Below, one piece after another: positions 1 to 64,000 of a DNA stretch of 64,000 nt. This stretch comes from Panopea generosa. Its lineage: Eukaryota > Mollusca > Bivalvia > Adapedonta > Hiatellidae. Below the pieces are notes generated by a model that was not told where the DNA came from, did not search any database, and saw only the letters and a program-made list of their open reading frames with translations. The DNA is taken from assembly GCA_029582155.1 (NCBI GenBank), contig CM055901.1:51775206-51839205 (forward strand). The letters run 5' to 3'. Each line of letters opens with the position of its first letter. The first letter of the stretch is position 1. A program made the position numbers and the translations under genes.

Positions 1-90
1 GGTATGATACTCCAGCGTGACAGCACTAACATGTCCGCCTCAATATATGGCTGAAAATGTGTTGAAAGCTACACTAAACATCATGCATTA
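1..90 (+). mobile_element. SINE-A, 3' fragment cut by window edge
   Basis: The 3' part of the SINE-A family: the body motif with ATGATACTCCAG, then a degraded tail of the form TGTTGAAAGCTACACTAAAC. It matches the ends of the fuller copies at 45718-46028 and 36656-36946. The 5' half lies outside the window. Confidence 0.7.
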
Positions 91-175
91 CAGTAAATAG
101 TCCAGTGACTCGTAAATTGTTTATCATGAACATTTTTTTTTAATTTGGTTAAACGCCATTTTCAGCATGTCACAA

Positions 176-253
176 GTATACACGGCAAATTGTTACTACA
201 AGAAGACCATCAGGTTATACACGGCAAATTGCTACTACAAGAAGACCATCAGA
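176..253. repeat. Two-copy tandem duplication, about 40 bp unit
   Basis: A segment beginning TATACACGGCAAATTG and ending AAGAAGACCATCAG occurs twice in a row with one or two differences. It is a small recent duplication and nothing else is recognised in it. Confidence 0.8.
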
Positions 254-264
254 TGTATATACGT

Positions 265-395
265 GAATCAGAGAGGAACTGCCAGCTGGAAAACTTTCTC
301 ACATAATTTGAGGCTCGAACTCATGGTGAAAAGCAAGTGATTCTAAGTTCGCGCCTTCAAAACCTCCGGCCACATTGGCGCACGGAACAGGATAA
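265..395 (-). mobile_element. SINE-E-like fragment, antisense
   Basis: On the minus strand this shows a tRNA-like B-box region (GTTCGAGCCTC) followed by a segment resembling the SINE-E body (reverse of AAACTTTCTCACATAATTT, which also occurs in the copy at 42362-42577). It is degraded and its limits are approximate. Confidence 0.5.
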
Positions 396-409
396 ACCAA
401 CTGCTCAAT

Positions 410-637
410 CAGTGGCGTAGCTTCCTATAGGCACGTGCCTACACTTTTTTTTCTTAGAAATCGAAAAAATAAAAATGCTAATTAAATGCAATAAATTCTT
501 TTAATATTCAGGATAACCAGGCCCCTAAAAATATAATAAATATACGTCAAAACACACTTGCGACCGTCTAGCTAACCATGCCCCCGGACTCCCTACAACT
601 GTGACTACACATCGTTATCAGACAAGCTACGTCCCTG
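410..637. mobile_element. hAT-type MITE
   Basis: A 228-bp element bounded by inverted ends CAGTGGCGTAGCTT on the left and AAGCTACGTCCCTG on the right, 12 of 14 positions complementary. CAGNGGCGTAGC is a well-known terminal motif of animal hAT elements. The flanking 8-mers are only partly alike (tgctcaat and gcgaaatg), so the target-site duplication is decayed or misplaced. No coding capacity, so it would need a hAT transposase supplied elsewhere. Confidence 0.65.
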
Positions 638-639
638 GC

Positions 640-1767
640 GAAATGTGGTGTGACACGAGATACAGAGTCGTTGTTATGACGAAGTATGCGATTAAACAGT
701 CGGGAGGTTTTGGGCAAACGCCAATATTGAATAAAAAATACATTAAAAACAAGCTTTTATTAACATAATCATTTCAGTATTGCTTTATATGATTTGTACT
801 TACATTTGTGAATATTGTCATTTGAAAAAAATCGACTGAATACACACGTAGATCTATAAATAATTATGCAGAAACAAAATTGAAAATTATTAAAATGTGT
901 AAACGTTTTTCAATGACCTTGACGAACTCTTTCCATTAATGCATATATCATTATTTTAAAATATAAACAATATATACTGTATATTTCAATCTCTTCTACT
1001 AGGGTTAATGTATTCCACAGTTAAGAATAATCCAGGACGAAAAGAGCATTCTTTGCACAAGTTAAAATAGTCACATAAACATATACAATAATTTATTTCC
1101 ACATCATTCCTCTGAAGAAAAAAGAGCGGTTTTGGGGAAAAAAAATATCCTCACTAGATGTTTTTTCTTGAACAGGCTCCTTAGTCGGATATGTTCATAA
1201 CCCGGATACGTTATGTCATGCATCGTACATTTAATATTACCATTTGCGTTATTCGGAATTTTGAAATGCTGACTTTTTTTATTTTATATTTTTGGTGGTC
1301 TTCTAATATTTTAGCCCGCTCACATTGCTCTGGCTCGCACCTGTACATGACCCTCGTGAGAGAAGATATTTAACATCAAGGGATTGCTTGTTAGATATTA
1401 TAAACTTTTCTTTTTTTTTAAAAAAAAAATAAAAACAATCCATAAAGAATTCCTATACTTTTGAACACAAATACAGCGTGGCACCATTTGTATACGAACT
1501 CTTTATTAATGAAATAAAGAATTAAGTCTGTTTGCTATTAAATGTAATCTCTTACAAACTCGTGACTCTCTGGGATATGATATGTAATCTTGACGTGAGA
1601 AGACAAATATTACTTCATTATATTGTAAGTTTACAATCTACGTATACTGTGTACAAACTTCTGTCTCAAACAGCGTCACAATTTTAAAATGGCCCTTACA
1701 ATTCGACACCTTTGATACGGGTACACCGTTTGTATGAATATGCTTACGACACGACTAAATATCCCTG
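640..1767. other. AT-rich stretch, 3' flank or UTR of the LURAP1/FAM89-like gene
   Basis: No coding exon or repeat recognised. Relative to the minus-strand gene ending at 1768 this is the downstream side, so part of it is probably 3' UTR. Several possible poly(A) signals are present on the minus strand, but none can be chosen from sequence alone. Confidence 0.5.
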
Positions 1768-2070
1768 TCAAATATATTCATTACTTTTCCACTTTATCCG
1801 AGTAACCGGTCTTAGATTTCGTCCCTTTGGCGATAGTAACGAAGTTGTTCTTGCCCTGAATTCTGTAAGTTCAAAGTCAGTATTAGAGAGGTAGCCGTTG
1901 GTATTTGGAAGCGGACTTGACGATCGCTCGTCCAGGGACAGCGAACTCCCATCCTGACTGATGTCCGAATTGGAACTGTGGTATTCGTAAAGACAGCGTA
2001 GCTGCACAATCCGTGATCGCAGGTTTATAAATTGCTTCATCAAAGTTTTGTCCTGTTCTTTCATTAGAAT
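1768..2070 (-). CDS. LURAP1/FAM89-like protein, last coding exon
   Basis: Terminal coding exon giving residues 96-195 of a predicted 195-residue protein, ending in TGA at 1770-1768. The acceptor is a T-rich tract ending TATTTTCAG directly before 2070; the exon enters in phase 0, reading I-L-M-K-E-Q-D-K. The segment KTLMKQFINLRSRIVQLRCL with EQD before it lines up with the conserved leucine-rich coiled coil of LURAP1 (D-x-KILQQL-x-TL) and FAM89 (QLDMSLLCQLWGL). It is followed by a serine-rich stretch (SSNSDISQDGSSLSLDE), as in that family. The C-terminal 40 residues are not recognised. In vertebrates LURAP1 is an adaptor linking MRCK kinase to MYO18A in actomyosin flow, and FAM89B is related; a similar role here is inference. 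Family assignment is from memory of the motifs, not from a search. Confidence 0.62.
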   Translation of the reverse strand: MLMKEQDKTLMKQFINLRSRIVQLRCLYEYHSSNSDISQDGSSLSLDERSSSPLPNTNGYLSNTDFELTEFRARTTSLLSPKGRNLRPVTRIKWKSNEYI

Positions 2071-2074
2071 CTGA

Positions 2075-3435
2075 AAATATATAAAAATAACAATTAGACA
2101 TGCTTAAAACGGTTTCGTTAGAATTGCCTCTTGCTATATAATGTGTATGTGTCCCTGTTTGCTGTTTGTCAATGCGGTATGTAGTCTTCGATAAAACAGC
2201 AGCAAATTACTATTTAAAAAACAAATTCAATATTAACAGTTAAAATGTAGTTGACAGTCACCCACTCATATGTGTCCGCGCTATAGCTGAGCTACCCAGT
2301 TCGAATGTACAGAACACACATGGGCTTGTGCCGTTAAAACCCTGAGGGGTGGTTCTAAAATATTTTATTTTATATTGACTTTCTTTGTAACAGATATAAT
2401 TGTGTTTGTAACTAGCTTCATGTAATTCGGTATTCGCGTAATGTAACTTTTCAATATTGGAGTTCATTAACTTATAGTTAGGGTAAGTTTCAAGTTGAAT
2501 ACCGAAAAACGAATAACGATTTAGCGCCAGTCTTTCTTTATTTGTGTGTTATTTTTAGGAAATTTAGATCAGATCCTCTTCTCTGTGTCTTTATGGTAAG
2601 AAATTCATCTGTTTCTTTTTAATACTTTACGTAAAAATTCTACTTTAAAGAAAACCGCGGTAATATCGCCTAGCGAGTCCGCCAGTTTGTCCGTCCGTCT
2701 TCATGACAAAAAAATGTTTAAAACAAAAACCTTTCTTGGTTATTGAAAATGTGTTCGGTTGTTCTTTCTACACTTAAAGAAAAGAAAGTTGATTTTTAGC
2801 CAAAGACTATAAAAAGCAATAAAATAATGTTATCAATACATATTAATTGAAGCAGAAAATCTATCTCTAGAAAAACACATTGCTCGAATAAGTTTAACAC
2901 AACACACACACAATGTATTGCCCAATGAAAACGATTGTCTAGGAATTTGAATGTAACAGTGAAAAACACTTAGTATCTGTCATAAAATCTATTTAACGTG
3001 ACACATTACGCGTCAATAAAATAAAGGCATTAAATACGCGTTGTCGAGAGATATATATTATTATATCACCTACATACATAACTAGGTGACACTCGCAGCT
3101 ACTCACATAGTTTGACACGGTTTGCATTGTTATACCCAAACCTTGTAATATTAAAGTGAAAGGGAACATGTATTTATTTCAGTAATGATAAAGTATTGCC
3201 TAAGCCATTCACCAGTTAACACAATACAATTTTAACGAAAGCGCAAACTTAAGTGGCACTTAATCTATATAGTTTATTATGCCTCTTTCTACGACGTCCG
3301 ATGATATAAGTACTTGTCACTTGTCACTATCAAATGTTGTTACTTATTTCCCCCCATAAATTTATATCATATATAGCGGCGAATTTAGGATAAAACACTG
3401 CGGTTTGTGTCTGGTGGGAGAAGATTTTCAGCAAT
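2075..3435. other. Intronic AT-rich stretch, nothing recognised
   Basis: Read on both strands; no exon-like open frame with splice sites, RNA gene or repeat family member was seen. Confidence 0.5.
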
Positions 3436-3439
3436 GTTT

Positions 3440-3672
3440 CAATGTGTGATGATGGTGGATGGGTTAATACACGACATTGCGTCCGTCTCATTATCATTCG
3501 TCTCTCAACGCTGATTCAAGTGAAATAGTTATCAGTTACTTGCGGAGATGGGGTGTGCTTTAGTACTGGTTAACTTACCGGGATCGTAGGAACCAATGGT
3601 TAGGTTAACTGATCTGTTAGCCCTCATTGGCATAGACATGACGCTAAATATTCAATCAATCAATCAATCAGA
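3440..3672 (+). mobile_element. SINE-B, 5'-truncated
   Basis: Lacks the tRNA head but has the family body: a GATGATGG...ACGACATTG segment, GTTATCAGTTACTTGCGGAG, GAGATGGGGTGTGCTTTAGT, and GGTTAGGTTAACTGATC. It ends in an AATC-type simple tail (CAATCAATCAATCA). Five fuller copies lie at 41296, 41647, 43478, 51249 and 53447. Confidence 0.8.
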
Positions 3673-3679
3673 TCGTTTA

Positions 3680-4285
3680 TCAGATCCAGCATAGCTGGCA
3701 ACTGATTAAGTGCAGTAAGTTTGATGGACATTTTGTTATTTTTTTTATAAAAGTTCTGCATAATTCCTCCTGTTGCATTGCGTTTGCACAACATAGGAAT
3801 ATAAATTGAATAAGAGTATTCCCACTTGTACCTCTGAATTTTATCTGAAGTATTTACAATTCAATTGTCTATTTCTTTCAAGTAGTATTTATAAAAAAAA
3901 TGAGGTCGATTGACTTTGAAGCAAGAATGTTGTTTACGATAAAGATGGAAATATCACATCAAGGTAACCGTGAAAACATTGAGAATAAGACCCCAAAGAA
4001 GGCATATATGGCCGCAAGGGACACGTCTTTTTTACTTATAAATGATGATATGAGGTGATAGCTCACTCATCCAAAGTGTTTGTTTACTTTTTATTATGAT
4101 CCGGTCCTTATCATGGACCGGTGGTTGATATAAATAAGATTTTACGCCCATAGTAACACACCGATGGTCATAAAAGGAGGCCAATGTAAAATACTATGCA
4201 TGCTCGCCAAATTGACCAGTTCAATGCGAGAGGGTAAATAAAAACTTAAACTTCACTTGATATTTTGCATTAAACGAAAATAAAA
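3680..4285. other. Intronic stretch, nothing recognised
   Basis: AT-rich unique sequence between SINE-B and the 34-bp array. No feature supported on either strand. Confidence 0.5.
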
Positions 4286-4287
4286 GT

Positions 4288-4487
4288 AAGAGAACGGTAA
4301 ACAACTTCACGTTAGTGAAACAAGAGAAAGGTAAACAACTTCACGACAGTGAAACAAGAGAACGATAACAACTTCACGACAGTGAAACAAGAGAATGGTA
4401 AACAACTTCACGTTAGTGAAACAAGAGAACGGTAAACAACTTCACGTTAGTGAAACAAGAGAACGGTAAACAACTTCACGTTACGTT
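4288..4487. repeat. Tandem array, 34-bp unit, about 6 copies
   Basis: The unit contains ACAACTTCACGTTAGTGAAA and AAGAGAACGGTAA. Each unit has a short dyad, TTCAC-GTTA-GTGAA (or GACA in the loop). Copies differ at one to three positions, so the array is young. Confidence 0.9.
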
Positions 4488-4524
4488 AACTGCAGGGAAT
4501 CAAGTTGACTCAATTTTTAACAGT

Positions 4525-6056
4525 TTTGACGTTGGAGGAAGAACCAAAAATGAATTTTAGTAAATACATCGTCCTTATTAAGTATATACAAAACATTATG
4601 ACTCCATTGTATGGCCTGTAATTAACTATGGGGCTGCAATATGGGGTTTAAATAATTTTACTGTATTTTGCTGTTTACTGTGATAACCGTGCTATGCGAT
4701 TCTTTTCTGGGGTTGGTAAATATTCGCCAAATGCAGCTATTTTCAGCGATATGGTTTGGCAACCTACTATTGTTCGTCATTGGAAAACTGTTTCTACATA
4801 CTGGTGTCGCCTATCCTCTTTGAATAAAATAAACTAAATAAACAGATTGCACTCTGGTCTTACTTAAAAGCTAATGTTTCTTTTAAAATTGGATTTATAT
4901 GTATGTTGTGTTGATGACGTCACAAAGAAAGTTTTTTTCGTACCAGTAATTGTTTTTCATCTATGAGTAGCAGTTGCGTTATTTACTCTTTTTTTCCTCA
5001 CATTGTAATCATATAATTTTTAATAACGGTTTAGACTATATGTCAAGATTAGCACAGGCCTCTCATTTTAACTATGTATAAAGTCGTTAACACTTGTTTT
5101 GTTAAACAGTTTATGTTTAATATTCTGCAGGGTTTTCAATAAACATCCAAATGTATAAATAGTACTGTGATCTTAACATGTGATACATTGGTTAAAAAAT
5201 GTTGTAACATGTTTTTAATATAGTCTCTTATAATTCTTTATCCAATGACATGGTTATTGGTTAAAGTAAAGAACGTTCTATGATGAGGCTTAAATAAAGA
5301 ATAAAATATATATAATGCAAGTGGACAGTATGTCTAGTAAAGGACATAACTTCGTACCTACCGCTGATTTAAAACTCATTTTGAAGTTGAAAACTATTGT
5401 AAAATTATATTACCTATAAAGCATAAGTCTGCTTTTAGTAAGTTTCATTGTGGTGTTGCCCAGTTAAGAACTGCGACTGGTAAATATGATAATCTAAGTT
5501 AGAAAATAGAAAAAGCTCCCTTTTGTAACACAGTGGAAGATGAAAGTCATGTAATTTTAGAATGTCATTTTATAATGATCTTAGAAATATTTTATTTGAA
5601 AAAAAGCGGCTGCAATAAATGATATTTTTTTTATAAATTGTTAAATGTTGACAAGACAGTATTTTTATTTTCCTACTTATTTTTTTATTCATATATGTGC
5701 CAAACACTGTTTAAATATATTACAAAGACCATTTTTTGTTTTAAATCTATAATGATACCTTTTTAACACTATTATCAGTTCTTGAGGGGATACTCGATAC
5801 TTTAAGATATCTTTTTATATTGCGCAATAGTGCTCTTTTTTCTTCTCATTGTTTTAGTAGTTTGTCTATCTAAACACGCCTCAAATAAATCGATTTGCAG
5901 CACTACACATTGTCTTATTTTGTGAATAGTAAATGGTCTTTTGCATTGTTTGATAGTCTCTTGTAATTCATATATTTGAATGATTATGGACATATATATT
6001 GTATGATATTAATGCTATTATTATAATTGCGTTGTACATAGATGAGACTGAAATGA
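4525..6056 (+). mobile_element. LINE copy A, 3' part of a non-LTR retrotransposon, decayed
   Basis: Matches the reverse complement of LINE copy B (27045-28740) over several blocks: around 4590-4880 (GGCCTGTAATTAACTATGGG, then GATAACCGTGCTATGCGATT, then CCTACTATTGTTCGTCATTG) and 5570-6056. In broken frames it encodes the post-RT C-terminal region: NYG-x-AIWG, then NRAMRFF, then HCGVAQLRTATGKY, then C-N-TVEDESHVILECHF followed by NDLRNILFEK, a layout typical of jockey/CR1-like LINE C-termini. Many stops and frame breaks; it is 5'-truncated. It lies opposite to the host gene inside its intron. The 3' end is placed where similarity to copy B stops, after GATGAGACTGAAAT. Confidence 0.75.
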
Positions 6057-6094
6057 AGTGAATATTTCCTTCAGCAAGTAGCTGACACATTGTT

Positions 6095-6218
6095 TCCAGA
6101 TGTTTTTAGACTGAGCTGAACTCGAACCCACGACCTCAGTGGTAACATGTAAATGATCATGAGACGGCGCATAATCCCATTCTGAGGATCCCACACCATA
6201 GTGCATCATCCCAGGACT
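6095..6218 (-). mobile_element. tRNA-headed SINE fragment, antisense
   Basis: On the minus strand a B-box-like GTGGGTTCGAGTTC is followed by a short body. It sits beside a degraded SINE-A. The family could be SINE-E or an extra one; the limits are approximate. Confidence 0.35.
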
Positions 6219-6221
6219 ACA

Positions 6222-6332
6222 TCATAATGTTTTTCAGCACGATTTTAATCGTATCACGGCGTCTATTGGAGACGGTATAATAAGCTTACCAAATCACATT
6301 ACACTGGCACCCAGCTAACCAGTATTACTGCA
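6222..6332 (-). mobile_element. SINE-A, old internally deleted copy, antisense
   Basis: Two blocks align to the reverse complement of SINE-A: one around 6240-6280 (tail and CACGGCGTCTATTGGAGAC) and one at 6293-6325 (AATCACATTACACTGGCACC, matching the CAGTCACATTATACTGACACC part of the copy at 11697-11917). The segment between them is missing. Confidence 0.5.
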
Positions 6333-6351
6333 GACATCTTAAAAACAATTA

Positions 6352-6415
6352 TACGCACGCACGCACACACGCACGCACGCACACATGCCCGCGTATGTGT
6401 GTGTGTGTGTGTGTT
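6352..6415. repeat. CA/CG-rich microsatellite then TG run
   Basis: ACGC/ACAC alternation runs directly into a (TG)n tract. The two halves are complementary in part and could fold back. Confidence 0.85.
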
Positions 6416-6687
6416 TTATCTTTTGTCAAAGAAAATTAAATCTATACGGCGATTTATATCTTTAAGTTGCAAAAAGCATTTCCCTATGCCGCGATGTGAC
6501 CTTTCTCGGCGAAATAAGCCACAACCTTATAATTTGTTAAAGCAAAATCAATGGGTCAACGAAACAATAATATTTCATATAAACCACGCGCCAAAATATA
6601 TCACAATTCTGTGGTCCGGATATTTATAATACAGATACTAGCTTGATTTGCGCGATACATAATATAGTACAGTCATTATTCGCATAT

Positions 6688-6738
<51 letters not shown>
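6688..6738. repeat. (TA)n microsatellite
   Basis: About 25 TA dinucleotides. The short open frame across it is only an artefact of the simple repeat. Confidence 0.95.
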
Positions 6739-6743
<5 letters not shown>

Positions 6744-6956
6744 TTTACACATTTTAGATCTATTACTGTACAAGTATCATATTACTATTACACTGGATTT
6801 ATTATCTAACCCAATCAAGAATTATCAGTGATGATGGTATGTGATAAAAAATTTAATAAATTAACAATGTCACTGTGTTCTTCATAACATATTTCAGCTT
6901 TGAAATTGGTATCTCTAACTAATATCTAGTTATACGTTAGTTTGTATTCATTTATT

Positions 6957-7096
6957 TCCGCTCGATTGCACGTAAGCCCAGAACTTATATAAACCACTCT
7001 CGAGCCTCCTTCCTGACTTTTGTTTTATAGAAACTTAAAGGTAAAGCTTGGGATCGAATCTGTAACCTCTTACGTGAGTCGCTGCACTAACGAACC
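6957..7096 (-). mobile_element. SINE-D copy, antisense, degraded
   Basis: On the minus strand it shows a tRNA-like head with B box (GTTACAGATTCGATCCC), then GGAAG...GGCTCGAGAGTGG and a 3' part with GTGCAATCGAG. This is the same order as the clearer plus-strand copy at 13436-13606. Confidence 0.6.
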
Positions 7097-7099
7097 GCT

Positions 7100-7930
7100 T
7101 GTTAAAGTTATTTAAGCTTTAAACTTGTTGTAAAACGTCAACGGGTGTGCAGATTGATTAGCTATATGGACATGAGCTTTCAAGTGCTTCAAGTTCATGA
7201 TTGACGGACTTGCATGAACATGAGCATGCGAAGTTATTTACAATTCAGTAAACATATATTGTAGATATAGTATACTATTATACCACGTGCATAATCATAT
7301 CAGTGTGAGTTAAGATTAGAAGCTACAGGATCCAGGAATACGAGCAGCCCGTAAAAATTGTGAGTGTAATTAAATTGTCAAAACAGGCTTACGTAGCCTC
7401 CCCCACCACACGCACCTTTAACGCTCGTATAAAATAATGAATGAATGAATAGGGTTTTACGGCGTACCAAAACATTATAGGTTATTCGATGCCAACAGGA
7501 AGGAAGATTCCAGGTTCACTCTACATGTACAAAAACAACAAATTAACATACAGCTTGAAAAATATACATCAACAAATGAATATGCAGAGTGAATCTAGAA
7601 CCTTGATACCTGCAGAACTGCAAAGTTTCAGCAAATTCTATCGTATTACTCAATTTGTCGCTTCTTACGACATGCATAAGCCACAGTGATCATATTCTTG
7701 CCATCACTCATGGCTCCCTAGAACCACACAGGGGTCGATAATTTAACCGCAATAGTTAACATGACAAAAAATGATAAAATGAACATGACACCCATTCGGA
7801 GGATTCCTACCCCTCTGCAGAGATCGACAGTGATTCTATTCTTAGCCGGAACCACACCGGCTCCAAATGTAAAGAAGTAAATTGCATTCTCACTCATACA
7901 GCTATGTGTACCATCTCTCAAATTATGCCG
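7100..7930. other. Intronic stretch, no firm feature
   Basis: Unique AT-rich sequence. The 7489-7689 open frame has no splice context or recognisable domain and is treated as chance. Confidence 0.45.
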
Positions 7931-7933
7931 GAC

Positions 7934-10697
7934 ACCGCAGCGGTGGTCTTGTGGTAGAGTGTCCACCTCGCATACGGAAGGTCATGGGTTCGATCACCTG
8001 TCGGTTCATATCAAAGACGAAAAATTGTACTAGAAGCTTCCTCGTTTGGCTCTCAGAATTTAGAAGATAGTTCTAGGTATGGCCGATCCGGTGTCAGTAT
8101 AAAGTGACTGTGTAGGGTATCATACCATGTGTATGCGGCATGATACTCCCCAGTGTGGCAGCGCTCAGAATACCGTCTAGAGTAGACACAGTCGCGATAT
8201 GACTGGGTGGGGTATTATACCATGTGTATGCGGCATGATACTCCCCAGTGTGGCAGCACCCAGAATACCGTCTCAAGTAGACACAGTCACGATATGACTG
8301 GGTAGGGTATCATACCATGTGTATAAGGCATGATACTCCCCAGTGTGGCAGCGCTCAGAATACCGTCTAGAGTAGACACAGTCGCGATATGACTGGGTGG
8401 GGTATTATACCATGTGTATGCGGCATGATACTCCCCAGTGTGGCAGCACCCAGAATACCGTCTCAAGTAGACACAGTCACGATATGACTGGGTAGGGTAT
8501 CATACCATGTGTATAAAGCATGATACTCCCCAGTGGGGCAGCGCTCAGAATACCGTCTAGAGTATACACAGTCGAGATATGACTGGGTGGGGTATTATAC
8601 CACGTGTATGCGGCATGATACTCTCCAGTGTGGCAGCACCCAGAACACCGTCTCAAGTAGACACAGTCGCGATATGACTGGGTGGGGTATCATACCATGT
8701 GTATGCGGCATGATACTCCAGTGTGGCAGCGCTCAGAATACCGTCTAGAGTAGACACAGTCGCGATATGACTGGGTGGGGTATTATACCACGTGTATGCG
8801 GCATGATACTCCCCAGTGTGGCAGCGCTCAGAATACCGTCTCGAGTAGACACAGTCGCGATATGACTGGGTGGGGTATTATACCACGTGTATGCGGCATG
8901 ATACTCCCCAGTGTGGCAGCGCTCAGAATACCGTCTAGAGTAGACACAGTCGCGATATGACTGGGTGGGGTATTATACCACGTGTATGCGGCATGATACT
9001 CCAGTGTGGCAGCGCTCAGAATACCGTCTAGAGTAGACACAGTCGCGATATGACTGGTTGGGGTATTATACCACGTGTATGCGGCATGATACTCCAGTGT
9101 GGCAGCGCTCAGAATACCGTCTCGAGTAGACACAATTGCGATATGACTGGGTAGGGTATTATACCACGTGTATGCGGCATAATACTCCAGTGTGGCAGCG
9201 CTCAGAATACCGTCTCGAGTAGACACAATTGCGATATGACTGGGTGGGGTATTATACCACGTGTATGCGGCATGATACCCCAGTGTGGCAGCGCTCAGAA
9301 TACCGTCTCGAGTAGACTCAGTCGCAATATGACTGGGTGGGGTATTTCCATGTGCATACGGCATGATACTCCAGTGTGGCAGCGCTCAGAATACCGTCGA
9401 GAGTAGACACAGTCGCGATATGACTGGATGAGGTATTATATTATGTGTATGCGACATGATACTCCAGTGTGGTAGCACTCAGAATACCGTCTCGAGTAGA
9501 CACAGTCGCGATATGACTGGGTTGGGTATTTCCATTTGCATACGGCATGATACTCCAGTGTGGCAGCACTCAGAATACCGTCTCGAGTAGACACAGTCGC
9601 GATATGACTGGGTGGGGTATTTCCATGTGCATACGGCATGATACTCCCCAGTGTGGCAGCGCTCAGTATACCGTCTCAAGTAGACACAGTCGCAATATGA
9701 CTGGGTGGGGTATTATGCCATGCGCATACGGCATGATACTCCCCAGTGTGGCAGCGCTCAGAATACCGTCTCTAGTAGACACAGTCGCGATATGACTGGG
9801 TGGGGTATTATACCATGTGCATACGGCATAATACTCTCCAGTGTGGCAGCGCTCAGAATACCGTCTAGAATAGACACAGTCGCGATATGACTGAGTGGGG
9901 TATTACCATGTGCATGCGGCATGATACTCCCCAGTGTGGCAGCGCTCAGAATACCGTCTCGAATAGACACAGTCGCGATATGACTGGTTGGGGGTATTAT
10001 ACCATGTGCATGCGGCATGATACTCCCCAGTGTGGCAGCGCTCAGAATACCGTCTCGAATAGACACAGTCGCGATATGACTGGGTGGGGTATTATACCAT
10101 GTGCATGCGGCATGATACTCCCCAGTGTGGCAGCGCTCAGAATACCGTCTCGAATAGACACAGTCGCGATATGACTGGGTGGGGTATCATACCATGTGCA
10201 TGCGGCATGATACTCCCCAGTGTGGCAGCGCTCAGAATACCGTCTCGAGTAGATACAGTCGCGATATGACTGGGTGGGGTATTTATACCATGTGCATGCG
10301 GCATGATACTCCCCAGTGTGGCAGCGCTCAGAAAACCGTCTAGAGTAGACACAGTCGCAATATGACTGGGTGGGGTATTATACCATGTGTATGCGGCATG
10401 ATACTCCCCAGTGTGGCAGCACCCAGAATACCGTTTCGAATAGACACAGTCGCGATATGACTGGGTGGGGTATTATACCATGTGTATGCGGCATGATACT
10501 CCAGTGTGGCAGCACTCAGAATACCGTCTAGAGTAGACATAGTCGCGATATGGCTGGGTGGGGTATTATACCATGTGCATGCGGCATGATACTCCAGTGT
10601 GGCAGCGCTCAGAACACTGTCTCAAGTAGACACAGTCGCGATATAACTGAAAAATTGTTGAAAGAGACGCAAAACACCATCCAACAACAACAACAAC
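7934..10697 (+). mobile_element. SINE-A copy whose body has become a satellite array
   Basis: The tRNA-like head (A box region GTGGTCTTGTGGTAGAGTG, B box GGGTTCGATCACC) begins at about 7934. The normal linker with GGTGTCAGTATAAAGTGACTG follows up to 8104. The element then enters 27 tandem copies of its own body (8105-10643) and leaves through the normal tail ATTGTTGAAAGAGACGCAAA and a CAA-rich end near 10697. In an unexpanded copy (45718-46028) the same body occurs once. So this is one SINE of about 310 bp inflated to about 2.76 kb. The tail resembles molluscan RUDI/V-type SINEs as I remember them; the exact family is not verified. Confidence 0.9.
8105..10643. repeat. Tandem array of SINE-A body, 93-95 bp unit, 27 copies
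   Basis: The unit runs from one TGACTG to the next. Spacing is 95 bp where the unit reads ACTCCCCAGTG and 93 bp where it reads ACTCCAGTG. Counting the CAGCGCTCAGAA/CAGCACCCAGAA block gives 27 units over 2.54 kb, mean 94 bp. The first six units form three near-identical 190-bp dimers. Each unit contains an inverted pair GTATCATACC...GGCATGATAC. Open frames across it in both directions (for example 8828-9364) are by-products of the periodicity. Confidence 0.95.
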
Positions 10698-10699
10698 TA

Positions 10700-11690
10700 A
10701 AATCATGATTTGAACCCTGACAAGGTATTGAAGTTTTACGTAAATTCTACTCGCTGCCCTTTCCCACAAGAGGAGCTTTAAGTTATATATCAGTGAAATC
10801 CCATTAAGTAATTTAGTCGTTATTTAATTAATCTGCTGTCAGTAACGACATCTAAAGTATGTCCATGTGCCATATATATTACATGTATGCCGGTCATAGT
10901 TTTATATACATGCTCTGTGATCAATAAACATCGGATGACAGGAGGCTCATTATCGCCACGAGGACGGTAAACTCATCGCATAGCATACAACCGATGTAAT
11001 TAAATTGAAAAAGGGGACATTTAAAAAGTATATGGACACGCGTCAATACATAAAACAACTATCATTTACAGTGTGTTTACGGCAACATTCAATATTGATT
11101 TACTTTTATTTGTGAAATCTGATTTCTCCACAGATTCGAATATCGCAGTTTTCAAAACGATTCATGACTTCATAAAATCTTCTAACCGTTTCAAATAATC
11201 CTAGATTAACGGAACAGGTGTAATTGAAATTGTTTTATTCATACTGGATAAATAAATGTTTCGTAAATAGTTCCTTTCGAAACATTGCATCTATCTTGCG
11301 AAACTTACCAAACTTTGCTGCTATCTGTCCATCAATCTGTCATTCCTTCTTTAACTCCTTCATTTCTATAATCATTATCTCGCTATTCATCTCATTATTT
11401 GATTAACCTTTGCATTACATCTGTTATTTTCACATCAAAAGTTATTGCTAGTATTGTGAAAATTGTGTTTACATATAAGCCATTGTTAATTACTGTTTAT
11501 GATATGATATATTTGTCTTTTACAGAAGAAAGCATTCCCGATATTCGTTGTAGAGTAGCTAAAAGCAACATTATACAAAGTACAATTAATTATAACAAGA
11601 ATGATGCATGAAGATGCATTAAGAATATATATCAATATGTGATATTTAATGAACTGATGGCAAAGTACAATAGAATCTCGGTACAACTCC
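10700..11690. other. Intronic AT-rich stretch, nothing recognised
   Basis: No repeat family or exon seen on either strand; the short open frames here have no supporting features. Confidence 0.5.
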
Positions 11691-11696
11691 AGAAGG

Positions 11697-11917
11697 TTGT
11701 TGTTCTTGTATGGTGTTAAGCATCGCTTTCAACAATTTTTCAGTCATATCGCGATGGTGTCTACTTGAGACAATATTCTGAGTGCTGGAGCATCATGCCA
11801 CAGATATATGGTATGATACCCCATCCAGTCACATTATACTGACACCGGGCCGACCAGACCTAGAACTCTCCTCTAAATGCTGAGCGGACGTTTTACCACT
11901 AGACCACGCCGTGGTCT
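11697..11917 (-). mobile_element. SINE-A copy, antisense
   Basis: Reverse complement of the family: tail (AGCATCGCTTTCAACAATTT), body (GATGGTGTCTACTTGAGACA, then ATGATACCCCATCCAGTCAC), linker, and the A-box half of the tRNA head at the right end. The B-box part of the head is missing. It carries a single body unit, unlike the array copy 1 kb away. Confidence 0.85.
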
Positions 11918-11919
11918 TG

Positions 11920-12400
11920 ATGATGAGGGAAGGACCGAATCTAAGTTGCGAGAACTGGTGGTCTAACCCATTTGCTATATACATGTATACTTATTGGCAA
12001 TAAAATATGTTTAAACTAACTGACAATCAAAGGAACTAGTTACATTTTGTTGACTGCATCACATCCACTATAAACACCAACGCATATAAACATACATGTA
12101 AAACATAATAACCCAAGATCACGTTAATGTGGGTGATGGAAAACATGTCGCTGACATTCTTCAGAAAAAGTTAACTTTGCTGTTTGAAACGTTTTCAGAG
12201 ACTTGTCAATATGTTCCAATGTAATTCACACAGTTTGTTGGGCTTATGTGGATGTTTATAGTTGCCAAATTTTAGTAAAATTGATAAACAAAAAGCCTGT
12301 TTCATTTGCAAAAGTTCGACTTTTGCGTTTTAAAGTCTTTCAGTGCATCGAGTTTTATTGGTTGAGAAATGCCCCAGACTGAATTTGAGTAGTTTCACCG
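11920..12400. other. Intronic stretch, nothing recognised
   Basis: Unique AT-rich DNA without supported features. Confidence 0.5.
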
Positions 12401-12404
12401 CAAG

Positions 12405-12475
12405 TAACTGACAAACGTTCTCGCTTTACGTGTTTGTACCGAACCCAAGACCTCAGCGATGATAGTGGTATGCTA
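12405..12475 (-). mobile_element. SINE-E-like fragment, antisense
   Basis: Contains the antisense B-box region (ACCGAACCCAAGACCTCAG) and an upstream block like AACTGACAAACGTTCTC, comparable to the SINE-E copy at 42362-42577. Short and degraded. Confidence 0.45.
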
Positions 12476-12550
12476 GTTATATAATGGATACATTTCGCGA
12501 CATCTCATAAAACGTATGCAACCATAATATGTTACCTCTAACATCTCAGT

Positions 12551-12782
12551 TACAACCGCAGCGGAAGGTCGTGGGTTTGATCCCCGACCTGGTCATACCA
12601 AATACTCAAGTTGAAAATTGTACTAGAAAATTCATCACTTGGTGGTCGGCCCGGTGTCAGTATAATGTGGGTATTATTGGTGGGGTATCACACGGCATGA
12701 TATTCAAGTGTGGCTGCGTTTAGAAGGAGACACCGTCGCAATATAACTGCAAAAACCGTTGAAAGCGACGCTAAACAACGTT
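12551..12782 (+). mobile_element. SINE-A copy
   Basis: Starts within the tRNA head (GCAGCGGAAGGTCGTGGG), followed by the TGATCCCC B-box side, linker (GGTGTCAGTATAATGTG), a shortened body and the tail CGTTGAAAGCGACGCTAAAC. It lies about 110 bp beyond the donor of the LURAP1/FAM89-like first coding exon, inside the intron. Confidence 0.85.
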
Positions 12783-12891
12783 TATGGATACTGTAATTGA
12801 TTATACTTTAAAATTACATTGATATGTGTGTGTTTTTAACTCTTTGTGTTTCAAAAATCGTAATTTTGTTTCCAGTTATAAAATGTCTTAC

Positions 12892-13176
12892 CATTTCTTG
12901 TTTTATCCATTTTAGAGCAGTACTCAAGTCTCTTTCTCTGTCGACTAATTTGTCGCCCTTTACTTTATTCCCTATTTTAACTTTCTCGCAATCGGTGTAG
13001 TTATTCACTAATTGTGTGTATCTCAGAGGAAGAGTCACGTGGTTCTGGGGATCAGGAATTCTATCCTGTGACGTACACAGGAAGGCGTCCTGTAGGTATT
13101 CTGGAATTGCCTGTATTGTTTCTTCCCCATCTAGCGTTATGCTGATTTCAACGTCACATTTGGAGGAGGATTTCAT
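12892..13176 (-). CDS. LURAP1/FAM89-like protein, first coding exon
   Basis: Encodes residues 1-95. I chose the ATG at 13176-13174 (M-K-S-S-S-K-C-D) as start: it is the first ATG after the splice acceptor and gives 195 residues in all, close to FAM89B (about 189) and LURAP1 (239) as I recall them. The exon ends with RERDLSTALKWIKQEM and the donor ATG|GTAAGA at 12892/12891. That ending matches the start of the family's leucine-rich helix (FAM89: SALAALRKEM; LURAP1: KIMALKMEL), and the helix continues in the exon at 2070-1768, so the split lies within the domain. Residues 1-75 are not recognised. No signal peptide or membrane segment is seen. Regulation is not visible. Confidence 0.62.
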
Positions 13177-13221
13177 TGTCAATGTCACGTGTTCCGAATT
13201 AACCAAAGTGCGGTGAATTTT
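13177..13221 (-). other. 5' UTR part of the same exon and its splice acceptor
   Basis: The acceptor is a pyrimidine tract ending CTCTTCCAG at 13222. The 45 bases between it and the chosen ATG are open in frame, so an upstream coding start cannot be excluded, but no convincing upstream exon was found in the window. At least one more 5' exon must exist at higher coordinates. Confidence 0.5.
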
Positions 13222-13435
13222 CTGGAAGAGAGGAAAGATAACTCATGATAAAGAAAGCTGTTAATCCAAGTATACGTATTTATACAATGCACGAGTATAG
13301 CATGCTGACGGATTATACAGACCAAATCTGTTATAGATACACACATTAATACGTGTGTATAGCCCAGGGCCCTATACTAGAAACAATGCCCTAATGTGTC
13401 GTTGACAATTTCATTTAATAGAATTTATTCAAACA

Positions 13436-13606
13436 GGGCGGTAGTATAGTGGATATAGTGTTGGTCGCTCACGATAGAGGTTGTAGATTCGATTCCCAGC
13501 TGGATCTAAAGCTCAGTACTGGTTCTACCCAGGAAGCGGACTCGAGAGCTGTTCATATGAGCTCTATGCTTTCATTGACATCGAGTTAAAATAAATTGTA
13601 TAAATC
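13436..13606 (+). mobile_element. SINE-D copy
   Basis: tRNA-like head GGGCGGTAGTATAGTGG with B box GTAGATTCGATTCCC. A body follows with GGTTCTACCCAGGAAGC, GACTCGAGAGCTGTTCATA, and the 3' part CATCGAGTTAAAATAAAT. This is the best-preserved member here of a family also found at 6957, 42880, 45191, 54299 and 54535. Confidence 0.75.
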
Positions 13607-13609
13607 AAC

Positions 13610-14240
13610 TTCATTTCGTATGATAATAAATTACACTCTGATAAACCTATGATTTTATGAATGCCAATCCGTCAATTTTGTACTTTATTACTAAAGTTAT
13701 ATTTATAGCAATCTAAATATGGTATAGCCATATATCAACATTCGTCTTACGTACATGAACTATGTGTAACTACTCCACAAATCTTCTTCTTGAAAACTAT
13801 TTCTATTCCGAGAAATAAGTTCAGTAATTGACAAACATCTTTTTATCGAAATATCAATAATCGAAATGACCATTTCGCTAACAAATAAACTTTTAAAGCA
13901 ACGGACACGTCAGATTTTTTGTTTTAGATAAACACTAGCGACCTGTGTTCTGTTTCACCAACACACTTAATATACTTAAATACTTCAAATCTTATATCTA
14001 GGAAAAGCATCCTGTTTACAATGATTTCAGACTGGTTGTAGTAAAACAATGACTTACATATATCTCTATATAAGTCCTTGCGTTAATCTTACACATAGTT
14101 TTAACGATATTTATCATATGAATGTTTCCGTAACCAGTCAAAATTCAGTGAAGATTTTTAAGTATTTGAATATAATTAAGAAATGTTGCTGAACAGAAGT
14201 TGAATACTTGCTTGATTACTTGCTCTGCAACAAACGGCAA
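13610..14240. other. Unique AT-rich stretch, nothing recognised
   Basis: No supported feature on either strand. Confidence 0.5.
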
Positions 14241-14244
14241 TAAA

Positions 14245-15240
14245 ACACAAGCACTTGTACTGGAGCCAGTTTGAAATCATAAGCATTTATACTGGAGCCA
14301 GTTTAAAATCATAAGCATTTAAACTGGAGCCAGTTTAAAATCATAAGCATTTATACTGGAGCCAGTTTAAGCATTTATACTGGAGCCAGTTTAAACATTT
14401 GTACTGGAGCCAGTTTAAAATCATAAGCATTTATACTAGAGCCAGTTTAAACATTTGTACTGGAGCCAGTTTAAAATCATAAGCACTTGTACTGGAGCCA
14501 GTTTAAAATCATAAACATTTGTACTAGAGCCAGTTTAAACATTTGTACTGTAGCCAGTTTAAAATCATAAGCACTTGTACTGGAGCCAGTTTAAAAGCAT
14601 AAGCATTTGTACTGGAGCCAGTTTAAAATCGTAAGCACTTGTACTGCAGCCAGTTTAAAAGCATAACCTTTTATAATGGAACCAGTTTAAAATCATAAAC
14701 ATTTGTACTGGAGCCAGTTTAAATTCATAAGCATTTATACTGGAGCCAGTTTAAAATCATAAGCACTTGTACTGGAGCCAGTTTAAAATAATAAGCGTTT
14801 ATACTGGAACCAGTTTAAAATCATAAGCACTTGTACTGGAGCCAGTTTAAAACCATAAGCATTTATACTGGAGCCAGTTTAAAAGCATAAGCATTTATAC
14901 TGGAACCAGTTGAAAATCATAAGCACTTGTACTGGAGCCAGTTTAAAATCATAAGCACTTGTACTGGAGCCAGTTTAAAATCATAAGCATTTATACTGGA
15001 ACCAGTTTAAAATCATAAGCACTTGTACAGGAGCCAGTTTAAAATCATAAGCACTTGTACTAGAGCCAGTTTAAAATCATAAGCACTTGTACAGGAGCCA
15101 GTTTAAAATCATAAACATTTGTACTGGAGCCAGTTTAAAATCATAAGCACTTGTACTGGAGCCAGTTTAAAATCATAAGCACTTGTACTGGAGCCAGTTT
15201 AAAATCATAAGCACTTGTACTGGAGCCAGTTTAAAATCAT
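14245..15240. repeat. Tandem array, 32-bp unit, about 32 copies
   Basis: The unit is approximately TACTGGAGCCAGTTTAAAAT plus CATAAGCACTTG. Each has an interrupted palindrome ACTGG-AG-CCAGT. Some units lack the AAAATCATAAG part, and the CACTTGT and CATTTAT variants alternate. Copies are mostly within one to three changes of each other. Confidence 0.95.
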
Positions 15241-15244
15241 GGTT

Positions 15245-17340
15245 ACTTGAATATTTTTCTTAGATTTAATTTTTAAGTATTTCTGTACATATTTACACAT
15301 GTTAATGAAACAGAAACCTCATATCGCTCTCATTTTCGGGCAAAATGTGAATACAGTCATGTATTTATATATAGCAATTAGTTTAAGTATTGGCGCTGTA
15401 TCAGGGACAACCGTGGTATGCCAGAGTACGCAATTACTTGAACAATGAAAAGTGAACCATTCAATGATAAAATAATAAAACTTTACCTACCCTAGGTATA
15501 TATTACACTGATCGTGAATATACAGTAATTGATTCAGAGATAAAATCTTTATCCTATAGGTCTACCTAATATATATGTAAATGTAACGACTTTTAACTTA
15601 CGCCAAAATTATCTCAATTATTAATGGTACAAAGGCATCGAAATATAATTTGCAATATATCGTTTCATTGTGGATGACTCTAAGGAATGTGTCGGGCACT
15701 TGTGGCCAGACCATTTTGTCTTATTTATTCTATGCATGTAATATGTATTTGTGTATATAAAATAAGTTATAACTATAACTAAGGTTAAGTGTGTAAATGA
15801 TATAATTTCTTATATTTATGAACTCTCGCTGCTAATTTGTTCAATATAAATCTAATTTGGAAATAATAATGAATTTATGTTTTTCTATTTGTGCGAAAGC
15901 GGCCGTATATTTTTCTTTCGAAATTTTCATAAGTTAAATAGTTTAGATCAGTATTTACTTTATATGTGTGTCGAGTCATATAAGCTGAGATAAAAAGAAA
16001 AAAGAAAACAACAACGAAACACTTACATGCTCATAAAACTGCCGACATCACATCGTCACTTCCTGTTGTTGTTTCAATTTCGTGTTTGTTACTATCCAGA
16101 CGTTTTCCACGACCATACCATCATATCTTTAATCACATATATAACCAGAATTAATTTGTATTAGACTGGAACTTTTATAAACTTACACACAGCACAATGT
16201 TACAATGTCGTCTGTCCATGCGATAGAAGCAGACGACCAACAATGGATATCCGCGATGTGATAATATGCGAATAAAGGTGTGTCAATTTTCACAGTTTGT
16301 CAAAAATGACATCTGCTGTTTCTTAAGACCTTCTCAAGTTCTGGTACATGAATAAGGAAGGTCATTTATATTTAATTACATTTTTATGTTTTTCACAGTA
16401 TCGAAATAGTTGCGAAATAAACTCTATACCGTAATTTTATATTTTAAAAGTTCGGTCAAACAGTCAACATTATTTGCTATTTTACTCGCAAGCCATGTCA
16501 TGCATAAAGAAGACTCAAAGTTGAGTTTTAAAGTTATTTGTTTAATCCCATCGGTAACGATTGAGTCATTGGTATCTTATTGCCAATTTAGCTGTGTGCG
16601 CGTGATCAATTTCACCTTTAAATACGAATTAAAATGTGTACGCATGGATATTTTCAATTAACTGATACTGAAAATAAACGTAGTACCGCGAACGATTTCG
16701 TATTCAGAATGTTTTCTCTTTTGATATTTAAATATTTACATACTGTATGATACAGAAAAAAAACACACTAAAGCGACGCGAATAAATAAACACTCAAAAC
16801 CTGCTCAAACCACGTTACAAGTGTCTGTTGACATTATCTAATATCAGAAGAATGTCCTGTATGCTTATAATTAGAAATGTCCCAGATGCGATATTATCCT
16901 ACCTGCCATTACTCTTGTATTGTTTGCGTCGAGATTGTCTATTTTCCAACCCAGTTCTTTAGAATTCGCTCATGCTACGTTTATTCAGGTGTTACTCGCG
17001 TCGCCTATGTATTGTGGAGTAAGGGAATCCTCGTCACGATATGGTGAACCCACGCTTCTCAAATATCCTTCCAACAATACCAGACCTCATCAAAATGTTT
17101 GTATTGCGCAATATTATATTATTTGGTCTGACTGTTGAACTTTATCAAGATTTAGATTCATTTCAATGTTTATTTTATTGTACAACAGTGTATTATCAAG
17201 GTTATCCTTTCACTGTTATTGACGATACATAATATAGTACTAATTGTACCAAAAAACCGAAGCGTGTTCCACGTAAAACCGCTATACACAAGCACGCGTC
17301 AATGCTTAGTGTCAAGTAAGCCATAAAACCATTCATAAGT
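15245..17340. other. Unique AT-rich stretch, possible upstream region of the minus-strand gene
   Basis: No repeat family recognised. Two minus-strand GTAAGT-type donors (near 15600 and 16022) could belong to an untranslated first exon of the LURAP1/FAM89-like gene, but neither has enough support to call. The open frames at 16410 and 16920 look random. Confidence 0.4.
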
Positions 17341-17344
17341 TAAA

Positions 17345-20300
17345 TCAACCAATGTTTGCTGTTTTCGATATTATATTTAAAATATACGAATGTTTACTGT
17401 TTACAATACCAAGATTGCTGTTTTCGATATCATATGTTAAAACAAAATAATGTTTGCTGTTTTCGATATCATATAGAAATCCACATGAATGTCAGCTTTC
17501 TACGATATCATGAACTAAACATATGAAGGCTTTTTAATATTGAAGTATACATATGTTTACCATTTGCAGATATCATATAAACAAACGTGAAAGCTGTTTT
17601 CGATATTAATAATATTATCTTTTGCTGTTTACGACATCCTATACTAAAGTATACTTATGTTTGATGTTGACGATATCATATACTTAAGCATACTAATGTT
17701 TGATGTTTACGGTATCATATACTAAAGTATACTAATGTTTGCTGTTTACGGTATCATGTACTAAAGCATACTAATGTTTGCTATTTACGGTACGGTATCC
17801 TATACTATAGCATACTTAAGTTTGCTGTCTACGGTATCATATACTAAAGTATACTAATGTTTGCTGTTTACGGTATCATATACTAAAGTATACTAATGTT
17901 TACTGTTTACGATATCATATTCTTAAGCATGCTAATGTTTGCTATTTACGGTACGGTATCCTATACTAAAGCATACTAATGTTTGCTGTCTACGGTATCA
18001 TATACTAAAGTATACTAATGTTTGCTGTTTACGGTATCATATACTAAAGCATACTAATGTTTGCTGTTTACGGTACGGTATCCTATACTAAAGCATACTA
18101 ATGTTTGATGTTTACGGTATCATATACTAAAGTATACTAATGTTTGCTGTTTACGGTATCATATACTTAAGCATACTAATGTTTGCTATTTACGGTACGG
18201 TATCCTATACTAAAGCATACTAATGTTTGATGTTTACGGTATCATATACTAAAGCATACTAATGTTTGCTGTCTACGGTATCATATACTAAAGCATACTA
18301 ATGTGTGCTGTCTACGGTATTATATACTAAAGCATACTAATGTTTGCTATTTACGGTACAGTATCCTATGCTAAAGCAAACTAATGTTTGCTGTCTACGG
18401 TATCATATACTAAAGCATACTAATGTTTGCTGTCTACGGTATCATATACTAAAGCATACTAATGTTTGCTGTCTACGGTATCATATACAAAAGCATACTA
18501 ATGTTGGATGTTTACGGTATCATATACTTAAGTATACTAATGTTTGCTGTCTACGGTATCATATATGAAAGCATACTAATGTTTGATGTTTACGATATCA
18601 AATACTAAAACATACTAATGTTTGCTGTTTACGATATCATATACTAAACCATACTAATGTTTGCTGCTTACGGTATCCTGTACTAAAGCATACTTATGTT
18701 TGATGATTACGATATCCTATACTTAAACATACTAATGTTTGATGTATACGATTTCCTATAATAAAGTATACTTATGTTTGCTGTTAACGATTTTCTATAC
18801 TACAGTAGACTAATGTTTGCTGTTTATGGTATCCTGTACTAAAGCATAGTAATGTTTGCTGTTTACGATATCATATGCTAAAACATACTAATGTTTGCTG
18901 TTTACGGTAGCATATACTAAAGCATACTAATGTTTGTTGTTTACGATATCCTATACTTAAGTATACTTATGTTTGCTGTTTACGGTATCATATACTAAAA
19001 CAAACTAATGTTTGCTGTTTACGGTATCATATACTAAAGCATACTAATGTTTGCTATTAACGATATCATATACTTAAACATTCCAATGTTTGCTGTTTAC
19101 GATATCATATACTAAAGCATATTAATGTTTGCTGTCTACGGTATTATATACTTAAGCATACTAATGTTTACTGATTACGATATCATATACTAAAACATAT
19201 CAATGTTTGCTGTTTACGATATCATATAATAAAGCACACTAATGTTTGATGTTTAAGGTATCATATACTACAGCATACTAATATTTGATGTTTACGGTAT
19301 CATATACTAAAACATACTAATGTTTGCTGTTTACGGTATCATATACTAAAGCATACTGATGTTTGCTGTTGACGGTATCATATATTTAAGCATACTAATG
19401 CTTGCTGTTTACGATATCATATATTAAAATATACCAATGTTATCTTTTACGATATCATATACTAAAATATACCAAAGTTATCTGTTTGCTATATCTTATA
19501 CTAAAAAGTACTAATGTTTGCTGTTTACGATATCATATACTAAACTTGAACATACTTATGTATGCTGTTTACAGTATCTGATACTAAAGCATACCATATT
19601 TGCTGTTTACGATATCATATACTTAAACATACCAATGTTTGCTGTTTACGATATCATATACTAAAGTATACCAATGTTTGCTGTTTACGATATCATATAC
19701 TTAAACATACCAATGTTTGCTGTTAACGATATCCTATACTAAAACATACTAATGTTTGCTGTTTACGATATCATATACTAAACTTGAACATACTAATGTT
19801 TGCTGTTTACAGTATCTGATACTAAAGCATACCAATGTTAACTGTTTACGATATCATATACTTAAACATACCAATGTTTGCTGTTAACGATATCATATAC
19901 TAAAACATACTAATGTTTGCTTTTTACGGTATCATATACTTAAGCATACTAATGTTTGCTGTTTACAATATCATATACTAAAACATATCAATGTTTGCTG
20001 TTTACGAAATCATATAATAAAGCACACTAATGTTTGATGTTTAAGGTATCATATACTAAAGCATACTAATGTTTGATGTTTACGGTATCATATACTAAAG
20101 CATACTAATGTTTGATGTTTACAGTATCATATACTAAAGCATGTTTAAGGTATCATATACTAAAACATACTAATGTTTGATGATTACAGTATCATATACT
20201 AAAGCATGTTTAAGGTATCATATACTAAAACATACTAATGTTTGATGTTTACAGTATCATATACTAAAGCATACCAATGTTTGCTGTTAACTATATCCTA

Positions 20301-22650
20301 TACTAAAACATACTAATGTTTACAGTTTACGATATCATATACTAAACTTGAACATACTAATGTTTGCTGTTTACAGTATCTGATACTAAAGCATACCAAT
20401 GTTTGCTGTTTACGATATCATATACTTAAACATACCAATGTTTGCTGTTAACGATATCATATACTAAAACATACTAATGTTTGATGTTTAAGGTATCATA
20501 TACTAAAGCATACTAATGTTTGATGTTTACGGTATCATATACTAAAGCATACTAATGTTTGATGTTTACAGTAGCATATACTAAAGCATGTTTAAGGTAT
20601 CATATACTAAAACATACTAATGTTTGATGTTTACAGTATCATATACTAAAACATACTAATGTTTGATGTTTACGGTATCATATACTAAAACATACTAATG
20701 TTTGCTGTTTACGGTATCATATACTAAAGCATACTGATATTTGCTGTTTACGGTATCATATATTTAAGCATACTAATGTTTGCTGTTTACGATATCATAT
20801 ACTAAAATATACCAATGTTATCTTTTACGATATCATATACTAACATATACCAATGTTATCTGTTTACGATATCCTATACTAAAAAGTACTAATGTTTGCT
20901 GTTTACGATATGATATACCAAACCTGAACATACTAAAGTTTAATGTTTACAGTATCTGATACTAAAGCATACCAATGTTTGCTGTTTACGATATTATATG
21001 CTAAAACATACCAATGTTTGCTGTTTACGATATCATATACTAAAACATACCAATGTTTGCTGTCTACGATATCATATACTAAAACATATTAAAGTTTGCT
21101 GTTTACGATATCATATACTTAAATATACCAATGTTTGCTGTTTACGATATCATATACTAAAGTATACCAATGTTTGCTGTTAACGATATCATATACTAAA
21201 ACATACTAATGTTTGCTGTCTACGATATCATATAATTAAGCATACTAATGTTTGCTGTTTACGATATCATATACTAAAACATACCAATGTTTGCTGTTTA
21301 CGATATCATATACTAAAACATACCAATGTTTGCTGTCTACGATATCATATACTTAAGCATACTACTGTTTACTGTTTACGATATCCTATACTAAAGCATA
21401 CCAATGTTTGCTGTTTATGGTATCCTATACTAAAACATACTAATGTTTGCTGTTTACGATATCATATACTAAAGCATTGAAGCTATTGACCGAGAAGACG
21501 CTGTCTCGGTCAATAGCTTCCTGCTTTGGGCCAATAGTCATTTTACTTAGATAAATAATTCTAACCATTGACCGCTAAAAAGGTAGATAGTTGTATAATA
21601 CAAACTAACGTCATTATATAAACATACCAGTAATGCCTAATTCTTATTTGGCCTGCGATGTGTCTACAGAGCCTTATCCTGTACCCACCTTCCCGTGCGG
21701 CCTCCGTGAGATTTTCGTATGGATTCATGGGCGCTGCGACCTTGACGATTTTGTTTAGCGAGAAGTTATAAAAAAATGAAAAAGTCGTAAGCCCGTGCCC
21801 ATAGACATGTCGTAGGTGGCATTGCACAACCCCACACAGGCACCGCGCGGAGGCCGCTGTTTACTGTATCCTATACTAAAACATACCAATGTTAGCTGTT
21901 AACGATATCATATATTTAAGCATACTGATGTTTGCCTTTTACGATATCATATACTAAAGCATACTAATGTTTGCTGTTTACGGTATCATATACTTAAACA
22001 TACTAATGTTTCCTGTTTCCGATATCATATGCTAAAGCATACTAATATTTGCTGTTCACGGTATCATATACTAAAGCATACTAATGTTTGCTGTTTACGG
22101 TATCATATACTAAACATACAATGTTTGCTGTTTACGATATCATATTCTAAAGCATACTAATGTTTGCTGTTTACGGTATCATATACTAAAGCATACTAAT
22201 GTTAGCTGTTTACGGTATCATATACTAAAGCATACTAATGTTTGCTTTTAACGGTATCCTATACTTAAGCATACTAATGTTTGCTGTTTACCGTATCATA
22301 TACTAAAGCATACTAATTTTTGCTGTATTCGATATCATATACTAATGTATACTAATGTTTGCTGTTTACGGTATCATATACTAAATCATACTAATGTTTA
22401 CTGTTTACGATATTATATACTTAAGCATACTAATGTTTGCTGTTTACGATATCATATACTAAATCATACTAATGTTTACTGTTTACGATATTATATACTT
22501 AAGCATACTAATGTTTGCTGTTTACGGTATCATATACTAAATCATACTAATGTTTACTGTTTACGATATTATATACTTAAGCATACTTATGTTTGCTGTT
22601 TACGATATCATATACTAAAAGATACGACTGAATGTTTGCAATTGACTATG
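17345..22650. repeat. Tandem array, about 39-bp unit, roughly 125 copies, interrupted once
   Basis: The unit is approximately TATCATATACTAAAGCATAC followed by TAATGTTTGCTGTTTACGG. The edges (17345-17600 and beyond 22600) are more diverged than the centre, as expected for unequal exchange. Because 39 is a multiple of three, frames stay open for several units (18344, 20998, 22345). A 380-bp foreign segment lies at 21477-21855. Degenerate units trail off to about 22900. Confidence 0.95.
21477..21855. other. Foreign 380-bp insert in the 39-bp array, starting with a perfect hairpin
   Basis: GC-richer than the array and unlike any other segment here. At its left edge GAAGCTATTGACCGAGA (21479-21495) pairs perfectly with 21504-21520 across an 8-base loop. 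TTGACCG recurs near 21570. Its right edge is CGCGGAGGCCG. About 10 bases of array are missing at the junction and no target duplication or inverted ends are evident. An 88-codon minus-strand frame covers 21827-21561 but has no recognised motif. It may be an unclassified mobile element. Confidence 0.6.
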
Positions 22651-22654
22651 TCTT

Positions 22655-24340
22655 ATAATAAAACGTTCCTATTTATAATAGCATATAAAATCTATCTATG
22701 ATTTCTTATACTAACATATACGAATGTTTAAATCATTTATTGTATCTTATAATAAAATATAGAAATGCTTACTGTTTATAATATCATATTCTAACATATA
22801 CTAATGCATACCATTTACAATATAACATACTGAAACATACAAGCGTTAATACTTTATTGTATAATAATAAAACATCCTAATGTTATCTATTTATACAATC
22901 ACATTGTAACATTATATGGTATGACACCCTGCAACAGAAGCGCTGAAAACTTAACATATAACAAAACAAACCTATACTGTGGTTAAACAGTTTACAATAT
23001 AGAATGTCGAATATTTATTACTATATAATTATAATATAACATATCCTATTTTTATATTCAAAAGCTTCTATAGATGAATACAAATATAAAAAAACACGAA
23101 TTAAAATTTATTTATTAAAATATTAAGATACAATAAAACTTTCAGAATCCATCTAACATAAAACAACAGTGTAAGAAACGCGCTTTGCACGTAATTAAAT
23201 AATACAGTACCTGCCATAAAACTATATAAAATGTACAGTAACCGATCCTCCAATAAGTCAAATATAAACCACACGATATAAAGGTTAATACTTTTAAGTG
23301 TTAAATCATTCAGAACACAATTAAAATGCCCTTATGTTTGTAGATCTATATATATACACTCCGGTAAATAAATCACACATAGATAAATCCGTGCACGTCC
23401 TGATACAAGTTCACATATACCACTACCGCGTTGGCAGTATTTGGAGGTATTTATGGGGTTAAATCTGTATCAATATGCTCTAATTGGGTAATAGATACAC
23501 TTTTAAGTAACCGATATGTGTAGCCTACCGGCCGATTATCAATACAAGTCAGACACAATACACCAAATACGGACATTTTAAGAACGGAGCAAATATTTTA
23601 TTTGTCTCTATACATATAGTACATCGTCATGTATGAATAAAACAAATATACAAACAGATTATTAATTATAGTCACATGAAAGATAATAATAATATATATT
23701 TATTCTTCTTTTCCCTTTTTTCTCTTTTTTTTTGTCTGCCAAGCTCTACTTTGTTATCACCATTTAATACAGCAAAGCATTCAATATCCCTTTAAATCAC
23801 AGTGTGTCCGGTGTCTCAAATAGTGATATAATACGGCAGGTAAAAAGTGAACACTCGCATAAAGATACTATCATACTTCCTCATGCATTCCCACGCATGT
23901 CCCCATATAACACAAAGTGTGTATATTAATCCCGTGTATATGATATGATAAATAAGCAGTGATATCTGATTTATGTACACAGTACATTTATGTGGATTAT
24001 GTAATGTGAAAGTTTTTACCTACATTCTGTTGTATATATCGATCACTGACATACTTTATTAGAAATCTATAGTATAAATATACGTCACGTGTATACGCTC
24101 TGTTACGAGTTATAAGCAGTTGTACTTTTGGTAATATTTAAGAGAGCATGATATCTTAAAAAAGGGGAGATCTGACGTAATTTTGGATCAAACACTACAA
24201 TAGAACAAATGAACCTCTCTTTGGGCTCCATATTGTTTGACTGATTAGGCCTATATGTTAGTGATTAAAAATGGTATTTTAGCAGTAGAAGATGAAATAC
24301 GATTGTCTTAGCAGCAGAAGATGAAAAATGAATTGAGTGC
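22655..24340. other. AT-rich stretch, degenerate array edge then nothing recognised
   Basis: To about 22900 there are decayed 39-bp units; beyond that unique AT-rich sequence without supported features. Confidence 0.5.
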
Positions 24341-24344
24341 AAAC

Positions 24345-26290
24345 TTTATGGGCGATTTGATGTGAAACAGGGGACGGGAGGGGTTAATGTCACACTTACA
24401 TTATTTTCTGTCTTCGTGGATGACACTGTGACAAAGGGTAATGACCTTGGTATCCATTTCGGCAACTCCAAAGTGTCGATATCGCACATATTGAGCAACA
24501 TTTATAGACAATGCTTGATATTTTACACAACCTTGGTATCCATTTCGGCAACTCCAAAGTGTCGATATCGCACATATTGAGCAACATTTATAGACAATGC
24601 TTGATATTTTACACAACCTTGGTATCCATTTCGGCAACTCCAAAGTGTCGATATCGCACATACTGAGCAACATTATAGACAATGCTTAATATTTTACACA
24701 ACCTTGGTATCCATTTCGGCAACTCCAAAGTGTCGATATCGCACATATTGAGCAACATTTATAGACAATGCTTGATATTTTACACAACCTTGGTATCCAT
24801 TTCGGCAACTCCAAAAGTGCCGATATGGCACATATTGAGCAACATTTATAGACAATGCTTGATATTTTACACAACCTTGGTATCCATTTCGGCAACTCCA
24901 AAGTGTCGATATCGCACATATTGAGCAACATTTATAGACAATGCTTGATATTTTACACAACCTTGGTATCCATTTCGGCAACTCCAAAGTGTCGATATCG
25001 CACATATTGAGCAACATTTATAGACAATGCTTGATATTTTACACAACCTTGGTATCCATTTCGGCAACTCCAAAGTGTCGATATCGCACATATTGAGCAA
25101 CATTTATAGATAATGCTTGATATTTTACACAACCTTGGTATCCATTTCGGCAACTCCAAAGTGTCGATATCGCACATATTGAGCAACATTTATAGACAAT
25201 GCTTGATATTTTACACAACCTTGGTATCCATTTCGGCAACTCCAAAGTGTCGATATCGCACATATTGAGCAACATTTATAGACAATGCTTGATATTTTAC
25301 ACAACCTTGGTATCCATTTCGGCAACTCCAAAAGTGCCGATATCGCACATATTGAGCAACATTTATAGACAATGCTTGATATTTTACACAACCTTGGTAT
25401 CCATTTCGGCAACTCCAAAGTGTCGATATCGCACATATTGAGCAACATTTATAGACAATGCTTGATATTTTACACAACCTTGGTATCCATTTCGGCAACT
25501 CCAAAAGTGCCGATATCGCACATATTGAGCAACATTAATAGACAATGCTTGATATTTTACACAACCTTGGTATCCATTTCGGCAACTCCAAAGTGCCGAT
25601 ATCGCACATATTGAGCAACATTTATAGACAATGCTTGATATTTTACACAACCTTGGTATCCATTTCGGCAACTCCAAAGTGCCGATATCGCACATATTGA
25701 GCAACATTTATAGACAATGCTTGATATTTTACACAACCTTGGTATCCATTTCGGCAACTCCAAAGTGCCGATATCGCACATATTGAGCAACATTTATAGA
25801 CAATGCTTGATATTTTACACAACTGCTGCAAGATATAGAGTTCTAATTAACACGGACAAATTACACTTCGTGCATTTCCGGAAAAATCGAACAGCCAAGA
25901 CAGAAAATATTGTTTACCATCAGTTATAGTATTCTTAACATTGTTGAGAGAGGAACAGGTACTTAGTGAGAATTTTCACTTGATTGGTCGTTTCTCCTAC
26001 CTCTTTGAAGTTTTAGCAAAATTAAGAATGGATCAAAATGATTTCAAACAAACTCACAATTTTAAAGACATTGGATTCAAATAATATATTTCATTCAGGC
26101 CTCATTCCAATATTAGACCGTTGTTCTGCCGTATAAGGTTTCATACAGCGTCAGACAATACACAACATTCAACATCGTGCTTTATGATACTTCTTGGCAT
26201 TCGGACTTGGAGATAAGGCTGTCGTGTAACCATAGCCATGGCGTCTCAATGCCTTGTTAGTTGACCATATTAGCTGCTGAGGTTTTAGTA
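24345..26290 (+). mobile_element. LINE copy C with an internal satellite, decayed
   Basis: Left flank of the array (24345-24444) reads GRFDVKQGTGGV then LTLFSVFVDDTVTKGNDLG, the RT stretch that normally precedes the YADD motif. The right flank (25823-25920) reads RYRVLINTDK then HFVHFRKNRTAKTE, the segment that normally follows. Later 26170-26250 gives IQHRAL then YFLAFGLG, like the NRAxRYFLG block near LINE C-termini. Between the flanks one 86-bp part of the RT is repeated 16 times. Frame breaks and stops are frequent. It is 5'-truncated, and of a type related to but distinct from copies A and B. Confidence 0.75.
24445..25822. repeat. Tandem array of an RT-derived 86-bp unit, 16 copies
   Basis: The unit starts CCTTGGTATCCATTTCGGC and ends GCTTGATATTTTACACAA; CCTTGG recurs every 86-87 bases (24445 to about 25738). 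Three units have an extra A (CCAAAAGTGCCG, 87 bp). One frame reads LGIHFGNSKVSIS, another reads EQHL-x-TMLDILHN: these are the RT pieces on either side of YADD, which is absent. Copies are nearly identical, so the expansion is recent. Long frames on both strands are by-products. Confidence 0.95.
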
Positions 26291-26299
26291 AAGCCATAA

Positions 26300-27040
26300 G
26301 AGGTATAACGTACGGTAATAACTAATTAAATGATCTAAAAACTATTATGTCTAAAACTATCATAACGTGACATCAATAGGGCAGTAAGTATAAACATAAA
26401 TATGATTACGCTCAAGTTCAACTATTTCGGTATTTCAGAAACAGAATGAAATCATGTTAATATTATGTCTAAGTAAAACTTAATTGAACATGTTTCTATT
26501 AAAACCATTTCCATTTGAAGACAATTAAAATCAAGATAACTGATTAGTATATATATATTTCGAAACAAAGTTATGTATACAATATCTCATGTTGAAAATG
26601 TTAATTTATGTTAAAATGATGTGTGTTTTTTTCTCAAATGCAAACAGATTACAGTATTCATTATCAACGTAGATTAATACAACTATTCTTTATTTACACA
26701 TGCCTTATTAATAAAAAAGATCTATAGTACGTTGAACATGGTGCATATTTATAATATTAAAATAAATAAATATGTTGAACCTACGTTGTTAAAATATTTA
26801 AATACCTATATAGAACACCAGTATTAACCAGATTAGAGATAAAGATAATCTTATCTAATCTTTATCTTATCATTGAAAAAGAGGCAGGTCGTAAGGAACT
26901 TTATATATAAATTCACTGTACTATATAATATATCGACGCAACAATATTATACCGGTAATAATCAAACATCTATCAACTTTATAAAAACTAAAAAATATTA
27001 CATTCATCTTTCTATATTTAAAGCAAATATATATAATATT
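26300..27040. other. Very AT-rich stretch, nothing firm
   Basis: Only a short perfect inverted repeat (AGATAAAGAT at 26837-26846 against 26858-26867) stands out. No coding support for the frame at 26873-27193, whose right part is antisense LINE sequence. Confidence 0.5.
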
Positions 27041-27044
27041 TATT

Positions 27045-28740
27045 TCAGTCTCATCTATGTACAACGCAATAATAATAACATTAATAGCATACACAATATG
27101 TACATAGCCATTCAAATATATGAATTACAGGAGACTATTACACAATGCAAAAGAAAAAAAAGAGCACTATTGCACAATATAAAAATATCTTAAAATATCG
27201 AGTATCAGATCAGAAAAAAATGATTTGCAGCGTGCACATAGGAGTTGATAAAAAGGTAACATTTTAGATATAAAACAAACAAATGCATTATTTACAAAGG
27301 TAAAATGCACGTCTTTGTAATATATTATAATAGGTTTTGGCACAATCACGAATCAAAGATGAGCGGGAAAATAAGAATGCCGTCTTATCAACACTTGACA
27401 CATTATAAAAATTAGCATTAATTGCAGCTGCTTTTTCAAATAAAATATTTCTTAGATCATTATAAAGATATACACAATATACATCCAATTTTTACAAGAA
27501 ACGTTAGCTTTAAAGTAAGACCAGAGAGCAATTCGTTTATTGATTCTACACGCACTTTCATTCATAGAGGAAAGGCGATTCCAGTATGTTGAAATAGTTT
27601 TCCATTGACGAACAATAGTAGGCTGCCGAACTATTTCACCAACACTAGCTGAATTTGGCGTCTATTAAAAGAATCGCATGGCACGGTTATGAACAGCATC
27701 AATACATGAAAATAATTAACGACCCCATATTGTAACCCCATAATTAATTACAGGTCATACAATGGAGTCATAAAGTTTTGTATATACGTTATTAGGAACT
27801 CCTCCAATTATTTTGCATTTGGCAATTAAAATACCAAGGGCACGACTTCAACCCTGTGCGTACTATACCAAGATAAGTGTATTTACCAACCATGTGTAAG
27901 ATTTCATTACCACACTGGAATACACAATCAGTTTTAGGAGTTGAATTTGGTCGGAAATGTATAACATTACTCTTGTTACTCTTCATAAACATATTTGTGG
28001 AGCGCGTGGTCCAGTGGTAGAACACCGAACCCATGATCGGAGGGTCGTTGGTTCGATCCTCCGCCACGGCTATGTGTGGTGTCCTTGAGCAAGACACTTG
28101 TCCGAATTTGCTTAGTACTGGTTCTAACCGGGAATACTTCGAGCGTGAGTTGTAATAACTTGTGCCACAATCGAATTAAATAAATAAGACATATCATTTA
28201 AATCACACCAATCAGATAGGGCAGATAATATTCTCTGTAAATCAGTTTTATTTTCGGCCAACAGTACGATGTCATCGGCATACATTAAGATATAAATGTA
28301 TTCATTATTAAACGATATTCTAAAATTTAGACTTTTCAGAACAACAAAGGAGATAAGATACAACCTTGTCTTAGCACACAATGTACACAAAACCACTCAG
28401 TATAAGGTTATTCACTCTAACATATGACGAAACAGAGACGTATGATGACTTTAAAGCAAGAAGCATTTTACAACAAATACCATTATCAAAAAATCTTTTC
28501 AAAAACAATATCCCTATGTTTATAGTCACAAGCTTTTCGAAAGTCTATGAAAGCACAATATGTAGACTTTTCCTCGTGTCAATAATACTTGTAAGCACCG
28601 CGTTTGACCCCCAGTACAAAGATGTTTTAGTAATATGGTTACTAATAACAATGACAAGATGAGCCTGCTTGCCAGCAAATGGAATACCGTCCACCAGTTC
28701 ACTATTACAAGCAAGTAAATATGACGATATTCATTTCCAA
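27045..28740 (-). mobile_element. LINE copy B, RT and C-terminal part, decayed, split by a SINE
   Basis: On the minus strand the RT motifs appear in order: YCAFIDFRKACD (28566-28525), LRQGCILSPLLF (about 28378-28342), LMYADDIVLLAENKTDLQRI (about 28290-28225) with DWCDLND after it, then beyond the SINE VIHFRPNSTPKTD and YTYLGI (down to about 27855), VINYG (about 27750), NRAMRFF (about 27685). The part near 27470 lacks about 670 bp that LINE copy A has (4896-5566). The 3' end matches copy A to about 27045. Stops and frame breaks are present, so it is inactive. Confidence 0.85.
27997..28188 (+). mobile_element. SINE-C inserted in LINE copy B
   Basis: tRNA-like head GGAGCGCGTGGTCCAGTGG with B box TTGGTTCGATCC, then TGGTGTCCTTGAGCAAGAC, TTAGTACTGGTTCTAAC, and 3' end AATCGAATTAAATAAATAAG. 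ACATAT is duplicated on both sides (27989-27994 and 28189-28194), and the LINE reading resumes across it, so the SINE is younger than the LINE. Confidence 0.9.
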
Positions 28741-28744
28741 CAAA

Positions 28745-29290
28745 AATTTTGACACATCTGTATGTCAGTCAAATGACTGTCGGGTGGGATAATTAATTTC
28801 AATTTATGCCTATATTATGTCTTTTTTAGAATATATATGTACATCTATGAGTGATCCAATACAAGGAATATTGCACATAAACTAGTAGTAAATGATTAAT
28901 TTATTGATTTGTTTAATTTATACTACGGGGAATTCGGGCAAAAATTTTCAATAAAGGGAGGCAACTGTTAATTTGCTATTCAATGTATACTAGCTGGGTT
29001 GTCGTTTAACGTTTTTTTTTTTTTAGATCAGTCCCATTGAGGACTTCCAAAACTAAGCTTGCGGTAATTGCGACGCCCCATTGTACGCAAGACCCAAATC
29101 AGCCCGCGCTCAGCTGTGCGGTATAATCCGGGTCTTACATTAACGTATGGCTCCGCTATCAGAAGTTGTACATATAGAGTCTCTAAGATGATATATAGCA
29201 AAGCTGAACAGTGTAGACCCCCGTTGTGCGCGATCTGATCCAGGTATAAATTACACACTGGTCCCAAATTGCCAACAGCCCAGTTTTTGC
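28745..29290. other. Stretch between LINE B and the hAT remnant
   Basis: From about 29028 the base composition rises and may belong to the hAT element's 5' region; no clear terminal inverted repeat was found. The rest is AT-rich without features. Confidence 0.4.
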
Positions 29291-29329
29291 AGAATGTGTC
29301 TCATATTTAAATAGTTTGATCTTACAACA

Positions 29330-31083
29330 ATGATTCGTTGCACTTTATTATTTTATAGGTATGTCAGCGAAAAGTTTTGGAGAATCCAATCGCACTGGTT
29401 TAGTGATTACAATTGGCTTCGGTTTTCAAGATCGATCGGCAGAGTATACTGTGCCCCATGCTACTTGTTTGCTGGTACGATGAACAATCCCTTAGTGTCA
29501 ACAGCCGCAACTGACCCCAGCAACATTGGTAAAATGTCCAAACATGCAGTGAACGATGTACACAAAAATCTATGGATGCTGGGGAAAACTTTAGGCGTAT
29601 AATAGCTTGCGAAGAAAAATACATACTTTCGTCTATGTCATCTTCATACAACTTTCTTGTACAGAGAACTCGCAAAATCCTCCATGCTATATAGTAGAAA
29701 CTATTGTTTTATGTGGAAGACAAAATCTACCTCCACGTGGGCATGAAGTAGAGCGTGGAAAACTTATGGCGCTACTTGAGTATCAAACTCAGTGTTAAAT
29801 AACTATTTAAAAATTGGTGACCCAAGAATGATGTATACCTCAAATAAAATTCAAAATGAATCAATATTTGTGTTGAACAGATAAAAATTGCCATAGTTCA
29901 ATCAAAATGGCAACAGTGTGCCGTTTTTCTGATTCATGGCCGACGAGCCAACGGATGCATCAACCATGGAGCAAATGGCCCTTTGCCTACGATATTTTTC
30001 ATCATGACTCGCGTTCCTTAGTACAGAATTTCATTTGTGTTTGCTGAATGCGAGGCAACAACCGGATAATAATTGTCAGAAGTATTTTTGCTACAGCTGA
30101 GAAATGCTAGTGTTGACCTGGAAAAATGCGTGGCCAGGGTTACGATGGGGCGTCAAATATGTCCGGGAAATTCCGTGGCGTGCAAGCTCGTACCAAACAG
30201 GAACTTCCCCAAGCGAAATACACGCACTGTAAACACATTGCCTGAGCTTAGCTATGCTACATGCATCGGAAGAACTGTTAGCACGTAATATGATAAAAAC
30301 TGTTCAAGAATTTGCGTTCTGCTTCACCCACTCTAGCAAGTGACTTCTACACTACAAGGAGACACTTGCAAATGACGAAGAGAGCTGGGCGGCAATGAAT
30401 CACAGAACAAAACTACAGTCGCTATCTGAAACGCAACGGGCTGCGTTGCACACGATCGGATGCTCCTGTCAAAGTGTCGTAGCTTTGAGTGTGAATTACG
30501 GCGATAGCGATGCCGGGCCATTTAAACTCACAATTACTCAAGTTGGGTTTATAGTCGGCGGACGTGGAGCACTCACGACCACGGGTACCTAATGCAAGAA
30601 GGCAACAATATCGTCAAAATGTTCCGACTGATACAATCTCGGATTACTGGAAGCGTAACATGTTCTTTCAGTTTGATGACCACCTAATTACGGAACTGTC
30701 TGATAGACTTCTTCAGGTTGAAGATCGCTTAAATGCCCAGTACACGATTCCATTAAACCTAGCCCACCTTGCTGACGACACGGTCCAGTCCATCTAGAAC
30801 ACCAATCAGATCTACCCGCACAGAACGTCGCAGACTTTGAATGTGAAATATGTCAGTGGAAAAAAGACACCTTGTAGAAGCAACACCATCATCCACTCTT
30901 GGTTATACATTGGCAAATGCCAACAGGGAATTGTACCCAAATATAGTGACCGGTTTACATATTCTGCTTACCATGCCGATAACCACTGCTACTGCAGAAC
31001 GTTTGAAAACCAACCTTCGGTCTACAATGTCCACGGGTAGACTGTCTGGATTGGGGCTCATATACACACATAGTTACAGATAG
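29330..31083 (+). pseudogene. hAT-superfamily transposase remnant
   Basis: A broken cut-and-paste transposase read in several frames. 29360-29480 encodes FWRIQSHWFSDYNWLRF with CAPCYLF after it, a TTF-type zinc finger as in ZMYM/P52rIPK-like hATs. Around 30126-30235 one frame reads GQGYDGASNMSGKFRGVQAR followed by AKYTHCKH, the RNase-H-like catalytic part. 30570-30740 gives RVPNARRQQYR and FDDHLITELSDR. 30905-31080 gives ELYPNIVTGLHILLTMPITT with ATAERLKTNLRSTMSTGRLS, the C-terminal dimerisation domain. At least three frame changes and several stops separate these blocks, so it is dead. The ends were not found. The hAT MITE at 410-637 belongs to the same superfamily but is not shown to be its partner. 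Confidence 0.85.
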
Positions 31084-31089
31084 ATCAAT

Positions 31090-32580
31090 ACGAGCAGGGT
31101 CAGTGATGTCTTCGCTGGAAGAAAGGATAGAAGACTAGCTCTGCTGTTTAATGTTAAGGACTGATTGAGTAGGTCTCATGTAGGCTAGTCATAAGTGTAT
31201 TCTTTCTCCGTGTTGACCGCTCTCTATCTCTATGATCACGTTTTATCGATGAACCGTCATGCGTTCAGTTACTTTTAAAAAGCGAAAAGCAACATTTTGA
31301 CCCAGAGAGGGAATGGTCAGTAATATTTATTCAGTATATATATCTTAGCTATAAAAAAATTCAGAAATCGTCACAGCGTTGTTCTTGATAAACTAGTAGA
31401 TGCAACTACATGTACATGTATGCGTTTAAATTGCTTTATTAATACATGTTGTACTCTTATGTAATTATAATTCGTATTGTTCCAAAACCGACCAAGTATT
31501 CGGGGACAGTTTTTTTGTGTTTCGGGTATCATTTTTATAACGGCAGTACCATTACATTGCCATGCGCGACTTTGAACTGTGTGTTTCTTCTAGGCATTTT
31601 TTTTTGGACAAGCCCCGTGGTTAAGCCATAGTACTACCATTAGAAACAGGAAATGCGTCCGTCGGTAGCATAATGGCGGATATAAATAATCCTTGTTAAT
31701 ACTTATTTTAAAAAGGCTTTTTCCTCGTTCAAAACTCCTTTTATGGCATTATTGGTGCATTTTAAACATTCTGTAAGCATTGTCAGGTTTGAATTGTGAG
31801 TTTAGAAGAAAAAATGATACTTGGAAATTTGGGTACGAATACACGATTCCCGAAGTTTATTTCACTTTGTCAACAACCACGTGCACGCTGGAGACCCCAA
31901 CTTTTCTCATCGTATTTTAGTAGTGCACAGGTCGACAAACAATAAAATGTAAGCTTTATTTCTTTCATTTGTGTATACCTATACATGACAAGCATCCAAA
32001 CTTTTTAACTATAGAATAACTAACAACAATTAATAATGGGCCACGTTGCGCTGCATCAATCGGCGCCAGAGAACACATTGGCTTGTGGTCCGAGTTAATC
32101 AGTTATGTCCCTTGTTGTTGTTACGCCATTTGTCGGAATGATATAGTTTGTTAATTTATCTGTTTATCTGCTAATTTCTATGTTTTCTGCAAATTATCCG
32201 TCAGGGCCTTGTAAGTATTTATTTATTTTTATATATTACCTACAAGACTCGCGTTTTTTTCCGTAGTTTTTGCAGTCCGTGGAAATATAAGGCAATAAGA
32301 CGTCAGGTGGGCTAATATGCACACACGCTAGTGCATATCAAAGCACGTTGTCGAACGATTTGATATTTTTGTTTTTGATCGACCTCTAGTCCCACCCCTG
32401 TTACGGTGATTAAACAGTTAAATGAGACTAGCACACACGCGTGTGTGCTTTTCCACAACGCCAACACACGGTAACACAGTAACTGGCTAACGTAAGCAAC
32501 TCGTCGAGTTTTCATGAAACGACTGTTGTAAGAGTTATATACCTTTGTCCTGTTTTTTATTTTTCACATCACTTGCAGCG
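31090..32580. other. Unique stretch, nothing recognised
   Basis: No repeat family, exon or RNA gene seen. Part of the left end may be non-coding hAT sequence. Confidence 0.45.
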
Positions 32581-32582
32581 GA

Positions 32583-34627
32583 ACTAGCGAGACCCTCCCA
32601 GGGTATTGGAAAATCTGGGGAACATGGCCAATTATTTTTAGTGATCTGGGAACAATTGGCCATTATTTCAGGGATCTATTGATTAAAGGTCTTGTTGTAG
32701 AGATCTGAAAGAAATACTTCTGAAGAACTATGGCAAATACTTTTAAAGATCTGGGGAACAATGGTTATTACTTTAAAGGCCCATCGCCGGTAGCTGCTAC
32801 AAACAACATTATAGGCGGGGCTTATCACTAGCAGCCGACAAGTTTACATCCGTTATTTGATAATACTCATGTCCAACATAAGCTGTAACTACCTGCATAG
32901 CCATAGAGGATACTGCCTGTTGCAAGTTGTTCTAAACAACAATGTTTATTGTATGTGCTGGTTCCTCAGTATTATGGATTGAAATAAAGGTTTCCCCAGA
33001 CTTACTACAGCAAACACAGCATTCAAATATATTGCAATGGCCATCTTGTCTGCATGCATAATAAACAAAATTGCTAATTAGGTACATCCAATTTATAGTT
33101 TCATGCTGGGTTACATATAGCACATCTCTGGTCATGATCAAAGAGATAAGTGAAATTATTGGGGTCAAGTTCTATGGATTAGTACATTATTTACCTAGAG
33201 AGAATGAAGTTATTTATGAAAAATAGTTTATCTTATTTATTATGGACTAATATCAAATGGGCTTACATGTTGTAATGAATTGTAAATAAATTGCTTGGAC
33301 ACAAGTAAAGGGCAAACAATTATTTGTGAGACAAAACATACAAAGACTGAAAAATAAAGAAAATTATAGAATGACCCATTCCATTTAGGTTCACAATTTC
33401 CATGGCAACACTTACAAATGGAAGAAAATTGTGGAAATACTTTGAAGGTTTCGAGGGAACAGTTTTGTTTATTATTTCATTTATTTGATTATACTGAGTG
33501 TGATTTTGAGGATCATTTAGTTACAACCAGACTGTTCAATTAATGTTGATGAAATAGTTAGACAAATAACAAAAAGGAATTATTTATTGTCAGATGGCAA
33601 TCAGGACAAAAATTGAGGCACAGATGGAGAAAATGCTGAAGTGATTATGATACTGATGATGACGATAAAAATAAATACATTCCTGTAGAACAATTATGGA
33701 TATTGTTTTCATGTCAGTTTATTTCAAAATCAGTTTTGGCTAGGTGAATTTTCATTTCCTAATCAAAGAAACAGTCATTTACCAAAACGTAGATACAGAA
33801 AGTACTTGAATATGTTTTCAAATGTAGGAGTTTGGTTCCTACTTCATTATGGTTCATACACAAACATCCAAGGCCACCTATATAGCAATAAGTGTTTTTA
33901 ATTGAAGGCTGTGACATAAGAACTGTACAAACAATAAAATGACATTGATGACATTTAATTGCAAAAAACAAAACTTTAAAGTTATTTCCAAAAGGAAGTT
34001 ATTGTGAATTATGGGATTCAAAACAATGATCAACCGAGGTAAGTGTGAATGGTAACTTATTTGCATCCAAATAAAAAAGCAAGTATGCATGTATCTGAGA
34101 TAAGCCATAAACTACAATGTATTATCATTTGTTTATATATGAAAAGGGCAGAAATATTATGAAGATTGATGTTCCTAAACATGTAATTCACAAACTGAGA
34201 GTCAAACACATTATTCTACTCTGAGATATCAAACACTGTATGGCTACTCACCAGTGGGTAATACACACCTCAAAGCAACAGTTGCTGTTTACGCCACGTG
34301 ACAAGGGTCAAACGGGGTTCAAAATTCAAATATTTAGCAAATTTTCCTTGATATTTCAATTTTGTAGCGACTAATACTACTTTGTTTCAGGGAGCTTTTG
34401 TGAATAAAGGACATTTGTATAAAGACAAAATATGTCCCTACAACTGCACTTCTTTTTGAAAATAATGACAACTTTGTTACTATCTTTTACAGAAAAACAT
34501 CTCCCAATTCAACAGTGTTGCAAGAAAGTGCCACCATTTGAAATTAGGCTCCTCCCATTTCTTTTTATAGAAAAGTTTGGAGTTTAAGAGATCTAGGGAA
34601 CAGGGACCCCATGTGAGGGCCTCACTA
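32583..34627. other. Possible decayed DNA transposon with short inverted ends
   Basis: The left edge CTAGCGAGACCCTC and the right edge GAGGGCCTCACTAG are inverted relative to each other, 12 of 14 positions complementary, with CTAG at each outer end. Related phrases of the form GATCTGGGGAACA recur just inside the left end and GATCTAGGGAACA inside the right. The 2 kb between is AT-rich with no transposase motif I can name. Chance is possible. Confidence 0.3.
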
Positions 34628-34629
34628 GT

Positions 34630-35750
34630 ACAGCTGAAATTGTGATATTTTAAAGTATGGATGTGTTAGGGGTTTCGATCTTGCTTGTAACTGACACTTA
34701 ATTCTTGAAAATGCATAGAATGTTTAAATGAATATTAAATAATTCTCTTAAAAAAACAACTACATGCTTATTTTCTTCATAATTTACATTTAGACCAAGG
34801 CAAGGAGTTGTATATAAGGACAGGACACTTGCATCACCTGACTAAATGTTGATAAAATCTCACATGAAGGATTAATATTTTGGCAAATGAATCATTCATA
34901 ATTCACAGGCAACTGATTTTCTTGTACTTAAACTTAAGTTGTATGTAACCATAGATGTTTAAACATGTTTTGATCAATCAAAATAATCTTGAATTATAGA
35001 TATTGAGGTTTGAAGGAAAATTTCACATAATGTGTCATTATTTTAACACTGCAGTATACAAATTTTGTAATCAAAAGTATTTTTTTTAGTATTTCAAAAA
35101 TGTTAAACACAAATCTTAGTGTTTTTCAAAATTCGTTTATGAATTCAAGTCTTAGAATATTCTTAAGAATGTTTGGTGAATACCACTCCAAGTTATTACC
35201 AACCACTGTGTAATGTCAGCACTAAAATCAGTTTGATGAAACCTATTTTGTGAGCATTCTCGATCTCTAAGTTGTTCTCTTTTTGTTAATTAAAAACAAC
35301 AGACAAACAAAAAGCAGCAGAAAGAAGTTGCTTTATCATGATACTGGACATAAACATTTAAGTGTCCAATTATTTGATACATATGGCTGAGTGGCCATGG
35401 TCAGCTGTGTAAATGTCAGAAATTGGCATCCACTCTTCACGTGTTTACTGTAGCAATGGGTCTTTGTACCTTACATAAAACACATAAAAACGTTTATTGA
35501 CCTTAAATAGTGCCGTACTTGTTGGTAATCAAAAAATTTGTTTATTTAGAGATATTACCCACTTACCAGGCTCTAATGATAACAAAGGACAGAACTTCAG
35601 GTGAATAGGCATATAATTGGCTGTTTTGTAACGTTAGTTGAAATCAGATTAGATGGATTTAATTCTTGATGTGCCGTATCAATTATCTTGATGTACAGTA
35701 TCAATTAAAAATCCACTTTATTATTAGAAACATCAATGACTTGGTCTGGA
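34630..35750. other. Unique AT-rich stretch, nothing recognised
   Basis: No supported feature on either strand. Confidence 0.5.
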
Positions 35751-35757
35751 ATCTAGT

Positions 35758-36440
35758 TCATGTGATGACCTTAAAAGGAATTTATCAGGATTTTTCAAAC
35801 TTTTAAAATTGGCTATACTATATCTTTTCTAATATAACATGATTCATGCCTATATATACTCACTGACCCCTGGTATTGTCAAATATATATATATTTACAC
35901 CTGTCAAAATAGTATATTAAAAAGAGATTTCCAAACTTGAGCTATGCATCTAGGCTTTGACTAAAATAGATATTCCCGCTTAAAAGTGTAACATATTTTT
36001 TGACATAATAAATGAATCACATGATATCATTTTGATTTTAGATTAATCCGTTATACATGGGTGGATCCAGAGTTTTAGTTTAGAGGAGGGGCTAGGGTGC
36101 CACTCAAAATCTGAATGGGCAAACACGTTTTCAGTGGAAATTTAATGTATTTTAATAACATTTAGGAGTTTAGGCGGAGGAGGCATACTCCGCTTATGTA
36201 AAGAGTAGATCTGCTGTTGATAGAGGTTTACACCTAGTAAAAATGGTTTCATCTTAGAAGAGTCAGAATGACGTCAAGCAGTAGTAAAGTACTGTCTATT
36301 TTTAGAATTGGGCTTTCGTTTCAAGTTTACCACTCTAATTTAAATACCAATTTTGTCACGTTTTGGTGAATTTGCCAACCCAAACCATTCAGATTTGATT
36401 TATTAATGATAATGAGATGCTTTTCATAAACTTTTTATTA
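35758..36440 (+). repeat. Diverged 520-bp duplicated segment, copy 1 (with insert)
   Basis: Collinear with 38362-38880: shared blocks include TTTATCAGGATTTTT / ATATCAGGATTTTT, AAAAGAGATTTCC, GAGGTTTACACCTAGTAAAAA, GTACTGTCTATTTTTAGAAT and CATTCAGATT. Divergence is high, so it is old. A further segment at 36057-36223 is absent from copy 2. Confidence 0.8.
36057..36223. mobile_element. 167-bp insertion within duplication copy 1, unclassified
   Basis: Present between ...GTTATACA and GAGGTTTACAC, which are adjacent in copy 2 at about 38655. Begins GGGTGGATCCAGAG and contains GGCGGAGGAGGCATACTCCG. Probably a small mobile element; no clear terminal repeats or target duplication. Confidence 0.5.
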
Positions 36441-36655
36441 TTTTCTAGTGTGTTTTTCTGCCATATTTTCTGGAATGTTTGTGTGTCACTCCGAGGGAGG
36501 TGAGTGATACTGCATTATCAATGATTAAATAATTCTCTGATATTATAAAACAAATTTAGTATAAGAGAGGCTGAGCCTGTACATGTATTAACTGTTAGAG
36601 AAATTTTCCATGAACATAAAATAAATTATACTGACTTATACAATTATGGGTAACT

Positions 36656-36946
36656 GCAGCAGTGGTCTAGTGGTAGAGTGTCTGCCTAGAATATGGAAGA
36701 TCATGGATTCGATCCCCTGCGGGGTTATACCAAAAACCTTCAAAATTGGTACTAGTTGGCATTCAGCATTTAGATGATAATTTAAGGTCTTGCCGTCCTG
36801 ATATCAGTAAAATGTGACTAGGTGGGGTATCATACCATGTGTCTGTGGCATGATACTCCAGCGTGGAAGATTTCGGAATAAATGTCAAGTAGATACCATC
36901 GCGATATGACTAAAAACTGAAAATGACGGTAAACACCCTACAGCGA
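36656..36946 (+). mobile_element. SINE-A copy
   Basis: Near full length: head GCAGTGGTCTAGTGGTAGAG, B box GGATTCGATCCCC, linker with GATATCAGTAAAATGTGACT, one body unit, diverged tail CTGAAAATGACGGTAAAC. Confidence 0.9.
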
Positions 36947-37270
36947 GTAGTCACATGTATAATATAGAAGATTAAAACAAGATTTATTGATCAGTCCATA
37001 ACTGGAAATTGTCACAAGTACTGATCATATTATATAAAGTCTATATTTCCAAACATCTATTCACAACCACCACATTGGCAGCTCCAATTTTTTAATATTA
37101 GAAAAAGTCACATTTATGAGAAAAGTTGGCAATTACTTGCAGAAGGAATGCAGGTTTTGCTTAGATTGGTTCTGAGCACTTCCTCAACCAGTAAAACATA
37201 ATTATTATAAATTGTAATATAATGAAAAATACAGTAAACCACATTCAATAGATATGTAATTAGAATGGTA

Positions 37271-37467
37271 AGGCTATTATAAATTAATTGCTAGATTATC
37301 ATCCAAATTTTTCTTAAAAACAGGGAGTGCGGGAGGATTTTATTTTTTATTTTATTTTAAATTTTTGATGTATTTGTTATTTTTTGTTGTTGTTTTTTTA
37401 TTATTATGAAAATAAAAAGGGTTTGGGCAGACGGGGATGATAATCTAGCAATTATTTATTATGGTCT
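37271..37467. mobile_element. MITE-A copy 1, TA-flanked
   Basis: Inverted ends of about 33 bp: left AGGCTATTATAAATTAATTG, right CAATTATTTATTATGGTCT (the pair continues inward through CTAGATTATCATCC). TA lies on both sides. The core is T/A-rich with AAAAAGGGTTTGGGC. Non-coding; TA target use fits Tc1/mariner-like transposases, but other families also use TA. Confidence 0.85.
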
Positions 37468-37474
37468 TACTGAA

Positions 37475-37654
37475 CCCTTTACTTCATATAGACGCCTTTG
37501 GACACCTCTAATATAGAAGGCTTTTGAATTATTGGGTGAATTATGTTTATATTAACTGACAGAGTGGAAAACAGTGCAGGAAGTGTTCAGATTGCTCATT
37601 TTCAAAGGCCTTCTGTGATTGGTGCGGGAAAACGCATATCTATTGAGTAAAGGG
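37475..37654. mobile_element. MITE-B copy 1, piggyBac-type, no foldback
   Basis: Ends CCCTTTACTTCATATAGACG and GCATATCTATTGAGTAAAGGG, with TTAA on the right and TGAA (one change) on the left. TTAA targets and CCCTTT-type ends are characteristic of piggyBac. It is reversed relative to copies 2 and 3 and lacks their central hairpin. It starts only 7 bp after MITE-A copy 1. Confidence 0.85.
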
Positions 37655-37822
37655 TTAATGTCCTGGTTCAAGATTCACTAAATATCTCAGCTTGAGATCA
37701 TCATCAAAGCATATTATTTAAATACAATGTATTATAACTCCATTTGCATTGATAATTTTGCATGTTATCCTCTACCAATGAGTTAACATATATTCCTACT
37801 TTAATTCTATGTGAAGATTTAA

Positions 37823-38082
37823 CCCTTTACTCCATAGATGCGTGTTATCCTGCACCAATCCAAGAAGTCCTTTGAAAACAGTGCAGGAAGAGTTCAGATT
37901 GCTCATAACGAGCAATCTGAACACTTCCTGCACTGTTTTCCACTCTGTCAGTTAATATAAACATAATTCACCCAATAATTCAAAATACTTTTATATTAGA
38001 GGTGTCCAAAGGCATCTATATCAGAGGTGTCCAAAGGCATCTATATTAGAGGTGCCCAAAGGCGTCTATATGAAGTAAAGGG
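37823..38082. mobile_element. MITE-B copy 2, piggyBac-type with 31-bp foldback
   Basis: TTAA on both sides; ends CCCTTTACTCCATAGATG and CTATATGAAGTAAAGGG. A central inverted duplication, 37874-37904 against 37910-37940, forms a 31-bp stem with one mismatch around the 5-base loop ATAAC. Near the right end a unit of about 30 bp (AGAGGTGTCCAAAGGCATCT) is repeated three times. Confidence 0.9.
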
Positions 38083-38089
38083 TTAAATG

Positions 38090-38360
38090 CTTAATGAGCT
38101 CAAACAATTGTTCAGAGGAATTAAGAATTCTGCATTGAGGAAAATCTCATTATAGCTTGACTTCTACACAGTTATTGAATGTGTATTGAATTCCAAGTAA
38201 TCATTTAGACAAATTTCGATTTTTTAGTTGAGGAAAATCTCAACTTGAGATGTTTAGTGAAAGAAAATCAGATCAGGATCGTGGACCTCAGCTGATCCAC
38301 TCTGTTTCTTCATAGCACATGCGATTGATCAGTTTGTTTAGGTATTCGCCTTTTTGTCTG
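38090..38360. other. Short unique stretch before duplication copy 2
   Basis: Contains the palindrome-like CTCAACTTGAG (near 38240), which recurs near 39580 in a related context, so older duplication may extend here. No gene seen. Confidence 0.4.
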
Positions 38361-38361
38361 T

Positions 38362-38880
38362 TCATGTGATGCAATAACCTTATTTCAGAGGGAATATATC
38401 AGGATTTTTGGAAAATTGGCTAAAAACTTGTTTGTTCCAATAAAGCATGCTTATATATACATACTTACTGACCCAATATTGCCAAATAAAGAGATATCTA
38501 TTTAAACATGCCAAAAAAATATATCGAAAAGAGATTTCCTAACTTGGCCTATACGCCTAGATTAGACCTAAAATAGATTTCATACTTAAAATTGCAATAT
38601 ATTTTGTGACATATTAAATGAGTCACATGACTATTTGATTTCAGTTTGATTCGTTATACAGGTTTACACGTAGTAAAAATTATATCTTAGAAAGAGTCCA
38701 AATGACAATGCGAAGTCGTCAAACAGTATTTAAGTGCTGTCTGTTTTTAGAATGGGGATCGTCATTTCGAGTTTACTACTCCAATCCTAATATCTATTTT
38801 GTTATGTTTTGGTGGATTTGACATAAGAAATCATTCAGATTATGTTCATTAATGATGCTTTTTATCCATTTAAATAAGTA
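38362..38880 (+). repeat. Diverged 520-bp duplicated segment, copy 2
   Basis: Same block order as 35758-36440 without the insert. Distance between the copies is about 2.6 kb. No coding frame is conserved between them, so a non-coding repeat or segmental duplication is more likely than duplicated exons. Confidence 0.8.
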
Positions 38881-39163
38881 TTTTATGTTTTAAAGACATT
38901 TATAACGTTTTTCCTGAAGTATTTACTCGCTTTAAGCATCTGGTGCTCGACTTGAGATTTTCCTCAACTCAATTTTTTGAAGTGCTATAATTTCATTACC
39001 ATTGATATTCCCTTTATGTCCTCCCATTAGGAGATTATGAACATGGAATGTTAACAAAACAATATGAAATGTACAAATTATACAGCATTCAGTGTTTACA
39101 GGGAACATAAACAAACATTATATACATATATACATATAACATGAAATATTATGATAATCATCA

Positions 39164-39164
39164 A

Positions 39165-39247
<83 letters not shown>
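39164..39247. repeat. (CAGA)n microsatellite, about 20 copies
   Basis: Perfect tetranucleotide run from ACAGACAG to AGACAGAAG, followed by degenerate GATAGAGA sequence. Confidence 0.98.
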
Positions 39248-39249
39248 AG

Positions 39250-39880
39250 ATAGAGAGATGATAGAAAAATAGAGAGAGAGATGATAGGAAATTGAATTAA
39301 ACATTAATTCAATTTTACAAGAATGACATTTTTCTCATATATATGTATAGCAAAGTTACTGTGCATGCAAACAGATTTGCTTTCCATTTTTGCTATTTCT
39401 TTATGTGCTGGATTATTTAAAATTCTTTATCTTAAAAGGTTGTTTAACTTCATGCATGTTATCTTTTACCAAATGTAAAGATTTGTTCCGACTTCACATC
39501 TGAGTGGTTATTTTATGTGACATGCTTTCAGGAAATCATTTAGAGTAATTGAGCTTTCTTTACAAAATCTCAACTTGAGATGTCCAATGAAAATGGCCTC
39601 AGATTGTTATCAGCTATCTAACATGATACTGCTGAATTTAACAAAAATTGCTCAACAAGTTGACACTATCCAAATAATCTTATGATGAATTTTAAATTCA
39701 GAAATATATTTGAATAAATTCTATAAAAATAACTTAGTTTCAGAGACATATAAACAGTAATTAAGTAACTGTCAGTATTAAGATTAACATGCATATAAAT
39801 TGTTTAAATTTACTATTAAAGATTAGATTTTATGTATTTATTGGTTTAAAAATATTTGCCAATATTATTGAATGGATTGT
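39250..39880. other. Unique AT-rich stretch
   Basis: Around 39480-39600 a block (ATCATTTAGA ... AAAATCTCAACTTGAGATG) resembles 38190-38260, suggesting an old local duplication. Nothing else. Confidence 0.45.
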
Positions 39881-39881
39881 A

Positions 39882-40028
39882 AGGCCATAATAAATTAATT
39901 GCTAAATTGTCATCCTGCCCACCCCCTAGTTTTCATGCTGCCCCAACCCTTTTTATTTTCATGAAAAAATAATAAAATAAAAAAACTATTATAAAAACAT
40001 AAAAAAAATTAAAAACATATAATGGTCT
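39882..40028. mobile_element. MITE-A copy 2, right end shortened
   Basis: Left end AGGCCATAATAAATTAATTG continues to TCATCC; the right end keeps only ATAATGGTCT before TA. TA on both sides. Core has CCCCAACCC and A/T runs. Confidence 0.8.
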
Positions 40029-40029
40029 T

Positions 40030-41290
40030 AAGGTGATTTTTTATTTATATTTTGTTAAAAAAAGAGAAATGAAACAGAGAGGTCTAATTCGGACATTTTT
40101 AGGTATTGATTGATTTTATGCTGTACACTGCTGGTTTTGTCATGGAAACCTACAGTTTGTTTTGATTTTCTTTTAATTGAGGATTACAGCCATTACAATT
40201 TTATTCAATATTGTGAAAATAGGTCAAAATTTACATTCTATGAAAATGAAAAGAACCAGAAATTTATCACCCTCTCTGCCGTAAGAAAGGGTACGCCTGT
40301 CGCGATAAACAGTTTCCAACTGTTGTGTAATCTAAAATAGCCATCAGATTTGTAAAGAAATGTCAAAATTATTCAAAAAGACACAGAAAACAAATAGAAT
40401 TTTATAGACCTTAATATTTAGATCATAATTGTGTAACTGGAATTGAATCCTTGTACAGTTCATGACACAATAAATCTTTATAAACAATATTTTTATGGCA
40501 ATGTTGCATGACAGTCGTCTACTATGTAGCCAGATTTTGACCATTTGTGGCGGATATTGCTAATTTTAAGTGAATTACCAACTGGTTTTGAAATTTGAAA
40601 TTATAATTGATTGCTGAACATTCAGTTGAAATTCATTTTATGAGAATCTGGAAAGATTATCTGAGATATCATAACAAACAAATCCAAAAACCACATGCTG
40701 AATTCTGATATACATGTAGTTTAATTATAAAATAGAAACTGTAGTCAAGTGTGAACTTTCTTGCCAGTGATTTACTTTTTTGTGCCTCATTTTCTGCTGC
40801 AGTTAAAGTTCAAATAAATTACAAATTAATGTCAAGATTTCTATTTAGGTTGTTTTATTGCTAAACTACATGTTTTTGACCACACGAATTTACTGGTTTT
40901 CAATTCTAGATCTACCAATCTGATATGCCAGATTCATTAAATTAATCATATATATGATATACTGATTACGTGTATTTGAGAGGACTGTACAGTTGTCTTT
41001 TTTCTGTACATGACTGTGTACAATTCAGATAGTTCTTATTAAATTTAAAATGTGCATTATTACAGTTATCATCAACAATGGTACAGTCTGTTTTTGTCTT
41101 ACAAAAAATGTCTGCTCTTTTTAGTGGTATAAACAACACTATATCATATTACTTCATGGCACTAGTAACTAGAAAGAGCACTGGAAGAAAATGACCAAAC
41201 ATTATAAACTAAGGTATGTTTTGTAATTATAAACCAAATATGCTGCTGCATGTTGGTTACAAGATTTATTTAAGTCTCTAATGTTATCGC
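40030..41290. other. Unique AT-rich stretch, nothing firm
   Basis: The frame at 40110-40340 has no splice context or motif. No other feature supported. Confidence 0.45.
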
Positions 41291-41295
41291 CAGGC

Positions 41296-41572
41296 CTGAT
41301 TAGCTTAGTTGGTAACACGTCTGCCTATCAATCCAGGCGTCATGAGCTCAAATCCTTGTGTGACAACAGTCTCCGTGATGATTGATATACGACATTATGT
41401 CTCATTATCATTCATCTCTCACCACTGATTCAAGTTGGGAAGTTATCAGTAACTTGCAGAGATGGGGTTTGCGCGAGTACTGGTTAAAATCCTAGGAAAG
41501 AATGGTTTGTTAACTGATCATCTGCTAGCCCTCGATGGCATAAAAATGACACTAAACAATCAATCAATCAAA
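41296..41572 (+). mobile_element. SINE-B copy
   Basis: tRNA-like head GATTAGCTTAGTTGGTAACA (A box) and GAGCTCAAATCC (B box), body with GATGATTGATATACGACATT and CAGAGATGGGGTTTGCG, tail CAATCAATCAATCA. Confidence 0.9.
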
Positions 41573-41646
41573 TATAATCGTCCAAGCTACCATATCAATC
41601 AATAAAAAATATATGAATCAGACATTACGATTCATTTAGTAAGGAC

Positions 41647-41940
41647 CGGGCCCAATTAGCTCAGTAGGTTACGAGTCTGAATAGAAATCCATGAATCGTG
41701 AGTTCGAACCCGGCAGCAGTCTCCATGATGATTGATATACGACATTGTGTCTCATTATTATTTGTTTCTATTGCTGTTTCAACTAGGGAAGATATCAGTT
41801 ACTTGCAGAGATGGGGTGTGCTCAAGTACTGGTTAACCTTTCAGGATCCCGGGAAACAGTGGTTAGGTTAACTGCTCATCTGTTAGCCCACGATGGCATA
41901 AAAAAGATGCCAAATATTCAGTCAATCAATCAATCAATCA
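41647..41940 (+). mobile_element. SINE-B copy, abutting MITE-B copy 3
   Basis: Head GGCCCAATTAGCTCAGTAGG, B box GAGTTCGAACCC, full body, tail of CAATCA repeats that runs straight into a MITE-B lacking its first nine bases. Confidence 0.92.
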
Positions 41941-42168
41941 CTCCGTAAATACGGGTTTTCCCGCACCAATCACAGAAGGCCTTTGAAAAAAAAGTGCAGG
42001 AAGAGTTCAGATTTCTGGTAACGAGCAATCTGAACACTTCCTGCACAGTTTTCCACTCTGTCAGTTAATATAAACATAATTCACCCAATAATTCAAAAGC
42101 CTACTGTATTAGGTGTCCAAAGGTGTCTATATTAGAGGTGTCCAAAGGTGTCTATATGAAGTAAAGGG
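41941..42168. mobile_element. MITE-B copy 3, left end truncated at a SINE tail
   Basis: Starts at CTCCGTAAATACGG, matching position 10 or so of copy 2. Keeps the central foldback (GTGCAGGAAGAGTTCAGAT against ATCTGAACACTTCCTGCAC, some mismatches) and the right end GAAGTAAAGGG followed by TTAA. Confidence 0.88.
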
Positions 42169-42361
42169 TTAATATAGAACAAGTAATATTTTAGATGAAT
42201 GCCTGGATAGGAACTAGGTTACCCTGTAGTCGCACAGATGCAATGATCTTGCTTCTTTAAAGAAATTGATTGATTAATTAAGCAATGCAAAGATAATTTA
42301 ACTGGTAGACACTTAGATAGATCTACTGGCTAACATTTGATTATATATGGCATATCTAGTT

Positions 42362-42577
42362 CTATCAGTGGAGGAAGGTCTCAAAATGAATCTGAGTAAA
42401 ACCACCATTCTTGCCCGCACAACTGGTAAACTTTCTCACATAATTTTTTTTTTAAGTGAGCAGAGTGGGAATTTTTTTTTAAGTGAGCAGAGTGGGACTT
42501 GAACCTATGACCTTAGCTGTGAGAGGTCAGTAATATTGAGACAGCACCTAAGACCACTTGGCCACAGAGGACCCTCA
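42362..42577 (-). mobile_element. SINE-E copy, antisense, with internal duplication
   Basis: On the minus strand: head GGTCCTCTGTGGCCAAGTGG, B box region AGGTTCAAGTCCC, then the body. A block TTTAAGTGAGCAGAGTGGGA occurs twice in a row (about 42450-42496), a small duplication in this copy. Confidence 0.85.
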
Positions 42578-42649
42578 CTCACTTTATAAGTCACTCCACA
42601 ATTCACTTAATATTATTAAGATTGTTTTACTGACACATTCTTAATATGT

Positions 42650-42862
42650 TTAGTTTAAACCTATTTATTTTACTTCGATTGTGAAATAAGTTCTTACAAC
42701 TTAGACAAATGATGCTCGAAGTGTTCCTGGGTAGAACCATTACTAAGCATATGCGGAAAAAGTGTCTTGCTCAAGGACACTATACATAGACGTGGCAGAG
42801 GATCGAACCCACAACCCTCCAATCATTGGTTCAGTGCTCTACCACTAGACCACCCACTCTAT
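42650..42862 (-). mobile_element. SINE-C copy, antisense
   Basis: Reverse of the family: AAATAGG / TTTACTTCGATTGTG end, CTAAGCATATGCGG, GTGTCTTGCTCAAGGACAC, B box GGATCGAACCCAC, head CTCTACCACTAGACCACCC. Confidence 0.9.
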
Positions 42863-42879
42863 GTTTAGATTATACTAAT

Positions 42880-43012
42880 CTATTTTAGCTTGATTGCGAA
42901 GAAAGCTCAGGTGTTATATGAACTACTCTCAAGTCAGCTTCCGATGCAGGACCAGTCTACTACTGCATGTTGTTTATAGAGGCACCGGGGTCAACAACAC
43001 TACCACCCTGCT
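42880..43012 (-). mobile_element. SINE-D copy, antisense, degraded
   Basis: Contains ATATGAACTACTCTCAAGTC and ACACTACCACCCTGC (head). The B box region is poorly kept. Confidence 0.6.
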
Positions 43013-43014
43013 TT

Positions 43015-43450
43015 AGTGCTTTATATGAACTATTAATAATATAAGTGACTGATTATATCTCCCATCTATCAGCAAGTACATTTATTATGAAAGATTATTG
43101 TTTGATAAAAGTAACATAACAAAGTTGAATGGTACCTCACATAAAAATGTTAATCAGGGTAAAACCTGTTATGTGTGGCGACATGAATGTCCGACTGGGT
43201 GATGGATGGCTTTGGCTTCCCTTTTATCTGCTTAAGAAATAATATTTACATATTTACCCCACCTTTCACTTCATAGAAGATACTTACTGAGCTGTCCAAT
43301 TTACTTTTCTTTATGGCACTTATCACTGTTACTTACCAAGTGTATTTTACCTGGTTACACCAACTATGAAAGTTACAGGTTCAGATTATGGTAATGAGCC
43401 ACATAAAGTCATTTATAAGGCAGAATAGTTAATAAATTAGTTCTTGTAGG
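43015..43450. other. Short unique stretch, nothing recognised
   Basis: No supported feature; a minus-strand GTAAGT near 43287 lacks an exon to go with it. Confidence 0.45.
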
Positions 43451-43451
43451 T

Positions 43452-43477
43452 GTGTGTATATATATATATATATATAT
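43452..43477. repeat. (TA)n microsatellite
   Basis: Short TG then TA run directly before a SINE-B head. Confidence 0.9.
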
Positions 43478-43766
43478 GGCCCAAATAACTCAGTCTGTAG
43501 CTCGTTTGACTATCAATCCAGGGGTGGTGAGTTCAAATTGCCACTCGGCCACAATCTCTGTGATGGTTGATATATAACATTGTGTTTCATATTCATGCAT
43601 CTCTCACCACTGATTCAAGTGGAAAAGTTATCAGTTACTTACTGAGATGGGGTGTACAAGAGTATTGGTTAACCTTTCAGGATCCCAGTGGTTAGGTTAA
43701 CTGATCGTCTGTTAGCCCTTGAATGCATAAAAATGACGTCAAATATTCAATCAGTTAATCAATCTT
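43478..43766 (+). mobile_element. SINE-B copy
   Basis: Head GGCCCAAATAACTCAGTCTG, B box GTGAGTTCAAATTGCC, body, tail CAATCAGTTAATCAATC. The target was next to a TA run. Confidence 0.9.
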
Positions 43767-43769
43767 GAG

Positions 43770-44240
43770 GGTAAACCATCTCAGGGTCTTGTCATTATAT
43801 TTAAGATTTGATTCGACCCATTGTTTACTGGCTATTTAATACTGCTGTCGATGTTGCAATTTGATGGGAGATGGGATAATAAAATTTTCCCCCCACCCTG
43901 TGCGGTGTCTTCAAGAAATTGGTTTTTCCACTTAATACAATAACTGTTCCCTTAAATATAATGAGAGGAGGTTTTGCAGATAGATTAAGGGGATCTGTGG
44001 GTTGTATTCTAAGATTACAGGGGTTAATGCACTATGATATTTTTTGAGTTTTGAGGAAAAATGTTACAAATTCTGCTTATTTGTAGCATGACCAAAGTCC
44101 ATGATTCTCCTCAGTTTATTTCCAACGCCTCCAAGTACCAGTAAAAGTTAAATTTTCAATTTCTTCCCTTTACAGGTATATTTGCAAATAAAATGATTTA
44201 ATTAATCATAACTTGGTGGTGCAGCATGTTAAATTATTTC
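43770..44240. other. Unique stretch upstream of the orphan exon
   Basis: No repeat recognised; probably intron if the exon at 44243 is real. Confidence 0.45.
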
Positions 44241-44242
44241 AG

Positions 44243-44331
44243 GCTCTTTATCAGAAGGAAAGGGAAGGACATCTCTCAGGAGAAGCGAAATCCAAAATGA
44301 GCCCCACAATAGATTGGTACCAGGAACTCAG
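44243..44331 (+). CDS. Putative internal coding exon of an unidentified gene
   Basis: Flanked by a good acceptor (AAATTATTTCAG) and a strong donor (CAG|GTAAGA). The 89 bases are open in phase 0 and read ALYQKEREGHLSGEAKSKMS then PTIDWYQEL, leaving two bases (phase 2). The residue mix is charged and protein-like, with coding-style codons in an otherwise AT-rich region. I do not recognise the family. No neighbouring exon could be identified with confidence, and the flanks are SINE-rich, as expected for long introns. It could also be a chance open segment between splice-like signals. Confidence 0.5.
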
Positions 44332-44532
44332 GTAAGAGTATAATAATGTCTTTGCACTATGATAATGGAGATACAGATGATTTTCTAAACATACTTTCTA
44401 AACATGGGTTCTATCAAAATCAACGTTAATAAGTTTCCAGATTCTGCGGTATATTACCAAGGTCAGAGGTTTCAGCCAATCTTGGTCTTAATAGTTTAAG
44501 TAAGAAAGTTTTACAGTTACTTAGCTTTAACT

Positions 44533-44735
44533 TATTTATTTTACTTTGATTGTGAAACAAGTTCTTACAATTTAGACAAATCACGCTCGAAATTTTCTTG
44601 GGTAAAAACCAGTACTAAGCATATATGAAATAAGTTTTTTTCCTCAAGGACACCACTCATTGCCATGGCAGATGATCGAACCCAGGACCCTCCGATCATG
44701 GGTTCAATGCTCTACCACTAGACCACGCACTCCAC
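44533..44735 (-). mobile_element. SINE-C copy, antisense
   Basis: TTTACTTTGATTGTGAAAC end, GTACTAAGCATATATG, B box GATCGAACCCAGGACC, head CTCTACCACTAGACCACGC. Confidence 0.9.
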
Positions 44736-44787
44736 AGTCATTTATGGAAGGAAAATAGTTTTGTGTTTTGTAATTTATTTTTATCTT

Positions 44788-44942
44788 AGGCCATAATAAA
44801 TTAATGCTAGATTATCATCCCCACCCGCCCCATAATTTTCATGCTACCCGAACCCTTTTCCTTTTTATTTTAATAAAAAAATAAATAAAGAAATAAAAAA
44901 CATCAGAAATTTTTAAAAATAAAAATAAAATCCGCCCTGGTT
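44788..44942. mobile_element. MITE-A copy 3, right end missing
   Basis: Left end AGGCCATAATAAATTAATGC to ATTATCATCC is clear; core CCGAACCCTTTTCC and A/T runs; breaks off after AAAATCCGCCCTGG without the right inverted end. Confidence 0.75.
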
Positions 44943-45190
44943 ATTTATTTTGGAAAGTCATGAGAATGATTTCTTTCCTTGTAATATCACCATACTACCT
45001 AAAACTTGATATGGGAAAAAATCGAACAGTAACAATTTTTATCCAAGTAGCTTAAATCTTAAAAAAAACTAATTAAGGGGAAAGTTGTAAGTTTAGAAAG
45101 TATGATAAGAAATTCATGGTGTAAATTTAGTCTATTTCGTTTAGCATTTGCGAAGACAGCTGGCAGCTTTTAATTATGAATCAACCTCAG

Positions 45191-45320
45191 ATCTGTTTTT
45201 TCAGAGAACTAGAACTGAGCATTGTTTTTGAGAGGCCATTGGGTCCAGCATGGGATCGAATCCTTGACCTCTGGCTATGAGCAGCCAAAAATCTATACGC
45301 TGTACTATTGCCCCGTGTTT
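45191..45320 (-). mobile_element. SINE-D copy, antisense, partial
   Basis: Antisense B box GGGATCGAATCCTTGACC and head GTACTATTGCCCC; the 3' body is diverged. Confidence 0.6.
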
Positions 45321-45324
45321 GTGT

Positions 45325-45715
45325 GAATCTAAAACAGCCAGTACATGCGATAAATAAGAAGGCAATTTTATAATTTATTATATAACACTTGAGTATACAC
45401 AATTTGCTGACAAAACAATATTTCTCCTAGAGATATGACTGCCATCAATATTCATAAATACGTTACAGAAGGGAAACTTGGGATATATCTTCATTGAATT
45501 AATGTTTTTATTTTGTCTAGACCAGATCTTATTAACTACACACCAATGCCATAAATTTTCCATTATTTTACATGGACTGCAAACTGCAATTTTGTTGTGT
45601 TAGTATAACCCATCAACTGAAATGACAAGACCACAACATTTCCCTGTAGAAGGACAGAATGTCACCTCAGTTATACAGTTACCTGTCTTGTAATGATTGT
45701 CCTACTCAGTTAGAG
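45325..45715. other. Unique stretch, nothing recognised
   Basis: No supported feature on either strand. Confidence 0.5.
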
Positions 45716-45717
45716 AC

Positions 45718-46028
45718 AGCAGCGTGGTCTAGTGGTAGAGCGTTAGCCTTGCATGCAGAAGGTCATGGGTTTGATCCTCAACTGGGTCATACCAAAGATG
45801 TTAAAATGGTACTAGAAGCTTCCTTGCTTGATGCTCAGCATTTAGAGGAAAGTTCTAGGTCTGGTTGGCCTGTTGTCAGTATAATGTGACTGGGTGTGGT
45901 ATCATACCATGTGTCTGTGGCATGATACTCCAGTGTGACAGCGCTCAGAATACTGTCTCAAGTAGACACCGTCGCGATATGACTGAAAAATTGTTGAAAG
46001 CGACGCTAAACATGATACAACAACAACC
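45718..46028 (+). mobile_element. SINE-A, best full-length reference copy
   Basis: Head GCAGCGTGGTCTAGTGGTAG, B box GGGTTTGATCC, linker GTTGTCAGTATAATGTGACT, one body unit between TGACTG at 45887 and TGACTG at 45980 (93 bp), tail TTGTTGAAAGCGACGCTAAA and an ACAACAAC-type end. This copy defines the single-unit state from which the array at 8105-10643 grew. Confidence 0.95.
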
Positions 46029-46149
46029 TACTCTATTAAAGAACCTATTCAAGAAATTTTGCATGACTTGGTAAGGCTCCTATTTGTGATAAAACTAAGA
46101 ATAATATTTTTGTTCTGAGTGATAGCATGGAAACAACAAAGACTTAATG

Positions 46150-46312
46150 GTTAGGAAACAACCAAAATTTCATCTGAATAACTGACATGGAAACAATGAA
46201 AGATTCATCTGAATAACTGATAAGGCAACAACCAAAGTTTCATCTGAATAACTGACAAGGAAACAACCAAAGTTTCATCTGAATAACTGACAAGGAAACA
46301 ACCAAAGTTTTG
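46150..46312. repeat. Tandem array, about 35-bp unit, 4-5 copies
   Basis: The unit is CAACCAAAGTTTCATCTGAA followed by TAACTGACAAGGAAA. Confidence 0.9.
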
Positions 46313-46314
46313 CC

Positions 46315-47105
46315 ATACATGACAGCAAGGATTTAAATAATGAAGGAACCAACAAATCTTTGTCAGCATTCAACTGGGATCATGTTAGCTTTGTGTTACT
46401 GCAATGTCAAAACTGAGGTACTAATAATAAATTAGTAACTAAAATATTGCTATGACTGTTAAACCACCTCTTTGGAGTAATATGGAGGAAAATAGCTGTT
46501 CTGCTTAAGTCTTGAATGAATATCCTTTCTATTGGTCATAAATTCACATACAGAAAGCGAGGGGGTATGGAGGAAGTCAACCTTTGACCTATAGATGCAG
46601 TAGTCTTGGTTAAGTAGCTTAAGACTAAGAAAGAATTGTTAATGTTAAGACCTGTCCGCATTGTCAACATTACTATTATTGTGGCGCCATGTAAACAAAC
46701 ATTATTTAGCAATAAAGGTCACATTCCACTCATTCCAGACATTGTCTTTCATTCTGGAAATATCGTTTACAATCCCTGTTTCCTCAATTAAGTCAATGAT
46801 GCATCCTGGTCTCTCATCAAAGGGAGGCAATCAGATCTGACATGGGTAAAGGGCAAAGTAATTCATTGCTGTGATACCATTGTTGTGAATGGGAAGTCAA
46901 GTTGCTCGAAAACACTGTTAATGGATTGTTTGTTTTATGCATTACTTGTTAAACATATTAGACCACTTTGGAAATATCATAACATTTGCTGTATCATTTA
47001 TCACATGATGTGGATTGTTTGCAAAGATGAAAGATTTTGGGTCTTAATTGTTTTTCAGCATATTTAGAAAGAACACAAAAATTTGCATGGTGTTAACCAT
47101 TAATT
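46315..47105. other. Unique stretch, nothing recognised
   Basis: No exon, RNA gene or repeat seen; the short frame at 46885-47067 lacks support. Confidence 0.5.
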
Positions 47106-47107
47106 TC

Positions 47108-47133
47108 ATATTGCATCGGTGTCTACTTGAGAA
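47108..47133 (-). mobile_element. SINE-A body fragment at the array edge
   Basis: CGGTGTCTACTTGAGA with TCATATTGCAT before it matches the antisense SINE-A body (TCATATCGCGATGGTGTCTACTTGAGA region at 11745). Similarity stops where the 41-bp array begins. Confidence 0.5.
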
Positions 47134-50100
47134 GGCTATATCTCATACAGTATTGTGATAACAGTATAAGACCTGGCTATATCTCATACAGTATTGTGAT
47201 AACAATATAAGACCTGGTTATACCTCGTGCAGTATTGTGATAGCAGTACAACACCTGGCTATATCTCATACAATATTGTGAAAGCAGTACAAGTCCGAGC
47301 TATACCTTATGCAGTATTGTGATAGCAGTACAACACTTGGCTATATCTCATACAGTATTGTGATAACAGTTTAAGACCTGGTACTACCTCATGCAGTATT
47401 GTGATAGCGGAACAACACCTGGCTATATCTCATACAGTATTGTGATAGCACTATAAGACCTGGTTATACCTTGTGCTGTATTGTGATAGCAGTACAACAC
47501 CTGGCTATATCTAATACAGTATTGTGATAACAGTATAAGACCTGGTACTACCTCATGCAGTATTGTGATAGCAGAACAACACCTGGCTATATCTCATACA
47601 GTATTGTGATAACAGTATAAGACCTGGTTATACCTTGTGCAGTATTGTGATAGCAGTACAACACCTGGCTTTAGCTCATACAGTATTGTGATAACAATAT
47701 AAGACCTGGTTATACCTCGTGCAGTATTGTGATAGCAGTACAACACCTGGCTATATCTCATACAGTATTGTGATTATAGTATAAGACCTGGTACTACCTC
47801 ATGCAGTATTGTGATAGCAGTACAACACCTGGCTGTATCTCATACAGTATTGTGATAACACTATAAGACCGTGTTATAGTTCGTGCATTATTGTGATAGC
47901 AGTACAACACCTGGCTATATCTCATAAAGTATTGTGATAATGCTATAAGACCTGGTTATACCTCGTGCAGTATTGTGATAGCAGTACAACACCTGGCTAT
48001 ATCTCATACAGTAGTGCGATAACAGTATAAGACCTGGTTATACCTCGTGCAGTATTGTGATAATAGTATAAGACCTGGTTATATTTCGTGCAGTATTGTG
48101 ATAGCAGTACAACACCTGGCTTTACCTTATGCAGTATTGTGATAACAGTATATGACCTGGTTATACCTCGTGCAGTATTGTGATAGCAGTACAACATCTG
48201 GCTATATCTCATACAGTATTGTGATAACAGTATAAGACCTGGTTATACCATGTGCAGTATTGTTATAGCAGCACAACGCCTGGCTACAATTCATACAGTA
48301 TTGTGATAACACTATTACACATTGTTATGCCTCTTGCAGTATTGTGATAGCAGTACAACACCTGGCTATATCTCATACAGTATTTAGATAACAGTATAAG
48401 ACCTGGTTATACCTCGTGCAGTATTATGATAGCAGTACAACACCTGGCTATATCTCATACAATATTATGAAAGCAGTACAAGTCCCAGCTATACCTTATG
48501 CAGTATTGTGATAGCTGTACAAGACCAAGCTATACTTCATGCAGTATTGTGATAGCAGTACAAGACTCAGCTATACCTTAGGCAGTATTGTGATAGCTGT
48601 ACAAGACCAGGCTATACCTCATGCAGTACTGTGATAGCAGAACAACACCTAGCTATATCTCATACAGTATTGTGAAAGCAGTACAAGACCTGGCTATACC
48701 TCATGCAGTTTTGTGATAGCAGTACAACACCTGGCTATATGTCATACAGTATTGTGAAAGCAGTTCAAGACTTTGCTATACCTTATGCAATATTGTGATA
48801 GCTGTACAAGACCAGGCTATACCTCATGCAGTATTGTGATAGCAGTACAAGACCTGGCTATAACTTATACAGTATTGTGATAGCAGTACAAGACCTGGAT
48901 ATATCTCATGCAGTATTGTGATAGCAGTACAAGACAAGGTTATACCTCTTGAAATATTGTGATAGCAGAACAACACCTGGCTATACCTTATGCAGTATTG
49001 TGATAGCAGTACAAGATCTGGCAATACTTCTTTAGTATTGTGATAGCAATACAAGACAAGGCTAAACATCATGCAGTATTGTGATAGCAGTACAAGATCT
49101 GGTTATACCTTACTCACTATTGTGATAGCAGTACACTACCTGGTCATACTTCATGCAGTATTGTGATAGCAGTACAATACCTGTCTATACATCATACAGT
49201 ATTATGAGAGCAGCGCATGACCTGGCTATACCACATTCAGTATTGTGATAGCAGTACAAGACCATGCTATACATTATACTGTATTGTGATAGCAGTACAT
49301 GACCAGGCTGTACATTATACTGTATTGTGATAGCAGTACAAGACCAGGCTATACATTATACGGTATTGTGATAGCAGTACAAGACCATGCTATACATTAT
49401 ACTGTATTGTGATAGCATTACAAGACCAGGCTATTCATTATACTGTATTGTGATAGCAGTACATGACCAGGCTGTACATTATACTGTATTGTGATAGCAG
49501 TACAAGACCAGGCTATACATTATACTGTATTGTGATAGCCTTACAAGACCAGGCTATACATTATACTGTATTGTGATAGCAGTACATGACCAGGCTATAC
49601 CTTCTGCAGTAATGTGATAGCAGTACAAGACCTGGCTATAACTCATGTAGTATTTTGATAACAGTACAAGACCTTGCAATACCTCTTCAGTACTATGATA
49701 ACAGTACAAGACCTAGCTATACCTTTTGCAGTATTGTGATATGGTACAAGATCTGGCTATATCTCATGCAATATTGTGATAGCTATACAACACCTGGGTA
49801 TACCTCTTGCAGTATTGTGATAGCAGTACAAGACAAGGCTACACCCCATGCACTATTGCGATAACAGTACAAGACCTGGCTATACCTCATGCACTATTGT
49901 GATAGCAATACAAGACCTGGCTATACCTCATGTACTTTTGTGATAGCAGTACATGACCTGGCTATACCTTATACAGTATTGTGATAGCAGTAAAAGACCT
50001 GGCTAAACATCATGCTTTGTTGTGATATCAGTACAAGACCTGGCTATAACTCATGCAGTGTTGTGATAGCAGTACAAGATATGGCTTTAACTCATGCAGT

Positions 50101-50470
50101 ATTGTGAAAGCAGTACAAGATATGACTATATATCTTGCAGTATTGTGACAGCAGTACAAGATATGGCTATAACTCATGCACTCTTGTGACAGCAGTACTA
50201 GTTACACATTGTACATATATAATATTGATGCGGCAGTACCAGTTATACCGTATGTTATTTTGTGATAGCATTAACTAGCTATACCTCATGTAGTATTGTA
50301 ATAGCAGTACTAGACTAGATTGTACCTCATGCAGTATTATGGAAGCAGTACTAGTACTAGCTATACCTCATGCAGTATTATGGAAGCAGTACTAGCTAAA
50401 CTGTGTATAGTTATGTGATAACAGTACTAGTTATAGGTCATGTAATATTGTGGTACAAATACTAGTACTA
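47128..50470. repeat. Tandem array, about 41-bp unit, roughly 80 copies
   Basis: The unit is approximately CTATACCTCATGCAGTATTG then TGATAGCAGTACAAGACCTGG. From 47128 to about 48480 units alternate between two types (CATACAG...GATAACAGTATAAG and CGTGCAG...GATAGCAGTACAAC), giving an 82-bp dimer; later they are single. A block at about 49255-49600 uses a CATTATACTGTATTGTG variant. The array decays from about 50160. Confidence 0.95.
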
Positions 50471-50601
50471 GAAGGTTATGGCTGTAAAACTGGTAATAAG
50501 TGAGGTGTTAAAATTGTTTTCCATGGGAAGAAAAGGAAAATATTAAATATGCATGTTAACATATTACAGCTGATCCATCAGGTAAAAACACATGACTCCG
50601 T

Positions 50602-51120
50602 CGAGGTAATATTTGATGCATAAGGTAATAACTTGTACATGAGGTAATAATTGATGCATGAGGTAATATTTGATGCATGATGTAATAATTGATACATGGG
50701 GTAATAATTGATGCATGAGGTAATATTTGATGCATGATGTAATAATTGATACATGGGGTAATAATTGATGCATGAGGTAATAATTGATACATGAGGTAAT
50801 AATTGATGCATAAGGTAATAATTTGTACATGAGGTAATAATTTATAAATGAGGTAATATTTGATGCATGAGGTAATGATTGATACATGAGCTAATAATTG
50901 AAACCTCATACATTGAGGTAGTAATTGATACATAAGGTAATAATTTATACATGAGGTAATAATTGATATATAAGGTTATAATTGATGCATGAGGTAATAA
51001 TTGATGCATGAGGTAATAATTTATATGAGATAATAATTGAAACCGAGTACATTGAGGTAATAATTGATAAATGAGGTAATAATCGATACATAAGCTAATA
51101 ATTGATATATGAGGTAATTG
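50602..51120. repeat. Tandem array, 19-bp unit, about 27 copies
   Basis: The unit is GAGGTAATAATTGATGCAT. A 57-bp (three-unit) higher-order pattern is visible at about 50660-50780. Because 57 is a multiple of three, frames on the minus strand stay open (50556-50933), which is not evidence of a gene. Confidence 0.95.
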
Positions 51121-51164
51121 ATCTTTAAAGCAGATTTCTGGTGAAAGACCTGTTGTTCAGAGTG

Positions 51165-51235
51165 ACATATGAAGTAGGTTGTGGGTTCAATACCAAGCAG
51201 GTTCATAGCAGCCAGACTTAATACAAGAATTAATG
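51165..51235 (+). mobile_element. SINE-D-like fragment
   Basis: GTAGGTTGTGGGTTCAATAC resembles a tRNA-like B box followed by AGCAGGTTCATAGCAG; short and uncertain. Confidence 0.35.
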
Positions 51236-51248
51236 GGTAGTTTACTTG

Positions 51249-51535
51249 AGAGCCGGGCTAGTTTAGCATAGTTGGTAGCGTGTCTGACTATCAATCTCGG
51301 GTTTGAAAGTTCAAATCCTTGCCCTGTCACAGTGATGATTGATATACAGCCTAGCATCTTATTGTCATTTGTATCTCAACACTGATTCAAGTGGGAAAGT
51401 TATCATTTAATTGTGGAGATAAGGTGTGTTCGAGTGCTGGTTAATCTTTCAGGATCCTAGCAAAGAGTGGATAGGTTAACAGATCATCTGTTTGCACTCG
51501 ATGACAAAAAAATGACGCTAAATATTCAAATAATA
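51249..51535 (+). mobile_element. SINE-B copy
   Basis: Head GGGCTAGTTTAGCATAGTTGG, body with GATGATTGATATACAGCC and GGATAGGTTAACAGATC, a worn tail (AATATTCAAATAAT) rather than clean AATC units. Confidence 0.85.
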
Positions 51536-51539
51536 AAAA

Positions 51540-52565
51540 TTACCTATGAATAGCATGTTTCTTTCTTAAAGGTAATGTACCATTGATGATGATTGTATAA
51601 AACTAATGTAACAAAAGCCAAAAAACCTTTGACTTACACATGCATTGCAGCAATTGTGAAAAACCTTATTACTGTGTTTATTGTCTGTCAGATGACTGGC
51701 ACAATAATTGATTTCAGTAATGGTCCTACTTCATTATTTGCTTAACTGAATCTTTTATAATGTAGAAACTTTATACCAAGCTTCTAAAAAGACAACTCAA
51801 GTTATGTACCGATCAGATTGAACTATGATAAAGAACTTTGCATTCTGAGTGCAATAACTTAAGTGCGCATTACCGAAAATAATTTACAATAATAATTATA
51901 TTGTTTAAAACTCATGAAAATTGTGTTAGCCCTATTCTGTATCTCACTTCACCTTCAAGACAAATTTTCTAGTTTGTCTTGAAATATGGTATTTAATGTT
52001 GAATACATCAACAATAAATCATAAGATTTGTTTTATTAATACCTATATACGTGTTTTGTATAGCTCGTTCTTCATCTTGGATCATTGGCTGTCAATTAAA
52101 CCTCATTTATGTGCTGCTTAATGTCACATTGTAATATGGTTAAAAATCTGTTTTATGATTTTGCCATTTAAGGTTCAAAAGGAGGATTTTAGTCAAAGTT
52201 CACTGACTTTTTACCGGTTACGATCATTTGATGAATTGGGAGCATTTGACATTTGATTTTTGATTGACACATTCCTGGAGCTCATGCTTCACAGGGAATA
52301 TTCTATTTTACATCCTTTGAGATAAAATCATTTTTTGCTAAATTATAGATATTTATTCAAACAAACTTTTGTTGATATAATTTAAAATGAAGTAATCAAG
52401 TACTAGTAGGTGAATAAAGGGGGAAAGCACAATATGATAACAGCAGCAGTACTGAACTACATACATGTGGGATTGACTAAACTGTGGAAAATAAATTTGA
52501 AAGACTAAAAGTGCATTTTGTTTTTTAAACAATAATTGTAATTTTTTATATGGCTAAACAATAAC
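51540..52565. other. Unique AT-rich stretch, nothing recognised
   Basis: No supported feature on either strand. Confidence 0.5.
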
Positions 52566-52570
52566 AAAGT

Positions 52571-52781
52571 GGAGCATGTGATCTAGTGGTAAAGCACAGA
52601 ACTCATGATAGGAGGGTCGTGGGTTCGATCCTTTGTCATGGCTCTGTGTGGTGTCCTTGAGTAAGACACTTTTCTGCATATGCTTAGTACTGGTTCTAAC
52701 CAGGAAGACTTCCAGCATGGTTTATCTAAGTTGTAAGAACTTGTTTCACAATCGAAGTAAAATAAATAAGTTTAAACTAAC
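52571..52781 (+). mobile_element. SINE-C copy
   Basis: Head GGAGCATGTGATCTAGTGG, B box GGGTTCGATCC, GTGGTGTCCTTGAGTAAGAC, 3' end CAATCGAAGTAAAATAAATA then AGTTTAAAC. Confidence 0.92.
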
Positions 52782-52784
52782 ATG

Positions 52785-53115
52785 GTTGTTCATTTTGGTT
52801 CACAAGTGAGTTGACCTTTTATTACAGAAATGAAAAATAATATTTTAAAATACTAGATCCTCTTAATTTGTAAATTTTTAGTAAATATAGATAATTATAA
52901 TGTTAATGAAATTGAACTTTCTAAGAAACTACTTAAAGTACTAGATACCATACTCTGGATAGATAAATAAGTCATTGAACCGAAGTAGATGTGAAGTTTT
53001 GTTTCCATAAACAGTTCTATATCCTGTTTAATGATTGCTGGCACTTATTGCCGAAAAAACTTAAGAGAGACTTTTAAGAAGTTCAAAAATGAAGTAACGC
53101 TGTGAATGCCGTCCA
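52785..53115. other. Unique stretch, nothing recognised
   Basis: No supported feature. Confidence 0.5.
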
Positions 53116-53117
53116 CC

Positions 53118-53375
53118 TAGAGGGTCCTCTGTGGCCAAGTGTCTAAGACACCGTCTCAAGATCACTAACCTCTCAACGCTGAGGGCGTTTATTTGAGTCC
53201 CACTCACTCCAAAAACTTTGTGGGAAAGTTTGCCAGTTACTTTAAGATGTATGGTGGTTCTACTCAGGTTCTACTTTGGGGTCTTCCTCCACTAATAAAT
53301 GTGGACATGCCATACATAACCTGAAATGTATTGAAAATGGCTCTTAAACACCTCTCAAACAAAAACATAAATAAA
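53118..53375 (+). mobile_element. SINE-E, fullest copy
   Basis: Head AGGGTCCTCTGTGGCCAAG, B-box side TTTGAGTCCC, body with GGGAAAGTTTGCCAGTTAC and GGTGGTTCTACTCAGG, 3' part with CTCTTAAACACCTCTCAAAC and an A-rich tail. Reference for the fragments at 265, 12405, 42362 and 63780. Confidence 0.85.
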
Positions 53376-53446
53376 AACAAAAAAACATCCACCTAGAATA
53401 CAAATAACTGCTCAAAATGACTCCACCTCTACATCCATGGAGCTGA

Positions 53447-53742
53447 GCCAGATAAGCTTAGATGGTAGCACATCTGACTATCAATCCAGGGGTTGTGAGT
53501 TTGAATACCCGCACGGTCACAGCCTTCATGATGATTGATATAAAACATTGCATCTTATTTTCATTTGTCTCTCACCTCTGATACACAAGTGGGAAGGAAA
53601 GTTATTGGCTTAGATGGTTGTGTTTGAGTACCAGTTCATGTTCAAGGAACCCAGGAAAGTGTGGTTAAGTAAGCTGATCGTCTCTATGCCCTCGATGGCT
53701 TAAAAATGACACTTATTATTCAATCGGTCAGTCAATCAATCT
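53447..53742 (+). mobile_element. SINE-B copy
   Basis: Head GCCAGATAAGCTTAGATGGT, B box GTGAGTTTGAATACCC, body, tail CAATCGGTCAGTCAATCAATC. Confidence 0.9.
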
Positions 53743-53744
53743 AT

Positions 53745-54295
53745 ATCCATTGAGATGCAATACAGGTTTAAAAAAATATGCTGGTATATGTGTTGATGAA
53801 GCAGTAAATTTACAAATATAGAAAGAAATTGTCATCATATTGGAGGTACTGGAGCAATATATAAACCTGTATTATAATATGTCGGCAGTATAATTAAAAT
53901 GTGTACCCCATTAATGATTTAATTCTTGATAAGTATTACGAAAGGTGTTAATGGTGACAGCCTCAAGATTTCATCTAAAAAACTATTGATATACTGGGGG
54001 AACCTTTCTGTGATCAGCCATAAAGAAAAGCAATACAAAATAACTAACAATGCTTAAAACAGCACATGTTCTCACAATTATACTGTATCTGATGACTGAT
54101 GATGTTTTAAGGACAAAGTATTTAATTTGATGGTTTTCAGAAATTATTGTCCCGGTCTTGCTGTTCATACTTTTTCGGTTTGTATTTTTCATATTTACTG
54201 TATGTGTTTTCTTAAATTCCTCGGACAATATTGAATGATAAAGAAAAATTAAATTCTTTGATTAAACAGAAAGTTTATGACAACACTAGTTTATA
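53745..54295. other. Unique stretch, no firm feature
   Basis: A minus-strand 81-codon frame (54228-53983) has one hydrophobic segment (CAVLSIVSYFVLLFFM) but no splice signals, homology or context to support it. Confidence 0.4.
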
Positions 54296-54298
54296 CTA

Positions 54299-54448
54299 GT
54301 TATTTTAGCTTAAATGAACCCCTCCCCACTTCCTGGGTAGAACAAGTACTCAGTGTTGTTTTATGAGAGGCATCATGTCAAGTGGGGGATCAAACCCGCA
54401 ACCTCTGGTGTGAGCATTACACTTTATTCGTAATACTACCGCCCCCGC
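54299..54448 (-). mobile_element. SINE-D copy, antisense
   Basis: CTTCCTGGGTAGAAC-like block (antisense of GTTCTACCCAGGAAG), B box GGATCAAACCCGCAACC, head AATACTACCGCCC. Confidence 0.7.
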
Positions 54449-54534
54449 TTACAACATTGTAGACCATGTCTCACTGAATGTTGCCAAGCAAACTGACCCG
54501 GGTATATATTGTTTGTAAATGTTGACATAAACAA

Positions 54535-54705
54535 TAAGTGGAGCAGTGGATAGAGTGTTAGTCAATCAAGTCAGAGGTCGCAGGTTCAATTCGAGGGTTG
54601 ACCCATAACCTCTTATAAACAGCAATCGTCATTGGTTCAAGCCCAGAATTAAGAGATTCACATCAGCTCCAAGTTTCCTTCAAAATTAAGTTAAAATAAA
54701 TTAGT
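54535..54705 (+). mobile_element. SINE-D copy, facing the previous one
   Basis: Head GTGGAGCAGTGGATAGAGTG, B box GTCGCAGGTTCAATTCG, 3' AGTTAAAATAAATTAG. With the antisense copy 90 bp away it forms an inverted pair. Confidence 0.65.
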
Positions 54706-54709
54706 TAAA

Positions 54710-55505
54710 TTAAAGTATTGAATAACAAACAACAATTTAAGTATTTAAGTTTACACTTTATATGACCTTCCCCACACAAATGTATAAAAATACCACCCAC
54801 ATTGAGGTTTGTTATATGCAAACATAATTAATATTGATTAATAAAAAATAATAAAATCCTGTTGCAAAGATTTATTTATTTAATTGAATTGATTTAATTA
54901 TTTCCATTGTTCTTTGTAACATCTGTCCAGGTTTTCTACATGAATTAATGCCCTTCTTGAACAATTCACCGCAGAGAATATTAAGATTAACGAAGGGCGG
55001 TGTTTATGACAATTTTTATCAAATTGACAATCTCTGATATAAAATCACGCCTGCTCTGGTTTAGTACAAAACAAACGTGACCATTTGCATAAAAACAATT
55101 TTCCTTAATTGTCAGGGCATTGTGGACTGGTCATCAGTGTTATTTTTATTGGTTAGCGATTAGGATCGCTGTGCTCACTATCCGTATGATGATATGGACT
55201 GGTTTCAGGGGTTATATTGACGTTTTATAATTGATCCTATCATTCTGAAGAAAAAACGAGATTTTTATTGTGGGTTTTTCATACCAATACCTGATGTTAT
55301 TATTGGTTGGGGGAGATGCGTATCTGTAACACATCCAGTATTATTTATTTATATTTCATTGTTGATTACATTATTCAAAAATAGTTATCCTGACCATGCT
55401 TCTGTTTTGTAATACACTCATCTTTAGATCCACCCATAAGGAACCTTTTGTACTACACTGTCTTCATTCCTTCTTTTTATACAAGAAAATATGATTATTA
55501 GGCTA
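54710..55505. other. Unique AT-rich stretch, nothing recognised
   Basis: No supported feature on either strand. Confidence 0.5.
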
Positions 55506-55509
55506 TCTA

Positions 55510-55722
55510 AGGCCATAATTAATTAATAGTTAGATAATCATCCCCACCCGGCCCCTAATTTTTATGTCGCCCTGACCCTTTTTTTTTTAAAATAAAAAAA
55601 TAAATGATTAAATAAATAAAAAAAAAAATTTAAAAAGAAATTAAAAATAAAAATAAATAAAATCCTCCCTCCTTCCCTAAAAACATTTAGATGATAATCA
55701 AGCAGTTAATTCATAATGGCCT
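55510..55722. mobile_element. MITE-A copy 4, both ends present
   Basis: Left AGGCCATAATTAATTAATAG through ATAATCATCC and right GATGATAATCAAGCAG to TTCATAATGGCCT are imperfect inverted repeats of about 33 bp. Opposite orientation to copy 1. Core has CCCTGACCC and A/T runs. Confidence 0.88.
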
Positions 55723-55724
55723 AA

Positions 55725-56090
55725 TCATAATTAAACTGAATTGATTTACAGTCCAATTAACAACACATTAGTAAGTTTTTCATAATGAGCACAATTTTTC
55801 GTTTTAAAAATTGCATACATACGAATTCAAGATCAGTGAAAAGGGTTTTGTTCTATTTCAGCATAGAGCCTATGTCTTCATCTCCATGATCTCTTGTCTT
55901 TCTTTACCAATAAAACTGAATATCATCATTTATGTAACTTGTTGTTTGTTTAAAATGACATTTAACCCAATTGTGTTTCCCTGCCAATGCTGGTGATGTG
56001 ATGAAATGTACACAGAAGTAATGAAAAGGTGTTAAATGTGTAACAAGTGTATGTGCAGACAACATTACTATCTTCAAGTTCCATGATTTT
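55725..56090. other. Unique stretch, nothing recognised
   Basis: The frame at 55811-55996 lacks support. Confidence 0.5.
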
Positions 56091-56091
56091 A

Positions 56092-59000
56092 TTCATGATC
56101 TTCTAATGTGTACATGATCTTCTACCAGAATTTGTACATGATCTTCTACCAGAATTTGTACAATTTGTACATGATCTTCTACCAGAATTTTTAGATGATT
56201 TTTTACCAGAATTTGTACATGATCTTCTACCAGTATTTGTACATGATTTTCTACCAGGATGTGAACATGATCTTCTACCAGAATTTGGACATGATATTCA
56301 ACCAGAATTTGTATGTGATTTTTTTTGCCAGAATTTGTACATGATCTTCTGCCAGAATTTGTACATGCTCTTCCACCAGAATTTGCACATGATCTTCTAC
56401 CAGAATTTGCACATGATCTTCTACCAGAATTTGTACATGATCTTCTACAAGACTTTGCACATGGTCTTTTACCAGAATTTGTACATGCTCTTCTACCAGA
56501 ATTTGTACATGATCTTCTACCAGAATTTGTACATTACCAGAATGTACACATGATCTCCTACCAGAACGTTTAGATGATTTTCTACCAAAATGTGTACATG
56601 ATCTTCTACCAGATTTTGTACATGATTTCCTACCAGAATTTTTAGATGATTTTCTACCAGAATTTGGACATGATTTTCTACCATGAGTTATACATGATTT
56701 TCTACCAGAATTTGTACATGCTCTCTACCAGAATTTGTACATGATCTTCTACCAGAATTTGTACATTACCAGAATGTGCACATGATCTACCAGAATTTTT
56801 AGATGATTTTCTACCAGAATTTGTACATGATCTTCTACCAGATTTTGTACATGATCTCCTTCCAGAATTTTTAGATGATTTTCTACCAGAATTTGGACAT
56901 GATCTTCTACCAGAATCTGTACATGATTTTCTACCAGAATCTGTACATGATCTTCTACCAGAAATTGTATATGATCTTCTACCAGAATTTGCACATGCTT
57001 TTCCACCAGAATTTGTACATGATCTTTTACCAGAATATGTACATGATCTTCTACCAGAATTTGGACATGATCTTCTACCATGAGTTATACATGATTTTCT
57101 ACCAGAATTTGTACATGATCTTCTACCAGAATTTTTAGATGATTTTCTACAAGGATGTGTATATGATCTCCTACCAGAATTTGCACATGATTTTCCACCA
57201 GAATTTATACATGATTTTCTACCAGAATTTGTACATGATCTTCTACCAGAATTTATAGATGATTTTCTACCAGAATGTGTACATGGTCTCCTGCCAGTAT
57301 TTGTACATGATTTTCTACCAGGATATGTACATGATTTTCTACCAGAATTTGTACATGATCTCCTACCAGAATTTGCACATGATCTTCTACCAGAATTTGC
57401 ACATGATTTCCTACCAGAATTTGCACATGCTTTTCCATCAGAATTTGTACATGATTTTCTACCAGTATTTGTACATGATTTTCTACCAGAATATGCACAG
57501 GTTCTCCTACCAGAATTTGCACATGATTTTCCACCAGAATTTGTACATGATCTACCGGAATTTGCACATGATCTCCTACCAGAATTTGTACATGATTTTT
57601 TTTCAGAAATTGTATATGATCTTCTACCAGAATTTGCACATGATTTTCTACCAGAATATGTACATGATCTTCTACCAGAAATTGTATATGATCTCCTACC
57701 AGAATTTGCACATGCTTTTCCACCAGAATTTGTACATGATCTTCTACCAGAATCTGTACATGATCTTCTACCAGAATCTGCACATGATCTTCTACCAGAA
57801 ATTGTATATGATCTTCCACCAGAATTTGTACATGATCTTTTACCAGAATATGTACATGATCTTTTACCAGAATATGTACATGATCTTCTACCAGAATTTG
57901 GACATGATCTTCTACCATGAGTTATACATGATTTTCTACCAGAATTTGTACATGATCTTCTACCAGAATTTTTAGATGATTTTCTACCAGGATGTGTATA
58001 TGATCTCCTACCAGAATTTTCACATGATTTTCCACCAGAATTTATACATGATCTTCTACCAGAATTTGTACATGATCTTCTACCAGAATTTATAGATGAT
58101 TTTCTACCAGGATGTGTACATGATCTTCTACCAGAATTTTTAGATGATTTTCTACCAGGATGTGTACATGGTCTCCTGCCAGTATTTGTACATGATTTTC
58201 TACCAGGATATGTACATGATTTTCTACCAGAATTTGCACATGATCTCTTACCAGAATTTGCACATGATCTTCTACCAGAATTTGCACATGATTTCCTACC
58301 AGAATTTGCACATGCTTTTCCATCAGAATTTGTACATGATTTTCTACCAGTATTTGTACATGATTTTCTACCAGAATATGCACAGGTTCTCCTACCCGAA
58401 TTTGCACATGATTTTCTACCATAATTTGTACATGATCTACCAGAATTTGCACATGATCTCCTACCAGAATTTGCACATGATTTTTTTTCAGAAATTGTAT
58501 ATGATCTTCTACCGGAATTTGCACATGCTTTTCCACCAGAATTTGCACATGATCTTCTACCAGAATTTGCACATGATCTTCTACCAGAATTTGTACATGA
58601 TCTTCTACAAGACTTTGCACATGGTCTTTTACCAGAATTTGTACATGCTCTTCTACCAGAATTTGTACATGATCTTCTACCAGAATTTGTACATTACCAG
58701 AATGTGCACATGATCTCCTACAAGAACGTTTAGATGATTTTCTACCAGAATGTGTACATGATCTTCTACCAGATTTTGTACATGATTTCCTACCAGAATT
58801 TTTAGATGATTTTCTACCAGAATTTGGACATGATCTTCTACCATGAGTTATACATGATTTTCTACCAGAATTTGTACATGCTCTCTACCATAATTTGTAC
58901 ATGATCTTCTACCAGAATTTGCACATGATCTTCTACCAGAATTTGTACATTACCAGAATGTGCACATGATCTACCAGAATTTTTAGATGATTTTCTACCA

Positions 59001-60625
59001 GAATTTGTACATGATCTCCTTCCAGAATTTTTAGATGATTTTCTACCAGAATTTGGACATGATCTTCTACCATGAGTTATACATGATTTTCTACCAGAAT
59101 TTGTACATGATTTTCTACCAGAATTTTTAGATGATTTTCTACCAGGATGTGTATATGATCTCCTACCAGAATTTGCACATGATTTTCCACCAGAATTTAT
59201 ACATGATTTTCTACCAGAATTTGTACATGATCTTCTACCAGAATTTATAGATGATTTTCTACCAGGATGTGTACATGATCTTCTACCAGAATTTATAGAT
59301 GATTTTCTACCAGGATGTGTACATGATCTTCTACCAGAATTTTTAGATGATTTTCTACCAGGATGTGTACATGGTCTCCTGCCAGTATTTGTACATGATT
59401 TTCTACCAGGATATGTACATGATTTTCTACCAGAATTGGCACATGATCTCCTACCAGAATTTGCACATGATTTTCTACCAGAATTTGCACATGATTTCCT
59501 ACCAGAATTTGCACATGCTTTTCCATCAGAATTTGTACATGATTTTCTACCAGTATTTGTACATGATTTTCTACCAGAATATGCACAGGTTCTTCTTCCA
59601 GAATTTGCACATGATTTTCTACCATAATTTGTACATGATCTACCAGTATTTGCACATGATCTCCTACCGGAATCTGTACATGATCTTCTACCAGACTCTG
59701 TACATGATCTTCTACCAGAAATTGTATATGATCTCCCAACAGAATTTGCACATGCTTTTCCACCAGAATTTGTACATGATCTTCTACCGGAATCTGTACA
59801 TGATCTTCTACCAGACTCTGTACATGATCTTCTACCAGAAATTGTATATGATCTTCTACCAGACTCTGTATATGATCTCCCACCAGAATTTGCACATGCT
59901 TTTCCACCAGAATTTGTACATGATCTTCTACCGGAATCTGTACATGATCTTTTACCAGACTCTGTACATGATCTTCTACCAGAAATTGTATATGATCTTC
60001 TACCAGAATTTGCACATGCTTTTCCACCAGAATTTGTACATGATCTTTTACCAGAATATGTACATGATCTTCTACCAGAAATTGTACATGATCTTCTACC
60101 AGAATCTGTACATGATCTTCTACCAGAAATTGTACATGATCTCCCACCAGAATTTGCACATGCTTTTCCACCAGAATTTGTACATGATCTTCTACCGGAA
60201 TCTGTACATGATCTTCTACCAGACTCTGTACATGATCTTCTACCAGAAATTGTATATGATCTTCTACCAGAATTTGCACATGCTTTTCCACCAGAATTTG
60301 TACATGATCTTCTACCAGAATCTGTACATGATCTTCTACCAGAAATTGTATATGATCTCCCACCAGAATTTGCACATGCTTTTCCACCAGAATTTGTACA
60401 TGATCTTCTACCGGAATCTGTACATGATTTTCTACCAGACTCTGTACATGATCTTCTACCAGAAATTGTATATGATCTTCTACCAGAATTTGCACATGCT
60501 TTTCCACCAGAATTTGTACATGATCTTCTACCAGAATCTGTACATAATTTTTTACCAGAATATGTACATGATCCTCTACCATGAGTTGTACGTGATCTTC
60601 TACCAGAATTTGTATATGATCTACT
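56092..60625. repeat. Tandem array, 24-bp unit, about 188 copies
   Basis: The unit is TACATGATCTTCTACCAGAA followed by TTTG. Since 24 is a multiple of three the period is 8 codons: MIFYQNLY on the plus strand and VEDHVQIL on the minus strand, open for up to 427 and 429 codons (59347-60630 plus, 60582-59293 minus). Higher-order blocks are present: the stretch at 57259-57600 recurs at 58144-58490 and 59347-59660, and 56340-56570 recurs near 58500-58735. At 59680-60560, 4- to 6-unit blocks (CATGCTTTTCCACCAG ... GACTCTG ... GAAATTG) repeat every 96-146 bp. Confidence 0.95.
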
Positions 60626-60629
60626 TGTA

Positions 60630-61480
60630 ATTTTACATCATTTGGATGGTTGACAAATACAATTCATATATTGATACTTTTGATTTCATACATCATGAAT
60701 GTTTAACAAACACAACACATACATTGACAAATGTAAGTTCATATCTTATGAATGCTTTTCAAACACAATTGATTTTTTATCTATACCAGGCAGGCAGGCT
60801 TTCAGGAAATATTGATTATAACTGATAATTTGGATTGTAAATTTTTCAATTCCACTTCTTTAAGAAATCCATTTAAATGCAAGCTGGCTTTATATAATTT
60901 TTGTATGGATAAAAAACATTGCTATTCATTCCAAGTTACAATATTATCTCTCAAAATTGTTTCCATACTTCATATAGAATGCTACTGCATAATATATTTA
61001 TATAATTATTAATTAAACAATTAGGATTTATTACAAAATAAATCTTCAGAATGCTTTTTGTAAAGATCATTGTCCGTATACCGGGTACAGAATATTCATG
61101 AAATCTGTGTTATAAAGGCTTTCATATCTTTATGTATGCTATATACTGGTTTCACAGTTTACCTGTCACAATATTGACTTATACAGTTTATGTGTGCTTC
61201 AGAATTGAAAATTGGTTTTACATAATGAATATGTAAGTACTAAATATGCAGTAGTGTGTGCTATATAAATATGTAATGGTTATGTTTTTTTCAGGCAAGC
61301 AGGTTCAAATTAAAATACATCTATTAATATCAACATTATTGTAAAAAGGCCAATTTGTCATATTTATTGTATTAAATTGAAAGTAAATAAGATTTGTCTT
61401 CGTGTTGGTCCTTGTCTAAACATTTAATAAAAAATATATTCATAAAAGCGATAATTAAAATTTGCTTGAACTATTTATGG
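60630..61480. other. Unique AT-rich stretch, nothing recognised
   Basis: T-rich tracts ending in CAG near 60804 and 61294 are acceptor-like but no following exon is open with a donor. Confidence 0.45.
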
Positions 61481-61484
61481 ACTG

Positions 61485-62860
61485 ATGGATAATGAACACA
61501 TTGTATAGTTTAGTTTATGACATATGAACACATTGTTTAGTTTAGTTTATGACATATAAACACATTGTATAGTTTAGTTTATGACATATAAACACATTGT
61601 TTAATTTAGTTTATGGCATATGAACACAACTGTATAGTTTAGTTTATGACATATGAACACATTGTTTAGTTTAGTTTATGGAATATGAATACAACTGTAT
61701 AGTTAGTTTATGACCTATGAACACATTGTATAGTTTAGTTTATGACATATGAATACATTGTTTAGTTTAGATTATGACATATGAACACATTGAATAGTTT
61801 AGTTTATGACATATAAATATATTGTATAGTTTAGTTTATGACATATGAACATATCTGTATAGTTTAATTAATGACATATGAACACATTATATAGTTTAGT
61901 TTATGATACATGAATACATTGTATAGTTTAGTTTATGACATATGAACACATTGTATAGTTTAATTAATGACATATGAACACATTGCATAGTTTAGTTTAT
62001 GATATATTAATACAACTGTATAGTTTAGTTTATGACATATGAACACTTTGAATAGTTTAGTTTATGACATATGAACACATTGTATAGTTTAGTTTATGAC
62101 ATATGAACACTTTGAATAGTTTAGTTTATGACATATGAACACATTGTATAATTTAGTTTATGACATATGAACACTTTAATAGTTTAGTTTATGACATATG
62201 GACACTTTGAATAGTTTAGTTTATGACATATGAACACTTTGAATAGTTTAGTTTATGATATATGAACACATTGTATAGTTGAGTTTACCATCTCTGAACA
62301 CATTGTTTAGTTTAGTTTATGACATATGAATACATCTGTATAGTTTAGTTTATGACATATGAACACATTGTATAGTTAAGTTTATGACCTATGAACTCAT
62401 TGTATAGTTAGTTTATGACATATGAACACATTGTATAGTTTAGTTAATGACCTATGAACACATTGTATAGTTTAGTTTATGACATACAAACACATTGTAT
62501 AGTTAAGTTTATGACATATATACACATTGTAAAGTTTAGTTTATGACCTTTGAACACATTGTATAGTTTAGTTCATGACATATGAACACTTTGATGACAT
62601 ATGAACACTTTTAATAGTTAAGTTTATGACATATGAACACTTTGAATAGTTTAGTTTATGACATATGAAAAGATTGTATAGTTTAGTTTATGGCATATGA
62701 ACACATTAAATAGTTTAGTTTATGACATGTGAACACATTGTATAGTTTAATTAATAACATATGAACACTTTGAATAGTTTAGTTTATGACATATGAACAC
62801 ATTGTATAGATTAGTTTATGATCTATGCACACCTTATAATAGTTTATTGTATGAACATAT
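61485..62860. repeat. Tandem array, about 32-bp unit, roughly 42 copies
   Basis: The unit is ACATATGAACACATTGTATA followed by GTTTAGTTTATG. ACATTGTATAG, ACTTTGAATAG and ACAACTGTATAG variants are mixed, with local runs of ACTTTGAATAG at 62040-62250. Confidence 0.95.
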
Positions 62861-62869
62861 TGTGAAATT

Positions 62870-63775
62870 GTATAAAGTATTCAGTGTCGCTCTACATGCA
62901 TGGATGATTACAATCTGTAGTGTTTATGAAAACTTGTATACAACACAATGGTCTTGATGAGAACAGAACCTTACAGTGACCTACCACCAACACTGGTTCA
63001 TACCATTTACCTCTAGACTGAGAGCCTTTGGTCTAGTTTCTACCAGTTTGATTTTTATGGATCTCTGAAAACCTAAGTTTTAAACACTATGCTAAAGAGC
63101 AACTCATTGTCCACCTAGCTTGTTGAAGATTGTTGGACAGCATAGTGACTTTGAAGTGGCAGGCTAATATCAATTCAACATAGGTACACGGCTTGAATTT
63201 CGGCTGGCACATTTAGTAATTCTTTAATAAGTCTTTGAGCCTTAATCTGAATTTAATAATTTTGGTACGAAAGTAAAGCTGATAAAACTGTGGACTATTT
63301 CCAATTATCAATTATTCAATCATTTATCTGAATTTAAATTATTACGGATTGAAAACTAAAAATGTTAGAATTTTTACAAAACATTGATTATTTTAACAAA
63401 AAAGGAAATTTACTCACTTTAACAAAATCATTTCACTGACACATCATCGAAACAAAAATTTTATGTAGATAGATGAAGAAAAGGGAAAAAATTTCATATT
63501 GATATTTAAAGAAGTTTTTCTTATTTCTTGCTTTAAAAGTGGGCTAAAAATGACAAAATGATCACAAAAATTAATCTTACTTTTTATTAAATTTAGAATA
63601 GAAAAGTATATTGCCCAAAGATACAAATCAGCCCTTTCTAATCACAAACATAATTATGTTGGTTGAATCAAGAGAAAGTGTGATTGTAATTTTTGAAAAA
63701 GGCAAAATGAGCTACCATATATTAACACAACCACCTGTAGTCCCCTATATAATTTTTGTCTAGATATCTCTGGGT
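62870..63775. other. Unique AT-rich stretch, nothing firm
   Basis: A GAG|GTAAAT-type minus-strand donor near 63011 is isolated. The frame at 63626-63444 (minus) lacks support. Confidence 0.45.
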
Positions 63776-63779
63776 TATT

Positions 63780-63932
63780 TCAGTGTCCACATAGCTTGAT
63801 GAATATACCGCAAGTACTGGCAAACTTTCACAAATAAAGTTTTTGAAATGAGCAAGACTCAAACCTATAAACTTAGTGGTAAGAGGTAAGTGATCTTCTG
63901 GTAGGGTCTTAGATGTCTCAGCCATGTAGAAC
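63780..63932 (-). mobile_element. SINE-E copy, antisense, degraded
   Basis: Antisense blocks GGCAAACTTTCACAAATAAAG, GACTCAAACCTATAAACTT (B box side) and GTCTTAGATGTCTCAGCCAT (head) follow the order of the copy at 42362-42577. Confidence 0.65.
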
Positions 63933-64000
63933 ACAGAAATGGTATAATACTGCTAGACATGGTAAATAAAGCACTTGTTTTGGCTGGTATAATACTGCTA

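Follow-up and report, generated by a model that had tools for sequence, protein, structure and literature searches.

A tandem array bounded on both sides by reverse transcriptase (RT)-coding LINE sequence raises the question of where its unit came from and whether it multiplied where it now lies. The beginnings of satellites are usually lost, with the founding sequence gone or the array moved. The array examined here lies in a 64,000-nucleotide stretch of the Panopea generosa genome (the window; C8:51775206-51839205 in a 39-contig genome of 1.47 Gb). A first-pass annotation had proposed that a LINE copy lost part of its RT palm segment and that the remainder expanded. Our comparisons, all at the level of sequence, favor a single-locus, minisatellite-like array that arose by in situ growth within an old, dead copy of a LINE, likely functionless, by a process that also struck sister copies. 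We put the probability of this reading at about 0.87.

A single-locus array within a LINE copy

The array and the LINE sequence around it comprise the following features, with LINE coordinates given on the related copy L054.

24345..24445, + strand: left LINE flank, a decayed RT block (FDVKQG...LFSVFVDD...TKGND) with 50-52% amino acid identity over 42 aa in its best local matches to the LINE family
24446..25823, + strand: tandem array of 16 units of 85-87 bp, each corresponding to L054 1378-1491 minus 28 bp net
25824..25926, + strand: right LINE flank, an RT block (RYRVLINTDK...HFRKNRTAKT) that matches LINE copies at 63% identity over 27 aa
25927..26199, + strand: remaining part of this decayed copy, interrupted by stops and frame changes; tblastn matches to the LINE protein extend as far as 26196-26199

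Applied to the window, TRF delimits the array at 24444-25823, with 16.0 copies of 86 bp and 98% matches. Unit starts run from 24446 to 25738 at spacings of 85-87 bp; most units are 86 bp long, with one of 85 bp and three of 87 bp among the 16. Eight of the 16 are identical, and there are seven distinct types. The mean pairwise difference among the 16 is 1.57 of 86 bases (1.8%), with a maximum of 6, and the units at the array's edges show no decay, one being identical to the commonest unit and the other having a single difference from it. Six units (positions 5, 11, and 13-16) carry a T-to-C change, and an extra A is present in units 5, 11, and 13, all of which belong to those six. This irregular order of unit types would fit spread by unequal exchange or conversion. 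It also bears on whether the assembler multiplied the copies. Tandem arrays are error-prone in assemblies, and this one is known from the assembly alone; nonetheless, seven unit types in irregular order within a mere 1.4 kb make such an artefact exceedingly improbable.

A whole-genome search with a 30-base unit pattern, allowing up to three mismatches, returned 16 matches, every one within the window array, and the reversed control pattern returned none genome-wide. Because the unit pattern is confined to this array, we regard it as a single-locus array rather than a dispersed satellite. A classical satellite is an abundant family at many loci or in long arrays, whereas this array occupies one locus of 1.38 kb; it is minisatellite-like and at most a nascent satellite. 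It does qualify as a tandem repeat derived from a transposable element (TE), having a unit homologous to an element in near-identical head-to-tail copies. We notice nothing that would suggest a function, and the array most likely has none.

Homology of the unit and its parent family

The best genomic matches of the 34 aa immediately 3′ of the array reach 63% identity over 27 aa, and translation of the matching loci yields a colinear RT segment. Its blocks are, in order, counterparts of the left flank and the unit's first half, a YADD stretch that the unit lacks, and counterparts of the unit's second half and the right flank. The peptides quoted in the first-pass annotation were recovered upstream, in the unit (in two frames), and downstream. 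Relatives elsewhere in this genome cover the interval between the two RT blocks and include the YADD catalytic motif. Intact relatives carry that motif, while no YADD can be read in the window units, in line with its proposed loss. The right-flank alignment picks up at about L054 1492, the LINE position at which the last unit leaves off, and a decayed RT copy can be traced from about 24345 to 26199 with the array in register within it. This copy is dead, since its LINE homology to 26199 carries stops and frame changes. The register between the expected RT blocks, together with the lack of the unit pattern elsewhere, bears out the earlier proposal of expansion in place to 16 near-identical copies.

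At the DNA level, the left flank, one unit, and the right flank together scored 202 against the LINE, compared with a mean of 117 and a maximum of 141 for 500 shuffles; along with the colinear relatives, this upholds derivation from the RT palm segment. Each flank alone was likewise distinctive, with 0 of 500 shuffles reaching the observed DNA score for the left (query 24330-24445) or the right. The unit alone is weaker as DNA: 4 of 500 shuffles reached its score against the expected LINE interval, 31 of 500 did so when a unit pair was scored on the entire LINE stretch, and under strict gap costs only 36 unit bases align, at 63.9% identity. Moreover, Pfam assigned no family to either of two window pieces searched alone. 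Such results would fit a chance resemblance, or a foreign repeat inserted between two LINE blocks. We nevertheless judge both very improbable, given that 0 of 5,000 shuffles of the commonest unit reached its peptide-level score (2 of 2,000 for the last unit), that the right flank resumes in LINE coordinates where the unit stops, and that the rest of the genome lacks the unit pattern.

The parent family encodes a reverse transcriptase domain (RVT_1) in all three reading frames scanned, from two loci (E = 1.3e-35, 4.9e-20, and 1.1e-11). Among solved chains, an R2 retrotransposon protein matches best (5e-20), followed by LINE-1 ORF2 chains at ~3e-18 to 7e-18, and the matches to retron and group II RTs are much poorer; by these matches, the parent RT is closest to LINE-type enzymes. 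No endonuclease family was detected in the three parent frames, whose stretches stop short of the element's start. At E ≤ 0.001, the upstream 53 aa matched only the window itself (33 candidates scored). No relative exceeded ~49% protein identity among 150 scored of 547 candidates, and the parental sequence is therefore not known base for base. Five LINE fragments at C7:58515484-59100318 have reading frames of equal length with two stops in common, are 38-39% identical to the query, and lie ~88-176 kb apart, perhaps reflecting a long-period duplication. Separately, 5 of the 40 scored copies of the LINE 3′ part fall on one contig (C21:1164430-3478267).

A deletion common to all units

An 86-bp unit stands for a LINE interval of 114 bp, so that 28 bp net, or 9 1/3 codons, are gone and the frame is changed; this shift is why the two halves of the unit read in different frames. 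The first-pass annotation had estimated a loss of about 14 codons, correct as to the loss and too large as to its size, which is net ~9 codons. It had also posited a single YADD-spanning deletion shared by the units. With unit lengths of 85-87 bp throughout, the net loss is indeed common to all 16, and it therefore either preceded growth or spread along with it. The breakpoints are ambiguous, since the alignment splits the loss into several gaps.

Identity to L054 is 72-73% for each flank and for the unit under lax gap costs, and 64-73% under stricter ones, which align the unit over only 36 bases. Units differ from one another by 1.8%, compared with ~27-36% between the LINE and the unit plus flanks, and the present copies are therefore far more recent than the LINE copy that holds them. 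That copy drifted first, with the present units spreading much later or being homogenized lately. Because arrays homogenize, the 1.8% obtained by the previously suggested approach of dating from unit divergence refers to the last spread (the units' last common ancestor), not to the array's birth.

We infer the following course of events. A dead LINE copy would have lost 28 bp net, after which faulty end joining or a template switch during repair or replication may have doubled the 86-bp segment. Once two copies were present, unequal exchange or replication slippage could have raised their number to 16 and kept the units alike. Examined by eye, the unit-to-unit junction shares two bases (AC) with both parental edges, a match often expected by chance, and junction microhomology in general (~1-3 bases), also gauged by eye, carries little weight.

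Other in-place duplications in the same LINE family

Searches with an RT query revealed contiguous duplications at 4 of 40 scored loci from 113 candidates (C9, two places on C1, and C17). The window array lies outside these 40 loci, and a rearranged copy with one repeated piece at C4:25.72 Mb was left out of the count. One LINE copy, at C9:65.62 Mb (L086, C9:65621000-65630000), contains two arrays.

L086 1934-6007: 85 bp x 48 (47.9 copies; L054 1453-1538)
L086 6060-6998: 34 bp x 28 (27.9 copies; L054 1588-1622), downstream of the first

LINE sequence precedes, separates, and follows both arrays, and 14 LINE bases are missing at the left edge. The 48 units of the 85-bp array differ by 3.7% on average and include 25 distinct sequences. 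A 17-bp step repeated 2.2 times lies directly before the arrays. Kinship between the 86-bp and 85-bp units was considered and rejected: they cover different LINE segments (L054 1378-1491 versus 1453-1538) and are counted as separate events. One pattern search gave 17 matches, 16 of them in the C9 array; the remaining match, at C4:1.46 Mb, reads as a GGT-type simple repeat and was left uncounted.

At C1:25.56 Mb (L087, C1:25557500-25562500), a LINE copy 70% identical to L054 contains 3.0 copies of a 497-bp segment that are 95-96% alike. A locus ~1 Mb away (C1:26.61 Mb; C1:26608723-26610383) has the same match pattern and is probably a duplicate of it. At C17:9.70 Mb (L053, C17:9697155-9700235; 1595-1834), a 118-bp segment occurs twice, with halves 95% alike that group as sisters in a small tree (support, 0.859). 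This two-copy duplication is a possible first stage of an array.

These loci also inform whether the array could have been born during retrotransposition, with the LINE RT switching template repeatedly and the segment inserted already tandem. The segment is LINE coding sequence, and the 4.9% difference between the C17 halves is close to that among family members, such that this duplication could date from not long after the insertion. Conversely, in the small tree the two C17 halves split only after a private stem common to both, the C1 copies differ by 4-5% against 30% from the family, and the window units differ by 1.8% against ~27-36% for their copy and the family, although late homogenization could mimic the latter two contrasts. 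On balance, tandem insertion is improbable, and growth within a dead copy is preferred.

Array position and background density

The tandem events (the window, C9 twice, C1, and C17) all fall within L054 1361-1884, and no contiguous duplication was found with a 5′ query (0 of 40 scored loci; 87 candidates) or a 3′ query (0 of 40; 586 candidates). Using the 5′ query, a ~126-base piece was found repeated 0.9 kb apart at C13:19.27 Mb; a second array suspected there from a truncated match was dismissed, as the 2.5 kb examined held no tandem repeat. It is tempting to view the part of this LINE that codes for the region from palm to thumb as a preferred birthplace of tandem arrays in the family. We consider this unlikely: the comparison of 4 of 40 with 0 of 40 and 0 of 40 is post hoc, its loci are not independent, and old copies are visible mostly via RT. 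That the RT palm is merely the still-recognizable part of old LINEs is a simpler explanation, since the window is full of arrays.

Twelve tandem arrays (period of at least 15, at least three copies) cover 19,905 of the window's 64,000 bases. By comparison, 30 RVT_1 loci (112,692 bases) contain one array, and 19 right-flank-peptide loci other than the window (58,542 bases) contain five, two being the C9 arrays. Array density is thus far higher in the window than in the examined LINE loci, which are a poor, non-random substitute for a background rate. The window also holds remnants of other LINE-like RT elements at 4573-4875 and 5341-5743 (+ strand) and 27309-28572 (- strand), closest to another group of loci (L029-L035).

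Among the other arrays is a 95-bp repeat at 8105-10649, taken to be the putative SINE case that the first-pass annotation paired with the LINE array as two independent satellite births in one window. The 95-bp family is tandem at C10, C14, C1, C18, and C4, among others, with at least 271 matches in 39 scored of 4,208 candidates. Birth in the window is therefore not demonstrated for this array, and the claim of two births is not supported.

Comparison with known systems

Chicken HinfI, Phodopus PROsat, and harbour seal Pvc 20 are abundant satellites. In the portions of a review that concern them, they are related to LINE ORF2 (HinfI to CR1, including the 3′ UTR; PROsat and Pvc 20 to L1), and any part of an element is said to be a potential satellite source (PMC9659126). 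Like them, the window array has a tandem unit from LINE ORF2 coding sequence; they are described there (PMC9659126) as named satellite DNAs, whereas the window array is one 1.4-kb locus with its donor LINE still flanking both sides. The common cetacean satellite is also a LINE-derived tandem repeat, but the same portions trace it to the 3′-terminal part of L1 rather than to the RT palm (PMC9659126).

Relevant sections of a 2025 review place LINE untranslated regions among satellite sources and describe short arrays expanding inside elements (PMC12628747). Arrays carried inside TEs resemble ours as satellite-like repeats growing within an element; those in the sections cited (PMC12628747) are part of the element, whereas the window array arose in one dead copy. 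It was absent from 18 other right-flank-peptide family loci and from the other scored RT-query loci. A retrotransposon origin is likewise held in common with plant satellites from retrotransposon-derived tandem repeats, in what is, from the part of the report considered, a plant study based on nanopore reads, unlike ours (PMC7004042). An oyster study counts TE-similar satellites, with 4, 0, and 0 related to retrotransposons in three rows of its table (PMC11136912). Judging by titles and abstract openings in the open-licence literature, no staged series of in-place LINE RT palm arrays was found.

LINE-ORF2-derived satellites are thus already published, and the window array adds another; what is new is the set of in-place duplications within the same LINE family. 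This one family offers 2, 3, 16, 28, and 48 copies, with sister copies showing the unamplified state. How large the first duplication was, what its junction looks like, and how two copies became many can therefore be measured directly. Compared with satellites whose beginnings are gone, the birth of a repeat array can here be traced in stages across sister LINE copies with differing copy numbers.
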